DNA from: Limnospira fusiformis SAG 85.79
GTDB lineage: Bacteria > Cyanobacteriota > Cyanobacteriia > Cyanobacteriales > Microcoleaceae
Assembly: GCF_012516315.1 (NCBI RefSeq)
Contig: NZ_CP051185.1
Location: forward strand, 1,229,403 to 1,293,402
DNA: 64,000 bases
Direction of reading: 5' to 3'
The translations under genes were made by a program, and so were the position numbers. Positions 1 through 64,000 of the stretch are shown here, piece by piece; positions within the stretch are counted from its first letter, which is position 1; every line of letters begins with the position of its first letter. The notes beneath the pieces are model-generated. The model made no database searches, was not told where the DNA came from, and worked only from the letters and a program-made list of their open reading frames with translations.

Positions 1-234
1 CCCTTTTATGGGTCAGATGAACAATTTGAGGAAACGCGCACTAGCAGGGAGTCGGGAAATATTTTTTTTGCTTCTATCTTCAGCGTTGTACCGTTTCTAA
101 TGGTGGGGGGATTATTGAATTGGGGAGTTGAATTGGGGTTGGGACCTTCTTGGTCTATCAGTGTGGGAGTCATTGCGGCGGTTACCTGTGGGGTTTATGA
201 GTTGGGGCGACGCGATAGCCAGCAAAATCGATAG
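1..234 (+). CDS. C-terminal part of a small membrane protein (5' end outside window)
   Basis: Frame 1 is open from the first base and stops at TAG 232-234, giving the last 77 residues of a protein. It shows a hydrophobic stretch near residues 23-42 (IFFASIFSVVPFLMVGG) and a second near residues 53-66, then a short charged tail ending GRRDSQQNR, so it is probably a two-helix membrane protein. Its last 53 bases overlap the 3' end of the convergent gene at 182-697. I do not recognise the family. The upstream part lies outside the window, so neither start nor full length can be judged. Confidence 0.6.
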   Translation, partial: PFYGSDEQFEETRTSRESGNIFFASIFSVVPFLMVGGLLNWGVELGLGPSWSISVGVIAAVTCGVYELGRRDSQQNR

Positions 235-697
235 CTTTGTTGATTTCATCTGGCGGCGCAGAGGATATCAACACACTGGGATAAACGGCGGTTCCCCATT
301 GGGGATGAATTACGATGGTACAGGGTCCCTTTTGCAGAGAAAGGTTTAAGGATGTGGCGACAGTTAAAGCATCGCTATGGTTGATTTCTCCGGGTTGGGA
401 CAGCAACGGATAACCGCTGGGAGGGTAGATGATATCGGTCATCCATCCCTGGGAATTGAGTTGTTGGGCTACGGGTTGGGCGAATTCTAAAAAGCGATCG
501 CATAATCTGTTTTTCTCCTGCTCAATGATATCATTAGTTGTGGTTAAGGGGAACTGCGATCGCTGTAAAAAAATCACTATCCAAATATCATCAGAGTGCC
601 AATCTGGTAGAATCCGCCTTAAATTAGCGGCTACAAAAGCGGTGGGGGGATGGATGGAAATATCAGGCGATCGCACCTCGGTTATATTGTCGCTCAT
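182..697 (-). CDS. MMADHC-like protein (methylmalonic aciduria/homocystinuria type D homologue)
   Basis: A 171-residue soluble protein. The C-terminal half contains GPCTIVIHPQWGTAVYPSV followed by SSAPPDEI, which resembles the conserved core of cyanobacterial proteins named after human MMADHC (CblD), a cobalamin-trafficking factor. That assignment is from memory of the family. What the cyanobacterial homologues do is not known, so a direct role in B12 trafficking is only a suggestion. No signal peptide or membrane segment is visible. The start at 697 gives an N-terminus of ordinary composition (MSDNITEVRSP). The 3' end overlaps the tail of the convergent partial gene at 1-234. Confidence 0.5.
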   Translation of the reverse strand: MSDNITEVRSPDISIHPPTAFVAANLRRILPDWHSDDIWIVIFLQRSQFPLTTTNDIIEQEKNRLCDRFLEFAQPVAQQLNSQGWMTDIIYPPSGYPLLSQPGEINHSDALTVATSLNLSLQKGPCTIVIHPQWGTAVYPSVLISSAPPDEINKAIDFAGYRVAPTHKPHR

Positions 698-1058
698 GGT
701 AATTTGGGGGGAATTATGGCAAAAGTTAGATTTTGGTCACATTGAAGCTAAGAATCTCTTGATTGGCTTGGGATAATTTCTCAGTTCTGAGGGCTATGAT
801 AATGTATTGAATAAATCCTTGAGTTGCTTTACCATTTGATTGAATTATTGCGCCCAAATGCCAACTTCATCTACTCGGTTAGTCAGACCTGATTCAAATC
901 ACCTTCACCAGTTTTGGTAACAGCTTCGCCTTCTCTAGCCATCAAGTACATTCTGAAGCCCCTCCCCCAGGGGGAAAGGGGTGTAGACGCGCGGTGGCTT
1001 CTCCTGGAGTTGGCTGTATCCCATCATATCAAAAACTCCATGGTTCTACCCTCCGCTA
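698..1058. other. Intergenic region with a C/G-rich hairpin
   Basis: No convincing gene is seen in these 361 bases. Around 959-981 the sequence CCCCTCCCCCAGGGGGAAAGG can fold into a strong hairpin; similar C/G-rich hairpins recur elsewhere in the window (41034-41055). It may be a transcription end for the minus-strand neighbours or a relic of a mobile element, but nothing settles this. Confidence 0.3.
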
Positions 1059-1949
1059 TTATGGTAATGGGGGGATATTGGCTGCATCTAATATTTTCGG
1101 GATGAGGTCTTCTCGTTTAACCGCCATAAGGTGAACACCTCGGCAAATTTGACGTGCAATTTGTACTTGTTCCGCCGCAATTTTAATGCCTTCTTCCAGG
1201 GGATGTGATGATTTTTCTAAACGGTGGATAATGTGGTCGGGGATGTTAACACCGGGAACATATTTGTTAATAAAAAGGGCATTTTTCGCGGATTTCAGGA
1301 GGAAAATTCCCGCCAAAATCGGTTTATCCGTATCAGAAGCGACTTGATTCATGAATTTATAGAGCCTTTCAAAATCCGTGATTAATTGACTTTGAAAGAA
1401 ACAAGCCCCGGCTTTTAATTTGCGATAAAAACGACTTTGTAACCCGGAAAAACTGGGAGATTGGGGGTCTACTGCGGCTCCGGGAAATAGGTCTGTCCGA
1501 CCATGGGGCAGCTTTTTATCATTCCAATCCATGCCATTATTTAGCTTATTAATAGCTTGTAATAGGCGCACGGATTCAAAATCAAAAACTGGTTTAGCAT
1601 TAACATGATCTCCGGCTTTGACTGGATCACCTGTGAGGGCGAGAATATTCCTAATTCCTAGGGCGTGCGCTCCCAGGAGGTCTGCTTGTAAACCAATCCG
1701 ATTGCGATCGCGACAAGCGACTTGTAAAATCGGTTCAATGCCATGATGTTGGAGAATGACGCAGGAAGCTAGGGAACTCATCCCTAAAACAGCCCGACTG
1801 CCATCAGTAATATTAACCCCATGGACGCGATTTTTTAGACCCCGCGCCATCTCGATCATGTGAGTGGGATCGCCGCCTTTTGGGGGTGCTACTTCGGCGG
1901 TGATCACAAATTCTTTGGGGTTCAAACAAGCAGTCCTAAATCGGTTCAT
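1059..1949 (-). CDS. Methylenetetrahydrofolate reductase-like protein
   Basis: A 296-residue protein of the MTHFR (MetF) TIM-barrel family, which reduces 5,10-methylene-THF to 5-methyl-THF with a flavin cofactor in one-carbon metabolism and methionine supply. The N-terminal motif ITAEVAPPKGGDP carries the family's conserved glutamate, HGVNITDGSRA forms the next barrel strand, and ILALTGDPVKAGDH is the conserved TGDP folate/FAD region. The length fits the bacterial single-domain form. It lacks the C-terminal regulatory domain of eukaryotic enzymes. It lies 44 bp downstream of trpS on the same strand and may be co-transcribed with it. I leave the symbol blank because several MTHFR-like paralogues in cyanobacteria are untested. 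Confidence 0.8.
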   Translation of the reverse strand: MNRFRTACLNPKEFVITAEVAPPKGGDPTHMIEMARGLKNRVHGVNITDGSRAVLGMSSLASCVILQHHGIEPILQVACRDRNRIGLQADLLGAHALGIRNILALTGDPVKAGDHVNAKPVFDFESVRLLQAINKLNNGMDWNDKKLPHGRTDLFPGAAVDPQSPSFSGLQSRFYRKLKAGACFFQSQLITDFERLYKFMNQVASDTDKPILAGIFLLKSAKNALFINKYVPGVNIPDHIIHRLEKSSHPLEEGIKIAAEQVQIARQICRGVHLMAVKREDLIPKILDAANIPPLP

Positions 1950-1993
1950 TATGGCGGTTTTAGATGTAAAAATTAAAGGTAAATTCAGGGAGA

Positions 1994-3004
1994 TTACAAA
2001 GGTTTGGAATAACCTAGGGCATCTTTAACGCGGCTTAAAGTTTGATTGGCTACAGCCTCGGCTTGTTCGCGACCTGTACGCAATATGGACTCTAAATAAC
2101 CACGATCGCTCATAACTTCCTTGTAGCGTTCCTGAATAGGCTTGAGGGCGGCGATCGCCGTTTCCGTCAGCAGGGGTTTAAACTGTCCCCACCCCATATC
2201 TGCACATTCAGCCGCCACTTGTGCTTTAGTTTGGTTAGAGAGCAAAGCATATAGACTCAGCAGATTATGACATTCGGGGCGGTCTGGAACATCAAAAGCT
2301 AACCCTCGCACCGAGTCAGTTTTGCAGCGTTTAATTTTCTTAACGATCGCATCTGGGGGGTCTAACAAATTAATCCGGCTTAACTCGGAGGGGTCAGACT
2401 TAGACATTTTCCTAGTCCCGTCGGTTAAACTCATCACCCGTGCGCCTTCTGTGCGAATGAGAGGTTGGGGAATTTTGAGAATTTCCTGATCTGGTTGACC
2501 GAATAAATGGTTAAATCTGCCAGCAATATCCCGTGTCAGTTCCAAATGTTGTTTTTGGTCTTCCCCAACCGGAACGCGATCGGCATCATAAAGCAAAATG
2601 TCGGCAGCCATCAATACGGGATAATCCAATAAACCCGTACTGACATTTTCCCCCTGTTTAACGGCTTTTTCCTTAAACTGGATCATATCTTGCAGCCAGT
2701 TAATGGGGGTCAGACAGTTGAGAAGCCAGGTTAACTCACTGTGGGCGGAAATATGGGACTGTACAAAAATAGTTGAATCTTCTGGGTCGATACCACAGGC
2801 TAAATAAAGGGCTGCGATCGTGTAGGTATCCGCCGCCAGAGTCGCGGGGTTGTGGGGAACGGTGATCGCGTGTAGGTCTACCACACAGAAAAAGTTATCA
2901 TACTGTTTCTGACCTTCTACCCAGTTGCGGATCGCGCCCAGATAGTTACCTAGGTGTAGGTTTCCCGTTGGTTGTACTCCTGAGAGAATTCGCTGCTTAT
3001 CCAT
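1994..3004 (-). CDS. trpS: Tryptophan-tRNA ligase
   Basis: A 336-residue class I aminoacyl-tRNA synthetase that charges tRNA-Trp. The Rossmann-fold start RILSGVQPTGNLHLGNYLGA contains the HIGH-type motif (HLGN) near residues 17-20, and RKMSKSDPSE near residue 200 is the KMSKS loop. The motif LMAADILLYDADRVPVGEDQ is characteristic of bacterial TrpS, and the length is typical of the family. The start ATG at 3004 gives the usual short lead MDKQRILSG. It is divergent from the hybrid kinase gene at 3329 and is followed at 44 bp by the MTHFR-like gene. Confidence 0.97.
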   Translation of the reverse strand: MDKQRILSGVQPTGNLHLGNYLGAIRNWVEGQKQYDNFFCVVDLHAITVPHNPATLAADTYTIAALYLACGIDPEDSTIFVQSHISAHSELTWLLNCLTPINWLQDMIQFKEKAVKQGENVSTGLLDYPVLMAADILLYDADRVPVGEDQKQHLELTRDIAGRFNHLFGQPDQEILKIPQPLIRTEGARVMSLTDGTRKMSKSDPSELSRINLLDPPDAIVKKIKRCKTDSVRGLAFDVPDRPECHNLLSLYALLSNQTKAQVAAECADMGWGQFKPLLTETAIAALKPIQERYKEVMSDRGYLESILRTGREQAEAVANQTLSRVKDALGYSKPL

Positions 3005-3328
3005 GATTGCTGCTGTGAACTTAACTTAAAACTCTATTTTAGACAATAGAAAGCGGGGTTTTGAACTGGATCAGCAATTGTACCAGAATTGTGGTCCTGT
3101 CCCCATAGACCCCATAGACCAGGTTCAACCCACTAGGCGGAGATTTTACCATAGTTTATTTGGGGGGTAGATATTTCGTTGGCAAATCTGGCAAAATGGA
3201 ATTATAGGCGTTGATAATTTTTAGGGGTTCAGTCAACAGTATTTGATACGGGGGCGGGAATATAACTCTACACTGTTAATTTTCCGAGTTAATTTGTCCT
3301 AAGATGATTCAGACAGGGGATCAATCAA
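3005..3328. promoter_or_regulatory. Divergent promoter region between trpS and a hybrid kinase
   Basis: These 324 bases separate two divergently transcribed genes and must hold both promoters. I cannot name a clear -10/-35 pair. A short direct repeat (CCCATAGACC twice, near 3102-3120) and an AT-rich stretch with TATAACT near 3261 are visible. GGGGATC at about 3316-3322, 7 bases before the kinase ATG, is a plausible weak ribosome binding site. Confidence 0.35.
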
Positions 3329-6300
3329 ATGAATGCACAGATTTTAGCACACTCACGGGAACTTACTACGGCGACTCCTAGAGAAAACTTGCTTTTCAAA
3401 ATAGCTAACCAGATGGTTGAGTTGGCTAATTTAAACACGATTTTTGATACGGTAGTCACGGAATTATCTGAGTTGTTGCAAAGCGATCGCACTTTGATTT
3501 GTCCGTTAGAAGCTGATGGTATCGTCCACATAAGGGCAGCATCTTTTAGTGATATTCGCACTGTAATCAGTCAGGAAGATATCGCGGAAATATTCTGGAA
3601 GTATCATGAATTGATCGACGATGTAATGGCGATCGCTGATATTTATCAGACCCATCTAGGAGATGATTATATAGAATTTCTGGCTCGGCTGCAAGTGCGG
3701 GGGATTTTGATAGTTCCTATTTGGTTGAGTGGAGATATTTGGGGATATTTGATGGTTCATCAATGTAGTGATAGCCGGAACTGGCTACCAGAGGATATAG
3801 ATCTGGTGAATATGATATCTGTACATTTGGCGATCGCGATTCAACAAGCCAACTTGGTAGCCAAAGCACAAACTTTCAACGCCAATACACTCAATCCTCA
3901 ATATTCGGAAGTCTCATTTCGTGCTTTACTTGCTAATCTTCCGGGTGCTATTTATCGCTGTGCTTGTGACGAGTTTTGGACGATGAAATTTATCAGCAAT
4001 GCCATTGAAGATATTTGCGGTTATCGACCTGATGAAATCATCAACAATCGAGTTATCTCCTATAATGACATCATTCATCCTGATGACCAAAAAACTGTCA
4101 CAGCCAAGATTTTACCGGCTTTAGATGCACAGGAATCATTTATTGTAGAATACCGGGTTATTCATAGGGATGGCAGTATTCATTGGGTTTATGAAAAGGG
4201 GAGGGGTAAGTTTGATAATCAGGGAAACTTAATCGGTCTTGATGGCGCAATTTTTGACATAACAGAGCGCAAAAATATCGAGCTGGCTTTACACCAGAAA
4301 ACCGAAGAATTAGATAGATTTTTTTCTATTGCTCTGGATTTGCTTTGTATTGGTGATGTAGAAGGACGACTTTTGCGATTAAATCAACAGTGGGAAATCA
4401 ACTTAGGGTATTCGCTAGAAGAGTTAGAGGGTCGATTGTGTATAGAATTGGTGCATCCTGATGATGTTAAACCTACTCTCGACAAACTATCGGATTTAGC
4501 CCAACAAAATTCGGTGCTTAATTTTGTGAATCGCTATCAGGCTAAGGATGGTTCTTATCGTTGGATAGAGTGGCGATCGACTCCTGTAGGCGATCGCATT
4601 TATGCAGCCGGGAGGGATATTACCAACCGCAAAAAAGCCGAAATTGCCTTACAAGAAAGTGAAGAACGTTGGCAATTTGCTTTAGAGGGAAATGGTGATG
4701 GCGTTTGGGATTGGAATGTAGAAACCAATCAGGTTTATTTCTCTCGACGTTGGAAAGAAATTCTAGGTTTTAGGGCTGAGGAAATTAGCGACAATCTTGA
4801 GGAGTGGGAAAAACTAATACATCCTGATGATAAACTGCAAGTTTTCGATATATTACATAAGCACCTAAATGGTGAAACGGAGCAATATATTAGTGAACAT
4901 CGTATTAAGTGCAAAGATGGTCATTATAAATGGATTCTTGATCGGGGTCGGGTGATGTATCGCAGCCTCGACGGAAAACCGCTGCGGGTGATCGGGACTA
5001 AAACGGATATTAGCGATCGCAAAAAAAACGAACTAGCTTTAAAAGAGAGTGAAGAAAAGTTTCGTCAGTTAGCAGAAAATATCCATCAAGTCTTCTTTAT
5101 TAATAGCGCTACCGGAGAAATGATTTATGTGTCTCCAGCCTATGAGGAAATTTGGCAACAAAGTCGAGATAGTTTATATAAAAATCCTAGTTCCTGGTTA
5201 ATGTCTGTTCACCCAGAAGACCGTGACGGTATGGCTGAGGCTTTAAATAAGCAAATTAGTCTAGGTATTCCTTTTAATCAAACTTACCGAATTGTGAGAC
5301 CAAATGGCTCAATTCGTTGGATTAATTGTCATGCTTTTCCGGTGCGAGACAGCCAGGGAAAAATTTATCGATATACTGGTATTGCGGAAGATATTACCCA
5401 TCGTAAAAGAATTGAAAATACTCTGCATAATCAACTACACAAAACCCTAATTATCCAGAGAATTACCGACAATATTCGTCAGAGTTTAGATGTTCAAGAA
5501 ATTTTTACAACCGCAGTCGCAGAAATTGGCAAAGCATTTAAAGTCAACTGTTGTCTAATTCATACTTACCAAAAATATCCTTTTCCCCATGGCAATTTGG
5601 TAGCCAAATATTCTCAGCATCCATGTAATTTACTGGGGAATTTAAAGGAATCAGTAACCTTTGATAATGACCCTTATATTGAATACTTGGTTGAGCAAGA
5701 ACGGGCAATTTCCTACCATAAAAATGATTGCTTAATTCAGCTATCAGAAATGAAAATCACCTCTCCTTTTTTGCAAACCAATCAATATTTTGAAGAGTCA
5801 GATAATCTGAAATCCATGTTGGCGATCGCCACTTTCTATCATGGTCAACCTAATGGTATTATTAGCCTGCATCAATGCGACCATAACCGAGTCTGGACTA
5901 TTGATGAAATCGAACTAATAGAAGCTGTAGCACGCCAATTAGGAATTGCGATCGCTCATGCACAACTACTCTCTCAAGAAAAGGAGCAACGCCAAGAATT
6001 AACCTATAAAAACATTAAACTTAAAAAGATGACGGAGGAAGCCGAAGCGGCTAACCGTGCTAAAAGCGAATTTTTAGCTAATATGAGCCATGAAATTCGG
6101 ACACCCATGAATGCAGTTTTAGGCTTTGCTGATTTATTACAATCTACAATTACCGACCCTAAAGCCACTTCTTATATTAAAGCGATCGCCTCTAGTGGTC
6201 GCACTTTATTAGCATTAATAAATGACATTTTAGACCTATCGAAAATCGAAGCTGGTAAATTACAATTACACTATGAACCCGTTAATATCCGCACCGTAAT

Positions 6301-7504
6301 TAATGAAATCGAGCATATTTTTGAACAAAAAGCCAGCGAAAAAAACCTAAACCTAGAAGTTGAGGTAGACCCCAAACTACCCTATAGTATTATGACCGAT
6401 GAAGTCAGGCTGCGACAAATTCTATTTAATATTGTCGGAAATTCCATAAAATTCACCGAATTTGGGTCAGTGAGAATCACAGCATCTTGTTCACAACTCA
6501 AACCCAATCATCCCTATAATTCTATTGACCTCAAAATTGCCATTACTGACACAGGTATTGGTATTTCTCGCGAAGACCAACACAAGATTTTTGACTCATT
6601 TACCCAAAGCGAAGGTCAAAGTAACCGCAAATACGGAGGGACAGGTTTAGGTTTAACTATTACAGAAAGGTTAGTCCATCTCCTAGGTGGTTCAATTCAT
6701 CTGGAAAGCGAACGCGACCAGGGAAGCACATTTACCGTTGATTTACCCGATGTCAAAATAGCCACAGAAACCACAATATTATCGCCTCTAATAGCCCTTG
6801 ATGAGAATTTACAACCATTTGAACCTGCTACTATTTTAGTGGCTGATGATGTCCGTTCTCATCGGGATTTACTAGCCGAATATTTCGCCAATACATATCA
6901 TAAAATTCTCAGCGCCAAAGATGGAGAAGAAGCCATTAGGTTAGCCCAAATTTATCAGCCAGATATTATTTTTATGGACTTACGGATGCCTCGTATGGAT
7001 GGACGAGAAGCCACCCAGTTTCTCAAACACAACGAACTCACTAGCCATATTCCCATTGTCCTATTAACCGCATCTCCCCAACATCGTAATGAACAAGATT
7101 TGCGGCAATTGTGCGATGGTTTTTTATCAAAGCCAGTGACCAAATCACAGATTGTGGCTGAACTCAAGAAGTTCCTAAATCATGCTGAATTAACCGACAA
7201 AATAGATGAACAGCCCTCAGAGAAAGTCTCCTTAAAACCCGTGAGATTAACAGAATTAGCCGCTAAATTGCGTCAGGAAGTAGAAGTGAATTTACCCCAT
7301 TTACAAGAAACTTTAGTAGCCAGAGAGATTAAGCAATTTATGCAAAATCTAGAGATGTTAGCAGAGGAACATCAATCTACAGTTTTACTCGATTATGTGG
7401 AAACCCTCAAACAGCAACTTCAGGATTTTGATTGGGATAACATTCCTAAAACTGTGGCTAAATTTGCCGAAATTCCCGAACAGTTAATCAGAGACAATGG
7501 TTAA
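3329..7504 (+). CDS. Hybrid sensor histidine kinase (GAF-PASx4-GAF-HisKA-HATPase-REC)
   Basis: A 1391-residue, apparently cytoplasmic two-component hybrid kinase without membrane helices. Domains in order: GAF (about 15-175), four PAS/PAC modules (about 190-320, 325-450, 455-575, 580-700), a second GAF (about 710-880), a short coiled coil, HisKA with the phospho-acceptor His in FLANMSHEIRTPMNAV (about 915), HATPase with DTGIGI and GGTGLGL (about 1050-1145), and a receiver domain with phospho-acceptor Asp in IIFMDLRMPRMDG (about 1210). About 110 helical residues follow the receiver. The many PAS/GAF modules suggest sensing of small molecules, light or redox, but no chromophore cysteine motif is obvious. 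No partner response regulator is adjacent. Confidence 0.93.
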   Translation: MNAQILAHSRELTTATPRENLLFKIANQMVELANLNTIFDTVVTELSELLQSDRTLICPLEADGIVHIRAASFSDIRTVISQEDIAEIFWKYHELIDDVMAIADIYQTHLGDDYIEFLARLQVRGILIVPIWLSGDIWGYLMVHQCSDSRNWLPEDIDLVNMISVHLAIAIQQANLVAKAQTFNANTLNPQYSEVSFRALLANLPGAIYRCACDEFWTMKFISNAIEDICGYRPDEIINNRVISYNDIIHPDDQKTVTAKILPALDAQESFIVEYRVIHRDGSIHWVYEKGRGKFDNQGNLIGLDGAIFDITERKNIELALHQKTEELDRFFSIALDLLCIGDVEGRLLRLNQQWEINLGYSLEELEGRLCIELVHPDDVKPTLDKLSDLAQQNSVLNFVNRYQAKDGSYRWIEWRSTPVGDRIYAAGRDITNRKKAEIALQESEERWQFALEGNGDGVWDWNVETNQVYFSRRWKEILGFRAEEISDNLEEWEKLIHPDDKLQVFDILHKHLNGETEQYISEHRIKCKDGHYKWILDRGRVMYRSLDGKPLRVIGTKTDISDRKKNELALKESEEKFRQLAENIHQVFFINSATGEMIYVSPAYEEIWQQSRDSLYKNPSSWLMSVHPEDRDGMAEALNKQISLGIPFNQTYRIVRPNGSIRWINCHAFPVRDSQGKIYRYTGIAEDITHRKRIENTLHNQLHKTLIIQRITDNIRQSLDVQEIFTTAVAEIGKAFKVNCCLIHTYQKYPFPHGNLVAKYSQHPCNLLGNLKESVTFDNDPYIEYLVEQERAISYHKNDCLIQLSEMKITSPFLQTNQYFEESDNLKSMLAIATFYHGQPNGIISLHQCDHNRVWTIDEIELIEAVARQLGIAIAHAQLLSQEKEQRQELTYKNIKLKKMTEEAEAANRAKSEFLANMSHEIRTPMNAVLGFADLLQSTITDPKATSYIKAIASSGRTLLALINDILDLSKIEAGKLQLHYEPVNIRTVINEIEHIFEQKASEKNLNLEVEVDPKLPYSIMTDEVRLRQILFNIVGNSIKFTEFGSVRITASCSQLKPNHPYNSIDLKIAITDTGIGISREDQHKIFDSFTQSEGQSNRKYGGTGLGLTITERLVHLLGGSIHLESERDQGSTFTVDLPDVKIATETTILSPLIALDENLQPFEPATILVADDVRSHRDLLAEYFANTYHKILSAKDGEEAIRLAQIYQPDIIFMDLRMPRMDGREATQFLKHNELTSHIPIVLLTASPQHRNEQDLRQLCDGFLSKPVTKSQIVAELKKFLNHAELTDKIDEQPSEKVSLKPVRLTELAAKLRQEVEVNLPHLQETLVAREIKQFMQNLEMLAEEHQSTVLLDYVETLKQQLQDFDWDNIPKTVAKFAEIPEQLIRDNG

Positions 7505-7524
7505 TGGACAATTATCAATTATCC

Positions 7525-9048
7525 TTAACCCAAAAATAGCTTATAGGCAGGATTTTGATTTTCATCCCAATAGCGATATCCGAGGGTGTCTAAAAAATCT
7601 TGCCATTTCTGCATTTCCTGGGGGGGAACTTGCATTCCGACCACAATACGGCCGTAGTCTGAACCATTGTTGCGATAGTGGAATAAACTAATATTCCAAG
7701 TGTGACTCATAGACTCGACAAACTTCATTAATGCGCCTGGACGTTCGGGAAACTCGAAACGATATAATAACTCATCATGAGCCAGAGGAGAACGACCGCC
7801 TACCATGTGGCGCAAGTGCATTTTAGTTAATTCATCATCTGTTAAATCCATGGCGATTAAATCATGTTCTGCAAAGGTTTCCGTTAACTTTTGGGCATCT
7901 TCCCGGTTTTTAATTTGAACACCGACAAAAATATGGGCTTCTTTTTCGTCGGCAATGCGATAGTTAAATTCAGTGAGATTACGTTTTCCTAAGCAGTTAC
8001 AAAACTTGCGTAAACTTCCCGGTTGTTCAGGAATTGTGACGGCAAAAATCGCCTCGCGCCGTTCTCCCAATTCGGCCCTTTCTGCCACAAATTGCAGACG
8101 GTCAAAGTTCATATTTGCGCCACAGGCTACAGCAATTAATGTACGATTGTGCATCTGTTCCCGTTCGACATAGGCTTTCATGCCAGCGATCGCTAATGCA
8201 CCAGCCGGTTCTAAAATTGATCTAGTATCCTCAAACACATCCTTAATCGCCGCACAAATATCATCAGTTCCCACTAAAATAATATCATCTACATAAGTTT
8301 GACAGAGGCGAAAAGTTTCTTCTCCCACCTGTCGCACCGCCACCCCATCAGCAAATAATCCCACCTCGGATAATTTCACCCTATGTCCAGCTTTCAAAGA
8401 TTGAGACATAGCATCAGCGTCAACAGGTTCCACCCCAATAATTTTAATTTCTGGTCGCAGTCGTTTCACATAAGCAGCAATACCAGAAATCAAACCGCCG
8501 CCTCCTATAGCCACAAAAATAGCATCAATAGGCTGTTGATATTGCCTTAATATTTCCATAGCAATAGTTCCCTGTCCAGCAATCACGTCTGGGTCATCGA
8601 AGGGATGAATAAAAGTTAGGTTTTTTTCGACTTCTAATTGGCGCGCGTAAGCATAGGCATCATCAAAGGTTTCTCCATATAAAACTACCTCCCCGCCTCT
8701 AGCTTTAACCGCCTGTACTTTCACATCTGGGGTAGTAGTTGGCATCACAATAATTGCCCTACTTCCTAGGCGACTGGCTCCCAAAGCTACCCCCTGGGCG
8801 TGATTTCCCGCTGAGGCGGCGATTACTCCCTGGGCGAGGCTTTCCGGGGTTAATTGGGCTATTTTATTATAGGCTCCCCGCAGTTTAAATGAGAACACAG
8901 ACTGCATATCTTCTCGCTTGAGGAGGACTTGATTATTTAACCTTTCGGATAGTCTGGGGGCTAATTCTAGGGGGGTTTCCTGGGCGACATCATAGACCCG
9001 GGCGGTGAGGATTCGTTTTAGGTAGTCGGAGTGCATAACTTTGGGCAA
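7525..9048 (-). CDS. ilvA: Threonine ammonia-lyase, biosynthetic
   Basis: A 507-residue PLP enzyme (fold type II) that deaminates threonine to 2-oxobutanoate, the first step of isoleucine synthesis. The N-terminal catalytic domain (about 1-320) shows the PLP-lysine motif SVFSFKLRGAYNK, the ASAGNHAQGVA asparagine loop and the glycine-rich phosphate-binding motif AIGGGGLISG. The C-terminal 170 residues form two ACT-like regulatory domains (about 330-410 and 425-500), as expected for the isoleucine-inhibited biosynthetic form. The stop lies only 20 bp from the end of the convergent hybrid kinase gene. The upstream neighbour starts 26 bp away on the same strand. Confidence 0.96.
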   Translation of the reverse strand: MPKVMHSDYLKRILTARVYDVAQETPLELAPRLSERLNNQVLLKREDMQSVFSFKLRGAYNKIAQLTPESLAQGVIAASAGNHAQGVALGASRLGSRAIIVMPTTTPDVKVQAVKARGGEVVLYGETFDDAYAYARQLEVEKNLTFIHPFDDPDVIAGQGTIAMEILRQYQQPIDAIFVAIGGGGLISGIAAYVKRLRPEIKIIGVEPVDADAMSQSLKAGHRVKLSEVGLFADGVAVRQVGEETFRLCQTYVDDIILVGTDDICAAIKDVFEDTRSILEPAGALAIAGMKAYVEREQMHNRTLIAVACGANMNFDRLQFVAERAELGERREAIFAVTIPEQPGSLRKFCNCLGKRNLTEFNYRIADEKEAHIFVGVQIKNREDAQKLTETFAEHDLIAMDLTDDELTKMHLRHMVGGRSPLAHDELLYRFEFPERPGALMKFVESMSHTWNISLFHYRNNGSDYGRIVVGMQVPPQEMQKWQDFLDTLGYRYWDENQNPAYKLFLG

Positions 9049-9073
9049 AAGGGGAAAATTGCATGAATTTAGA

Positions 9074-9988
9074 TTATACTGTACTTAGGTGATTCATGAC
9101 TTGCTGATCAAACCAATTATTGCGATCGCGACATTCTGGCAAACTTTCGGGATAAGATTGGCAGTTTTTAAGATGCGATCGCCAATTATCCGTACCGCAC
9201 AAAAATTTACTTTCATCAAATCGCTGATATAGAGTTTTTCCCAAGATTTGAATCTCCCGTTTTGGTTGCTTCCAATGAATCCCTGGATACATAGCAACTG
9301 GGTGTTTTAGGGTCAAAAATTTACTGGTAAATGGGAACGCTAAAACCTTACGTCCTAGCAGTGTTCCCCAATAGGCTCCGTGGAAAGAACTGGTTAAAAT
9401 AGTTTCCCCTGAAGCCAAAAAACTAATAATTTCCTCAAAGTTCTTATCTTCATTAGTCATCCGAGGAAATGAATCAATTTTAATTTGAAACTTTTTGTGC
9501 GAAAATACTACAAAATCATGTTGTATCGAGTAGTCCTTATCAAAAACTTTATCCATGCAGCTCACACAGGGAACCCAATCATAGCCTTGGTTATAGTCTC
9601 TAATTCCCATGAGATTAAAATCTTTTAAATAAGGCTTATAGTCAAAATCACTACCATGATAAGATGAGGAATTATCACCAGAATTTTTAATTTTATAAAC
9701 CTGCTGTCCGGCTCCCCATAAAATCAAACTATTACCATTTTTACCAGCTTGTAAACGTTGGAAATTGTGCAAAAAGCGGTCAAACATTAACCCACCACCA
9801 CCAACGATCGCATGATGATTTAACAAACTTTCCGGGTCTTCTGGTGCTGGGGAATTATCCAGAGTCCGAATATCTCGCTTAATAACCTCATAACCCGGAA
9901 ACTCAAAGTAATTGACTGGGGACGAGAACAAATCCCCAATATTCTTAGGGTCAATCACATGATAATTAACAATAGTTTTCATAGCCAA
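9074..9988 (-). CDS. Polysaccharide pyruvyl transferase-like protein
   Basis: A 304-residue protein resembling the polysaccharide pyruvyl transferase (CsaB/WcaK-type) family, which ketalises sugars in exopolysaccharides or cell-wall polymers. The glycine-rich AIVGGGGLMFD near residue 65, SLILWGAGQQ near 90, and a downstream TILTSSFHGAYWGTLLGR segment (the TxRxHG-like substrate loop of the fold) support this. No signal peptide is present, so it should act in the cytoplasm. It sits between chlN and ilvA on the same strand, but their functions do not suggest a pathway link. The exact donor and acceptor cannot be told. Confidence 0.75.
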   Translation of the reverse strand: MAMKTIVNYHVIDPKNIGDLFSSPVNYFEFPGYEVIKRDIRTLDNSPAPEDPESLLNHHAIVGGGGLMFDRFLHNFQRLQAGKNGNSLILWGAGQQVYKIKNSGDNSSSYHGSDFDYKPYLKDFNLMGIRDYNQGYDWVPCVSCMDKVFDKDYSIQHDFVVFSHKKFQIKIDSFPRMTNEDKNFEEIISFLASGETILTSSFHGAYWGTLLGRKVLAFPFTSKFLTLKHPVAMYPGIHWKQPKREIQILGKTLYQRFDESKFLCGTDNWRSHLKNCQSYPESLPECRDRNNWFDQQVMNHLSTV

Positions 9989-10030
9989 TATCTGCTGGAT
10001 AATTTCTCAAAAATCCTCATCCCACGCCAA

Positions 10031-10056
10031 GAGAGCGACCAAAAGCGATCGCTCTC
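10031..10056 (-). terminator. Hairpin downstream of chlN
   Basis: A perfect 8-bp inverted repeat, GAGAGCGA and TCGCTCTC, with a 10-base loop that includes a HIP1-type GCGATCGC. It lies 22 bp after the chlN stop on the minus strand. It lacks a clear U-tract on that side, so it may be a weak terminator or an RNA-stabilising hairpin. Confidence 0.4.
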
Positions 10057-10077
10057 CTTTCCCACACAAGTAATTGA

Positions 10078-11514
<1,437 letters not shown>

Positions 11515-11658
11515 TCATTTTTTAAGCTGTTGACACCCAGCCATTTATGAGATGACAACCTGGCAGAAATTTAGACATAATCAACTGTTGACTTTGGCTA
11601 CTAACTTCCAAAATCATAATGAGTACACCAGCCTGTTAGATGTTAAGGAATGATTGAC

Positions 11659-13146
11659 TTATTTAAAGTCTGATATTGAGATATCATCATCATTTGATTC
11701 GGTCAGGCTGTCCAGATCTAAATCAAACTTATCTGTATCTCCAGTCGTTACCTCTCCTAGCTCTTCTAAACTGATTTCCTCTAAATCTCCTAAGTCTCCT
11801 AAGTCTCCTAAATCGCCTAAATCGCTGTCGTCATCATTCAAGTCTCCTATATCTAAATCATCATCAGAGGAACTACCAAAGTCTCCTAAATCATCATCTC
11901 CATCTAGGCTAAGATCTAGCTCTCCGATATCATCTGAGGAATCATCTTTAAATGGATTACTTTCCTCTAAATCTAAATCATCCGTAGCTAGATCATCCCC
12001 AGCATCATCTAGGTCTAAACCTAAATCCATGTCATCGGTGGCTAAGTCATCCCCAGCATCATCTAGGTCTAAACCTAAATCCATGTCATCGGTGGCTAAG
12101 TCATCCCCAGCATCATCTAGGTCTAAACCTAAATCCATGTCATCGGTGGCTAAGTCATCCCCAGCATCACCGAGACCTAAATCCATGTCATCGGTGGCTA
12201 AGTCATCCCCAGCATCACCGAGACCTAAATCCATGTCATCGGTGGCTAAGTCATCCCCAGCATCACCGAGACCTAAATCCATGTCATCGGTGGCTAAGTC
12301 ATCGGTAGCATCATCACCGAGACCTAAATCCATGTCATCGGTGGCTAAGTCATCCCCAGCATCACCGAGACCTAAATCCATGTCATCGGTGGCTAAGTCA
12401 TCCCCAGCATCACCGAGACCTAAATCCATGTCATCGGTGGCTAAGTCATCGGTAGCATCATCACCGAGACCTAAATCCATGTCATCGGTGGCTAAGTCAT
12501 CCCCAGCATCACCGAGACCTAAATCCATGTCATCGGTGGCTAAGTCATCCCCAGCATCACCGAGACCTAAATCCATGTCATCGGTGGCTAAGTCATCGGT
12601 AGCATCATCACCGAGACCTAAATCCATGTCATCGGTAGCTAAGTCATCGGTAGCATCATCACCGAGACCTAAATCCATGTCGTCGCTGGCTAAGTCATCG
12701 GTAGCACCATCAAGGAGGTCTAATTTTTGCTGAGCATCATCTAAGCCATCGCTAACTAATTCTTCCTCTGGCTCTGGTTCAGGTGTTATAACTTGGGGAG
12801 GATGGTCTCCCGGCGCAGCCTTTACAGGTTCTTGAGACACCGGAGGCTGATCAGGTGAATCAGAAATCCTAACCAGCTCATGATCTGGGTCAAAATGTAA
12901 ACCCAGAACCTCAATCAACTTTTCTGGATCTGGATTAAGTTTGGAAAAGGGGAACATCAACAGAGCCGCTTCTGGGTCCAAGGCGTTGATAGTCCCCAAG
13001 ATTAGGGCTGAGGATGGCCTTCTACCTCCATCCGGGGTGGGAATGGAACTGATGTCCATTTGTAAAACCAACCATTCACGATTAGCCTGATAGTAGTCTA
13101 ACCATTTTTGTTTCAGGGCAGTAGTAAACTCCTGGAAGAAAGCCAT
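11659..13146 (-). CDS. DUF5331-domain protein with acidic tandem repeats
   Basis: A 495-residue, very acidic protein between chlL and chlN. Residues 1-105 form the conserved domain (start MAFFQEFTTALKQKWLDYYQ), which matches my memory of DUF5331 proteins at this position in other cyanobacteria. After a proline-rich linker come about 15 near-identical repeats of 16-18 residues (DDLATDDMDLGLGDAG and variants with GDDAT or DLDDAG linkers), then a low-complexity Asp/Leu/Gly tail. The function is unknown. The location suggests a role in, or co-regulation with, dark chlorophyll synthesis. The start at 13146 lies 35 bp after the chlL stop. Confidence 0.85.
   Translation of the reverse strand: MAFFQEFTTALKQKWLDYYQANREWLVLQMDISSIPTPDGGRRPSSALILGTINALDPEAALLMFPFSKLNPDPEKLIEVLGLHFDPDHELVRISDSPDQPPVSQEPVKAAPGDHPPQVITPEPEPEEELVSDGLDDAQQKLDLLDGATDDLASDDMDLGLGDDATDDLATDDMDLGLGDDATDDLATDDMDLGLGDAGDDLATDDMDLGLGDAGDDLATDDMDLGLGDDATDDLATDDMDLGLGDAGDDLATDDMDLGLGDAGDDLATDDMDLGLGDDATDDLATDDMDLGLGDAGDDLATDDMDLGLGDAGDDLATDDMDLGLGDAGDDLATDDMDLGLDLDDAGDDLATDDMDLGLDLDDAGDDLATDDMDLGLDLDDAGDDLATDDLDLEESNPFKDDSSDDIGELDLSLDGDDDLGDFGSSSDDDLDIGDLNDDDSDLGDLGDLGDLGDLEEISLEELGEVTTGDTDKFDLDLDSLTESNDDDISISDFK
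11975..12695 (-). repeat. In-frame minisatellite inside the DUF5331 gene
   Basis: About 15 tandem units of 48, 51 or 54 bp, each keeping the reading frame. The unit types are interspersed: 48-bp units encode the linker GDAG, 51-bp units GDDAT and 54-bp units DLDDAG, the last clustered at the 3' end of the gene. Adjacent units are almost identical at the DNA level, pointing to recent expansion. The array also keeps an antisense frame open by chance. Confidence 0.9.
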
Positions 13147-13181
13147 AACCTCTTATTCCTTATCCTGAGTAGCTAGACTTA

Positions 13182-14048
13182 TTAAACCATCATCAGGTCT
13201 AGCTCATCTTCCTGAGTTTGAACAGAAGGCTTGGTTGGATTGAGGTAAAAATCAGACAGAAGAGAGAACAATTCCCGATCTGGCGCATCTTTGGGAACTA
13301 CACCCTCCGGCTGAGACAAGATTTGATCAGCAATATTCAGATAGTAATCGCAGACATAACTTAGGGATGGGTCAGTTTCCGCCATCTCAAACAGGGTTTT
13401 CCCCTTAACCCGAGATACCCGGATATCTTCAATTAGCGGCAATACCTCCAAAACTGGCATAGGGACCGACTCAACATATTTATCAATCAGATCCCGCTTA
13501 GAAGTCCGGTTTCCGATCAAACCGGCTAACCGTAGGGGGTGAGTCCGAGATTTTTCCCGCACAGAAGCGGAGATGCGATTAGCCGCAAATAAGGCATCAA
13601 AGCCATTGTCGGTGACAATCATGCAATAGTCAGCATAATTTAGGGGGGCGGCGAAACCACCACAAACCACGTCCCCAAGAACATCAAACAGGATGACATC
13701 GTATTCATCAAAGGCATTTAGTTCTTTGAGAAGTTTAACGGTTTCTCCCACTACATAGCCACCACAGCCAGCACCAGCCGGGGGACCACCTGCTTCTACA
13801 CAATCAACGCCGCCATAGCCTTTATAGATGACATCTTCGGGCCATACATCCTCATAGTGATAGTCTTTTTCCTGCAAGGTATCAATAATGGTAGGAATTA
13901 GGAACCCTGTGAGGGTAAATGTGCTGTCGTGTTTGGGATCGCAGCCAATTTGCAGGACTTTTTTACCCCGTTTGGCTAGGGCCACGGAAATATTGCAACT
14001 GGTTGTTGATTTGCCAATTCCACCTTTCCCATATACTGCGAGTTTCAC
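13182..14048 (-). CDS. chlL: Light-independent protochlorophyllide reductase iron-sulfur ATP-binding protein
   Basis: A 288-residue NifH-like ATPase that donates electrons to the ChlN/ChlB complex. The P-loop [15 protein letters not shown] is at residues 5-19. Cysteines in [15 protein letters not shown] and [15 protein letters not shown] are the ligands of the 4Fe-4S cluster shared by the homodimer. Length and start ([10 protein letters not shown]) are exactly those of the family. It is the first gene of the cluster; the 749 bp upstream hold no gene but do hold a tandem repeat array. Like nitrogenase iron protein it is expected to be oxygen sensitive. Confidence 0.98.
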
Positions 14049-14797
14049 GATTTTTTCTCCTGCGGCGTGGTTTTTCCATAATGGGGCTGAGTAGTTGGGA
14101 CTAACTCAGCATCCCAAGTTTTTTATCTTTGGTTTTGTCGGGGTGGCGATCGCTATTTCAGGTAGTACGGTTTTTGTCTCACCCGATCACATCGCTGTCC
14201 CTCTTGATTGCCATTATTGATGAATTTTCCCCAAATGGAAAGAGGCTATCAATTCATTTATGCTCGAAAAACAGAGTATGGCAGTCTATGAGTTATATAT
14301 GAATTTTTTATCGTTTCTCATCAAAGCTCAAGTCTATTTATGAACTTTTATCAAAATTTATGCCTTTTTTATATAAAAAGAGTTACAATAAACAAATTAG
14401 TAGGGTGCGTCATATAGGGATAGTTATGATGGGAAACGGGATAATTGACTTCTGACCCACCATTACCCCGCAATGATGATGGGAAAACGGGATAATTGAC
14501 TTCTGACCCACCATTACCCCGCAATGATGATGGGAAACGGGATAATTGACTTCTGACCCACCATTACCCCGCAATGATGATGGGAAACGGGATAATTGAC
14601 TTCTGACCCACCATTACCCCGCAATGATGATGGGAAACCGGGATAATTGACTTCTGACCCACCATTACCCGGCAATGATGATGGTTGAGTGAGGGTAGAC
14701 ATAAATCAGCGGGTAGCATTTGTAAAAAGTTATTAATTTTTTCGGTTGGGTCAGAGGGGAGAATAATCAGGGTTGAGGGGACATAGGTAAGGATTAC
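14049..14797. other. Long intergenic region upstream of chlL
   Basis: No gene is seen. The chlL side (14049-14400) is AT-rich and should contain the promoter of the chl cluster; a purine-rich GGAGAAAAAA stretch (complement of 14051-14060) lies just before the chlL start. The middle holds the 50-bp tandem array described separately. The far side (14700-14797) separates it from the end of the transporter gene at 14798. Confidence 0.4.
14430..14682. repeat. Tandem repeat array, five copies of a 50-bp unit
   Basis: Five head-to-tail copies begin at 14430, 14480, 14531, 14581 and 14631. The unit starts TGGGAAACGGGATAATTGAC and ends CCCCGCAATGATGA. Copies differ by single bases only (one copy has an extra A; the last has ACCGG and CCCGG changes). 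There are no spacers, so it is not CRISPR. The period is not a multiple of three and the array does not encode a protein. Confidence 0.9.
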
Positions 14798-16573
14798 CTA
14801 GTTAAGGGTATAAACTAGATTGAAGTAGATGCCATGATCCTGAAGATTGTCGCCACGATCGCGAAGTTGTATGAGGGGGAAACCATAATCTAAACGGATA
14901 TTCAGATGAGGGATAGGTTCCCATAGTAACCCCAGACCCCCTCCCACCAAAAAGGTCTGACTGGGTAAACTATTAGGGTTGTTGGGATGATTCCAAACCT
15001 GGCCCATATCGAGAAAAGGTGCTAACTGTAAAGTAGGTAAATTCAAGCGATCGCGTTTAAGGGTAATTCTGTCCTCAATAGAGAATCGAAAGCCATTATC
15101 CCCGGCGCGGACATTCTGACGGTAGCCACGCAAAGACTGCGCGCCACCGATAACAAACTGTTGAGAGGGAAATAGGGGGTTAGCGGCTAACTGTAGATCT
15201 CCCTGAAGAATCAAAAGGTGATTGTCACCGATACGCTGTAGCCGTTGTATCTGTCCTAGCCAACTGACAAAATCGCTATTGGGCAGAAATTTGGTATTAG
15301 TAGCATTTAATATCCCCAAGCCTAAACTAAACTGCGATCGCAAAGCCCAAACTCCCAGGCGATCGCGTCGGATATAGTCTTGTCCCAACTTGAGAACCAC
15401 CAGACGGGTCACACCATCATCATCTGGACCAAAGCCAAAGCGCAACCCCTGATTATCCACCAAAGTTTGACTTTCCTGATAACTCAACCCCGCAGATAAA
15501 GCGAACTCCTCCCAGGGAGTCCTCACCAAAGGCTGACGATAGCTAATTTCGTAAAGCTGAGAGTTCCCCTGAATATTGAGGTCTGCAAACTCTTCGGTAA
15601 TCACCCGATTGCGATAAGGAGGAATCCGCAGTTGAATCGTACCATCCATGGCATTAACCGGGATAGAGTAGATAAAATCTAAGATATCCGACTCCCCCCC
15701 AGTAATTAGGCGAGTAGTTTTATAGGAAACCAAGAGGAAATCACCCCTTCCCGTGAGGTTCAGGTGACTAAAATTAACCCCCAAACGTTGGCTACCAATA
15801 CTGGGGGGGGAATAGTTATCTAAGCTAAAACTAAGCTGTATGGGATTAGCTTCTGTGACTCGGACCACTAAAATACTCTGTCCCTCGCCACCTCCTGGAC
15901 GCAGACTAGCCTCTACAGAGTCAAATAGGGGATTAAGTCGCAATAGTCGCAGTTGATTTTCCAGTTGTAGGGTATTTAGGGGAGTTTTTGCGCCCAAATT
16001 CACCCGACTGATAATGTAGTTAGGATTAAGGCGGCGGGTTCCTTCGACCTCGATTTTTTCTAAACTTCCCTCTATGACCAGAATTTCCACGACCCCATCT
16101 GTGATAGTCTGTTGGGGAACCACAGCCCGGGAAGTCATATAACCCCGTCTCAGATAGATTTCTGTAATCTGATCGGCTATATTTTGCAGTTGGTTGAGGG
16201 TGATGGTCTGGTTTGATACGGTAGAGGCGATCGCATTAATTTCCTCAGTCGATAGAATACTACTGCCAATTATTTGAATTTCACTAATGGGGAAGGGAGT
16301 ATCATCACCGGGAATTGGCGGGGACGAGGGGGGTGGTGTTTCTATTTCCGGTTCCCCGTTGGGTGGTATTTGGGGGGGTGACGGGAGGGGTTGTAAAAAG
16401 CGATCGCGGTTAGGGTCGCTTTGGGGTGGTAGGGGGAAACTTTGAGAAAGTCCTAAACACTCTGCGGAATTACAGTTAGGGGAAAATAAAGCCTGGGCTG
16501 AAACGAGGGGGGAAAACAGAATCAACCCAACGGTAGTCATTTGACAACCTATCAATCGAATATGTAAACTCAT
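14798..16573 (-). CDS. Two-partner secretion outer-membrane transporter (ShlB/FhaC/HecB family)
   Basis: An Omp85-superfamily TpsB pore that exports large exoproteins across the outer membrane. From the ATG at 16573 the protein has 591 residues, starting MSLHIRLIGCQMTTVGLILF, a credible signal peptide. An open frame runs upstream to 16732 but would overlap the DUF928 gene and bury the signal peptide, so I prefer 16573. A proline-rich linker is followed by POTRA domains (ISEIQIIGSS and the VVEILVIEGSLEKIEV region) and a beta-barrel with FSLDNYSPPSIGSQRLG and the motif VIGGAQSLRGYRQN (the VRGY/LRGY lid-lock motif). No TpsA substrate gene is next to it. Confidence 0.88.
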   Translation of the reverse strand: MSLHIRLIGCQMTTVGLILFSPLVSAQALFSPNCNSAECLGLSQSFPLPPQSDPNRDRFLQPLPSPPQIPPNGEPEIETPPPSSPPIPGDDTPFPISEIQIIGSSILSTEEINAIASTVSNQTITLNQLQNIADQITEIYLRRGYMTSRAVVPQQTITDGVVEILVIEGSLEKIEVEGTRRLNPNYIISRVNLGAKTPLNTLQLENQLRLLRLNPLFDSVEASLRPGGGEGQSILVVRVTEANPIQLSFSLDNYSPPSIGSQRLGVNFSHLNLTGRGDFLLVSYKTTRLITGGESDILDFIYSIPVNAMDGTIQLRIPPYRNRVITEEFADLNIQGNSQLYEISYRQPLVRTPWEEFALSAGLSYQESQTLVDNQGLRFGFGPDDDGVTRLVVLKLGQDYIRRDRLGVWALRSQFSLGLGILNATNTKFLPNSDFVSWLGQIQRLQRIGDNHLLILQGDLQLAANPLFPSQQFVIGGAQSLRGYRQNVRAGDNGFRFSIEDRITLKRDRLNLPTLQLAPFLDMGQVWNHPNNPNSLPSQTFLVGGGLGLLWEPIPHLNIRLDYGFPLIQLRDRGDNLQDHGIYFNLVYTLN

Positions 16574-16673
16574 AGGGGTTATGGGGGGGGCTTCAAGTGT
16601 AGCCCCAGCTAGTGGCACTACCAGCAGGTTAATTTCTCGCTTACTTGATTGACGGGGGGGTTGGTGGGGATAC

Positions 16674-17531
16674 TTAGTCAGAACGGAGTTGATTGCGTAA
16701 CCCGCCACTACCCGGAATAAAAGGTTGTTCATACAGACGCACCTGGTTACGACCTGCTTGCTCGAGATTCTCCGATCTTAACAATTCTAGCCAAGCCTGC
16801 TGGACCTCAGTATCTCTTCGATTATCTGAAAGTAATTCCGAAAAGGCGGCGACCATATCATACCAAAGGGTCTTTTCTGTATAAAATTTTAGGCGATCGC
16901 TCCCATTGAGTCCTTCTAATGTCTGAATTTGATCAGAGTCTAAGTCGATCCTTTTGATCCAACCATCCACAATTGGGTTCACCGATTGATTGACTGGATC
17001 ACATAAAATTGTCAGGTACCAGTGATAATATTGGTTCACTTCCAAACCCGGAAAGCCATCGAGATCCGCCAGATCTATGCCCACAATGCCAGGATTTTCC
17101 ATATCCAGTTGAAATTCGGTCCTATAAATCACTATTTCTTCTGTTTCGGGAGACTCTGAATCTGGTAACTTAGTCACAAGTAACTTAATGGGGGTATCCC
17201 GACTAGCTACCGGGAGATAAAAGAACAATTGGGGTTTCTCATGGGCGGTCAAACCCATCGTGGAAACGGGAATTAGACTGATGAGGCTTGCATAGTCAGC
17301 ACATACCTCCCCTCTGGTTCCTCCCCCGTACCGTCTTCCGGGAACTCCCCGCTGGGGTGGGTCGAAGGCTATTAACCATGGAGATGGTTGATTTTGAATG
17401 ATTACATCTCCGTTGGATGGGTAGGCGATCGCTGGTCGCACTAGGCTACCCCAGACAATGGTTTGGGTACACAGCGCACCCAACAGAGTTGTCCACAAAA
17501 TAGTAGGGGTTGTCTTAACCATAGGATTCAA
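16674..17531 (-). CDS. DUF928-domain exported protein
   Basis: A 285-residue protein with an N-terminal signal-like segment (ILWTTLLGALCTQTIVWGS). The motifs GVPGRRYGGGTRGE, LTAHEKPQLFFYLPV, YHWYLTILCDP and the terminal LYEQPF region fit the DUF928 family, which in cyanobacteria is often found beside ShlB-type transporters and CHAT-domain genes. Function is unknown. It lies upstream of the TpsB gene on the same strand with about 100 bp between the stop and the preferred TpsB start, so an operon is likely. An alternative start is the Met three codons later. Confidence 0.8.
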   Translation of the reverse strand: MNPMVKTTPTILWTTLLGALCTQTIVWGSLVRPAIAYPSNGDVIIQNQPSPWLIAFDPPQRGVPGRRYGGGTRGEVCADYASLISLIPVSTMGLTAHEKPQLFFYLPVASRDTPIKLLVTKLPDSESPETEEIVIYRTEFQLDMENPGIVGIDLADLDGFPGLEVNQYYHWYLTILCDPVNQSVNPIVDGWIKRIDLDSDQIQTLEGLNGSDRLKFYTEKTLWYDMVAAFSELLSDNRRDTEVQQAWLELLRSENLEQAGRNQVRLYEQPFIPGSGGLRNQLRSD

Positions 17532-17643
17532 CTCAAAAACTCGTTAACATACAGGTTATCAAGATAGCTAAATTGTATCCAATGTTTCCGTAATTGACTG
17601 TCAAAAATTGTTGTATTTGGAAAGTGGGAGTGTCAAAGTTAGC

Positions 17644-19335
17644 ATGAATCTCAATTTAACGAATGTTGGAACAACTAGCAATTATCGGCACAGAACTATC
17701 AGACCCATGGGGGTTTCCTCGCTCTATGGTATCACTTTTGTTGGCAAAAATTGTTTGGCGATCGATTCCTTGCGGGGGTTCTTGTTGAGGATAGACCCGG
17801 AAACTGATAATGCTACGGTGGTGAATCCTTATCAGACTTCTGAGTTTGCTGATGTAACGGGTTTGGCGGTGTGGTCTAATGATTTATGGTTTACTCGCTA
17901 CAATACGGTTTATGTTTGTCGAGAGGCTTTGGTCGGTGAGAATATCGCTAGTCTGAAACCGGAACCTTTGGTAACTCTCCCCTATAATCTTGATGGGATT
18001 GCCGTTTGGAACTCTACCCTTTATATTAGTTCTCAACAGGGGGGGTGCATTTTTGTTTATAGTCTCATTAGCGGTCGGGAAATTACCCGGTTTTATGCTC
18101 CCGGAATTGGGGTCGAAAATTTGACGGTGCGAGATGAGGAATTGTGGGTATGCGATCGCCTCGAACAAACCGTTTATTGTCTCGAACGTGGTACCGGGGA
18201 AACTAAGTTTAATGTGTTAACTCCCTTTGAGTATCCCACGGGTTTGGGGTTCTATACTGACCCGGAAACCGGAGAAGAAGTGCTATATGTCGCCTATGCG
18301 GGAGATGAATTATTTATCCGAGATGACCCTAACTCCTATGAACAATATCAACTAGCTAAACGCGATCGCACTTTTATTCATCCCCTCTATTTTCACTACA
18401 ATGAGTCCCAAAGATATGCCACATCTAACGGATATCTGATTGAGATGTCCTATGTAGAGGAAATCGAACCTTTAGAAGAGATTTACCTAGAAGATGTAGA
18501 ATGGCGTATCGCCCTACCCTCCGAGACTGATCGCCAAAAAGTTCGGGAAATTTCCTATATTGGGACTCCCTTCACCGAGGAAATAGAAGCCGGAGAAAGG
18601 GTAGCCGTTTTTAAGTTTAAACCCCTCAACTCCGCCGAAAGACGTATCTTTGGCTGGAAAGCATTATTAGAAGTCCGAGGAATTAAATATCAAATCCATC
18701 CTTTAGATGTGGAAAAAATCCAGCCATTAACTCAGGAATTTAAGGATAAATATCTAGTAGATAATGATAACCTCGCTATGGAATCATCCATAGTCCGTCA
18801 AGCCGCTGAAGAAGCCGTGGGGACAGAAACTAATATTCTGCGGAAATTATTAAGTGTTCGGAATTATGTTTACGATCGCCTTGACTACAGCCTTACCGCT
18901 AAAATTGAAACCCCAGACGTGGTACTAGACCGGGGGATAGGGTCCTGCGGTGAGTATGTGGGGGTATTGCTGGCTTTGGGACGGCTAAATGAAATACCCT
19001 GTCGGACGGTGGGACGCTACAAATGTCCGGCTTTTGCTGATCGCCGGGGCGTTCCCCTAGAACCAGAGTATAATCATGTTTGGCTGGAGTTCTATATTCC
19101 TGGCTTTGGCTGGGTTCCTATGGAGTCTAACCCTGATGATACTGGTGGTAGTGGACCTTATCCTTTACGGTTTTTTATGGGCTTGGCTTGGTATCATATA
19201 GAAATAGGTAAGGGGCTGAAGTTTCAACGCCTGACTAACCAGGGGCTTCCTGTCGATAAGGAAAAAGTCTCTCTAGGGAATTTGGCGATTAACCATGTTC
19301 GGTTTACCATTTTGGATGAACTGCCAGCCATTTAG
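17644..19335 (+). CDS. Transglutaminase-like protein with an N-terminal propeller-like region
   Basis: A 563-residue protein from ATG 17644; a TTG 36 bp upstream would add 12 residues, but GGGAG precedes the ATG and the ATG start looks more natural. Residues 1-280 contain repeated short strands typical of a beta-propeller (DVTGLAVWSNDLWF, NLDGIAVWNSTLYIS, VENLTVRDEELWVCD). The C-terminal half is a transglutaminase-like fold: catalytic Cys in GIGSCGEYVGV, His in EYNHVWLEF and Asp in ESNPDDTGG form the expected triad. No signal peptide is evident. It may act as a protease or an amide-bond enzyme; the substrate is unknown. Confidence 0.8.
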   Translation: MNLNLTNVGTTSNYRHRTIRPMGVSSLYGITFVGKNCLAIDSLRGFLLRIDPETDNATVVNPYQTSEFADVTGLAVWSNDLWFTRYNTVYVCREALVGENIASLKPEPLVTLPYNLDGIAVWNSTLYISSQQGGCIFVYSLISGREITRFYAPGIGVENLTVRDEELWVCDRLEQTVYCLERGTGETKFNVLTPFEYPTGLGFYTDPETGEEVLYVAYAGDELFIRDDPNSYEQYQLAKRDRTFIHPLYFHYNESQRYATSNGYLIEMSYVEEIEPLEEIYLEDVEWRIALPSETDRQKVREISYIGTPFTEEIEAGERVAVFKFKPLNSAERRIFGWKALLEVRGIKYQIHPLDVEKIQPLTQEFKDKYLVDNDNLAMESSIVRQAAEEAVGTETNILRKLLSVRNYVYDRLDYSLTAKIETPDVVLDRGIGSCGEYVGVLLALGRLNEIPCRTVGRYKCPAFADRRGVPLEPEYNHVWLEFYIPGFGWVPMESNPDDTGGSGPYPLRFFMGLAWYHIEIGKGLKFQRLTNQGLPVDKEKVSLGNLAINHVRFTILDELPAI

Positions 19336-19352
19336 GGGAAGATACAGCACTC

Positions 19353-19490
19353 ATGGAGTTTACTACGGTTAATATTCTGTTTCTCATGGCGATCGCTCTG
19401 TTGCTTCTGGTAACCGGTGGTGTCGCCTATTTGACTTTTGCTGATTGGCGCGATCGCCGCCGCCGAGAAAAGGAACGTCGCGGTCAATAA
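19353..19490 (+). CDS. Small single-helix membrane protein
   Basis: A 45-residue ORF that starts 17 bp after the transglutaminase-like gene. It has one clear transmembrane helix (VNILFLMAIALLLLVTGGVA, about residues 6-25) followed by a very basic tail (DWRDRRRREKERRGQ), predicting an N-out, C-in orientation. GGGGAAG lies 12-18 bp before the ATG as a possible ribosome binding site. The codon use, including a HIP1 site, looks native. I do not know a named family. Close spacing suggests co-transcription with the upstream gene. Confidence 0.6.
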   Translation: MEFTTVNILFLMAIALLLLVTGGVAYLTFADWRDRRRREKERRGQ

Positions 19491-19919
19491 CCCCATTTTT
19501 CTTGACCCTCCCCGGACTCCCCCCACAACTCTTTTAACTCCTCTGAGGGGTGGAAAGACTTAATCACCCCGTCAGCATAAAAAAGTTATTTTGTCAAGGG
19601 GTGGCAAGTTCGAGCAGTGGCCAAAGGCGAAAAACTCGTGATTCGTGAGATTAAAAACTTGACCAGAGAATATTTTTAACTGCCATAAAATAGGGGTTAC
19701 AGCCAACTTTTTTGCGTGTAGACATAGCAAGCCCTTGGGTGCGATTTATATGATGAAAGCAGAACCCCTATAATCTCGTCAAGTGTTTACGAGAAATTAT
19801 CAATAAAAATGTATGAATTCTTAACATACTTGGGAAAATTAAAACCATTTCCACGGAATGATTAGTAAAACTTAACTATTTTCCGTAATGTAAGGGGGGT
19901 GATAGTGGAGGTTTTTAAA
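19491..19919. other. Intergenic region left of the IS1634-type element
   Basis: No gene is recognised. The sequence becomes AT-rich toward the element (19790-19919) and contains several poly-A/T runs. It is the boundary between native genes and the mobile region. Confidence 0.35.
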
Positions 19920-21679
19920 AACCTACATTCCGCAGGTTGATAGGTAATTAACCGGATGCGTAGTAATAGCGCTCAACGGGTGGACCGAAGAGGTGAATAA
20001 TCAATCGCCGTTCATCATTGAGATTGCTAATCTGCCTTTGCCCATCGAGATTAACCCAGTGGATTCCTTGAAACTTCTGCATAATCCAGCGAAAGGTCGG
20101 TTTAGCGGTGGGTTGTTGGCGTTGGTCGCGCACCGTTTGCTTCTGAGTATCTAGCGCCTGTCGCAGTTGGCGTTCGGCGAGGGTATACACCATAAGGGTT
20201 AGGGCCATGATGAGAGCTAAGGCCTCGACCCGCTGCGGCTTTTTGACAAAGACGCTACTGGCAAAGAAGAGGGGGTCTTTGAGGAAGCGAAAGCCTCTCT
20301 CGACGGTCTGTTGCCCTTTATATTCGCTCAAGCAGGTCTGAGCCGGCCAGAGGGATTGCTCCAGTTGATTGGTGGCTAGAATAAAGCGACTACGCTGACG
20401 GCTAAAGCGGTCTTCCGCCGTGGCGGTCTGCTGTAACGTGGCCTGGAGCCGATAGCCCTGAACTGGGGTGGGTTCGGCGGATTTGGCGGGACGACCGGGG
20501 GTCGCTTGGCCCGCACCGTCTCCAGGGAGACCTGAGTGAGCTGATGCACCTCGAGTCCATCTTGAAACTGCATCAAGGCCTCGAGGGCATCGGGTTTGCA
20601 AGCAAAGACCCGCTGGGTCAGCTTTTTCAATTGGCGGTTGAGGCGGTGTTCGAGCTTCTCTAATTCGGGTTGCCAGAGGTCGGCATTGGCTTTGCGGGTT
20701 TGGCTTTCGACGAGGCGTCAGCGCTGGCGCACTCCGGCATAGGTCTGCTCAATCTCCCACATCCGGTAATCCTTGGAGTTGCAGGGGACTTCAGTCAGTC
20801 GGGTGACATCGCTGTGCACCAGCTCTTGAGCCGCTTTTAGGGTCAGCGACCCGTGATAGCCACCCCGTGGTCTCCATCTGCTGCGAGATTGGCTGCTGTG
20901 TAAAAGGCGGCATCCATCACAACGATACCGTCGCTAGTCCATTGGTCACCAAACGCCTTGAGCACCTCTGCAAACTGCTGAGTGTCCTGTTCATTGCCAC
21001 TGGCACTGCAACCATAGCGGCACGCCACCGTCGGCGGCACAGACTAGAGTCATCAAAAACTGTTTCAAATCTGGACGATGGTCTCGGAATAGCCTCGACA
21101 CAGCCGAATTGGGCTGGGTTCTGCTGATGTCTCACCGGGGGAGCTGACTCAAGTCCTACCTCGGATTTCCCCTTCGAGCACCGCTGATACTTCCCTTCTA
21201 CTGAGATCGAGGTGGCATCGAGATGACGCTGTTGAATATCAATTCCAAATCGTTCCACAGCCTGGAGCGCCACCTGGAGAAAAAATGATGTCGTCCCTTC
21301 TGCGTAGAGTTCATCCAACACTCGACCTAAGCGGTCGTCATTCAAGTGACGAGCCTCTACCCCTTCCCCGAGCAGATGAGACACCGCTTTACTCTCAAAA
21401 AACTCGCTGAATAAATACAACGGTGCACTGAGAAAGCCTAGGGCGTTCAAAATCATGGCTTTAACCACTTGTCCGGCACTCACATGCTCCAAGCTATGAG
21501 GTTCAATCCGCTTATCCGTCAACTCGACCAGGCCAAGTTCGTCAATCACTCCAGCCACTAAACCCAGATGGTCTAAATTTTTAATCTGCATCGCCAGAGC
21601 CTACCGCTCGAAGGAACCCTTTCTAGCCTAGACTAGCACCATATCTTTTATTCCCTGTCAACCTGCGGAATGTAGGTTA
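19920..21679 (-). mobile_element. IS1634-type insertion sequence, decayed
   Basis: A 1760-bp element bounded by a perfect 21-bp inverted repeat: 19920-19940 begins AACCTACATTCCGCAGGT and 21659-21679 is its exact reverse complement. The interior is clearly GC-richer than the surrounding genome and encodes a broken transposase on the minus strand. I could not define a convincing target-site duplication because both flanks are A/T runs. Confidence 0.8.
19948..21591 (-). pseudogene. Frameshifted IS1634-family transposase
   Basis: The minus strand carries pieces of one transposase in different frames: 20917-21591 (N-terminus, MQIKNLDHLGLVAGVIDELG, the DUF4277-type start), 20843-21040, 20376-20630 and 19948-20601 (C-terminus with VERGFRFLKDPLF). 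The N-terminal piece contains LNDDRLGRVLDELY and the catalytic-region motif RHLDATSISVEG; the C-terminal piece has the conserved glutamate region of IS1634/IS4-like DDE enzymes. At least three frameshifts separate them, so no active transposase can be made. Confidence 0.85.
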
Positions 21680-21746
21680 AAAACGGAAATCTTACTAATA
21701 AACACGCCCTAATTTAGCAGTAGGTAAGGAATGAAATAACCAGTAA

Positions 21747-22888
21747 TATCAAGTTCGCTTAATCGGTTATAATATCAGTGACCAATGCCAAACTTGCGTT
21801 ATGCCCAGACGAATTAGTATAGCTCCCCACTTAAGTACCGAAGAACTTGGCCGGGCTGATCACCAAGCCCAAGAGGGCTTGGAAAGTCGCCAATATCAAA
21901 TTATTTGGTTGTTGGCTAAGGGGAAGACCACGGAGGAAGTCCAAGAAATTACGGGCTACAGTCGCATCTGGATTTATGAATTGGTAAAGAGATACAACCA
22001 ATTGGGATTAAAAGGGCTGGGTGCGCGCCGAAAAGGAAATCCCGGACATCCACCGTTAATTGATGATGTGACTCAAGCTCAGTTATGGCAAGCCCTGCAA
22101 GGAACAGCGCCGGATGGGGGACTGTGGAACGGTCGCCAGGTGGCAGACTGGTTGACAGGAGTAACTGGACGAAAAATTAGCCGACAAAGGGGATGGGAGA
22201 TTCTGCGACAAATGACATTTCGGCTTCGTGTACCGAGACCGGCTCACATCGAAAGTGACGAAGACGAGCAGCAAGCCTGGAAAAAAAAACTGGTAACGGA
22301 GTTAGAGGGACTTCGCCGGAGATACCCTGATGCACAGGTGCAATTGTGGAGCGAAGATGAACACCGTCTGGGACTCAAACCGGTGATGCGACGTATTTAT
22401 GTAGCGGAAGATTGTCAACCACTCGCCCATATTAATTGGAAATTCGAGTGGTTATGGCTATATGGTTTTGTGAGACCGGAAACGGGAGAGACTTATTGGT
22501 GGATTATACCTTACGTCAATACAACTCTATTTAGTCGAGTGTTACAGGAGTTTGCTGCCGAATTTAAATTAGGTCCAAATCAACACATTATGTTAGTGGT
22601 TGATCAAGCCGGATGGCATATCAGTAAGAATCTGAAAGTACCCGAAGGACTGCATTTAATGTTTCTACCGTCCCATTCCCCGGAACTACAACCAGCAGAA
22701 AGACTGTGGCCTCTGGTAGATGAACCCATTGCCAATCGTTCATTTGAGAATCTTGATCAGCTAGAGGAACTCTTGTGTGCTCGCTGCCGAAGTTTGTGGA
22801 AACAGCGCGAATTAATTCGAGGCTTGACCAGTTTTCATTGGTGGCCTCAAACCGAGACTTTACTATAATTGATTATCCGGACTTGATA
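21747..22888 (+). mobile_element. IS630-type element X, intact copy
   Basis: About 1.14 kb ending in imperfect inverted repeats of about 24 bp (left TATCAAGTTCGCTTAATCGG, right the complement of TATCAAGTCCGGATAATCAA). TA dinucleotides at both ends fit the TA target preference of the IS630/Tc1/mariner group. It carries one intact transposase gene. Two further, interrupted copies of the same element lie at 27100-31381. Confidence 0.85.
21801..22868 (+). CDS. IS630-family transposase (element X)
   Basis: A 355-residue transposase. The N-terminal helix-turn-helix region (about 10-80, with QYQIIWLLAKGKTTEEV and GYSRIWIYELVKRYN) binds the inverted repeats. The DDE catalytic domain shows LWSEDEHRLGLKP (first Asp), IMLVVDQAGWHISKN (second Asp) and LPSHSPELQPAERLW (final Glu), the classic IS630 signature. 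The frame is complete and probably functional. It is the likely source of the two broken X copies downstream, which match it almost base for base. Confidence 0.93.
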   Translation: MPRRISIAPHLSTEELGRADHQAQEGLESRQYQIIWLLAKGKTTEEVQEITGYSRIWIYELVKRYNQLGLKGLGARRKGNPGHPPLIDDVTQAQLWQALQGTAPDGGLWNGRQVADWLTGVTGRKISRQRGWEILRQMTFRLRVPRPAHIESDEDEQQAWKKKLVTELEGLRRRYPDAQVQLWSEDEHRLGLKPVMRRIYVAEDCQPLAHINWKFEWLWLYGFVRPETGETYWWIIPYVNTTLFSRVLQEFAAEFKLGPNQHIMLVVDQAGWHISKNLKVPEGLHLMFLPSHSPELQPAERLWPLVDEPIANRSFENLDQLEELLCARCRSLWKQRELIRGLTSFHWWPQTETLL

Positions 22889-22947
22889 TAAATCCCACGA
22901 CGGCGCAATACCTTTGTGTTGACATAACGACTAGGAAAAGGAGACAT

Positions 22948-23184
22948 TCAAAAAGCCACAGTCCCGGCGATATCTAATGGTTCACCAAAACGCCGGAAAG
23001 GAATTTCTGCGGTCATTTTATCGCCGACTTGCTCAGGGATTTTTTGAGTCATTTCGGTATAGCCGTCCTTGCAGTAATCATGGCTTACCTGTCGCTGGTC
23101 TCTCCCCCCCAGGGATTCTGATTTAGGGTGAGGGTAATGTTTAGCGAGATTTCCCGGATGTAACAGCCAGGACATGAACCGCAT
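22948..23184 (-). pseudogene. Fragment of a short-chain dehydrogenase (FabG/PhaB-like)
   Basis: The segment TEMTQKIPEQVGDKMTAEIPFRRFGEPLDIAGTVAF matches the C-terminal region of 3-oxoacyl-ACP or acetoacetyl-CoA reductases, just before the usual end of these proteins. (The quoted run is split here into its two recognisable halves: TEMTQKIPEQVGDKM and AEIPFRRFGEPLDIAG.) Upstream in the frame the sequence no longer resembles an SDR, and no Rossmann fold or catalytic YxxxK is present. It ends abruptly near the X element. It is a remnant, not a working gene. Confidence 0.5.
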
Positions 23185-23293
23185 CTAAAGATAGTCGATG
23201 TGTTCAACTAGGTTTAAATCGTGCGATCGCTCTTTATTACCCACTAAAAAATCTGTAGGTGTAGGTGGGGGGGTGGGAATGGCAGCTTAGGGA

Positions 23294-23908
23294 TTATCCC
23301 CTCGTCCGAAACTCGATCACATCTTCTCTAATAGTCACATCATACTGACCAAAAAAGTCCTGCCCTAACAATCCTACTTCTAAAGCAGGTGCGATCGCCA
23401 CTGTCAAATTACTAGCCATTGCGCCGCCAACTTCAATAGAGATAATTTCACCCAGGTCAAATTCAACATTTTGCTCGCTGGGGGTATTCGCCAAACCTCG
23501 CCCCGTCCGAACCACACCCAATACCTCCGCCATCAGCGGCGTGATGACAGTTCCACTGGCCCCCGTATCAATCATCATTGGAAACGGTTGGCTATCATTA
23601 AAAGTAGCCAATACGACTGGGATGCCTTGGTGTCGCCGAATAATGGGTGCTTGGTAAACTCCGGCGGCTGCACCGGGAAGGACAGCAGTACCACTGGGGG
23701 GGGTCACAACTTCGGGAAAATTACAAATTTGATTCAGATTAATCAACCGACCTGATCTTGTCCGAGCAAAACAGCCTGGTTGTTCTTGTGCTGTAGCCAA
23801 CCCTTGGGGATAGAATGCGGCACTTACCACCAGTAAACCTACTGTAATAGGTATAGTCTGCACTAAACTAGGAAAATGGGATTTACCATTGATACTGTGG
23901 TTATTCAT
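23294..23908 (-). CDS. Retropepsin-like aspartic protease, exported
   Basis: A 204-residue protein. Residues 1-41 include a basic N-region and a hydrophobic core (TIPITVGLLVVSAAF) ending near LATAQEQ, a credible signal peptide. Two cysteines follow in the linker (CFARTRSG and QICNFPEV). The C-terminal 120 residues form a single-lobe aspartic protease domain with the catalytic motif PMMIDTGASGTVIT and the downstream GLLGQDFFGQYDVTI strand, as in bacterial retropepsin-like (clan AA) proteases. Such enzymes dimerise to form the active site. The substrate is unknown. The neighbours are mobile DNA. Confidence 0.8.
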   Translation of the reverse strand: MNNHSINGKSHFPSLVQTIPITVGLLVVSAAFYPQGLATAQEQPGCFARTRSGRLINLNQICNFPEVVTPPSGTAVLPGAAAGVYQAPIIRRHQGIPVVLATFNDSQPFPMMIDTGASGTVITPLMAEVLGVVRTGRGLANTPSEQNVEFDLGEIISIEVGGAMASNLTVAIAPALEVGLLGQDFFGQYDVTIREDVIEFRTRG

Positions 23909-24221
23909 AATTCGACTTTCCTTGGAAATGAGCTTTAGTTATATCTCGTTTCTATAGGGTTTGATTGTCGCCTTTTATGGGGGTCTAAGATTAATCTCGA
24001 TGGTACTTTGACATTCCCAGACCCATTTTGACCCGTCTACCACCATTATAGCTTTATGTTTGGGGACACAGTTGATGTTTTCGTCAATTTTACAAAAATG
24101 TTCGGCCAAATTGCCGCCGGGGGTTGACAACTGCCAAGAATTAATGGTATCGTTTAATTTAACAGTTTTATAATTAAAGTTTATCTAATTTTTAAATAAT
24201 AGCAAATATTTCAATTATATG
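23909..24221. other. Intergenic region upstream of the group II twintron
   Basis: No gene is seen. It contains the promoter region of the aspartic protease gene and an AT-rich stretch (24150-24221) that directly precedes the 5' end of the outer intron. Confidence 0.35.
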
Positions 24222-25985
24222 TGCGAGACGTTTAGGAGTGAAATAGGGCTGCAATGCTCGAAATAACCTCCTAGAGGGGAATAAACTGATTCAACCCAGT
24301 TACCCCTTAACTGTTTATATGTTCCAACGCTCGGGCTGAAAACGAGCAAGGCAGGAAACTCAAGGTCAATCCCATTTTAAGAAATCGCCAAATTTACCGT
24401 CCAGGTGAACTTAGGAGGAGTAAAATCCACTTGGGGCGATTATGGGAAAGAGTAAAGGCGATAGCCACCCCCAGTTTTGGGAATCACAAACCCAGGATTG
24501 AAGCGGGGAACGGAAGGCGTGAAGTAGAACCTACTACCAGATGCGACCACTGCCAACCATCCATGATTAGGGAAACCGAATGTTCGGCTTGAACCATCGT
24601 TATAAATAAGCAGCGAAATAGGTTTGATACGCTGCGCCCAAAAGGGTAAGGGGAAAAGTAGGAGTTTGTATTTACTACCTACACAGACCTTTTTAAGTAC
24701 CCCGGTGGATAGAACAAATCTAAAGATGGAATGCCCATATAAACGGAACGTTTAAACCCCTGTTAGGCTCTCAGTAGTGTTGTGTCTATTGAGTAGTGAA
24801 AAGTGTAAGCGTATGGTGCGAGACGTTCGGGTATGAAATAGGGCTGAAATGCCCGAAATAACTACCCGGTGAGGATTCCAGCTCCGAATCTGGATATAAG
24901 GAGACCTCTCCTGACCATCCTCATAACTGGTTATATGTCCCGACGCTTAGGGAACTAAGCAAGGCAGGGAACTCAAGGTCATAAACGAACTGAGAAATCA
25001 GGGAGTAGAGAGTAACGGCGATAGCCACCCCCAGTTTTGGAAATCATAACTCCAGGATTGAAGCGGGGAACGGAAGGCGTGAGGTAGAACCTACTACCAA
25101 GACGCGACCACTGCCAACCATCTATGATTAGGAAGACCGAATGTCCGACTTGAACCATCGTAATACACTAGCAGCGAAATAGGTTGACACGCTGCGCTCA
25201 AAAGGGCAAGGGGAAAAGTAGGGGGTTCGTCCGACTACCTATACAGACCTTTAAAAGTACCCCGGCGGAGAGGACAAATCTAACGATGGAATGCCCATAT
25301 AATCGGAACGTTGTAACCCCTCTAATGCTCTGCCTATAAACCAGTGAGTAATGCTATTCACAAGGCAGTAGTGAAAAATGTAAGCGCATGCTTAGAGGGT
25401 GAAGGATGTGACCAGAAGCTAAAGCCCAATTGTCATGGTTGGGATATGCCCACAGGTCACGGTGTGGATATAGATACTGCGGTCAGTAAGAGTATAATGG
25501 CGAGGACGAGTTTAAAGACTACGTGGTGCATATAGCTCTGAACATCGAAGTAGAAAGCAGGTCTCTTGATTCTGCTCCTTTGACAAATAGGGTATCCACA
25601 CCAGGAGCCGTGTGATGGGAAACTATCAAGCACGGTTCTGAATGGGAGAGGGTGAAGGTGACTTCACTCTCGACCCCTAACCCTTTAAGGGGAAAGGATG
25701 TGACTGAAAGCCAATGCCTAACTGTAATGGTTGGGATATGCCCACTAGTCACGGTGTGGATATAGAGACTGCGATAAGTAGGAGTGTTATGACGAAAGCG
25801 AGAGTAATGGAGAAATCCATGAGACTACGTGTTGTATATAGCTCCCAAAGTTGAAGTCACAAAGCAGGGGGTTGTAACCCTGTTCCTATTGACAATAGGG
25901 TGTCCACATCAGGAGCCGTGTGATGTGAAAGTATCAAGCACGGTTTTGAATTGGAGTTGGGGAAGGCGACTTCCCTTTCGACCAT
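24222..25985 (+). mobile_element. Outer group II intron of a twintron, ORF-less
   Basis: The 5' end GTGCGAGACG at 24222 fits the group II GUGYG start. The 5' ribozyme part runs to about 24815, is interrupted by a second intron (24816 to about 25678), and resumes with GGAAAGGATGTGACTGAAAG. A 34-base domain V lies at 25913-25946 (GAGCCGTGTGATGTGAAAGT, with the AGC triad), followed by a domain VI-like hairpin and an end near CGACCAT at about 25985. No reverse transcriptase/maturase is encoded. The intron lies between genes rather than in a recognisable exon. The 3' end is uncertain by some 10 bases. Confidence 0.8.
24816..25678 (+). mobile_element. Inner group II intron nested in the outer intron, ORF-less
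   Basis: The 5' end GTGCGAGACGTTCGGG at 24816 and a 34-base domain V at 25605-25638 (GAGCCGTGTGATGGGAAAC) followed by a domain VI-like stem define a complete, ORF-less intron of about 0.86 kb. It is closely related to the outer intron: both have the blocks GCGATAGCCACCCCCAGTTT and TGAAGCGGGGAACGGAAGGC. In the inner intron GTAAGCGCATG runs straight into CTTAGAGGGTGAAGGATGTG, whereas in the outer one the same point (after 24815) is broken by this insertion. Splicing would need a maturase supplied in trans. Confidence 0.8.
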
Positions 25986-26274
25986 AACAAAATAATAGCA
26001 CGGGTGAACCCCTAATGCAACCCACCCCCTCAAAAAATTTTTTGTAATATTTCTTAACTTTTGTAACAAAAATTTACATAATCGGGGCGGAATCAGGTTG
26101 TGTGGGGTAGCCGGGGGGAAGGTTCAGTGAGTGGCCTAGGTAGAATGGTTGCTGGGACTGTTATGGGAAAGATGTAAAGTTTTGTAAAATATTGGGGATC
26201 ACCCGGAAAAAATGTAACAATGAATACAGAATAACCAAGTAGACTTTAAAAATTACCCTTTCGGAGAAACAGAT
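25986..26274. other. AT-rich region between the twintron and the DUF4278 gene
   Basis: No gene is seen. A run of A and T with CAAAAAATTTTTTG near 26028-26046 is a short palindrome. The 3' part should hold the promoter of the downstream gene; CGGAGAAACAG about 10 bp before its ATG is a likely ribosome binding site. Confidence 0.35.
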
Positions 26275-26688
26275 ATGAAACTAGCCTATCGTGGCGTTAA
26301 CTATAACCATGAATTTCAACCAATGGATGTGGTAGAATCAGAGGTTTGTGGAAAATATAGGGGCCAAGATTGCCATTTCCATTACCCTCGCCATATTCCT
26401 GTCCCCCAACCCCACGGAAACCTGAAATATAGGGCTGTTTCCTACTCTGTGGGTGAACCTAGAGACCAAAACACTATGATGGTGGCTGTAGCGACAAGTG
26501 ATGCTAAACCTGAGCCACCCCCGGCGACGAGTGGGGATACCTGTGCGATCGCTCCTGAAGAATTAGCTAAAGTACATTCGGCTAATTTGTGCCGTCTTCT
26601 GGAACGGAGACAGAAAGCAGCCCGGGAACGAGGCGACCAAAGATTGTTGAGTTTGTTAGAGGCAGAAGCTCAACACATAGCCTGCTAG
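26275..26688 (+). CDS. DUF4278-domain protein
   Basis: A 137-residue soluble protein. The start MKLAYRGVNYNHEF, the VCGKYRGQDCHFHYPRH segment and NLKYRAVSYS are the hallmarks of DUF4278, a small cyanobacterial family of unknown function in which a short YRG motif occurs several times. The second half is a Pro-rich linker followed by a helical region (NLCRLLERRQKAARERGDQR). CGGAGAAACAG lies just before the ATG. The gene is isolated in the mobile region and appears native in composition. Confidence 0.8.
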   Translation: MKLAYRGVNYNHEFQPMDVVESEVCGKYRGQDCHFHYPRHIPVPQPHGNLKYRAVSYSVGEPRDQNTMMVAVATSDAKPEPPPATSGDTCAIAPEELAKVHSANLCRLLERRQKAARERGDQRLLSLLEAEAQHIAC

Positions 26689-26745
26689 ATTTTACAGCAT
26701 ATTTGACGGAAAATCAATGTCTGGGGTGGTGTAGACAGCAATTCT

Positions 26746-26773
26746 CATTTTGACCCGCATCCTGTCCAAAATG
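26746..26773 (+). terminator. Hairpin downstream of the DUF4278 gene
   Basis: CATTTTGAC at 26746 and GTCCAAAATG at 26764 can pair into a stem of about 9 bp around a 9-base loop, 57 bp after the stop codon. There is no U-tract after it, so termination is only a possibility. Confidence 0.3.
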
Positions 26774-26894
26774 CCCGATGATGCCCAATCTTGAACGAAA
26801 GAATGGGGCTTTCAAGAATAGCTCTTGAGATGATTCTCAATAAGCTGGGGCAAAATTTCCATAATGAGAATTGCTGGTGGTGTAGAAGTGTCTC

Positions 26895-27099
26895 TTGCAT
26901 AAAATCCGGTAATTTCTGGCAGGAGCCGGAAATTACTCCTCAAAGGAGATGTAAGATGCAGGTCCAGGATTAGACCTACGTTAAGGGGGTGATGACACCC
27001 ACAGGTGAACGCCAGCCTGTGGCTCTGTCGTCTATCTTTAAGGAACGAGATGAGTGGATTGGCAATCTCGAGTGAGCTAGACGTAAAAAGCCCCTTTAA
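26895..27099 (+). ncRNA. Probable HEARO / omega RNA of an iscB locus, 5' part
   Basis: A densely structured segment with several compensating stems: GTAATTTCTGGC (26909) with GCCGGAAATTAC (26925); GGGTG and CACCC around loop ATGA (26987-27000); CCACAGG (26999) with CCTGTGG (27016), which overlaps the previous stem; CGAGAT (27046) with ATCTCG (27065); and CGTCTA (27029) with TAGACG (27078). On the other side of the inserted X element (from 31382) the sequence continues for 45 bp into an iscB-like start codon at 31427. Position directly upstream of iscB is where HEARO/omega RNAs lie, and they are known from cyanobacteria. The identification is from structure and context, not from an alignment. 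Confidence 0.55.
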
Positions 27100-27765
27100 T
27101 ATCAAGTCCGGATAATCAATTATAGTAAAGTCTCGGTTTGAGGCCACCAATGAAAACTGGTCAAGCCTCGAATTAATTCGCGCTGTTTCCACAAACTTCG
27201 GCAGCGAGCACACAAGAGTTCCTCTAGCTGATCAAGATTCTCAAATGAACGATTGGCAATGGGTTCATCTACCAGAGGCCACAGTCTTTCTGCTGGTTGT
27301 AGTTCCGGGGAATGGGACGGTAGAAACATTAAATGCAGTCCTTCGGGTACTTTCAGATTCTTACTGATATGCCATCCGGCTTGATCAACCACTAACATAA
27401 TGTGTTGATTTGGACCTAATTTAAATTCGGCAGCAAACTCCTGTAATATCAAGTCCGGATAATCAATTATAGTAAAGTCTCGGTTTGAGGCCACCAATGA
27501 AAACTGGTCAAGCCTCGAATTAATTCGCGCTGTTTCCACAAACTTCGGCAGCGAGCACACAAGAGTTCCTCTAGCTGATCAAGATTCTCAAATGAACGAT
27601 TGGCAATGGGTTCATCTACCAGAGGCCACAGTCTTTCTGCTGGTTGTAGTTCCGGGGAATGGGACGGTAGAAACATTAAATGCAGTCCTTCGGGTACTTT
27701 CAGATTCTTACTGATATGCCATCCGGCTTGATCAACCACTAACATAATGTGTTGATTTGGACCTA

Positions 27766-28724
27766 TAGCACAAGACAGAACACTTAGGACGTATAATGGA
27801 GAGGACGAGATGACTAAGAAGACCAAAAATGCCAGCCCCCTATAGTTACGACCTCAGACAAAAAGTTATTGATGCCATTGAACTAGACGGTATGCCCAAA
27901 ACAGAAGCCAGTCAAGTTTTCCATGTCAGCAGGAACACCATTAATCTCTGGCTGCAAAGAAAAGCACAGACCGGAGACTTCCTCCCTAAACCTCATCACC
28001 GACCTGGCAATAACCACAAAATTACCGACTGGCAAAAATTCAAGGCTTTTGCCCAAGAGCATGGCGACAAAACAGCAGCTCAAATGGCTGAACTTTGGGA
28101 TGACGACATCTCTCCTCGCACCATATCCAGAGCCTTGAAGAAAATTGGCTTCACCAGAAAAAAAAACTTACGGCTACCAAGAACGTGATGAGCAACAGCG
28201 AGAGGAGTTTATGGCTCAGATTGAACAGATGAAGCCGGAAGAAGTGGTCTACCTCGATGAAGCCGGCATGAATAGTCAGGACTCGGATTACCCTTATGGT
28301 TACTGCGAGGAAGGAAAACGCTTCCATGCACTCAAATCAGGGAAGAGGCAGGGCAGGGTAAGTATGATAGCCGCATGGTGTCATCAACAACTCTTAGCTC
28401 CCTTTAGCTTTGAGGGTTGTTGTAATCGGACAGTGTTTGAGTTGTGGTTGGAGTTCATCTTAATTCCAACATTGAAGCCAGGTCAGACTCTAGTATTGGA
28501 CAATGCAACGTTTCATAAAGGGGGACGGATTGCTGAACTGGTGGAGGCAGCTCAATGCCGTTTACTCTATCTTCCGCCTTATTCGCCAGACCTCAACAAG
28601 ATAGAGAAATGTTGGTCGTGGCTGAAAGCCCGTATTCGCCACTGCACGTGAGCAGTTTGATTCTCTCCATGATGCCATGGATTCCGTTCTCAAAGCTGCG
28701 TCCTAACCACCTTGACTAATGCTA
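27766..28724 (+). mobile_element. IS630-type element Y1, inserted into X2
   Basis: A 959-bp element with ends TAGCACAAGACAGAA and (right) CCTTGACTAATGCTA, related as imperfect inverted repeats. It is flanked by duplicated TA (27764-27765 and 28725-28726). The X2 sequence GACC-TA-ATTTAAATT is restored when it is removed. Two further copies, Y2 and Y3, lie at 31563 and 34955. Confidence 0.85.
27829..28710 (+). pseudogene. Element Y1 transposase, two frameshifts
   Basis: An IS630-family transposase of the Y type (start MPAPYSYDLRQKVIDAIE). A run of nine A at about 28158-28166 shifts the frame after residue 110, and a further small change near 28645 (CTGCACGTGAGCAG where Y3 has CTGCATTGAGCAG) breaks the second half close to its end. 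The catalytic parts VVYLDEAGMNSQD, LVLDNATFHKGG and LPPYSPDLNKIEKCW are still visible. It is probably inactive because of the second lesion. Confidence 0.8.
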
Positions 28725-30101
28725 TAATTTAAATTCGGCAGCAAACTCCTGTAACACTCGACTAAATAGAGTTGTATTGACGTAAGGTATAATCCACCAA
28801 TAAGTCTCTCCCGTTTCCGGTCTCACAAAACCATATAGCCATAACCACTCGAATTTCCAATTAATATGGGCGAGTGGTTGACAATCTTCCGCTACATAAA
28901 TACGTCGCATCACCGGTTTGAGTCCCAGACGGTGTTCATCTTCGCTCCACAATTGCACCTGTGCATCAGGGTATCTCCGGCGAAGTCCCTCTAACTCCGT
29001 TACCAGTTTTTTTTTCCAGGCTTGCTGCTCGTCTTCGTCACTTTCGATGTGAGCCGGTCTCGGTACACGAAGCCGAAATGTCATTTGTCGCAGAATCTCC
29101 CATCCCCTTTGTCGGCTAATTTTTCGTCCAGTTACTCCTGTCAACCAGTCTGCCACCTGGCGACCGTTCCACAGTCCCCCATCCGGCGCTGTTCCTTGCA
29201 GGGCTTGCCATAACTGAGCTTGAGTCACATCATCAATTAACGGTGGATGTCCGGGATTTCCTTTTCGGCGCGCACCCAGCCCTTTTAATCCCAATTGGTT
29301 GTATCTCTTTACCAATTCATAAATCCAGATGCGACTGTAGCCCGTAATTTCTTGGACTTCCTCCGTGGTCTTCCCCTTAGCCAACAACCAAATAATTTGA
29401 TATTGGCGACTTTCCAAGCCCTCTTGGGCTTGGTGATCAGCCCGGCCAAGTTCTTCGGTACTTAAGTGGGGAGCTATACTAATTCGTCTGGGCATAACGC
29501 AAGTTTGGCATTGGTCACTGATATTATAACCGATTAAGCGAACTTGATATAACACTCGACTAAATAGAGTTGTATTGACGTAAGGTATAATCCACCAATA
29601 AGTCTCTCCCGTTTCCGGTCTCACAAAACCATATAGCCATAACCACTCGAATTTCCAATTAATATGGGCGAGTGGTTGACAATCTTCCGCTACATAAATA
29701 CGTCGCATCACCGGTTTGAGTCCCAGACGGTGTTCATTTTCGCTCCACAATTGCACCTGTGCATCAGGGTATCTCCGGCGAAGTCCCTCTAACTCCGTTA
29801 CCAGTTTTTTTTTCCAGGCTTGCTGCTCGTCTTCGTCACTTTCGATGTGAGCCGGTCTCGGTACACGAAGCCGAAATGTCATTTGTCGCAGAATCTCCCA
29901 TCCCCTTTGTCGGCTAATTTTTCGTCCAGTTACTCCTGTCAACCAGTCTGCCACCTGGCGACCGTTCCACAGTCCCCCATCCGGCGCTGTTCCTTGCAGG
30001 GCTTGCCATAACTGAGCTTGAGTCACATCATCAATTAACGGTGGATGTCCGGGATTTCCTTTTCGGCGATCACCCAGCCCTTTTAATCCCAATTGGTTGT
30101 A

Positions 30102-31133
30102 CAGCCTTTATCTTAATCATTAAGCACAGTAACAACACTTGGTAAACCAGTTATTCAAACACTGTAAATCCACAAGGCTTACCGCCACTTCTACCAATCT
30201 CACTAATAATTCCATGGTCTCCGTCCTGAACTTGCACACTAAACTTTTGAGCTGTGACCACATCATCTCTATCGGGTTAAACTCAGGGGAATACACCGGC
30301 AGATATTCTACCCTGGCTCCTACTGACTCTATCATTTCTTTGACTTCTTCTCGATGATGAGAATTTCAGTTATCCATTACCACTACATCTCCTTTTTTTA
30401 ATTTTGGCAATAAATCTAACTTGATGAATTGGAGAAAATCCTCTTTTTTCATGGACCCTTATAATGTTTGAGTCGCTACCACTCCGGAGAGCTTAATTGC
30501 ACCAATTATTGTCATTTTTTGACCTCGATAGGATTTCCGCAGTTCATAGACTTTTTTCCCTTTCGTCGCTCTGGCTAACGGTCTGCTCATCCCTACCCAT
30601 AACCCACTTTCATCAATAAACACAAGCTTTTCAGGAGCCACATCTCTAATTCTTTACCAATAATCTACTCGCGCTTTCTGTACTTCTTCAGTTACTACTT
30701 TTTCGCTCCTGTATGTTTTTTTTTGAGACTTATATCGTGCTGCTTTAAAAATCTATCTATCATGGTCGTACTGACATTTATGCCCAGCTTGTCTCTGAGC
30801 TTCTCACTATATTGCCATAAGGTCAGGTCGGGGTGGGCTCCTACAATATCTATCACGGCTTCCTCATGCTGAGATCAAATGCTTTTCTTTTTAGTGCCAC
30901 ACTTACGAGGAGATAAGTCTCCCGTTAATCGATACTGTTTGACCAGTCGCCTTACCGTGTCTGGACTCACCAAAAAGCGTTTCGCTACTTTTCGGATAGA
31001 AGTGTCTCCTTTTTCATAGGCTTCTACTATCTTTTTCCGAAAATCTAAAGAGTAACGGCTCATGGTAGTTGGTTGTGATAACTTATACAATAGCCATACA
31101 TTATACCGTACTTTGTGTTTTGTGTAAAGGCTG
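30102..31133 (-). mobile_element. IS630-type element Z, inserted into X1
   Basis: A 1032-bp element with short inverted ends (CAGCCTTTA left, TAAAGGCTG right) and duplicated TA on both sides (30100-30101 and 31134-31135). Removing it restores the X1 sequence GGTTG-TA-TCTCTTTACC. It is unlike X and Y in sequence and carries a decayed transposase. Confidence 0.8.
30120..31063 (-). pseudogene. Element Z transposase, decayed
   Basis: Pieces on the minus strand belong to an IS630-family transposase: the N-terminal helix-turn-helix (MSRYSLDFRKKIVEAYEKG and VSPDTVRRLVKQYRLTG, from 31063), a middle piece (EKLVFIDESGLWVGMSRPLAR, first catalytic Asp, about 30590-30640) and the C-terminal piece (YLPVYSPEFNPIEMMWSQLK, final Glu). 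Several stop codons and frameshifts lie between them. This lineage is common in cyanobacteria. Not functional. Confidence 0.75.
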
Positions 31134-31426
31134 TATCTCTTTACCAATTCATAAATCCAGATGCGACTGTAGCCCGTAATTTCTTGGACTTCCTCCGTGG
31201 TCTTCCCCTTAGCCAACAACCAAATAATTTAATATTGGCGACTTTCCAAGCCCTCTTGGGCTTGGTGATCAGCCCGGCCAAGTTCTTCGGTACTTAAGTG
31301 GGGAGCTATACTAATTCGTCTGGGCATAACGCAAGTTTGGCATTGGTCACTGATATTATAACCGATTAAGCGAACTTGATATAACATGACCGAGGCAAAC
31401 ATTACCCCATCTGGGAGATAGCTTAA

Positions 31427-31561
31427 ATGCCAAATTACCAAAATTACGTTTTTGTGGTTGACACATTGGGGCAACCGTTAAGTCCCACTCATCCGGCCAG
31501 AGCCAGAAAGCTTTTGAAGCAGGGTTTGGCCGCAGTCTTTAGGACTTATCTATTTACAATT
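31427..31561 (+). pseudogene. iscB N-terminal fragment (RRXRR/IscB nuclease)
   Basis: The first 45 codons (YVFVVDTLGQPLSPTHPARA, then RKLLKQGLAAVFRTYLFTII) match the N-terminal PLMP/RRXRR region of IscB-type nucleases, RNA-guided ancestors of Cas9. The gene is cut at FTII by element Y2 (31563). No RuvC or HNH part follows on the other side of Y2 or elsewhere in the window. Its predicted omega RNA lies upstream, separated by element X1. The locus is therefore dead but its order is readable. Confidence 0.7.
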
Positions 31562-31562
31562 A

Positions 31563-32519
31563 TAGCATTAGTTAAGGTGGTTAGGACGCAGCTTGGAGAA
31601 CGGAATCCATGGCATCATGGAGAGAATCAAACTGCTCAATACAATGGCGAATGCGGGCTTTCAACCACGACCAACATTTCTCTATCTTGTTGAGGTCTGG
31701 CGAATAAGGTGGTAGATAGAGCAAACGGCATTGAGCCGCCTCCACTAGCTCAGGAATCCGTCCCCCTTTATGAAACGTTGCATTGTCTAGCACTAGAGTC
31801 TGACCTGGCTTCAGTGTTGGAATTAAGATGAACTCCAACCACAACTCAAACACTGTCCGATTACAACAACCCTCAAAGCTAAAGGGGGCTAAGAGTTGTT
31901 GATGACACCATGGGGCCATATAGCTCACCCTGCCCTGCCTCTTCCCGGATTTGAGGGCATGGAAGCGTTGTCCTTCCTCGCAGTAACCATAAGGGTAATC
32001 CGAGTCCTGACTATTCATGCCGGCTTCATCGAGGTAGACCACTTCTTGTGGCTCCATCTGTTCAATCTGAGCCATAAACTCCTCTCGCTGTTGCTTCCAA
32101 CGTTCTTGGTAGCCGTAAGTTTTTTTTCTGGTGAAGCCAATTTTCTTCAAGGCTCTGGATATGGTGCGAGGAGAGATGTCGTCATCCCAAAGTTCAGCCA
32201 TTTGAGCGGAGGTTTTGTGGCCATGCTCTTGGGCAAAAGCCTTGAATTTCTGCCAGTCGGTAATTTTGTGGTTATTGCCAGGTGGGTGATTAGGTTTAGG
32301 GAGGAAGTCTCCGGTCTGTGCTTTTCTTTGCAGCCAGAGATTAATGGTGTTCCGGCTGACATGGAAAACTTGACTGGCTTCTGTTTTGGGCATACCGTCT
32401 AGTTCAATGGCATCAATAACTTTTTGTCTGAGGTCGTAACTATAGGGGGCTGGCATTTTGGGCCTTCTTAGTCATCTCGTCCTCTCCATTATACGTCCTA
32501 ACTTTCCTGTCTTGTGATA
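31563..32519 (-). mobile_element. IS630-type element Y2, intact frame
   Basis: A 957-bp copy of element Y in reverse orientation, with TA on both sides. Its left flank is the iscB fragment and its right flank is an unrelated GC-rich coding fragment, so the two flanks do not rejoin into a known sequence. Its transposase frame is the only uninterrupted one of the three Y copies. Confidence 0.85.
31581..32456 (-). CDS. IS630-family transposase (element Y2)
   Basis: A 291-residue transposase: N-terminal helix-turn-helix (about 1-60, EASQVFHVSRNTINLWLQR), a linker domain with SPRTISRALKKIGFTRKK, and the DDE catalytic domain with VVYLDEAGMNSQD, TLVLDNATFHKGG and LPPYSPDLNKIEKCW. In the run coding RKKTYGY this copy has eight A, which keeps one frame; Y1 and Y3 have nine and are frameshifted. 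It is likely active or recently active. Confidence 0.9.
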   Translation of the reverse strand: MPAPYSYDLRQKVIDAIELDGMPKTEASQVFHVSRNTINLWLQRKAQTGDFLPKPNHPPGNNHKITDWQKFKAFAQEHGHKTSAQMAELWDDDISPRTISRALKKIGFTRKKTYGYQERWKQQREEFMAQIEQMEPQEVVYLDEAGMNSQDSDYPYGYCEEGQRFHALKSGKRQGRVSYMAPWCHQQLLAPFSFEGCCNRTVFELWLEFILIPTLKPGQTLVLDNATFHKGGRIPELVEAAQCRLLYLPPYSPDLNKIEKCWSWLKARIRHCIEQFDSLHDAMDSVLQAAS

Positions 32520-32526
32520 TAATTGG

Positions 32527-33130
32527 AATTGCGAAGCAGCCGGGCAGCTTATTCGCCCGGTCATCGTCAACGGCGGGCAGGTTTTTTACGTGTGGGACCG
32601 CAACGCCAATGGCAGCCACGAGACTGGTGACACGGTCACTTTCTCTGGCGACACCGGCCTTGCGGCCTTTATGGGCAAGGGCGCGCCATCGAACGTGACC
32701 GAGGATGTCAACAGCCGCAGCTTTACCCTCAACGGCGTTGACTTGCGATTGCCGACCGTCGGCATCCCAATCGTTGACAACCATTTTCAGTTTGCAGATG
32801 CTAATAATCAGGTGTACATCCCCGGCGTCACCACGGCGGAGGAAGATGCTGGGGGGTCTTGGCTCGTATTTCGCTCAAAGCACGCCCATAGGCAACGCCA
32901 GCAACCGTTTGCTCGGCGATACCAGTGAAAATCCGCACTACACCGACCTGCTGGCTATATGGGATGCTTTCAATGGCACAGCTCAGAACCACAATGCAAA
33001 CGGTACGCCGCAGGGCTGGGATTCCAGCACCGCTCACTGGTCCGCGACACCGTCTGGCAGTGGTCGCGCCATTGTCCTTCTCACCGTTGGTCTCGCCGCC
33101 AACGATGGTGGCAACACTAACCGTCACACG
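32527..33130 (+). pseudogene. GC-rich fragment of a large repetitive surface protein
   Basis: A coding remnant without start or natural stop. The first part reads RPVIVNGGQVFYVWDRNANG, then continues with GDTVTFSGDTGLAAFMG and SFTLNGVDLRLPTVGIP; after a frameshift at a run of six G near 32849-32856 it reads YFAQSTPIGNASNRLLGDTS and HYTDLLAIWDAFNGTA, ending at NTNRHT where an IS1-type element begins. This resembles repeat modules of giant proteobacterial surface or RTX-like proteins. Its GC content is visibly higher than that of the rest of the window. Probably a piece of horizontally acquired DNA. Confidence 0.5.
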
Positions 33131-33304
33131 GGTGTTGCATAATAGAAAATGATATTCTCAAATAAATCAAGATGGATTGTCCTTATTGCCAAAGCCATAA
33201 AGTAGTCAAAAATGGTCATCGTCAGGGAAAACAGAGTTACCTGTGCCGTGAATGTGGTCGCCAATTTCGAGAAAATCCCTGTCCTGGAGGTTACAGTTCT
33301 GATG

Positions 33305-34624
33305 CTGAGAGGGTGACAACGGAGGTCAAACCCAGACAGGGCAATTGTTTGAGATAATGGAGATATCGTCAAAAAGCGGGTGGCCTTGGGAGCCACCCTG
33401 ACAAAAAATGCTAAGGACATTATACCAAAAACTATTACGAATCAATTTGAGCGAGAGTCAAGCACAGACGTTAGAACTCTTAGTGTTGATGCTTCAAAGT
33501 TATCGGCAAGTCAGATTATCAACCCTCGCCAACGTTTTTCCACAACCCATTCAATACAGTAGTCGCCTCCGAAATATCCAACGATTTCTGAAACTCCCCC
33601 AACTTTCGGCTAAGTTGCTGTGGTTCCCAATAATCAAGGCCGCTCTCAAATCTGAATTTAGAGAAAAACATTTAAATAGAGAGCAACGGAGAAAGCGCTC
33701 AAAATTCAGATTGAAAACCAAAAACTATGTAGCGGTTGCTCTCGACCGCACTCAATGGAGAGACCGAAATCTCCTGATGGTCACGATAATTTGGGGACAT
33801 CATGCTTTACCAATATATTGGGAGCTACTCCCAAAGTTAGGCAGTAGCTCTTTCCGGGAACAGAAACGGGTATTAGGGCCGGTGTTGGCTCTTTTAAAAC
33901 CTTATCCGGTTGTAGTGATAGGAGACCGTGAGTTTCATAGTGCTCAACTCGCGGACTGGCTCAGAGTAAGGGGTGTAAATGTTGTATTTCGTCAGAAAAA
34001 GAGTGCTTTTGTAGCTACCTCATGCCAGCCAGGTAAGTCTTTAAAAACTCAAGGATTTAAGTCGGGCGAATCCCATTTTTTTAAAAATGTAACCTTGCAA
34101 AAATTTGCACCTATTCATGGATTTAACCTAGGAGTTTATTGGCAAAAAATTCACCGAGGAAAAAAGGTAAAAAAACCTTGGTATTTACTAACTACGCTTG
34201 ATAACCCCAAGCTGGTTAAGCAACTTTATCAAGCGCGGTGGGGTATCGAAATGATGTTTAGAGATTGTCAAAGTGGGGGCTATAATATGGAATCTACTCG
34301 GGTGGATTCAACCCGATTTTTAGCCTTGGTTTTGTTGATTACTTTTGCTTATTGGCTGGCGACACTAGGAGGTCATGAGTGGGAAGCTAATCACTTAGTA
34401 GCTTACCTCGGTCGAAGCGAAAAAACTCCTAATAATTTTCCCCATCACAGTATTTTTGGGCTCGGATTATCGGGTTATGCTTGGAGCCAGTCGCTAGTTT
34501 TCTGGCAAGAAGAGATGTTAGCATTGATGGCCCTCAAGCCTCATAAAGCTCATAATTTTCGGCAAGGACTAAATGCTCTATCCCTTGTACAGCAATCAGT
34601 CTAGCTCTATTGTCACCCTCTCAG
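33305..34624 (+). mobile_element. IS4-family insertion sequence, complete
   Basis: A 1320-bp element bounded by a perfect 15-bp inverted repeat (CTGAGAGGGTGACAA at 33305, TTGTCACCCTCTCAG ending 34624) and by a 9-bp target duplication GTTCTGATG (33296-33304 and 34625-34633). It is inserted in the IS1-type transposase gene, which becomes continuous when the element and one duplication are removed. Confidence 0.92.
33408..34604 (+). CDS. IS4-family transposase
   Basis: A 398-residue DDE transposase with a complete frame. Catalytic motifs: VAVALDRTQWRDRN (first Asp), PVVVIGDREFHSAQ (second Asp) and the YREK-like motif region YQARWGIEMMFRDCQSGGYN with the final Glu. The N-terminal 90 residues include a helical DNA-binding segment. 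The intact frame, perfect inverted repeats and perfect target duplication indicate a recent, probably active insertion. Confidence 0.92.
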   Translation: MLRTLYQKLLRINLSESQAQTLELLVLMLQSYRQVRLSTLANVFPQPIQYSSRLRNIQRFLKLPQLSAKLLWFPIIKAALKSEFREKHLNREQRRKRSKFRLKTKNYVAVALDRTQWRDRNLLMVTIIWGHHALPIYWELLPKLGSSSFREQKRVLGPVLALLKPYPVVVIGDREFHSAQLADWLRVRGVNVVFRQKKSAFVATSCQPGKSLKTQGFKSGESHFFKNVTLQKFAPIHGFNLGVYWQKIHRGKKVKKPWYLLTTLDNPKLVKQLYQARWGIEMMFRDCQSGGYNMESTRVDSTRFLALVLLITFAYWLATLGGHEWEANHLVAYLGRSEKTPNNFPHHSIFGLGLSGYAWSQSLVFWQEEMLALMALKPHKAHNFRQGLNALSLVQQSV

Positions 34625-34954
34625 GTTCTGATGTCAAAGAGCTTTGTGTGAAAATGTCCCTCAATGGCATGGGATTTCGAGCCATTGAGAGAGTCACTGG
34701 TATTTCTCACAACACAATACTTAACTGGGTTAGAGTTGCAGAAACCCACATTGATGAGGAAAACTATGAAATTCCTGAAATAGCTCAAATTGATGAGCTT
34801 CAGACTTTTGTGGGTTCAAAAAAAACCATCTGGGTCTGGACAGTTGTGAATACCAAACTGCCTGGAATTCTGAAGTTTGTCATAGGCGACCGCTCATTGC
34901 TGACTTTTACCACATTATGGCAAATGATTCAGGGCTGGGCTTGTTTTCTATATA

Positions 34955-35912
34955 TAGCACAAGACAGAATACTTAGGACGTATAATGGAGAGGACGAGAT
35001 GACTAAGAAGACCAAAAATGCCAGCCCCCTATAGTTACGACCTCAGACAAAAAGTTATTGATGCCATTGAACTAGACGGTATGCCCAAAACAGAAGCCAG
35101 TCAAGTTTTCCATGTCAGCAGGAACACCATTAATCTCTGGCTGCAAAGAAAAGCACAGACCGGAGACTTCCTCCCTAAACCTCATCACCGACCTGGCAAT
35201 AACCACAAAATTACCGACTGGCAGAAATTCAAGGCTTTTGCCCAAGAGCATGGCGACAAAACAGCAGCTCAAATGGCTGAACTTTGGGATGACGACATCT
35301 CTCCTCGCACCATATCCAGAGCCTTGAAGAAAATTGGCTTCACCAGAAAAAAAAACTTACGGCTACCAAGAACGTGATGAGCAACAGCGAGAGGAGTTTA
35401 TGGCTCAGATTGAACAGATGAAGCCGGAAGAAGTGGTCTACCTCGATGAAGCCGGCATGAATAGTCAGGACTCGGATTACCCTTATGGTTACTGCGAGGA
35501 AGGAAAACGCTTCCATGCACTCAAATCAGGGAAGAGGCAGGGCAGGGTAAGTATGATAGCCGCATGGTGTCATCAACAACTCTTAGCTCCCTTTAGCTTT
35601 GAGGGTTGTTGTAATCGGACAGTGTTTGAGTTGTGGTTGGAGTTCATCTTAATTCCAACATTGAAGCCAGGTCAGACTCTAGTATTGGACAATGCAACGT
35701 TTCATAAAGGGGGGCGGATTGCTGAACTGGTGGAGGCAGCTCAATGCCGTTTACTCTATCTACCACCTTATTCGCCAGACCTCAACAAGATAGAGAAATG
35801 TTGGTCGTGGCTGAAAGCCCGTATTCGCCACTGCATTGAGCAGTTTGATTCTCTCCATGATGCCATGGATTCCGTTCTCAAAGCTGCGTCCTAACCACCT
35901 TGACTAATGCTA
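34955..35912 (+). mobile_element. IS630-type element Y3
   Basis: A copy of element Y with the same ends as Y1 and TA on both sides. The left flank is IS1 sequence and the right flank is the tail of a tnpB gene, which do not belong together; the other tnpB copy (62339-62740) has CAGTTG-TA-GATGTG at the equivalent point. Confidence 0.85.
35018..35894 (+). pseudogene. Element Y3 transposase in two frames (poly-A slip site)
   Basis: The first 110 residues (MPAPYSYDLRQKVIDAIE to SRALKKIGFTRKK) and the second part (from KKTYGYQERDEQQREE to LHDAMDSVLKAAS) are each intact but lie in different frames, separated by a run of nine A at about 35347-35355. Y2 has eight A and one frame. The pair of catalytic motifs VVYLDEAGMNSQD and LPPYSPDLNKIEKCW is complete. 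Either this is a one-base mutation, or transcript slippage on the A run makes the full transposase; the sequence alone does not decide. Confidence 0.75.
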
Positions 35913-35914
35913 TA

Positions 35915-36148
35915 GATGTGACGGAAGAATACACCAGCAAAACCTGTACTCACTGTGGTCATGTGCATTCCCAGCTAGGTGGCTCAAAAGTGTTCCGATG
36001 TCCTGAGTGTGGGTTCACTCTACCCAGGGACTGGAACGGTGCTTTTGGAATCTTTCTAAAAGCTTTGCGGGATACCGCCTCTGTTACCTTAACGGGTAAT
36101 AGTGCTATCGTCGCATTGTCAGGCAATAGCCGGATAAATGTCGCGTAA
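35915..36148 (+). pseudogene. IS200/IS605 tnpB C-terminal fragment
   Basis: Encodes only the zinc-ribbon end of TnpB: DVTEEYTSKTCTHCGHVHSQ followed by VFRCPECGFTLPRDWNGAFG, with the four zinc cysteines. The part upstream is missing because element Y3 abuts it. Nearly the same sequence recurs at 62510-62740. TnpB proteins are RNA-guided nucleases of IS605-type elements; this piece has no RuvC start and cannot work. Confidence 0.85.
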
Positions 36149-36187
36149 ATGTATCAGTCTCAGTAAAAATACGGAACTTGATGTGTT

Positions 36188-36952
36188 ATGAAAGGAACAA
36201 CTCCAAATCAAATCCCGTCCCAGGCTGCTGGATTTTTGAGGCTGGCGGGGGTAATTTTATTCTTTTTTGCCCTAATTAACTATATTTTGCTGTTTGTGCC
36301 AACGAATTTTGGGGATCTCAGGTGGCAACTGAATTTTACTACTCAGATGGTAGAACAAGGGGTGATTCCGGTGTTGGCGATCGCCTTAATGTTTTGTGCA
36401 TACGGGTTACAGGAGGTAGCTGGTCTATCACCAGAAAAGCCTAAACAGGGGTTTAACAGTCTCAAATTTTGGGTTTATGTGATTTCTGGCATTCTGGGGG
36501 TGATGTATTTAGTGCTGATTCCCCTGCACGTTGGCACTACTATAGCAGCGAGTAATGAAACGATTGAGAAAATTAATCAGGATGCAGCGACGGCCAAAAT
36601 GCAGCTAGAAGAACGCCTGCAAGAACAACAAACCCAAATGTTAGCTATCTTAGGCAATCAGCAGCGCTTAGAAGATTATATCCAAGAACAACAGCTTACC
36701 GAAGCACAATTAGCGCGCCTGCAAGAATTTCAGGAAAACCCGGAAGCGTTGGGAGTCCAAAGCAATGCCATTGGCCAGGAACTGAAACAGGAAATTGAAA
36801 ACCGTCGGCGAGAGGCAGAAAAGCGATCGCAACTGGGGACTTTCAAATCTAATCTCCGGGTCGGCTTAGGTAGTTTACTGCTGGCTAGTTGCTATCTGAC
36901 TATCGCCTGGAGTGGCTTAATCAACAAACGCAGTCGCAAAAAAGCCGGTTAA
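36188..36952 (+). CDS. HpsJ-like membrane protein
   Basis: A 254-residue membrane protein with hydrophobic helices near residues 17-37, 58-76, 91-112 and 220-240, and a long coiled coil between them (about 125-205, rich in E, Q and R: MQLEERLQEQQTQMLAI). The layout matches HpsJ-type proteins named after the hormogonium polysaccharide secretion locus of filamentous cyanobacteria. A role in polysaccharide export or gliding is therefore possible but not shown here, since no other hps gene is nearby. Its stop overlaps the stop of the convergent kinase gene by 4 bp. Confidence 0.65.
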   Translation: MKGTTPNQIPSQAAGFLRLAGVILFFFALINYILLFVPTNFGDLRWQLNFTTQMVEQGVIPVLAIALMFCAYGLQEVAGLSPEKPKQGFNSLKFWVYVISGILGVMYLVLIPLHVGTTIAASNETIEKINQDAATAKMQLEERLQEQQTQMLAILGNQQRLEDYIQEQQLTEAQLARLQEFQENPEALGVQSNAIGQELKQEIENRRREAEKRSQLGTFKSNLRVGLGSLLLASCYLTIAWSGLINKRSRKKAG

Positions 36953-39900
36953 ATGGTCAAATTTGCGCTCGCTTCATTGGTCAGGGCTTCCTTGACTCTT
37001 TCTAACTCGGCTTGAATCTGAGTATAAACTGATTCAGCCGATGGTTGAGGAATGGGGACACCTGCATCTACTCCTTGACGGCCCATGATTTCTAATTGCA
37101 GACATAATTCGGATAAACCAAAAGCGCCTAAAGTCCCACTGATGGATTTCAGGGAATGGGCGGCCTGTTTGAGGGCTGTGGGATCATTTTGTTGGAGGGC
37201 TATTTGAATAGTGTTCAGAAGTTCCGGGGCGCTTTCGATGTACATTTCGGCGACTTCTTCCAAGGCTTCTATCTCTCGCAGTCCTTGTAAAACAGTGGGG
37301 TCAAGAATGGGGGAAGATTTGCTATCATCGGTGGTGGTATTTAAATATGTTGAAGGTACAATGGCATCGCAGGTGATGGGGCGACAGTTACGGAGAACTT
37401 TAACTAATTGTTCCATACGGATAGGTTTACTGATATAGTCATCCATTCCGGCTGCTATACATTCAGCGCGATCGCTTTCCATAGCATTGGCTGTAACGGC
37501 GATAATGCGCGGGCGTGGGGAGTAGGGTTTTTCTTGGTTATCATAGCGTTTTTTAATCTGTCGGGCTGCTTCTAAGCCATCCATAATGGGCATCTGCATA
37601 TCCATTAAAATGACATCGTATGGCTGTCTTTCTAGGGCTTCGAGAACTTCTAAACCATTCCCGGCGACATCAGCCCTATATCCCATTCTTTGCAGGATTT
37701 GTAGGGCGACTTTTTGGTTAACTAGGTGATCCTCGGCTAATAAAATCCGCAGGGGGAGTTTTTCTGCTAACAGGGGAATATCTTGGGGCGATCGCATTTG
37801 GTTGCGACTCCAATTTTTAATCTGTAGAGGTTCCCCACACAGGACGTTAATCAGAATATTGTATAGGGGTGATTGTTTAATGGGTTTATTCAGAAAGGCG
37901 ACAAAATCTCGATGATCGGTGGGGTTAAAATTTTGTTGACCGACGGAAATTAACATGACTAAGGGGAGGTCAACCCCGGCTGAAGTCTGTCGGACTTGGG
38001 TGGCAAAATTGAACCCGTCCAAATTGGCGATTTCCATTTCCACAATGGCGATATCAAAGGTTTTACCTTGTTTTAACCAGGCGATCGCTTCTGTGGGGCT
38101 GTCGGTATCTTCTACCACTAAACCCCAGCATTGAACTTGCTTGGTCAAAATTTGGCGATTGGTGGGGTGAGAGTCAATAATTAATAGTCGTTTTCCGGCT
38201 AATTCATCAGCATGATTCCACTGTGGTAATAAATTCTGGCTACTCTGAACTACTATGGAAAAATAGAATGTAGATCCCTGTGTGGGAGTATCTTTATTTA
38301 TCTGCCAATTTTCTGGGGGATGACCACCGATCGCATCACCACTGACTACCCACATTTTACCCCCCATCATTTCGGCCAGTCGCTGACTAATAGCTAGACC
38401 TAATCCTGTCCCGCCATATTGTCGATTCGTGGAAGCATCAACCTGACTAAAGGACTTAAATAAACGATTCATGCGATCGACCGGAATACCAATACCTGTA
38501 TCCGACACTGCTACCTCAATTTGATAGTGGGTAGAATACATAGATTTGGCAGTCAATTCTAAATCCGAAAACAGTGGTTTTGCTGACACTGATACCAACA
38601 CTTCACCCCGGGCGGTAAACTTAACGGCGTTGCTGAGTAAATTCACTAAAATTTGCCTAACTCTTGCCATATCTCCCACCACTTCATTGGGGGTATAAGC
38701 ATCAATGAAATATCCCAATTCTAGGGATTTACTCGCGGCTTTGGTCGCCAATAAGTCCAGGGATTCTTCAAGACAAGTGCGTAAACTAAAGGGGAAGGCT
38801 TCTAGGTCTAATTTTCCTGATTCTATTTTGGAGAAATCTAGGATATCATTAATTAAAGAAAGTAGGGCATCACTACTGCTGCGAATGGTTTCGACAAAAT
38901 CCTGTTGAACTAGACTTAAAGGAGTATCTAATAACAATCCGGTCATCCCAATTACTGCATTCATGGGAGTCCTAATTTCATGGCTCATAGTGGCTAAAAA
39001 TTCACTTTTGGCACGAGTGGCTGCGAGAGCCTCATCCCTGGCTTGACTCAATTCTTGGGCGGTTTGCTGTCGTTCTATTTCACTACCTATCCACTGCGCC
39101 ATGAGTTTTAATAGTTCTTGGTCAACGGCTCTAAATGGCTCATTTAAAGGGTTTTGACTCCAAAAACAAAGAGTTCCATAAACCTGACCATAGACTTTAA
39201 TAGGAATAGCCATATATGCCTCAATTTGCCAGCAATTTTCATCGGCATAAGAGGGGAATCCGGAGACTAACACTGATTCAAAAATCAGGGGGTTTTCAGC
39301 CTTTAATGTCGCCAAAATCAACGGATTATTTAAATCAAAATTATCCCCAAATGACCAGCTATTATTAGGGTCAATTCCTGCCATAATTTGGGCGGAAGGC
39401 TGGGGGGTGTCTAGGTTCAATATCTGGTTAATTATACCGACTTCTAAGTGGAATTTATCACAGCCCAACTTGAGGATTTGCTGGAGTTGTTCTTGCCAGT
39501 CTAAATGACGAGATGAGGTGATTTGATAAAGACTCCTAATTGAGGCTTCGCTGTCTTGTAGTTCCTGTTCCCGCTGTTTGCGATCGCTAATATCTCTGGA
39601 GACACCCAGAATTTCTTGCACTCTCCCGGTCTCGGGATGATAAATAGCGCGACTGGTGGTTTCAAACCAAATATATTCGCCGTTTTTGTGGCGTATACGA
39701 TAGGTTAGAGTATAGGATACTTTTTGACTTAAAACAATTTCTAATGTCTTGCTGAGTGTGTTAAGGTCATCTGGGTGAAAAAATTTACTGGGGTGTTGAC
39801 CAATTAAACTTTCCGGCTCATATCCTAATAGCAACGAACAGGCGGGGGAGGCGTAGCGGATCAAACCTCGGCGAGAGTGATGAGTAATTAAATCGGTGGA

Positions 39901-41016
39901 ATATTCCGCCATTAGCCGATATCTTTCTTCACTATCCTGGCTTTGAATATTGGCTTGTTCTAAGGCTTCTAACATTTGATTAATGGTTTGTCCTAACCCG
40001 GTGAGTTCATCTTCCCCTGGGGGTACTGTCAGCCGTAGGGATGGGTCGCGACTTTGGCCGATTTGATTAATTTTGTGGGTGAGGTCTAACAGTCTGGCTA
40101 AAATCAGTTTCTCAAATACCAGTATGGTAATTGCACTTAAAATTATGCCGATCAGAAATAGGGAAAATGTGAGATAAATTAGGCTGGTGCGACCTTGGCG
40201 GAAAATGGGGCGATCGCTTTGGATTTCCAGGTTGAGAATCGGTCGATTATAAATGTCTAGGAGGGGAATAGACCCCAGGATAGTCGAAGTATCTAGGGGT
40301 TGAACTCTGATGGGGTCTTCCGCATTGATGATTTGTTGGGTTTGTTGGGGGTTGAGGGGAGTCCAAGGGTTGATTTCCACCGCAAGTTGGGTAATTTGAG
40401 TCAGGCGATCTATTTCGTTATGATCAAGATAGCGACCCACTACTAGGGTTCCCCGGCTTGGTCCATGGGCAATACTGGTAAGGATGGGACGGGCCGATAG
40501 CAGCAATGGGCCTTCTGGTAACATGACGATCCCTATTGTGGGACAGGGGATTTCCTCTTCTTTCTCAAAACAAGACCGGGAGGGGTTGGAAAATGACAGA
40601 CTGACCGATTTTAGGTGAGGCGAGAGACTGGCGGGAATAGGGGTTTCTGTTTGGCTGTTGATGTCGAAACCTTTGCTGAAGACGATTTGACCTTGGCTAT
40701 CTATCAGAATGAAGAGATTTAGCCTCAGATCCATAAACATAGTGTTAGCTAGGTTAGATCGCACATATCGGCTATTTTGTTGATTGATAAAGGCATAGGT
40801 ATCATCCCATTTGGCTTGATCTTGAGCGATCGTATCTAAATTAGCCAGGTCATCCTCTAAGGCTTTAATTACCCGGACTACATCCTGATGCACCGACTCA
40901 ATCTCCAGATTACGGAAATTCTGAATCAGGATACAGGATGCTGTTGTATACAACACCACAATTAGGCTAATTAGTGCTGCGCCAATAATGAGCAATGTCT
41001 TCTTGTGCAATTTCAT
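36949..41016 (-). CDS. Membrane hybrid sensor kinase (CHASE4-HAMP-PAS-GAF-HisKA-HATPase-REC-REC-HPt)
   Basis: A 1355-residue phosphorelay kinase. N-terminal helix (LLIIGAALISLIVVLYTT), an extracytoplasmic CHASE4-like domain (about 35-275), a second helix (YLTFSLFLIGIILSAITILV), HAMP (about 305-355), PAS/PAC (about 365-485), GAF (about 500-660), HisKA with His in FLATMSHEIRTPMNAV, HATPase with DTGIGI and GGTGLGL, a first receiver in which the phospho-acceptor position reads DIAIVEMEIANLDG (Glu instead of Asp), a second receiver with a normal VILMDMQMPIMDG, and a C-terminal HPt domain with LKQAAHSLKSISGTLGA. GGAGGAA precedes the ATG. No cognate regulator is adjacent. Confidence 0.93.
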   Translation of the reverse strand: MKLHKKTLLIIGAALISLIVVLYTTASCILIQNFRNLEIESVHQDVVRVIKALEDDLANLDTIAQDQAKWDDTYAFINQQNSRYVRSNLANTMFMDLRLNLFILIDSQGQIVFSKGFDINSQTETPIPASLSPHLKSVSLSFSNPSRSCFEKEEEIPCPTIGIVMLPEGPLLLSARPILTSIAHGPSRGTLVVGRYLDHNEIDRLTQITQLAVEINPWTPLNPQQTQQIINAEDPIRVQPLDTSTILGSIPLLDIYNRPILNLEIQSDRPIFRQGRTSLIYLTFSLFLIGIILSAITILVFEKLILARLLDLTHKINQIGQSRDPSLRLTVPPGEDELTGLGQTINQMLEALEQANIQSQDSEERYRLMAEYSTDLITHHSRRGLIRYASPACSLLLGYEPESLIGQHPSKFFHPDDLNTLSKTLEIVLSQKVSYTLTYRIRHKNGEYIWFETTSRAIYHPETGRVQEILGVSRDISDRKQREQELQDSEASIRSLYQITSSRHLDWQEQLQQILKLGCDKFHLEVGIINQILNLDTPQPSAQIMAGIDPNNSWSFGDNFDLNNPLILATLKAENPLIFESVLVSGFPSYADENCWQIEAYMAIPIKVYGQVYGTLCFWSQNPLNEPFRAVDQELLKLMAQWIGSEIERQQTAQELSQARDEALAATRAKSEFLATMSHEIRTPMNAVIGMTGLLLDTPLSLVQQDFVETIRSSSDALLSLINDILDFSKIESGKLDLEAFPFSLRTCLEESLDLLATKAASKSLELGYFIDAYTPNEVVGDMARVRQILVNLLSNAVKFTARGEVLVSVSAKPLFSDLELTAKSMYSTHYQIEVAVSDTGIGIPVDRMNRLFKSFSQVDASTNRQYGGTGLGLAISQRLAEMMGGKMWVVSGDAIGGHPPENWQINKDTPTQGSTFYFSIVVQSSQNLLPQWNHADELAGKRLLIIDSHPTNRQILTKQVQCWGLVVEDTDSPTEAIAWLKQGKTFDIAIVEMEIANLDGFNFATQVRQTSAGVDLPLVMLISVGQQNFNPTDHRDFVAFLNKPIKQSPLYNILINVLCGEPLQIKNWSRNQMRSPQDIPLLAEKLPLRILLAEDHLVNQKVALQILQRMGYRADVAGNGLEVLEALERQPYDVILMDMQMPIMDGLEAARQIKKRYDNQEKPYSPRPRIIAVTANAMESDRAECIAAGMDDYISKPIRMEQLVKVLRNCRPITCDAIVPSTYLNTTTDDSKSSPILDPTVLQGLREIEALEEVAEMYIESAPELLNTIQIALQQNDPTALKQAAHSLKSISGTLGAFGLSELCLQLEIMGRQGVDAGVPIPQPSAESVYTQIQAELERVKEALTNEASANLTI

Positions 41017-41752
41017 AATCTTCCTCCGAGAAACCCCATCCCCTTGTGGGTGGGGAGGGATAGGAACAGCAATTGATATAGAGTGGGCGGGACCCCCAAA
41101 AGTGCATCATTCAAAAGCCATTTGAGTGCCATGGGTATTGTGCAAAGTCAGTTCTACTGTTTCTCCCTCGCCAACCACTGGTTTAAAGTAATACTAACCA
41201 TCACTTCCCCTACTAACATACAATCCTGTTGCTTTCTGGGTAATTCCCCTCCGTTGTCCCAAGACTCCCTGGAGTAAGTCTGGTTGGCTTGACAAAAAAT
41301 CTTTAACCATAAGGTTTGACAGTTAGGAACTAGCGACCCATTCCCAGGTAAGAACTTCAACCCTTACTCCCAAGGTAGACCCGGAAAGTCTCTCGAAGGC
41401 TTCACCCAGGTCTGTCAACTAAACTCACTTAGGTTTGTGGCTGTGGTCAGCCTCATCCCTTTGTGGGGGGTTATTGACGGCGTTTTGCGTTGATGATGCT
41501 TCTACGAAACAACTGGGATGAGTAAATAAACTTAGCACCCAACCACCCGGAAAGGCTTGGTTATTTGTGACCTGACATCAAAATAGAGACTAATAAACCC
41601 ATAATCTGTTGATCCAACTCAAAACTAAGGTAGATACTTTGATTGTAGCCTAGGTTGTTGGAAAGTTGGCTAATTACATCCATAAGACCAGTTATAGCCT
41701 TGTAGGAAGTCCTGGGGTTGAGAAATTGTCTCTGAGCCGTTGATGGGTGCTT
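41017..41752. other. Long intergenic region with a C/G hairpin
   Basis: A 736-bp stretch without a convincing gene. A strong hairpin CCCCATCCCC-TTGT-GGGTGGGG lies at 41034-41055. The rest holds only short frames on either strand without recognisable protein motifs. It may be the remains of a mobile element, given its resemblance in style to the hairpin near 959-981, but this cannot be shown. Confidence 0.3.
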
Positions 41753-43075
41753 CTAGGCTTGAAAGGGATTTTCAAAATTAGGATAACGTTGATCAATTTG
41801 GTGGGCTTTTTTTGTGAACCAATTAAACAAGAGGTTAAATAGTTGAATTTGCCTCAAAACTTTCTGTGGATCAGATAGGTGAGTGGTCGGCAAAGTCTGT
41901 CCGATTTCCTTCAAGACTAAACCCAAGGGAATCTTGATTTCCTCTTGTAGTTTTAAACATCGGGTAAATAAGGGCGCATAAGCAGAAATCAACGAACCTA
42001 CACCGCCTCGCGCTTGACCCCATCCGATATAATATAGCCCTTGATAATCATCTAAAAATGCCCCCCCATAACACTGCACAGTCGCCCCCTTGACTCTTTG
42101 TAATTCGGGAGGTAGAAAGGGATAGGAAACATGATAGCCTGTGCCACACACTATTAAATCAAAGGTTTCCCTGGTGCGATCGCTAAATTCTACATCCCAA
42201 CCGTCTAATTTATTGACGGCGGGTTTGGGGGTGATTTTTCCATGCTTGATATAGTAGGGTACTTCATTATTTAGGGTGGGATGTTTATCGAAAATTCGAT
42301 ATTTTGGTTTGGGCAAACCATAGTTTTCATGGCTGCCAAAACTTAGCTTGATTATACCATAACACATTAATCTTTGCAAGGCTTCAGGCATCCACCAACG
42401 AATTAAATCCGATAGAGGAACACCAGCAAAGGTTTTGGGAATAAACCACACAGACTCCCGCAGGCTTAACACCGATTTTTGACCGACTCTAGCTGCTTCG
42501 GCGGCTAGGTCACAGGCGGAGTTACCACCACCAATTATTAAGACTCGTTTACCTCTAAGTTGGTCGGGTGTTTTGTAGTCTTTAGAATGTATCATTTCAC
42601 CGTTAAAAGTTCCGGGAAATTCGGGAAATCGTTTGCACCAATGATGACCATTACATATAATCACCCCTTTATAAATTCGCTTTTCTCCATTATCAAAGCT
42701 GACTAACCAGAGATTTTTGGCGATAGGATTAACTAGGGTAACGGTGCGTTTTAGTTCAATGTTAGGGCGCAGATTAAAAGCATCAGCAAAATGGTTTAAG
42801 TAGTCCCACATTTGTTTGGCACTAGGAAAATCAGGATAATCATTCGGCATCGGAAAATGAGTGAATTGGGTGATTTTCTTCGAGGAAATAATATGGGCAG
42901 TTTCATAGACACCATGATACCAATTACCACCAATATCATCACTGGCATCTACTTGATCATAGGGAATTTTCGCGGTTTTTAAACCTTCAGCAATACCTAA
43001 TCCGACAAATCCGGCTCCGATGATTAGATATTTGTCGGCAGTTTTGGGGTTATTTCCTAAGATTTGAGCAGTCAT
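41753..43075 (-). CDS. Flavin-containing monooxygenase
   Basis: A 440-residue class B flavin monooxygenase. The FAD-binding motif IIGAGFVGLGIAEG lies near residue 18, the second (NADPH) Rossmann motif VLIIGGGNSACDLAAEAA near residue 175, and the FMO fingerprint-like region FPEFPGTFNGEMIHSKDYK between them; LIVCGTGYHVSYPF is the conserved ATG-type motif. Such enzymes oxidise nitrogen, sulfur or carbonyl groups with NADPH and O2. It is the last gene of a four-gene minus-strand operon and its start overlaps the preceding SDR gene by 4 bp. The substrate is unknown. Confidence 0.88.
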   Translation of the reverse strand: MTAQILGNNPKTADKYLIIGAGFVGLGIAEGLKTAKIPYDQVDASDDIGGNWYHGVYETAHIISSKKITQFTHFPMPNDYPDFPSAKQMWDYLNHFADAFNLRPNIELKRTVTLVNPIAKNLWLVSFDNGEKRIYKGVIICNGHHWCKRFPEFPGTFNGEMIHSKDYKTPDQLRGKRVLIIGGGNSACDLAAEAARVGQKSVLSLRESVWFIPKTFAGVPLSDLIRWWMPEALQRLMCYGIIKLSFGSHENYGLPKPKYRIFDKHPTLNNEVPYYIKHGKITPKPAVNKLDGWDVEFSDRTRETFDLIVCGTGYHVSYPFLPPELQRVKGATVQCYGGAFLDDYQGLYYIGWGQARGGVGSLISAYAPLFTRCLKLQEEIKIPLGLVLKEIGQTLPTTHLSDPQKVLRQIQLFNLLFNWFTKKAHQIDQRYPNFENPFQA

Positions 43076-43896
43076 ACTTTAGGTTTTTTTACAAGTTTTT
43101 TAGCAGCCAAAAACGAAATTTTATCTAACCAAAAAGGAGTATAGCGTTTGAGTAAATGAATGAAATTTGCCGGGGAGTCTGGGAATACATGGAGTTGATT
43201 GGATTGAATACCTCGCAAAGTCGCTTTCATGACCTGCTTAGGGTCGGTCAACCAAGCCTCTGGTAAACCTTGATAGTTAGTGGCTAGGGTTCCATATTTT
43301 TCAGCGTCTAAAATTGGGGTCCGACTAAAAAATGGGTAGACGGCGGTCACTTTGACATTGTAGGATTTTACCTCATCAAAGAGTCCCTCACTAAAGCCTC
43401 GTAAGCCAAATTTACTGGCGCAATAGTGAGTTAAACCAGCTTTCCCACTCCAACCAGCCACGGAGGAAATATTGACGATATGACCTTGGCGACGGCTAAT
43501 CATATCCCCTACAAATAGACTGGTTAAACGCATTGGTGCAAGTAGGTTTACTTCCATGAGGGTTTCCCATTTTTCCGGGGGTGTTTCGTCCATCCGACCA
43601 TAAACGGCTAGTCCGGCGTTATTGATTAAAATATCGATGGGAACTTCCAGGCTTTTGACTTGATTAAATAAGATTTCGCATCCCTCACGGTTAGATAAAT
43701 CAGCCTCGAAACAAGCGAGGATTTCTCCGGTTTTAATCTCCTGTTGAATTAGTTGTGCTTGTTGGTGGAGAGTGGGTTGATGGCGATCGCTTAAAATTAA
43801 ACGGCTACCTGCTGCTAATAATTGGCGGGTGAGTTGTTGACCAAATCCGCCAGTAGCACCCGTTAAAACTACTGTGGCATTTTCTAGTTGAGTCAT
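43072..43896 (-). CDS. Short-chain dehydrogenase/reductase
   Basis: A 274-residue classical SDR. Cofactor motif VLTGATGGFGQQLTR at residues 10-24, NNAGLAVYG near 90, catalytic Ser in NISSVAGWSG and the YCASKFG active-site Tyr/Lys motif near 155. The acidic/basic residues after strand 2 (LILSDRHQ) fit NAD(H) preference. It overlaps the FMO gene by 4 bp and lies 2 bp after the next SDR, so the three are translationally linked. The C-terminal tail is hydrophobic and basic (LVKKPKV). The substrate is unknown. Confidence 0.88.
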   Translation of the reverse strand: MTQLENATVVLTGATGGFGQQLTRQLLAAGSRLILSDRHQPTLHQQAQLIQQEIKTGEILACFEADLSNREGCEILFNQVKSLEVPIDILINNAGLAVYGRMDETPPEKWETLMEVNLLAPMRLTSLFVGDMISRRQGHIVNISSVAGWSGKAGLTHYCASKFGLRGFSEGLFDEVKSYNVKVTAVYPFFSRTPILDAEKYGTLATNYQGLPEAWLTDPKQVMKATLRGIQSNQLHVFPDSPANFIHLLKRYTPFWLDKISFLAAKKLVKKPKV

Positions 43897-43898
43897 GG

Positions 43899-44879
43899 TT
43901 AAATTTTCGGAGATTTTAGCATAGTTGATAATAGCACAGACCAGGGAATATTTACATTAGGAATTAATGATGCAGATTTTTGGAGTTGCGGCCATTTCAT
44001 GGGTAGTAAAAAACGCAGCGATCGCAGAGAAACTGGACGATTACCATTTTCATCTACTAGATTATACTCTTGAGCGCGTTCGGCGACAATTTGCAGGCGA
44101 CCACTGCGACGCATAATATTCGGATCGGCTGCTAAGGCTGCAATAACTCTCCCGGTCAAGAGGGGTGTTTCCCAATTATAGCGGTCAACAAGCGATCGGA
44201 TTGCTGGATCATCTGTGGCGACATTGGAGGCTTCTATTTCCGTGGCGACCCTAGACATATGTTCTGTGTTAACAATTCCTGGCCAAACAGCAACGGAAGC
44301 GACATTATAGGGTTGGAGTTCAGTCGCAAAATCCGCCGCCAAGCGATCGCAGGCAGATTTTCCAATCCCATAAACGGCACTAAAAAGATAGGAAAATCCC
44401 CCCCAAGATGAAATAGTACAGATTAAACCTTGACGACGTTTAACCATCATTCTAGCTGCTAAAACAGCCGCCACATAATGACTGCGTAAGCCTACATTAT
44501 TAACTTCATCCCAAACTTGCGGTTCGCTTTCCCAAAAGGGTTTACCCTGCATTTCTGTTAAAGTTCGCACTCCCTTATATGCGTTATTTACCAATAAATC
44601 AAGTTGTCCCTGTTGTTCCTGATCAATGCGATTAAAAAGTAATTCCACTTGTTGATCATCACCGTGATCAACCGCAATCGCGATACATTTACCCCCGGCT
44701 TTTTCCACCTCTAACCGAGTCTCTTCTAAACTGCCTCCTACAGCATCATTGGCTTGCGATAGGCTGCGACCTGTGATATAAACAGTAGCGCCAGCTTCTC
44801 CTAAACCAATGGCAATTCCTTTACCTAATCCTCTGGATGCACCTGTAACTAAGGCGACTTTACCTGCTAAGTTGGTCAT
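43899..44879 (-). CDS. Short-chain dehydrogenase/reductase (DHRS1-like)
   Basis: A 326-residue SDR, longer than usual. Motifs: ALVTGASRGLGKGIAIGL (cofactor), NNAYKGVRTL (in place of NNAG), TISSWGGFSY (Ser) and YGIGKSACDRLAADFA (Tyr and Lys). The replacement of NNAG by NNAY and the C-terminal extension with RRSGRLQIVAE recall the DHRS1 subgroup. It is tightly coupled to the next two genes. The reaction cannot be named from the sequence. Confidence 0.85.
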   Translation of the reverse strand: MTNLAGKVALVTGASRGLGKGIAIGLGEAGATVYITGRSLSQANDAVGGSLEETRLEVEKAGGKCIAIAVDHGDDQQVELLFNRIDQEQQGQLDLLVNNAYKGVRTLTEMQGKPFWESEPQVWDEVNNVGLRSHYVAAVLAARMMVKRRQGLICTISSWGGFSYLFSAVYGIGKSACDRLAADFATELQPYNVASVAVWPGIVNTEHMSRVATEIEASNVATDDPAIRSLVDRYNWETPLLTGRVIAALAADPNIMRRSGRLQIVAERAQEYNLVDENGNRPVSLRSLRFLLPMKWPQLQKSASLIPNVNIPWSVLLSTMLKSPKI

Positions 44880-44956
44880 GTTCGATTATTCGATGTAATG
44901 GTATAATTAAACAATTGGGGGGTAATTAATTAATAACTACCCCTTTTTGATGAAAT

Positions 44957-45901
44957 TTACCCGGCGGCTTTGATGATTTCATCGTCGGTAGAAAAGTCTA
45001 CCTCTCCTTGATTACTATTAGCTAGATAATCGTTTTGGCAGGAATCTTTTAATCCCGAAATCAGATCATATTGGGGTTGCCAATTGAGTTGATTTATGGC
45101 TTTGTGAACATCCGCAAAGAAATGCTGAACTCGCAGGGGAAATGCTTTACGTTTCCCGAAATCAAAGTTTTTGGGGTCATAATGAATTAATTGCAGGTCA
45201 TCTGGGGACTGACCCGCAGCGATCGCACAGGCTTTGGCTAACCCATCAAAGGTGACAAAGCGATCGCCTGAGATATTATACACTTGACCAATAGCCGTTG
45301 AATTTCCTAATACTGCTACCATGGCATTAGCTAAGTCTTCCACATGACCTAATTGGGTGATGTGCATTCCATTACCGGGAATAGGAATGGGACGTTTAGC
45401 AACAATGCGATCGAAAAACCAGGCCTCTAAAGGGTTATAATTTTGTGGTCCGTAGATGTAAGTTGGTCGGATTGATGTCCAAGGAATACCCACTTTTTGC
45501 AAGTAGGTTTCCGTTTCATATTTCCCTAAATGGCGACTTTTGGGATCGGTGGGGTCTCCTTCAATATGAGGCATTTGATCAGACTTGAGATAGACTCCGG
45601 CTGAACTCATATAAACAAAGTGTTTCACCTGACCATTAAATAAATCGGCTAGGGGTTGGGTATCACTTAATTGGCGACCATTATTATCAAAAATGACATC
45701 AAAGGTTTCACCGGATAGCTTTTCTTTCAATTGGTTGGCATCAGTGCGATCGCCATGAATTTGTTTAATTCCGTCTACCGGACTCGGTTTATTTCCCCGA
45801 TTAAATAATACCACGTCATGACCATGGCTGACTAAAATCTTGGTGAGATAAACCCCAATAAACCTAGTGCCACCCATGATTAAAATTCGCATTTTATCCA
45901 T
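44957..45901 (-). CDS. NAD-dependent epimerase/dehydratase family protein (CSP41-like)
   Basis: A 314-residue extended SDR. It starts with RILIMGGTRFIGVYLTKIL (cofactor motif GGTRFIG typical of the CSP41/isoflavone-reductase-like group), has FVYMSSAGVYLKS with the catalytic Ser and RPTYIYGPQNYNPLEAWFFD in the substrate region. The classical YxxxK appears as KYETETYLQK. Plant relatives (CSP41) bind and cleave chloroplast RNA; cyanobacterial members are poorly known. Met 4 (45892) is an alternative start. It is the first gene of the four-gene minus-strand cluster, 77 bp before the next gene. Confidence 0.8.
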   Translation of the reverse strand: MDKMRILIMGGTRFIGVYLTKILVSHGHDVVLFNRGNKPSPVDGIKQIHGDRTDANQLKEKLSGETFDVIFDNNGRQLSDTQPLADLFNGQVKHFVYMSSAGVYLKSDQMPHIEGDPTDPKSRHLGKYETETYLQKVGIPWTSIRPTYIYGPQNYNPLEAWFFDRIVAKRPIPIPGNGMHITQLGHVEDLANAMVAVLGNSTAIGQVYNISGDRFVTFDGLAKACAIAAGQSPDDLQLIHYDPKNFDFGKRKAFPLRVQHFFADVHKAINQLNWQPQYDLISGLKDSCQNDYLANSNQGEVDFSTDDEIIKAAG

Positions 45902-46190
45902 CTCCTAATGATTAATTTTTATGGTTGATAGTAAACTGGTCGCTTGGCTAATTTCTAGCCAAAAACCATAATACCATGGAGTTATACAACTTATAACTAA
46001 AGTGGTAGGAATAGCTCCCAATGGTAACTAAATTAATCTTATATGATTCTGGGTATTGATACCAACAAGTTATACGATAGCATAATTACCCGATGACCAG
46101 ACACTATCCAAAAGCCATTTTAGCAGTTTCCACAGTTTTCAAGGTATACTGACGACAGTTGAAACTCAAAGTTGTCAGGTAGTTAATTCC

Positions 46191-48182
46191 ATGTTGGCTT
46201 TCTATCTTCGCCGTTTTCAGAGACAACTCAAGCGGATATTCAGTAACATTTCACTCCGCACTATTTTAGTAGTACCGTTTTTGCTACAAGTAGCATTAAC
46301 TGTCGGTTTGGTCGGTTATTTTTCTTTTCGCAATGGCGAAGCAGCCGTGCGAGATTTAGCATTTCAACTGCGCCAGGAATTAACTGCTCGCATTGACCAG
46401 CAATTACAAGCATATATTAGAATACCTCATCAAATCAATAAGTTAAATACCGATAGCTTTTGCCAGGGTCAAATTGATTTTTATAGTGGGGAAAGAATTA
46501 ATGTTTTTTTGCAGCACATTAAAAACTCACCTTATCTTAATGCCGTTTATTGTGCCGAAGAAGAAACCGGAAATTTTATCGGTGTGAGTTGGAGTGATGA
46601 CGGGTCATTTTTTGAGTTAATGATTAGGAATAATCAAACCAATGGAAATATGCACTTATACGGTATTGATGTCCGTGGCGATCGCCTTTATTTTCTTAGG
46701 GATGCTGGACCCTATGAGCCTCGTCAACGTCCCTGGTATCGAGCCGCACAAGCCACAGGAAAGTCCGTATGGAGTGATATTTATTTAGATTTTACCACAC
46801 AATTACCCACCATTACCGCCAGTTTATCTACTTATGATCCTTGGGGAAATCGTTTTATTGGCGTGTGCGGAACTGATATTTTATTATCTGAAGAACTCCG
46901 GAGATTTTTGCAAAATTTAGGAATTGGTAAAACCGGAGAAGCCTTTATTATCGAGCGTTCTGGTTTATTAGTTTCCAGTTCCACTGATGATAGTATGACC
47001 CGGAAAATTGGCGATCATATCCAAATTCGTCAAGCTACAGAAAGTGAAAATATATTAGTCCGAGAAACCGCCAAATATTTAACCAATAAAAATTTAAACT
47101 TACACACAATCACTAAACCCAAACAATTCGATTTTAAAATCAAACGCGAACGGCAATTCGTGCAAATCTTACCATTTAGTGATGGTCATGGCTTAGACTG
47201 GTTAATTGTGTTAGTAGTTCCCGAAGATGATTTTATGGCTACTATTAATGCCAGCAAACGCACTACAATTTTAATGTGTATTTTGGCTTTAATCTTTCCT
47301 ACAATTTTTAGCATTCTGATAGCTAGATGGATTAGTCTTCCTATCTCCAATTTGAGTGACGCAAGTCAGGCGATCGCTCAAGGCAAATTACAGCAAAAAG
47401 TTCATGCTAATGGTATCAAAGAACTCAGGATTTTAGCCAAGTCTTTTAACATGATGACTCAACAGGTTCAAGATGCTTTTTCCGCCTTAGAAAAACGGGT
47501 AGAGGAGCGGACGTTTGAACTCCGATATGAAAAAGATAAATCCGAAAAACTATTATTAAATATCTTGCCAAAAGCTATTGCTGATCAACTCAAGAATGAA
47601 CAAAAAACCATTGCTTGCTCTATGGAAAATGTGACCATTTTATTTGCAGATATTGTCGGCTTCACTCCTTTATCTGCTCGCATTCCTCCCATTCAGTTGG
47701 TGGAATTGCTAAATCAGATGTTTTCCCGATTTGATGAATTAGCCGACAAGTATAGTTTAGAAAAAATCAAGACTATTGGTGACGCTTATATGGTAGTGGG
47801 AGGCTTACCAATTCCCCGGGATGACCATGCAGAAGCGATCGCCGATATGGCTTTAGAAATGCAGCAAATTATGGATGACTTTAAGACTTGTAAAATCTTG
47901 GGTAATATTTCAGGTTGCGAACATTTTCAAATTAGGATTGGTATTAATACTGGATCCGTAGTAGCCGGAGTAATTGGCATTAAAAAATTCTCCTATGATT
48001 TATGGGGAAATGCCGTTAACATTGCTTCCCGCATGGAATCATCAGGAAAACCTGGCTCTATTCAAGTTACAGATATCACCTATGAACGCCTAAAATATCG
48101 TTATAAATTTAAACCCAGAGGCACAATTAATGTTAAGGGGAAAGGCAATATGACCACCTATTGGCTATTAGGTAAAATTTAG
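46191..48182 (+). CDS. Membrane-bound class III adenylate cyclase (dCache-HAMP-cyclase)
   Basis: A 663-residue signalling enzyme making cAMP. N-terminal helix (ILVVPFLLQVALTVGLVGYF), an extracytoplasmic dCache-type sensor (about 55-345, with RQRPWYRAAQATGKSVWSDI), a second helix (TILMCILALIFPTIFSILIA), HAMP (about 375-430), a short coiled coil, and the class III cyclase domain (about 475-660). Catalytic Asp in ILFADIVGFTPLS and KTIGDAYMVVGG, adenine-selecting Lys in LEKIKTIGD and Asp in FSYDLWGNAVN, and the transition-state Asn/Arg in VNIASRMES are all present, so it should be an active adenylate rather than guanylate cyclase. Confidence 0.93.
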   Translation: MLAFYLRRFQRQLKRIFSNISLRTILVVPFLLQVALTVGLVGYFSFRNGEAAVRDLAFQLRQELTARIDQQLQAYIRIPHQINKLNTDSFCQGQIDFYSGERINVFLQHIKNSPYLNAVYCAEEETGNFIGVSWSDDGSFFELMIRNNQTNGNMHLYGIDVRGDRLYFLRDAGPYEPRQRPWYRAAQATGKSVWSDIYLDFTTQLPTITASLSTYDPWGNRFIGVCGTDILLSEELRRFLQNLGIGKTGEAFIIERSGLLVSSSTDDSMTRKIGDHIQIRQATESENILVRETAKYLTNKNLNLHTITKPKQFDFKIKRERQFVQILPFSDGHGLDWLIVLVVPEDDFMATINASKRTTILMCILALIFPTIFSILIARWISLPISNLSDASQAIAQGKLQQKVHANGIKELRILAKSFNMMTQQVQDAFSALEKRVEERTFELRYEKDKSEKLLLNILPKAIADQLKNEQKTIACSMENVTILFADIVGFTPLSARIPPIQLVELLNQMFSRFDELADKYSLEKIKTIGDAYMVVGGLPIPRDDHAEAIADMALEMQQIMDDFKTCKILGNISGCEHFQIRIGINTGSVVAGVIGIKKFSYDLWGNAVNIASRMESSGKPGSIQVTDITYERLKYRYKFKPRGTINVKGKGNMTTYWLLGKI

Positions 48183-48265
48183 ACAATCGTAAACTTTTAT
48201 TAATCTCAATGTTTGTCTGCATTCAAAATATGATATAATCTTAATTACTATTGGAGAGTTAGCAA

Positions 48266-48856
48266 ATGATTGCCACACCCAATTTTGCCAATGTATCCCC
48301 AGATGATTACCTAAAACTAGAGGAGCAAAGTTCTGTCAAGCATGAATATATTGATGGGGAAGTCTACGCTATGGCGGGTGCAACTGATACCCATGTTACT
48401 ATTGCTGGAAATATATTTGCCCTACTTCGCGCCCAGGTCAGAGGTTCTAGTTGTCGGGTGTATATATCAGATATGAAAGTCCGTATTCAAAAAGCCAAAA
48501 GTGAGCGTTTTTACTATCCCGATATTCTCGTAACCTGTGACCAGCGTGATAGAGATACACCCACCTATAAACAATTTCCTCAACTTATCATTGAGGTATT
48601 GTCCGACTCCACAGAAGCCTTTGATAGGGGTGATAAATTTATGGACTATCAAAGTCTTGATAGCCTACAGGAATATATATTAATTAATACCCGTCATCCT
48701 CGCTTAGAGATTTTTCGCCGTCAGGATGACAGTTGGCTATTTAATAGTTATAGTTTATCTGAGGATACAGACGACACTACTTTTCATATTGTTAGCCTGG
48801 ATTTCACCGAACAAATTGCCGCCATTTACGAAGATGTTAACTTTAATAATCAATAA
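48266..48856 (+). CDS. Uma2-family (DUF820) endonuclease-like protein, copy 1
   Basis: A 196-residue protein of the Uma2/DUF820 family, a PD-(D/E)XK restriction-endonuclease-like fold that is highly amplified in cyanobacteria. Characteristic motifs: SVKHEYIDGEVYAMAGAT near residue 22, YYPDILVTCDQRD (catalytic Asp), LIIEVLSDSTEAFDRGDK (Glu and following Lys) and SLQEYILINTRHPRLEIFR. GGAGAG precedes the ATG by about 9 bp. It is followed 8 bp later by an almost identical second gene. The biological role of the family is not settled. Confidence 0.88.
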   Translation: MIATPNFANVSPDDYLKLEEQSSVKHEYIDGEVYAMAGATDTHVTIAGNIFALLRAQVRGSSCRVYISDMKVRIQKAKSERFYYPDILVTCDQRDRDTPTYKQFPQLIIEVLSDSTEAFDRGDKFMDYQSLDSLQEYILINTRHPRLEIFRRQDDSWLFNSYSLSEDTDDTTFHIVSLDFTEQIAAIYEDVNFNNQ

Positions 48857-48864
48857 ATATAAAT

Positions 48865-49461
48865 ATGATTGCCACACCCAATTTTGTCAATTTATCCCCA
48901 GATGATTACCTAAAACTAGAAGCCCAAAGTTCTGTCAAGCATGAATATATTGATGGAGAAGTCTACGCTATGGCGGGTGCAACTGATACCCATGTTACGA
49001 TCGCTTTAAATATGGCGATCGCACTTCGTAATCATCTCAGAGGCTCTAGTTGTCGGGTGTATATATCAGATATGAAAGTCCGTATTCAAAAAGCCAAAAG
49101 TGAGCGTTTTTACTATCCCGATATTCTCGTAACCTGTGACCAGCGTGATAGAGATACACCCACCTATAAACAATTTCCTCAACTTATCATTGAGGTATTG
49201 TCCGACTCCACAGAAGCCTTTGATAGGGGTGATAAATTTATGGACTATCAAAGTCTTGATAGCCTACAGGAATATATATTAATTAATACCCGTCATCCTC
49301 GCTTAGAGATTTTTCGCCGCCAGGATGACAGTTGGCTATTTAATAGTTATAGTTTATCTGAGGATACAGACGACACTACTTTTCATATTGTTAGCCTGGA
49401 TTTCACCGAACAAATTGCCGCCATTTACGAAGATGTTAACTTTAACTTACCCGAAAACTAA
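48865..49461 (+). CDS. Uma2-family (DUF820) endonuclease-like protein, copy 2
   Basis: A 198-residue duplicate of the preceding gene. From about residue 66 to 194 the two are identical in protein and nearly so in DNA; they differ mainly in one block (LNMAIALRNHL here, GNIFALLRAQV in copy 1), at a few N-terminal residues, and in the last residues (FNLPEN). All motifs of the family are kept. The stop overlaps that of the convergent exonuclease III gene by 4 bp. It is probably co-transcribed with copy 1. Confidence 0.88.
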   Translation: MIATPNFVNLSPDDYLKLEAQSSVKHEYIDGEVYAMAGATDTHVTIALNMAIALRNHLRGSSCRVYISDMKVRIQKAKSERFYYPDILVTCDQRDRDTPTYKQFPQLIIEVLSDSTEAFDRGDKFMDYQSLDSLQEYILINTRHPRLEIFRRQDDSWLFNSYSLSEDTDDTTFHIVSLDFTEQIAAIYEDVNFNLPEN

Positions 49462-50249
49462 GTTCCGATTTCTAAAATAACGGGTGCATGATCACTCGGT
49501 TTTGGTTGGGTTCTGGGTTCAGTGTCAATGTAACAAGCGATCGCATTTTGATAGAGTCCAGGACTTAGATAATGGTGATCAATTCTCCAGCCTCGGTTGC
49601 GGGTAAATGAGGCGGCGCGGTAGTCCCACCAGGTAAAATGTCCGCCGTCTTGGGTAAACTTACGAAAGCCGTCTGCTAAACCCAAATTAGCGATCGCATC
49701 TAAGGCTTGACGTTCCGCCGCCGATGCCATAATATGATTTTCCCGGTTTTGAGGATTATAAATATCCCGATCTTCTGGCGCAATATTAAAATCACCACAA
49801 ATACACAGATGAGGATATTTGATTAACATCTGTTGTAGATAATCCCCTAATCGGTTTAACCACTGTAACTTATACTCATATTTATCACTTCCCACACTCG
49901 ACCCATTCGGGATATAAACATTGACAATACAGATATCATCAATCACCCCAGCAATTACCCGTTTTTGGTCGTCCAATTCCCCCACCTGGTCAGCACCCAA
50001 AATCGGAGTAAATCCCATAATTACAGACTCGATATTTAGGCGACTAAAAATTGCCACCCCATTATAGGCTTTTTGACCATAAATATAGACATGATAGCCC
50101 AATTCTTCAAAAGGCGATCGCGGAAAATCTTGATCAATAACCTTAGTTTCCTGTAGGCACAAAACATCAATATCCTGACCTTGTAACCAGCTCAAAACTT
50201 GGTCTTGTCTAGTCCGAATTGAATTCACATTCCAGGTAGCAATTTTCAT
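49458..50249 (-). CDS. xth: Exodeoxyribonuclease III
   Basis: A 263-residue enzyme of the exonuclease III/AP endonuclease (EEP) fold acting in base-excision repair. Motifs: KIATWNVNSIRTRQDQ at the N-terminus (metal-binding Asn), VLCLQETKVID (catalytic Glu), VYIPNGSSVGSDKYEYK, ICGDFNIAPEDRDIYNP (Asp/Asn) and the C-terminal RIDHHYLSPG and PSDHAPVILEI (Asp-His). Length and order match bacterial XthA. Its 3' end overlaps the second Uma2 gene by 4 bp. Confidence 0.94.
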   Translation of the reverse strand: MKIATWNVNSIRTRQDQVLSWLQGQDIDVLCLQETKVIDQDFPRSPFEELGYHVYIYGQKAYNGVAIFSRLNIESVIMGFTPILGADQVGELDDQKRVIAGVIDDICIVNVYIPNGSSVGSDKYEYKLQWLNRLGDYLQQMLIKYPHLCICGDFNIAPEDRDIYNPQNRENHIMASAAERQALDAIANLGLADGFRKFTQDGGHFTWWDYRAASFTRNRGWRIDHHYLSPGLYQNAIACYIDTEPRTQPKPSDHAPVILEIGT

Positions 50250-50584
50250 ATTTAGTCGGGGAAGAAAACATGATTGTTAATTATACCAAAACTCATGTAA
50301 ACTTACAAATATTGCCTGGGATATTCTGAGCATAGATAAACTCTGGTCAAGTAATTATAGGGGTAAGGATATCTCCCCTTTGATTTTATCCTCCACCCTA
50401 CAGCTTTCAGAGATTCATCGACGTTTCGCGATCGCATTTTCTCTGAGCAATTTAGTCTGAGCAATTTGGTCTGAACAATTGCGATCGATACCATAATATC
50501 TCACCGGAGATTTAGGGCTAAGATTAATAACCCCATTAGGTCAATCCCTGGTCAACACAGAAGGGCGATCGCATTTTTTAACCA
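50250..50584. other. Intergenic region with scattered HIP1 sites
   Basis: No convincing gene. Several GCGATCGC-type sites and a threefold TGAGCAATTT/TCTGAGCAA-like repeat (about 50440-50480) are visible. A 63-codon minus-strand frame at 50303-50494 has no recognisable motif. Confidence 0.3.
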
Positions 50585-51112
50585 TCAACGAATGATGAAA
50601 TTGGGCTTTAAGAAAATACATCTGGACAAATAAATTCTACTTTTACTCCATGAGTGGCTAATTGATCGCCAAAATCTCGCCAATCTGAATCTACCGCATT
50701 TAATATGGGCGATTGATGGTGCGATCGCCACCGCGACAAATTGGCGATCGGATAAATCAAGACCATCCAGATTTGGAGCAATGGAAAATAATGTGCGATC
50801 GGGTTCCCTTTCTAAATCGGGAATTTCTAGTAAATTGGGCAGCTTCCACTCGACAGAAATATAGAGTTTTCCCGGAATTTGATGGTTATGCAAGATGTCC
50901 GAAAATGTCCCCAACTCAACATAAGCCCCCCTCGTTTCCAGTACCCGTTGGCGATCGACTGCTTCAACAGTTTGCTTCAGCATCAGTAATAGTTGTAAGA
51001 TGGAAGTTTTTCCCGAACTATTGGTGTCAAAAAAGCCAGTCAATGGGGCGATTCTGATGTAGCCAGTATCCTGCCAGGATTTGAAAGATTTGGCGCGTAA
51101 CTGGGTAATCAT
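50585..51112 (-). pseudogene. Chimeric remnant: AAA ATPase N-terminus joined to another protein's C-terminus
   Basis: Residues 1-90 are the N-terminus of an SMC/OLD-like AAA ATPase: RAKSFKSWQDTGYIRIAPLT and SSGKTSILQLLLMLKQTVEA (Walker A region, with the usual GxNxSGKS reading FDTNSSGKT). After VEWKLPN the sequence changes to DLDGLDLSDRQFVAVAIA-like sequence, and a one-base shift near 50698 hides a natural end that reads NAVDSDWRDFGDQLATHGVK and then EFICPDVFS with its own stop. That tail resembles a cyanobacterial family often encoded next to such ATPases. The gene looks like a deletion fusion of two neighbours with a later frameshift. Confidence 0.6.
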
Positions 51113-51285
51113 TTTTATGGTTTACGATATCTCCTTAACAATTAAGACTAATACATATTACTATCGGGCTTGCCTCTTAGACTGAGAAAAAAGGAGAACA
51201 ACTCGGTTTTCTCACGGAACAATTCAGTTAGTAAAAATCACCCGCTAAGGCAGCCACACACCGATATTTTGTCTACTTGTGATAA

Positions 51286-51708
51286 TTATCGCTCGTTAGG
51301 AATCACTAAAGGGATGATTTCATTTTTATTTTTCCGATAGATTCTAAAGTCACTATCAAGGGTCAAGACAAGGCTATTCGGATCAATCTCTGCCATACGC
51401 ACTAAACAGGCATCTGCTAGAGACATCGGAACAGACTGGTAACGTTGCATTAATTGATGAACCATCGAAAATTCATCGATGAGTCTAAACGGAATTTTGA
51501 GCTTTTGGCTGTTAATCAAGTTGAGAATGGTTGTTTCTGCACCATAAATTTTTCTGAACAAAAAGCAGGTTTCAGTTATCACAGGTTCGCAGGTTATGAT
51601 TGGTGAAGAAATATTGTTTAGTTGATTTTTGACCCAACTATGGTATTGTTCGCTACGGTTTAAAAGAGCAACCAGAAACCCTGTGTCAATAATTACTGTT
51701 GGTTTCAT
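51286..51708 (-). CDS. PIN-domain toxin (VapC-like)
   Basis: A 140-residue PIN-domain ribonuclease. The acidic residues expected for the active site are seen in VIIDTGFLVALLNRSEQYH (Asp 8), the EPVITETCFLFRK segment (Glu), MSLADACLVRMAE (Asp) and LVLTLDSDFRIYRK (Asp). Such proteins cleave tRNA, rRNA or mRNA when free of antitoxin. The start overlaps the stop of the upstream small gene by 4 bp, the normal antitoxin-toxin arrangement. VapC-type is inferred from fold and layout; the target is unknown. Confidence 0.88.
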   Translation of the reverse strand: MKPTVIIDTGFLVALLNRSEQYHSWVKNQLNNISSPIITCEPVITETCFLFRKIYGAETTILNLINSQKLKIPFRLIDEFSMVHQLMQRYQSVPMSLADACLVRMAEIDPNSLVLTLDSDFRIYRKNKNEIIPLVIPNER

Positions 51709-51950
51709 TCTGTACCGAATCCTTCTAAGTATTTTTTATTGGTGGCTAAATCGCCGGGTCCCCCTTCTAGGCATCCGATAAATTCATGGGCATCTTCTAA
51801 AAACGATCTGCTTTCTAGGGATACATCTGTTTTTTCGGTCTTGGTTTCTGGATAACGTTTTTTGAGAAGTTGAATGAAGTCAATGAGTAAGTCTTGCGCT
51901 TCTGGTGGCAGAGTTTGAATGTCGTTTTGAATTTGGTTTAGATTATTCAT
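51705..51950 (-). CDS. Putative antitoxin of the PIN-domain toxin
   Basis: An 81-residue acidic protein directly upstream of and overlapping the PIN toxin. The N-terminal half (QIQNDIQTLPPEAQDLLIDF) is similar to DUF2281-type antitoxin N-termini (LPPEAQ...DFI), and the C-terminal half, rich in E, D and G, would wrap the toxin. GGAGATTACAAGT lies before its ATG as a ribosome binding site. Such antitoxins usually bind their own promoter, in this case the short gap before ileS. Confidence 0.75.
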   Translation of the reverse strand: MNNLNQIQNDIQTLPPEAQDLLIDFIQLLKKRYPETKTEKTDVSLESRSFLEDAHEFIGCLEGGPGDLATNKKYLEGFGTE

Positions 51951-52017
51951 ACTTGTAATCTCCTATGAAGTAGGAAAAATTTAATAAACCGGGTTGGGAG
52001 AAACCCGGTTTCTGTGG

Positions 52018-54912
52018 TTAAAACTCTCCGGCTAAAGCCGAAACACAACGTTCGCAGATGGTGGGATGTTCTGAAGACTCACCGACATGGACAGAGTAAT
52101 TCCAACAGCGATCGCATTTTTCGCCCTCAGCATTCACCACAGCGATCGCCATCAATTCCGACTCACTTTTATACTGCAAATCTGCCAGTTTATCTGGATT
52201 TTCCAGTAACTCAACCTGAGAACAAATCAACAGATATCGCAAAGCATCAACGCCGTTATTCTGCTTAAATTCCGCCGGATTTGGATTCATTGCCGCTAAC
52301 TGTTGACGCAATTTTTCATCTGCCACATATAGCAAGATTTTAGCATCCAGAGAAGAACCCACCATTTTATCTTTGCGCGCCTGTTCCATCACCTGATTAA
52401 CCTCGGCGCGAATCTCCCGTAATTTCACCCAAAACTCTGCTAATTCAGGCTTTTTCCAGGCTTCATCTAACCGAACCCAACCAGATTCAAATACTGATAA
52501 ATATGGCGTAGAATATGGTATATTTTGCCAGATATCCTCTGCCGTATGACAAAGGACAGGCGCGATCGCTTTCGCCAAATTTTCTAGGGCGATCGCCAAA
52601 ACAGTCTGACAACTGCGCCGCCGGAAACCATTTTCCGCGCTAATATATAGTCGGTCTTTCGCAATATCCAAATAGAAATTGGATAAATCGACCACACAGA
52701 AATTTTGCACTACCTGAAAGAATCGGAAAAACTGATAAGTTTCAAAAGCGTCTGTCACCTCCGCAAACACTTCCGTCATGCGGTGCAACATATACCGATC
52801 TAACTCCGGTAAATCCTCATAAGCGATCGCATCTTTTGCTGGGTCAAAATCATGCAAATTCCCCAACAAAAACCGCGCCGTATTTCTAATTTTGCGGTAA
52901 ACATCCGACATCTGTTTCAGGATATTTTTACCCAAAGGTACATCCGCCGAATAATCCACCGAAGACACCCACAAACGCAGGATATCCGCACCATAAGCGG
53001 GGTCTTGTTGTTGATTTTTGCCCCCATTAATAACCACAGCCGGGTCTACCACATTTCCCAGGGATTTACTCATTTTATATCCCTTTTCATCCAGCACAAA
53101 ACCATGAGTTAGCACAGTTTTATAAGGTGCAATCCCATGATTAGCCACACTGGTTAATAAACTAGACTGAAACCAACCCCGATGTTGATCAGAACCTTCC
53201 AAATAAATATCAGCCGGATAAGCCAATTCTGGGCGCTGTTTAGCCACCGCCGCCCAAGAGGAACCCGAATCAAACCAGACATCCATAGTATCGGTTCCCT
53301 TGCGGTATTTCTTGCCATTATTAACGTAAGATTCCGGCAGTAATTCCTCAACCGAAAGTTTCCACCAAGCATCAGTACCGTGTTGAGCAATAATATCTTT
53401 TACATGGTTAATCGTTTCCTCATTTAGCAGAGGTTCCCCCGTTTCTTCCTCATAAAAAACTGGAATGGGAACCCCCCAACTGCGCTGACGAGAAATACAC
53501 CAATCACTGCGATCGCTTACCATTGGCGTAATCCTATTTTCTCCCTGGGAGGGAATCCACTGCACCTGTTTAATAGCTTCTAAAGCCTGTTCACGGAAAC
53601 CTTCCACCGATGCAAACCATTGTTCTGTCGCCCTAAAAATTGTCGGTTTTTTCGTCCGCCAATCATAGGGATATTTATGTTGATAGGGTTCCTCTTTAAT
53701 CAAAGAACCCGCCTCTTGTAACGCTTCAATAATCGCGCCATTAGCATCTTTGAGAACATTTAAACCCGCGAACTCTCCCGCCTCCTCCGTAAAATCACCA
53801 TTTTCATCTACTGGCGAAAGTATAGGTAAACCATAACGCTGACCTACGATATAATCTTCCTGACCGTGACCGGGTGCTGTATGAACCAAACCCGTCCCCG
53901 ATTCAGTAGTCACATAATCACCACCAATTAAAATCGGACTTTCACGGTCAAATAGAGGATGTTTATAGGTGCAATTTTCTAGCAGTGCGCCTTTCACCGT
54001 AGCTTTCACAGTTAAATTAGTGTGAAAAGTAGCTGATAACCTTTCCACCAATTCCGCAGCCACCAACAGATACTTAAACTCAATAGGACTTTCTGAATCC
54101 CCTTGAGTTTCTACCACCGCATAGGTTAATTCTGGATTCAGAGCAACTGCCAAATTTCCCGGAATCGTCCAAGGCGTAGTCGTCCAGATTGCTACTCCTA
54201 AATCCGGTAAATATGGACTCAGTAACTCTCGCACCGATTCCGCTAAACTCGTAATTCTGAAAGCCGCATAAATACTGCGGGAAGTGTGACCTTCGGGATA
54301 TTCTAATTCTGCTTCCGCCAGGGCTGTTTTGGAACTCGGACTCCAATGGACTGGTTTTAGACCCCGATAAATGTATCCCTTGAGAACCATAACACCGAAT
54401 ACAGCAATTTGAGCCGCTTCGTATTCCGGAGTTAGGGTTAAATAGGGGTTTTCCCAGTCTCCCCACACCCCATAACGTTGAAATTGGGTTTTTTGTTCTT
54501 CAACGGTTTTCAGGGCAAAATCTCGCGCTTTCTCACGCAAAGTTAGCGGGGTGAGTTGTTCCCTTTCTGACTGCTTCATCTGTTGCAGCACTTTCAATTC
54601 AATCGGGAGTCCGTGACAGTCCCAACCCGGCACATAGCGGACTTTTTGCCCCTGTAGGGTTTGGTAGCGGTTAATAATATCTTTGAGAATCTTATTCAGG
54701 GCGTGGCCTATGTGTAGCTGTCCATTGGCATAAGGCGGGCCATCATGAATTATAAACCGATCGCCCGGATTGTTTTCACAGAGGCGATCGTATATCTGGT
54801 TATCCGCCCAAAATTTTTGTAATTCTGGTTCCCGTTTGACGGCATTAGCCCGCATATCAAACTTGGTTTTGGGCAGGTTAACCGTGTCTTTGTAGGCGTT
54901 TTTTTCGGTCAC
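52018..54912 (-). CDS. ileS: Isoleucine-tRNA ligase
   Basis: A 964-residue class I synthetase that charges tRNA-Ile and edits valine. HIGH motif in ANGQLHIGHALNKIL near residue 68, editing-domain motifs VWTTTPWTIPGNLAVALNP and GLVHTAPGHGQEDY, KMSKS motif in GYKMSKSLGNVVDP near residue 615, and a C-terminal zinc site CDRCWNYSV with ICERCVSAL. The full-length bacterial form with zinc finger is present. Start MTEKNAYKDTVNLPKTKF is typical. It is divergent from psb30. Confidence 0.97.
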   Translation of the reverse strand: MTEKNAYKDTVNLPKTKFDMRANAVKREPELQKFWADNQIYDRLCENNPGDRFIIHDGPPYANGQLHIGHALNKILKDIINRYQTLQGQKVRYVPGWDCHGLPIELKVLQQMKQSEREQLTPLTLREKARDFALKTVEEQKTQFQRYGVWGDWENPYLTLTPEYEAAQIAVFGVMVLKGYIYRGLKPVHWSPSSKTALAEAELEYPEGHTSRSIYAAFRITSLAESVRELLSPYLPDLGVAIWTTTPWTIPGNLAVALNPELTYAVVETQGDSESPIEFKYLLVAAELVERLSATFHTNLTVKATVKGALLENCTYKHPLFDRESPILIGGDYVTTESGTGLVHTAPGHGQEDYIVGQRYGLPILSPVDENGDFTEEAGEFAGLNVLKDANGAIIEALQEAGSLIKEEPYQHKYPYDWRTKKPTIFRATEQWFASVEGFREQALEAIKQVQWIPSQGENRITPMVSDRSDWCISRQRSWGVPIPVFYEEETGEPLLNEETINHVKDIIAQHGTDAWWKLSVEELLPESYVNNGKKYRKGTDTMDVWFDSGSSWAAVAKQRPELAYPADIYLEGSDQHRGWFQSSLLTSVANHGIAPYKTVLTHGFVLDEKGYKMSKSLGNVVDPAVVINGGKNQQQDPAYGADILRLWVSSVDYSADVPLGKNILKQMSDVYRKIRNTARFLLGNLHDFDPAKDAIAYEDLPELDRYMLHRMTEVFAEVTDAFETYQFFRFFQVVQNFCVVDLSNFYLDIAKDRLYISAENGFRRRSCQTVLAIALENLAKAIAPVLCHTAEDIWQNIPYSTPYLSVFESGWVRLDEAWKKPELAEFWVKLREIRAEVNQVMEQARKDKMVGSSLDAKILLYVADEKLRQQLAAMNPNPAEFKQNNGVDALRYLLICSQVELLENPDKLADLQYKSESELMAIAVVNAEGEKCDRCWNYSVHVGESSEHPTICERCVSALAGEF

Positions 54913-55100
54913 GGCAGTATACTGAACGATTCTCTTGGGTTAGCAGTTTTCAGATATTTTAACTCTTTTGGGGACAGCTTGCCACAAATTCACCATCGCG
55001 CTTGTTGAGTTTTGTAACGTTCCTTAAAATAATTGGGCGATCGCCTGATATGATTAGACCTTGGTTTATATCATCGCTTTGGGAAGTTTTGGGAGGAACA

Positions 55101-55232
55101 ATGGACTTTATTACCAACTTGTTCAGCAATGTCAATTTTGAACTGATCGCCCAGTTACTAATGCTATCACTGATTGTGATTGCTGGCCCGGTGGTGATCG
55201 TATTGTTGGCGTTTCGTGGGGGCGACCTGTAG
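55101..55232 (+). CDS. psb30: Photosystem II protein Psb30 (Ycf12)
   Basis: A 43-residue single-helix membrane protein: FELIAQLLMLSLIVIAGPVV followed by IVLLAFRGGDL. The helix with the terminal (A/F)RGG(D/N)L motif is the signature of Psb30/Ycf12, a small peripheral subunit of photosystem II near cytochrome b559. GGGAGGAACA directly before ATG 55101 is a strong ribosome binding site and fixes this start; an upstream in-frame start at 55002 would add an unlikely 33 residues. A hairpin terminator follows at 55262. Confidence 0.85.
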   Translation: MDFITNLFSNVNFELIAQLLMLSLIVIAGPVVIVLLAFRGGDL

Positions 55233-55261
55233 CATCAGACCCCCAAAATCTCTGAATCCAA

Positions 55262-55298
55262 CGGAGGCGGGTGGGTTTTACCTAGCCTCCCGTTTTCC
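55262..55298 (+). terminator. Hairpin terminator after psb30
   Basis: GGAGGC at 55263-55268 pairs with GCCTCC at 55285-55290, followed by CGTTTTCCTG. The stem and short T run 30 bp after the psb30 stop fit a factor-independent terminator, possibly serving the convergent DUF4346 gene as well. Confidence 0.5.
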
Positions 55299-55331
55299 TG
55301 TCCCTACCAGCAGACCTACATCGACTAGAAT

Positions 55332-55736
55332 TTAGTCCTGGATGTAATCCTGTCCATTCACTAAAGCCATTTCCGCCCGGACGAACTCCCGCCCCAGGTA
55401 TAGGGCATGATCAAAACAAGTCAGCGGACAGGTACTTGCTTCTTCTGTGATTTTAATACCTAATTCTTTCGCCGTTCTTCCCCGGTAAATACCAATCGGA
55501 GTCCGCTTGAGTTCCCCTTTACACGGGAAAGGTTCCCCCGTGTCTGGATCCACAGCTAGACCCTGTTCGTTGATATCGTTGCTATAATGTTCCGCGCAAA
55601 TTAAGCCCTTGTCCCGGTCAATATAAATGATAAAATAGCCCCCCGGATCGAGTTGAATAAAACGCTGGGAGAGCTTGTCATCTAAGGCTATGCGTTCTTC
55701 TGGAGATAGGTTGGTGTTCGTTGATAGAGTAGACAC
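55332..55736 (-). CDS. DUF4346-domain protein
   Basis: A 134-residue soluble protein. DPGGYFIIYIDRDKGLICAE, then RTAKELGIKITEE and the ending HALYLGREFVRAEMALVNGQ match the DUF4346 family of cyanobacteria, some members of which are fused to dihydropteroate synthase-like domains. Its function is unknown. The conserved Cys residues (GLICAEHY, STCPLTCFDH) are kept. It stands alone between psb30 and nrdA, convergent to the first and divergent to the second. Confidence 0.8.
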   Translation of the reverse strand: MSTLSTNTNLSPEERIALDDKLSQRFIQLDPGGYFIIYIDRDKGLICAEHYSNDINEQGLAVDPDTGEPFPCKGELKRTPIGIYRGRTAKELGIKITEEASTCPLTCFDHALYLGREFVRAEMALVNGQDYIQD

Positions 55737-55866
55737 AAAAGTTAAAAATGCGATCGCTACAATACAGTCTACTTATTACTTTACAATATCTCGATTATTT
55801 AACAGAGGATTGTATCAATTTATACAGAAACCCCCAACTGTTAAAAATTATTAATTGGGCCATTTA

Positions 55867-55882
55867 GCACTAGATATAGCGT
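55867..55882. promoter_or_regulatory. Candidate NrdR box 1 upstream of nrdA
   Basis: GCACTAGATATAGCGT matches 13 of 16 positions of the NrdR box as I recall it (ACACWATATATWGTGT). It lies about 90 bp before the nrdA start. NrdR represses ribonucleotide reductase genes in many bacteria. Confidence 0.45.
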
Positions 55883-55907
55883 AAAACGAGAAATTTGTCA
55901 ATACCTG

Positions 55908-55929
55908 TCACTAAATATATATATAGAGT
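55908..55929. promoter_or_regulatory. Candidate NrdR box 2 upstream of nrdA
   Basis: TCACTAAATATATATATAGA contains a weaker NrdR-like palindrome (CACTAAATATAT...TATAGAGT). It starts 41 bp after box 1, close to four helical turns, which fits paired NrdR boxes. AT-richness of the site makes a chance match possible. Confidence 0.35.
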
Positions 55930-55970
55930 AAATTAGTAAAGCTGATTCAAATTCCAGACAGAAACAGACC

Positions 55971-58229
55971 ATGCAAACCCTATCAACCACAACTGATACC
56001 CCCTTCAATCGCCAAATTCAGGTAATCCGGCGGGATGGATCATTAACTCTTTTGGATGTGTCCAGAATTCGCGCAGTCGTCAACTGGGCTTGTGAAGGCT
56101 TAGATGCTAACCCCATTACTTTGGAAGCTGGACTGACCACTCGCCTGAAAAATGGAGTCACCACCAGGGAAATTCAGGATAACTTAATAGGTTGTGCCTT
56201 AGAGTTGTGTAGCCCCTCAGACCCAGACTGGCGGTATGTAGCCGGGAGGCTGCATATTTGGAACTTGTGGAAAGATACCCTAGTTAGCCGTGGCTACCAA
56301 TATGAGGATTATTGCCAAACCGTTACTAGCAAAGTGAAATCTGGTCAGTATGACGCGCGCTTATTAAAATATACCCCCGACCAGTTGAGAGAAGCGGGAA
56401 GCTGGATTAACCCCCAATGGGATAAAGATTATGATTATGCGGGGGCGGTTTTACTAACTAAACGTTATTTATTACCCGAGGAATTACCCCAAGAAGCCTT
56501 ATTATCTTGTGCCTTATTATTAGCCGTAGTCGAAGCCCCAGAAAAACGAATGTTTTGGGCGCAGAAATTCTATCAAGCGATCGCCCTGCGTCAGATTTCT
56601 TTAGCCACCCCGATTTTAGCTAATTTGCGGATTCCTAACGGGTCTTTGAGTTCCTGTTTTATTATCGGTATGGATGATAATTTAGAGAACATATTTGACA
56701 CCATTAAAGACGCTGCCCGGATTTCCAAAAATGGCGGCGGTGTTGGCGTAAATGTCAGCCGCATTAGGGCAACAGGTAGCTGGGTAATGGGTAAGCCTAA
56801 CGCATCCGGTGGCGTGATTCCCTGGATTAAACTGTTAAATGATACCGCCATTGCTGTCAATCAGGGAGGCCGTCGCGCTGGCGCAATTACCGTCAGTTTA
56901 GATGTGTGGCATTTAGACATTCTCGAATTTTTGGAGATGCAAACCGAGAATGGAGACCAGCGCCGGAAGGCTTATGATATTTTCCCTCAATTAGTCATTT
57001 CTGATGAGTTCATGCGCCGGGTGCGTAACTGCGAAAACTGGACTCTGATAGACCCCTACGAAGTCCGGGTAAAATTGGGCATAGAATTATCAGAATTATG
57101 GGGTGAAGAATTTGAGTCAGCTTATCAAAAAATAGAAGCGTCTTTAGACTATGAATTAAAACTATATAAGCGGATAAATGCTAGGGAACTGTTTAAAAAC
57201 ATTATGCGATCGCAAGTAGAAACCGGGATGCCTTATCTGTGGTTTAAAGATACTAGCAACGCCGCCAATCCTAACCAACACGAAGGATATATTCCTGGGG
57301 GTAACTTGTGCCAAGAATCTTGGTCTAACGTCAAACCAGGAGAACTCGCCCATACCTGCAACTTAAATAGTCTAAATCTCTCTAATTTAGATTGGCAAGA
57401 CCTACCCAATATTTGCGAAATAGCCGTCCGCATTTTAGACAACACCATCGAAATTACTCACCCACCATTTCAAGCCAGTATTGACCATAATCAACGTTAT
57501 CGCACCATTGGCGTGGGTGTCATGGGGTTAGCGGATTGGTTAGCCAAACGGCGTTTTTCCTATAGCCATTTACAGGAAATTAGCAACCTGTTTGAAGATA
57601 TCGGATTTTACTGCACTAAAACCTCAATGGAACTCTCCAAAGAAAGGGGGGCTTATCCGGCATTTGCTGGAAGTTCCTGGAGTCAAGGTAAGTTAATTGG
57701 TGCTAAACCAGTCGATTGGTTTTTAACCCACGCCGACGATAAACAAAGGTGGAAAGAATTAAGCGAAGATATCCAAAAATATGGGATTAGGAACTCTCAT
57801 ATAACCGCCATTGCTCCCAACACATCATCATCCTTAGTCCAAGGTTGTACCGCCAGCGTATTACCCTGTTATAGTCGTTTCTTCTATGACAAATGGGCTA
57901 AAGGAACCGTCCCCATTGCGCCTCCCTTTATTAAAGACAACTTCTGGTTTTACCCAGAGAATAAAACCCTAGACCAGCAAATTGTTGTCAAAGCCGTAGC
58001 TGCCATGCAGCAATGGATTGATACAGGAATATCAATGGAGTTGATGTTTAACCTCAATCAAGGCGTATATTTCCCCGAGGAACCCGCGCGCAGCCTTAAA
58101 GCTAAAGATATCTTTGACACCCTGATGGCTGCTTGGGAACAGGGGTGCAAAGCCATCTATTATGTGAGGACAGTTCAGCGGGACAGCTTTCAAGAATCCG
58201 ACGATGCCTGCACAGCTTGTGCAAATTAG
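55971..58229 (+). CDS. nrdA: Ribonucleoside-diphosphate reductase, alpha subunit
   Basis: A 752-residue class I large subunit. N-terminal ATP-cone (IQVIRRDGSLTLLDVSRI, about 15-100), the substrate-site cysteine in NGSLSSCFIIGMDD, the glycine-rich SKNGGGVGVNVSRIRATGS, the active-site NLCQESW with Cys/Glu, the HTCNLNSLNLS cysteine, the PNTSSSLVQGCTASVLP phosphate loop and a C-terminal CTACAN redox pair. All parts of an active enzyme are present and no intein or intron is seen. Two NrdR-like sites lie upstream. The intron-split nrdB begins 201 bp downstream. Confidence 0.95.
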   Translation: MQTLSTTTDTPFNRQIQVIRRDGSLTLLDVSRIRAVVNWACEGLDANPITLEAGLTTRLKNGVTTREIQDNLIGCALELCSPSDPDWRYVAGRLHIWNLWKDTLVSRGYQYEDYCQTVTSKVKSGQYDARLLKYTPDQLREAGSWINPQWDKDYDYAGAVLLTKRYLLPEELPQEALLSCALLLAVVEAPEKRMFWAQKFYQAIALRQISLATPILANLRIPNGSLSSCFIIGMDDNLENIFDTIKDAARISKNGGGVGVNVSRIRATGSWVMGKPNASGGVIPWIKLLNDTAIAVNQGGRRAGAITVSLDVWHLDILEFLEMQTENGDQRRKAYDIFPQLVISDEFMRRVRNCENWTLIDPYEVRVKLGIELSELWGEEFESAYQKIEASLDYELKLYKRINARELFKNIMRSQVETGMPYLWFKDTSNAANPNQHEGYIPGGNLCQESWSNVKPGELAHTCNLNSLNLSNLDWQDLPNICEIAVRILDNTIEITHPPFQASIDHNQRYRTIGVGVMGLADWLAKRRFSYSHLQEISNLFEDIGFYCTKTSMELSKERGAYPAFAGSSWSQGKLIGAKPVDWFLTHADDKQRWKELSEDIQKYGIRNSHITAIAPNTSSSLVQGCTASVLPCYSRFFYDKWAKGTVPIAPPFIKDNFWFYPENKTLDQQIVVKAVAAMQQWIDTGISMELMFNLNQGVYFPEEPARSLKAKDIFDTLMAAWEQGCKAIYYVRTVQRDSFQESDDACTACAN

Positions 58230-58430
58230 CTATAATATCCGTTACCACTAAACTTCTGGTCGGGGGCATCCTAAATTCTCCCGATTAGTTTAGTGTTGTT
58301 GATGAAAATCAGCCGCTGATAAATACAACTTTTCAGCATTGATGAACATCAACAAAAACTCCCGTTTTGGATGGAAAAAATGACGCTTGTACTAAACTTT
58401 AACGGTCACAACAATAAGCAAATCAACAAA

Positions 58431-60137
58431 ATGCCCCTCAATCCCATCTTTAATCCTGATGGTAACGATGATGTGGCTCACCGTTCAATGTGGTTTGGCG
58501 AGACTACCAACCTAATGCAACTCAATGATGTTCGCTATTCTTGGGCAGTCGGTTTATACAAGCAAATGCGCGAAAATTTCTGGGTTAATTAGGTAGCCCA
58601 GATTAAACCCCTTGAAAACGGGGGAACTCTGGAGTTGCATGGTTCGCCAAAACTGGGGATAACCGACAAGGAACCTTACCAAGTTGATGTTAAACAAAGA
58701 AAAGGTTTTTTTGCGCTAATGGCGATCGCATATAGCACTACAGACAATCCCGTGCCCAGCTCACAGATACTGAGAAGGTGTAGAGACTATCCAGGTTATG
58801 GAGTAGGCAGTAAGCGGTTGACTGTCGAAGCGGGGGGCTCTTTTGTTTCACAAGAGATGATGATATAGTCCGATCTATGTGGTGACACATAGCAGCTTGA
58901 ATAAAGCGGGCAACACCTAGCGACTGTTGTTGAACATCAATGACCTGAAAAATTAGACATCACCCAGGATGTTGTCGATTACACTAATTTAACCCCTGAT
59001 GAACGGACGGCATTTGATGGAATTCTATCTTATTTAACTTTCTTGGATTCCATTCAAACCTGCAACATTCCGTATCTGAAAAATAGTGTAACTGCCCCAG
59101 AAGTCAGCCTCTGTATGGCCGAACAAATCTCTCAAGAAGGAATGCACAATCAGAGTTATCAATACATGATTGAAACTATCATTCCTTCGGAACGGAGAAA
59201 CTACGTTTATGACTTTTGGCGCACCGATAAAGTTTTACGCGATCGATGTGAGTTTATCGCCGGACTTTATCAAGAATATGTTGATGATCCCACCCCGGAA
59301 AATTACTTTGTCTCATTGATGGCAGATTACTTGTTAGAAGGAATGTACTTTTATAATGGGTTCATTTTCTTCTACAATTTGGCATCGCGAATGTTAATGC
59401 CTGGAAGTGCCGATATTTTCAAGATGATTAACCGTTAATGTTAGCGGCTATTGTCAGTAATGATAATAGAAAACCCCTTGAATTCAGGGGAAGTCTCATT
59501 GAGATAATCCTGAGCGAAACCTATGCTAATTAGCAGAATGTTCAAACTATGTCAGAGTTAAAATCTGGTAACTGTTATGAACAAGGGACGTGCAAAGACC
59601 ATCCAGAAATGGAGTAGAGTCAAGCGACTCGAAGCGGGGGGAATCCTTCTTACATAAGCTAAGGATTGTGATATGGTCTGTTCTATTCGGCGACGGGTAG
59701 CTGCTTAAATCAAGCGGGTAGGGAATAGCGACCCCTACTGAACATTAAAGGACGAACTTTCTCATGTGCGGTTATTCCAGAAAATTATCCCGGAAGCTAT
59801 GGCAATTTTTCCCCATTCCCAAGACCGGATTTATGAAATGTTCGATGCGGCTGTTCAACATGAATGCCGCTGGACCAATCATATTGTTGGTAACAACATT
59901 TTGGGAATTACTGAACACAGTACAGAACAGTACACTAAATATCTCGCTAATATCCGACTGCGTTCTATTGGTTTAGAATCCCTCTATAGTGACCCCAAAT
60001 ACCAAAAGAGTCCCTATACTCATTTAGAGCGTTTCTCGGATACTAAAAAAGAAGCTCACACTAAGGCGAACTTCTTTGAAGCCAGTGTTACCAGTTATGT
60101 GATGTCTTCTGGGGTGAGTGGCTGGGATGAAATTTGA
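58431..60137 (+). CDS. nrdB: Ribonucleoside-diphosphate reductase, beta subunit, split by two group I introns
   Basis: Exons 58431-58585, 58943-59435 and 59751-60137 join into 1035 bases encoding 344 residues with no interruption. The joined protein reads MPLNPIFNPDGNDDVAHRSM at the start, ENFWV-PEKLDI across junction 1 and DIFKMINR-DELSHVRLF across junction 2. Metal ligands and radical Tyr are present: FLDSIQTCN (Asp), QEGMHNQSYQYM (Glu, His, Tyr), LLEGMYFYNGF (Glu) and DELSH (Glu, His). In the unspliced RNA exon 1 and exon 2 each run into a stop just inside the intron. Upstream in-frame ATGs at 58371 and 58380 could extend the protein; family length favours 58431. Confidence 0.9.
58586..58942 (+). 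ncRNA. Group I intron 1 in nrdB
   Basis: A 357-base intron. The exon end TCTGGGT (58579-58585) pairs fully with the internal guide GCCCAGA (58596-58602), ending in the obligate U-G pair at the splice site. The last intron base is G (58942). The P7 stem GACTAT (58785-58790) with ATAGTC (58865-58870) lies in the R-like GTAGAGACTAT and S-like GATATAGTCCGATC elements. No homing endonuclease is encoded. Confidence 0.88.
59436..59750 (+). ncRNA. Group I intron 2 in nrdB
   Basis: A 315-base intron beginning after T 59435 (CCGT-TAATG) and ending with G 59750. The P7 stem GACCAT (59597-59602) with ATGGTC (59673-59678) replaces the GACTAT/ATAGTC of intron 1 with both sides changed together, a compensatory difference. 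The guide GCGG pairs with CCGU of the exon, with U-G at the site. It shares GAAGCGGGGGG and the AACCCCTTGAA start region with intron 1. No ORF. Confidence 0.85.
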
Positions 60138-60362
60138 GGATTACCCACCACTAAACTGTTAGCAACGCAACCAAGACAGGAAGAGACTATCACAAACCTT
60201 CTTCCTGTTTTGATTTCTACGGTCAGCCTCTGACGCGGAATTGCTACCATGAGTAATAATACTGAATGTTTCAGACCCATATAACCCAGACATTCCTCAA
60301 CAGGTGTTCTACAATAAGATATTGCACCCCTGTAAAATTCCATTGATCCAATCTTCGAGATA

Positions 60363-61214
60363 ATGAGAAAACTGTTTAGCGATTTAATTTCCAAACCAGC
60401 ACCCCCAGCCCAACCCCAACCCCAACCCCCCCAAATTAAAAAACGCCGTGGCGGTATCAGCATTAAAACCCCCGAACAAATCGAAATCATGCGAGAGTCG
60501 GGTAGAATAGTCGCGACAGTCCTCAAAGAGATCTCACAACAGATCAAACCTGGTATGACTACCGCAGAAATCGATGCCTACGCTGAAAGGCGGATTAGGG
60601 AATTAGGCGCTGTTCCTAGCTTTAAAGGCTATCACGGCTTCCCGGCTAGTATTTGCATCTGCATTAATAACGAAGTAGTCCACGGTATCCCCCGTAAAAA
60701 TAAGGTGATCCGTAACTCAGATGTGGTAAAAGTCGATACAGGAGCCTACTACCAGGGTTTTCATGGAGACTCCTGCATCACTATTGCTATTGGTGAAGTG
60801 ACACCATCAGCTAGTAAACTGATTAGAGTGGCTGAAGAATGTCTGTATAAAGGCATTGAACAAGTCAAAGCTGGAGCCTACTTGCTAGACATCGCTGGAG
60901 CTATTCAAGACCACGCAGAAGCTAATAACTTTCAGATTGTCCAAGAGTTTACAGGTCATGGGGTAGGAGAAAACCTGCACGAGGAACCTTCGGTGTTTAA
61001 TGTCCGCACCTATGATTTACCTAATGTCAAGCTCAAAGCAGGTATGACCCTAGCCATTGAACCTATTTTAAACGCTGGCTCTCGATTTACCCGTATCCTT
61101 AGCGATCGCTGGACGGCAGTTACGGTTGATAACGCCTTATCTGCCCAATTTGAGCATACTGTATTAGTGACTGAAAACGGCTACGAAATTTTAACCGATC
61201 GCCATCAAGTCTAA
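60363..61214 (+). CDS. map: Type I methionine aminopeptidase
   Basis: A 283-residue enzyme that removes the N-terminal Met of new proteins. Metal ligands and active-site residues are visible: [12 protein letters not shown] (His), [17 protein letters not shown] (two Asp), [16 protein letters not shown] (His), [10 protein letters not shown] (Glu) and [11 protein letters not shown] (Glu). The first 35 residues form a Pro-rich, basic extension ([18 protein letters not shown]) not needed for the catalytic fold. The start at 60363 gives a plausible [11 protein letters not shown]-terminus. It follows nrdB by 225 bp on the same strand. Confidence 0.93.
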
Positions 61215-61362
61215 ACAGATACCCCACCAGCCAAAACAGGTAAATTTTCCTCAACCCTACTAAATACCCCCTCCCTTGGGTCTAGGGTTGAGGAGAGATC
61301 CACTTTCCCCGGCTTCGGCTGATAAGTCATCAAACCTGTTAACTTTTATCAACTTTATAAAA

Positions 61363-62103
61363 ATGTCAAATCAAATCCCAGAAAATGAGCCACAAGGGGA
61401 AGAAATACCCCCAGTATCTCCTCGACTTTTATTAGTAGATGATGAACCGGGATTAAGGGAAGCTGTCCAAGCCTATTTAGAGGACAGTAACTTTATTGTA
61501 GATGTCGCGGAGAATGCTAAACTGGGCTGGGAATTACTACAGCAAAATCTACCAGATTTGGTAATTACTGATATTATGATGCCGGAAGTTGACGGCTATC
61601 AATTCCTCGAACAAATGCGGTCAGAACCCAAATTTAAAGCACTTCCTGTGGTGTTTTTAACTGCTAAAGGTATGAAAGGCGATCGCATTCAAGGTTATCA
61701 AGCCGGTTGTGATGCCTATTTATCTAAACCCTTTGACCCAGAAGAACTGGTAGCCATTGTTAAAAACCTGTTAGAACGTCGAGCCGCCACCCGCCAGGAA
61801 GCCGAAGAAGGCACCCCAGATATTACCGCCTTAGCTGGACAAATTGCCCGCATTGAAAATATGCTCAAGGGTAAAACTGGCATCAATTTGAGTCCTTCCC
61901 CCATTAAAATTGACCTAACACCCAGAGAACAAAGTGTTTTAGATTTAGTCGCTCAAGGACTAATGAATAAAGAAATAGCCAGCCGTTTAGAAACCAGTGT
62001 CCGCAATGTCGAAAAATATGTGAGTCGGTTATTTACTAAAACTGGAACTAATAGCCGCACTGAATTAGTCCGTTATGCTCTCGAACACGGTTTAACCAAG
62101 TGA
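61363..62103 (+). CDS. NarL/LuxR-type response regulator (Ycf29-like)
   Basis: A 246-residue regulator from ATG 61363; the frame opens upstream at TTG 61276, but the extra 29 residues look non-coding. Receiver domain (about 22-140) with LLVDDEPGLREAVQ, phospho-acceptor Asp in LVITDIMMPEVDGYQFL and Lys in YLSKPFDPEELVAIV; C-terminal LuxR-type HTH (about 180-245) with LTPREQSVLDLVAQGLMNKE. The combination resembles Ycf29-type regulators of cyanobacteria and red-algal plastids, but that assignment is by memory. No kinase is adjacent. The weak hairpin AATACTTGGGTATT follows the stop. Confidence 0.85.
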   Translation: MSNQIPENEPQGEEIPPVSPRLLLVDDEPGLREAVQAYLEDSNFIVDVAENAKLGWELLQQNLPDLVITDIMMPEVDGYQFLEQMRSEPKFKALPVVFLTAKGMKGDRIQGYQAGCDAYLSKPFDPEELVAIVKNLLERRAATRQEAEEGTPDITALAGQIARIENMLKGKTGINLSPSPIKIDLTPREQSVLDLVAQGLMNKEIASRLETSVRNVEKYVSRLFTKTGTNSRTELVRYALEHGLTK

Positions 62104-62242
62104 AAATACTTGGGTATTTGTTAAGATTTATTGAGAATCATCATGAAATCTCCATTTTTTTGTTAGCATTCAGTCAGAGAGCATGATTTAATCTCAAATT
62201 AGGTTAACATTTTACGGCAATACAGTATAATACCAAGTATGG

Positions 62243-62338
62243 GTGCGAGACCTTCGGGTATGAAATAGAGCTGAAATGGGCGAAATAACTACCCGGTGAG
62301 GACTTCAACCCCTTGGTTGATTGGGTCGCATCCCTGGC
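62243..62338 (+). mobile_element. 5' fragment of a group II intron
   Basis: GTGCGAGACCTTCGGGTATG and the following 50 bases match the 5' end of the inner intron at 24816 almost base for base (TACCCGGTGAGGA conserved). Homology ends after about 95 bases, where tnpB sequence begins. No domain V follows, so it is a dead fragment. Confidence 0.75.
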
Positions 62339-62740
62339 CATCCCATAACACAGCCTGATTTTTTGGCCCACCTTCGAGACTTCCAATATGGTTGCCAAGG
62401 TGAAGCGTCTAATCAGGTCTAAGACTGCCCGCGCCATGCTGACATGGGCGCATTATCGATTCAAACTAACCCTGAGACATCAAGGGGAAATAACTGAACA
62501 GTTGTAGATGTGACCGAAGAATACACCAGCAAAACCTGTACTCACTGTGGTCATGTCCATTCCCAGCTAGGTGGCTCAAAAGTGTTCCGATGTCCGGAGT
62601 GCGGGTTCACTCTACCACGGGACTGGAACGGTGCTTTTGGAATCTTTCTAAAAGCTTTGCGGGATACCGCCTCTGTTACCTTAACGGGTAATAGTGCTAT
62701 CGTCGCATTGTCCGGGAACAACCGGAAAAATGTCGCGTAA
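62339..62740 (+). pseudogene. IS200/IS605 tnpB 3' fragment
   Basis: The first part reads LIFWPTFETSNMVAKVKRLI then RSKTARAMLTWAHYRFKLTL, the TnpB segment before the zinc ribbon. A small deletion or frameshift near 62500-62510 separates it from DVTEEYTSKTCTHCGHVHSQ and CPECGFTLPRDWNGAFG. The end is nearly the same as at 35915-36148. The N-terminal two thirds of TnpB are missing, so no nuclease can be made. Confidence 0.82.
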
Positions 62741-62776
62741 ATGTATCAGTTCAAATTGACAACAGTCAATCCGATT

Positions 62777-62890
62777 ATGAAAACCTCTGTTTGGCATAAA
62801 GAATCAGTATCAACCCTAATCCAAACATTTTTACTCCTGGTGCTGCTGTTGAGTTTTTTCCTGATGATTAGTATGGCAGGCACCGTTTGA
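62777..62890 (+). CDS. Small hydrophobic protein
   Basis: A 37-residue ORF (MKTSVWHKESVSTLIQTF followed by LLLVLLLSFFLMISMAG) predicting one transmembrane helix over the C-terminal half. It stands alone just after the tnpB fragment. No ribosome binding site stands out. I do not recognise it; it may be a true small membrane protein or a chance frame. Confidence 0.35.
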   Translation: MKTSVWHKESVSTLIQTFLLLVLLLSFFLMISMAGTV

Positions 62891-62976
62891 GATTAGAGAT
62901 GATCGAATTATCGCGATGCACTATGCTCAATGACCAAAAATACACCCCGTCTCTTTTGAGCGGGGGAGTTGGAAAT

Positions 62977-63738
62977 TTAAAGTCGCACTAATAGGTTAAG
63001 GCCGTGGGTATCGGTGCCACAGGTAGGCAGTAAATTGTAATCCCAAGCCAGTTGTTGTATTTCTTCAGTAATTTTCGGCGTTGGATACCAGGGGTTAGTC
63101 CGGCGATAGCCATAGAAAACCTCAACGCCATCAATTCCTAGGCGACTGGCTTCGGGGATGAGTTCTGCGGATGGGCGGCGATAGCGTGCTGGGTGAGCTA
63201 AAACAGCTAGACCGCCAGCATTTTGGATAGCGGCAATCACAGCCCCAGCCCCGGAATTTTGACGAGGGGCGGAATGATGCTGTAAATAGGGATAGATACT
63301 GGGAGCATCTGGGTCAAAAGCATAGCCCAAAATATGCACGTCGGTTTCCAGGAGGTGGGCGTTAATTTCAACACCCGTCCACAGGGTCAGGGATGGGATG
63401 TTGTCTGGTTCGCAAGCATGACTTTTCCGGTGATTTAACCAATGCTGGGCGATTTGATAGCCCTCAGTGGTATGGTGGTCTGTGATGGCAAGTCCTTTGA
63501 GTCCAATAGCGATCGCCTGTTGAATTAGGGCGATCGGGTCAAGCTGTCCATCCGATTTCGTGGTATGAGCATGGAAATTGTAGGATGTGGGACAGCTATC
63601 CGCATCAATTCCCTGTAAGACTTGAATAAGTGCTGACCGACTCATAGCCGTAGACTCAACATATTGCTTCTGAGCATTTTCCCAAGTTTTCGATAAACTG
63701 GAGAAGGATGCAGAAGCCGGGACAAGATTGACTGACAT
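62977..63738 (-). CDS. PHP-domain phosphoesterase
   Basis: A 253-residue protein of the PHP (polymerase and histidinol phosphatase) superfamily. Metal-binding motifs: SYNFHAHTTKSDGQLDP (HxH and Asp near residue 56), GLAITDHHTTEGY (Asp-His-His), VEINAHLLETDVHILGYAFD (Glu, His), LAVLAHPARYRR (His) and TCGTDTHG (Asp-His). This set fits small PHP proteins similar to nucleoside 3',5'-bisphosphate or oligoribonucleotide phosphatases (RnaseAM/YciV-like). The exact substrate is not evident. The start at 63738 gives MSVNLVPASASF. Confidence 0.88.
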   Translation of the reverse strand: MSVNLVPASASFSSLSKTWENAQKQYVESTAMSRSALIQVLQGIDADSCPTSYNFHAHTTKSDGQLDPIALIQQAIAIGLKGLAITDHHTTEGYQIAQHWLNHRKSHACEPDNIPSLTLWTGVEINAHLLETDVHILGYAFDPDAPSIYPYLQHHSAPRQNSGAGAVIAAIQNAGGLAVLAHPARYRRPSAELIPEASRLGIDGVEVFYGYRRTNPWYPTPKITEEIQQLAWDYNLLPTCGTDTHGLNLLVRL

Positions 63739-63840
63739 AGCCGTCGATTTCTTAATAAACCTTTACCTACATCTACTGTATCGAATTTATCAGGCCTGAT
63801 GTGGGATTTCGGCTGATTTAAGGACGATTTTAGATTTAAA

Positions 63841-63880
63841 ATTCTTATATATACTTACTAATTCTTATATATACTTACTA
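63841..63880. repeat. Perfect tandem duplication of 20 bp
   Basis: ATTCTTATATATACTTACTA occurs twice without a gap, in the AT-rich gap upstream of the PHP gene. It could lie in that gene's promoter region; no function is evident. Confidence 0.8.
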
Positions 63881-63943
63881 ACTGCCATTTTAGGGAAGGA
63901 TGGGGCGATCGGGTGGAATTGCCGATGCCCATTTTTCCCCACC

Positions 63944-64000
63944 CTAAGCTGATGCTTCACTGTTGCGATAACTAGCCGCCTGATTAAGCAATTTAGACCA
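63944..64000 (-). CDS. Possible C-terminal end of a gene running off the window
   Basis: On the minus strand the last 57 bases read WSKLLNQAASYRNSEASA and a TAG stop (complement of 63944-63946). The composition is plausible for the end of a protein, but 18 residues are too few for identification. Confidence 0.3.
   Translation of the reverse strand, partial: WSKLLNQAASYRNSEASA

Follow-up and report, generated by a model that had tools for sequence, protein, structure and literature searches.

Two group I introns interrupt nrdB, the single-copy ribonucleotide reductase small-subunit gene of Limnospira fusiformis SAG 85.79

The nrdB gene of Limnospira fusiformis SAG 85.79, which encodes the small subunit of ribonucleotide reductase (RNR), is divided into three exons by two group I introns of 357 and 315 nt. 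The gene occupies positions 58431-60137 (+) of the window, i.e., the whole 64,000-nucleotide stretch of DNA that was analysed, which lies within a complete 6.42-Mb chromosome. This arrangement had been proposed from the sequence by the original prediction, and matches to Rfam model RF00028, intron-free homologous genes, covariation and the genome of a sister species all agree with it. The explanation we favour as a whole, with a probability of about 0.96, is that two subgroup IA introns sit at recurrent homing sites, would excise themselves from the transcript, and were probably brought there by phage-borne homing before losing their endonuclease genes. Feature coordinates are presented in Table 1.

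Table 1. Window coordinates of the nrdA and nrdB features and of the intron helices (5' strand/3' strand).
Feature	Position	Strand	Description
nrdA	55971..58229	+	intact 752-aa class I large subunit, upstream of nrdB
nrdB exon 1	58431..58585	+	residues 1-51 plus two bases of codon 52
Group I intron 1	58586..58942	+	357 nt; Rfam RF00028, 60.0 bits
Intron 1 P1	58580-58585/58596-58601		CUGGGU/GCCCAG, U-G at splice site
Intron 1 P10	58591-58594/58943-58946		AGGU paired with 3' exon ACCU
Intron 1 P3	58608-58614/58831-58837
Intron 1 P4	58618-58622/58749-58753
Intron 1 P5	58628-58631/58741-58744
Intron 1 P7	58785-58790/58865-58870		GACTAT/ATAGTC
Intron 1 P7.1	58791-58793/58799-58801		CCA/TGG
Intron 1 P7.2	58807-58811/58821-58825		GCAGT/ACTGT
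Intron 1 P8	58839-58846/58850-58857
Intron 1 P9	58875-58881/58886-58892		capped by GUGA tetraloop
Intron 1 P9.1	58895-58898/58904-58907
Intron 1 P9.2	58911-58915/58925-58929
nrdB exon 2	58943..59435	+	last base of codon 52 through R216; D87, E117, H120, radical Y124, E184
Group I intron 2	59436..59750	+	315 nt; Rfam RF00028, 68.8 bits; alignment to relatives
Intron 2 P1	59432-59435/59444-59447
Intron 2 P10	59440-59442/59751-59753		three pairs only
Intron 2 P3	59474-59480/59635-59641
Intron 2 P4	59484-59488/59509-59513
Intron 2 P5	59493-59498/59500-59505
Intron 2 P7	59597-59602/59673-59678		GACCAT/ATGGTC
Intron 2 P7.1	59603-59605/59610-59612		CCA/TGG
Intron 2 P7.2	59617-59621/59626-59630		GAGTC/GACTC
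Intron 2 P8	59642-59648/59661-59667
Intron 2 P9	59683-59689/59694-59700
Intron 2 P9.1	59703-59706/59712-59715
Intron 2 P9.2	59717-59723/59733-59739
nrdB exon 3	59751..60137	+	D217 to stop; ligands E218, H221

Exons, junctions and the spliced product

Excision of both introns, 672 nt in all, yields a 344-codon frame from 58431 whose C-terminus is FFEASVTSYVMSSGVSGWDEI*. The intron boundaries given by the original prediction (58586-58942 and 59436-59750) proved exact to the base. When either excision was shifted by 1-10 nt, the same product was never obtained, hence both junctions are unambiguous. As had also been claimed, the first two exons each meet a stop just inside the following intron if left unspliced: exon 1 runs into TAG at 58590, 5 nt inside intron 1, and exon 2 into TAA at 59436, the first codon of intron 2. 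The predicted length of 344 residues stands for a start at 58431, but in-frame ATGs further upstream, at 58371 and 58380, would allow 364 or 361 residues. Given these ATGs, 344 is the length counted from the conserved MPLNPIFNP start and is not certain.

By its motifs, the spliced product is a class Ia NrdB. It contains the full set of metal ligands and the radical tyrosine that had been anticipated (D87, E117, H120, Y124, E184, E218 and H221 in spliced numbering), with these roles assigned by analogy with E. coli R2, and intron 2 splits the RDExxH motif between R216 and D217. In comparison with solved R2 structures, residues 6-336 match 6zjk_C with E = 1.3e-81. Uninterrupted cyanobacterial nrdB genes align end to end with the product, with an amino acid identity of up to 87%.

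Intron structure and subgroup

When the window was searched against Rfam with cmscan, both introns matched RF00028 over the full model (positions 1-253), with E = 1e-12 for intron 1 and E = 2.4e-15 for intron 2, and both scores exceed the gathering score of 50. Given these E-values, the intron-free relatives that are collinear across both junctions, and the presence of the same introns in the sister species, chance is excluded. The group I rules invoked in the original prediction are likewise all present, namely an exon U/intron G pair at the 5' splice site and a final G in both introns, and complementary P7 strands (Table 1). The U-G pair is found in 8/8 site-52 homologues (sites are numbered by NrdB residue), and the terminal G in all introns extracted at sites 52, 123, 191 and 216.

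In intron 1, core helices P3, P4, P5, P6, P7 and P8 were all located, including the P3/P7 pseudoknot. The model was compared with eight site-52 introns from several genera, leaving out L079, since the MAFFT alignment that included it was misaligned in P5/P6. In these homologues, 96.0% of the cells are paired, against 37.5-44.1% when pairing partners are displaced by 1-3 columns; compensatory change, with both sides altered, is seen in 18 pairs, and the covariation score is 0.275 versus 0.133 in shuffles. Intron 2 has the same architecture plus P2: P3, P4, P5, P7 and P8 of its core were located, and its paired helices are P1, P10, P3, P5, P7, P8, P9 and P9.2.

Between P7 and P3', both introns have two extra stems, P7.1 and P7.2. 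P7.2 is 100% paired in the eight homologues, with one A-U/U-A swap, and P7.1 is poorly aligned in three of the eight. Stems of this kind are a signature of subgroup IA, a type common in phages, and it is on their presence that both nrdB introns are assigned to this subgroup.

The other two group I introns of the genome (chromosome positions 3278705-3278941 and 4372669-4372928, both on the minus strand) sit in tRNA-Leu(UAA) and tRNA-Arg(CCU), genes that were detected by ARAGORN with introns allowed. They are of the same ribozyme class as the nrdB introns but have tRNA hosts; cyanobacterial tRNA introns are generally of subgroup IC3, without P7.1/P7.2. Elsewhere in the window, two matches to group II domain V/VI (25603-25681 and 25911-25988, both on the plus strand) lie about 308 nt apart. 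No reverse transcriptase ORF of at least 100 aa was found near them, and the group II introns concerned may be degenerate or nested. A 76-aa ORF at 62510-62740 (+) resembles the zinc-ribbon C-terminus of a TnpB-type transposase and is probably a fragment.

Insertion sites in cyanobacteria and phages

NrdB of this kind was found in 21 of the 59 sampled relatives, and is interrupted in 11 of those 21; when 156 genomes were drawn evenly from the class, it was found in six and is interrupted in two. Group I introns occupy positions 52, 123 (between S123 and radical Y124), 191/192 and 216 of the relatives' nrdB, while group II introns with reverse transcriptase ORFs occupy positions 31, 50, 52, 64, 92 and 166, their hosts including Crocosphaera watsonii (position 31) and Crocosphaera MO_199.B6 (position 52). 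At position 282, a group II domain abuts an nrdB exon across a contig break. Taking group I and group II together, nrdB of this cyanobacterial family has at least ten insertion positions.

The Planktothrix-like and Nostocales nrdB genes (L116-L126 and L075-L083) have introns at 52 and 216 that agree with those of the window in position and core. There, they occur both with and without endonuclease genes, whereas the window's pair is without: no endonuclease-like ORF was found among the window's open reading frames within either intron, and the 110-nt P5 loop of intron 1 contains no recognisable remains of a lost endonuclease. By position and core, the window introns are endonuclease-free members of site families that include endonuclease-bearing introns. 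Further group I introns are present in these genes at 123 and at 191/192, as are group II introns at 50, 64, 92, 166 and 282, with a maximum of four introns per gene compared with two in the window gene; several of the Planktothrix-like genomes reach this maximum. Five Planktothrix-like genes (L118 and L121-L124) hold three or four introns each, groups I and II mixed, at residues 50, 52, 64, 123, 166, 191/192 and 216, several of them in active-site codons. The earlier statement that two introns in one bacterial gene are uncommon is valid across bacteria, but two is at the low end in this family.

At site 52, the relatives' introns contain ORFs of 177-184 aa with an HNH-like Cys/His pattern, which gave no Pfam match at E 0.001, and at site 191/192 a GIY-YIG ORF is found. 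The site-216 intron contains an HNH_3 ORF in some relatives (L118 and L124) and, in another loop, a LAGLIDADG_2 ORF in one (L121, a locus on the reverse strand); in L122, the HNH ORF is reduced to a short 3' remnant. In L121, L123 and L124, the introns at sites 52 and 123 are near-identical from P9 to the 3' end and otherwise different, a pattern that suggests 3' domain exchange between introns of one gene.

Group I introns in RNR genes of phages and some cyanobacteria, to which the original prediction referred, are exemplified by T4/RB3, Sureiya, Nostoc and Arthrospira. The phage nrdB introns (T4/RB3, Sureiya) share both ribozyme class and RNR context with those of the window. In Serratia phage vB_SmaM-Sureiya, the intron lies exactly at the site of window intron 2 (site 216, between R and DE), and its 5' end resembles that of intron 2 (CGT^TAAT...TAGCGGCT); unlike in the window gene, the intron has a long insertion, and the phage's NrdB is only distantly related. 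The nrdB intron of T4-like phage vB_EcoM_G8 lies near residue 193-194, a site different from those of the window, and by the same arrangement the T4 intron would lie there too. Phage introns in other genes have pieces of the core in common with the window introns.

A total of 69 viral NrdB loci were found, mostly uninterrupted. IMG/VR contig L200 (1-1729) encodes a host-like NrdB with a group I intron at site 52 that contains an HNH-like ORF, and this gene adjoins genes matching virion structural and tail PHROGs. Contig L207 (2483-3781) encodes a host-like NrdB with a site-216 intron, which scores 96.2 bits against RF00028; its neighbour genes gave no PHROG match, its viral status resting on its IMG/VR collection. 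A search of plasmids returned only intron-free nrdB, from Nostoc and Calothrix (~73%).

In a tree of intron cores, which is based on about 170 alignable positions and has some weak nodes, introns of the same insertion site cluster together rather than introns of the same host. The site-52 clade has a support of 84, the site-216 plus site-123 clade 95, and the whole site-216 clade 53. The L200 intron nests among Planktothrix-like site-52 introns (support 81), and the sister group of the L207 intron is formed by the site-216 introns found in Planktothrix-like genomes and in genome G057 (support 94). Since homing predicts clustering by insertion site, this is a homing signature.

As examples of cyanobacterial RNR genes with group I introns, a 2014 review (PMC3984707) cites Nostoc punctiforme (the RIR intron of Meng et al. 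2007, also cited in PMC1995217 and PMC12702839) and Arthrospira platensis NIES-39 (Fujisawa et al. 2010); a 2024 review (PMC11395459) mentions group I introns in protein-coding regions of NIES-39. As cited there, these cases match the window in ribozyme class and in having an RNR gene as host. NIES-39 is also of the same genus, judging by the C-phycocyanin beta subunit encoded in the genome studied here: over 172 residues it is identical to PDB chain 1ha7_B, from Spirulina (Arthrospira) platensis, which places the organism in Arthrospira/Limnospira. Yet the intron-bearing gene is named nrdE in PMC3984707, whereas that of the window encodes the small subunit. Published work already covers the ribozyme class, RNR genes as hosts and the genus, and the two exact introns may already have been described. 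On RNR introns of Arthrospira or Planktothrix, our literature search returned nothing beyond the citing reviews, and it returned no description of how extensively nrdB has accumulated introns in this family, nor of matching introns in viral contigs.

Proposed mechanism, alternatives and dependence on splicing

Once transcribed, each intron would fold and dock the 5' splice site as P1, with its U-G pair, and the 3' exon as P10. P1 and P10 would align the exons, and guanosine-initiated transesterification, the chemistry expected from the family, would excise each intron, so that the ligated mRNA would encode the 344-aa class Ia NrdB. The two in-frame stops would halt ribosomes ahead of the catalytic cores. 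We infer that homing, driven by endonucleases, probably brought the introns to these sites, that cyanophages are likely to have carried them, and that the endonuclease genes were probably lost thereafter.

The NrdA upstream is the genome's only PF02867 protein, and the genome-wide search found no PF00268 protein besides this NrdB and no NrdD. With only this NrdB and a single NrdA, and lacking NrdD, the cell depends on the splicing of both introns to make dNTPs aerobically. In sister species G001, the same two introns are found at the same positions, with 96.4% identity for intron 1 and 98.1% for intron 2. Of the codon differences in the exons, 11 are synonymous and 2 non-synonymous.

These data bear on the possibility that nrdB is a decayed pseudogene with dead introns, dNTPs being supplied by another reductase. 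It would explain the in-frame stops, which without splicing preclude a full-length translation product; however, the genome, a single contig that is 99.9% complete, has no second RNR, nrdA is intact, the exons are under purifying selection, and the introns are 96-98% conserved between sister species. Single-copy status and conservation lead us to reject this reading, to which we give next to no probability. Just as negligible is a gene in pieces, in which the three exons are translated apart and the fragments assemble. The exons are indeed separate open frames in the DNA, and among RNRs there is a precedent for a subunit that works although it is split: NrdA of phage Aeh1 is reportedly encoded by a split gene whose fragments assemble. 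Yet the first start in exon 2 is a TTG at residue 86, and in exon 3 the stretch from the TGA at 59739 to the codons of E218 and H221 is devoid of start codons, the first being a GTG at residue 222, past both ligands. Separate translation was rejected on this analysis of start codons, exon 3 not being startable with E218 and H221 included, and it would also leave the complete group I cores and the matching P1/P10 pairings unexplained.

A further alternative concerns only the origin of the introns: one of them may be a duplicate of the other within nrdB, instead of a product of independent homing. The two do have sequence in common in the core and the P9 region, with 79% of the aligned positions shared when they are aligned globally with gaps. 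In the tree of intron cores, however, each is nearer to same-site introns of other genera and phages than to its nrdB partner, with the site-52 and the site-216 plus site-123 clades supported as given above, which makes duplication highly improbable.

Under the favoured reading of two self-excising introns at homing sites, the formation of deoxynucleotides by any recognised RNR, aerobic or anaerobic, requires the removal of two ribozymes from a single-copy gene. Obligatory guanosine-dependent splicing of nrdB might conceivably be a control point that ties dNTP synthesis to the level of guanosine nucleotides or to translation rate. We consider this very unlikely; if true, it would account for the introns outlasting their endonucleases. 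More broadly, nrdB of this cyanobacterial family is a collecting point for introns, and unless annotation models the introns, genes of this type will be taken for fragments or pseudogenes. Because viral contigs have matching introns at the very same positions, phage-borne homing in cyanobacteria becomes directly testable.
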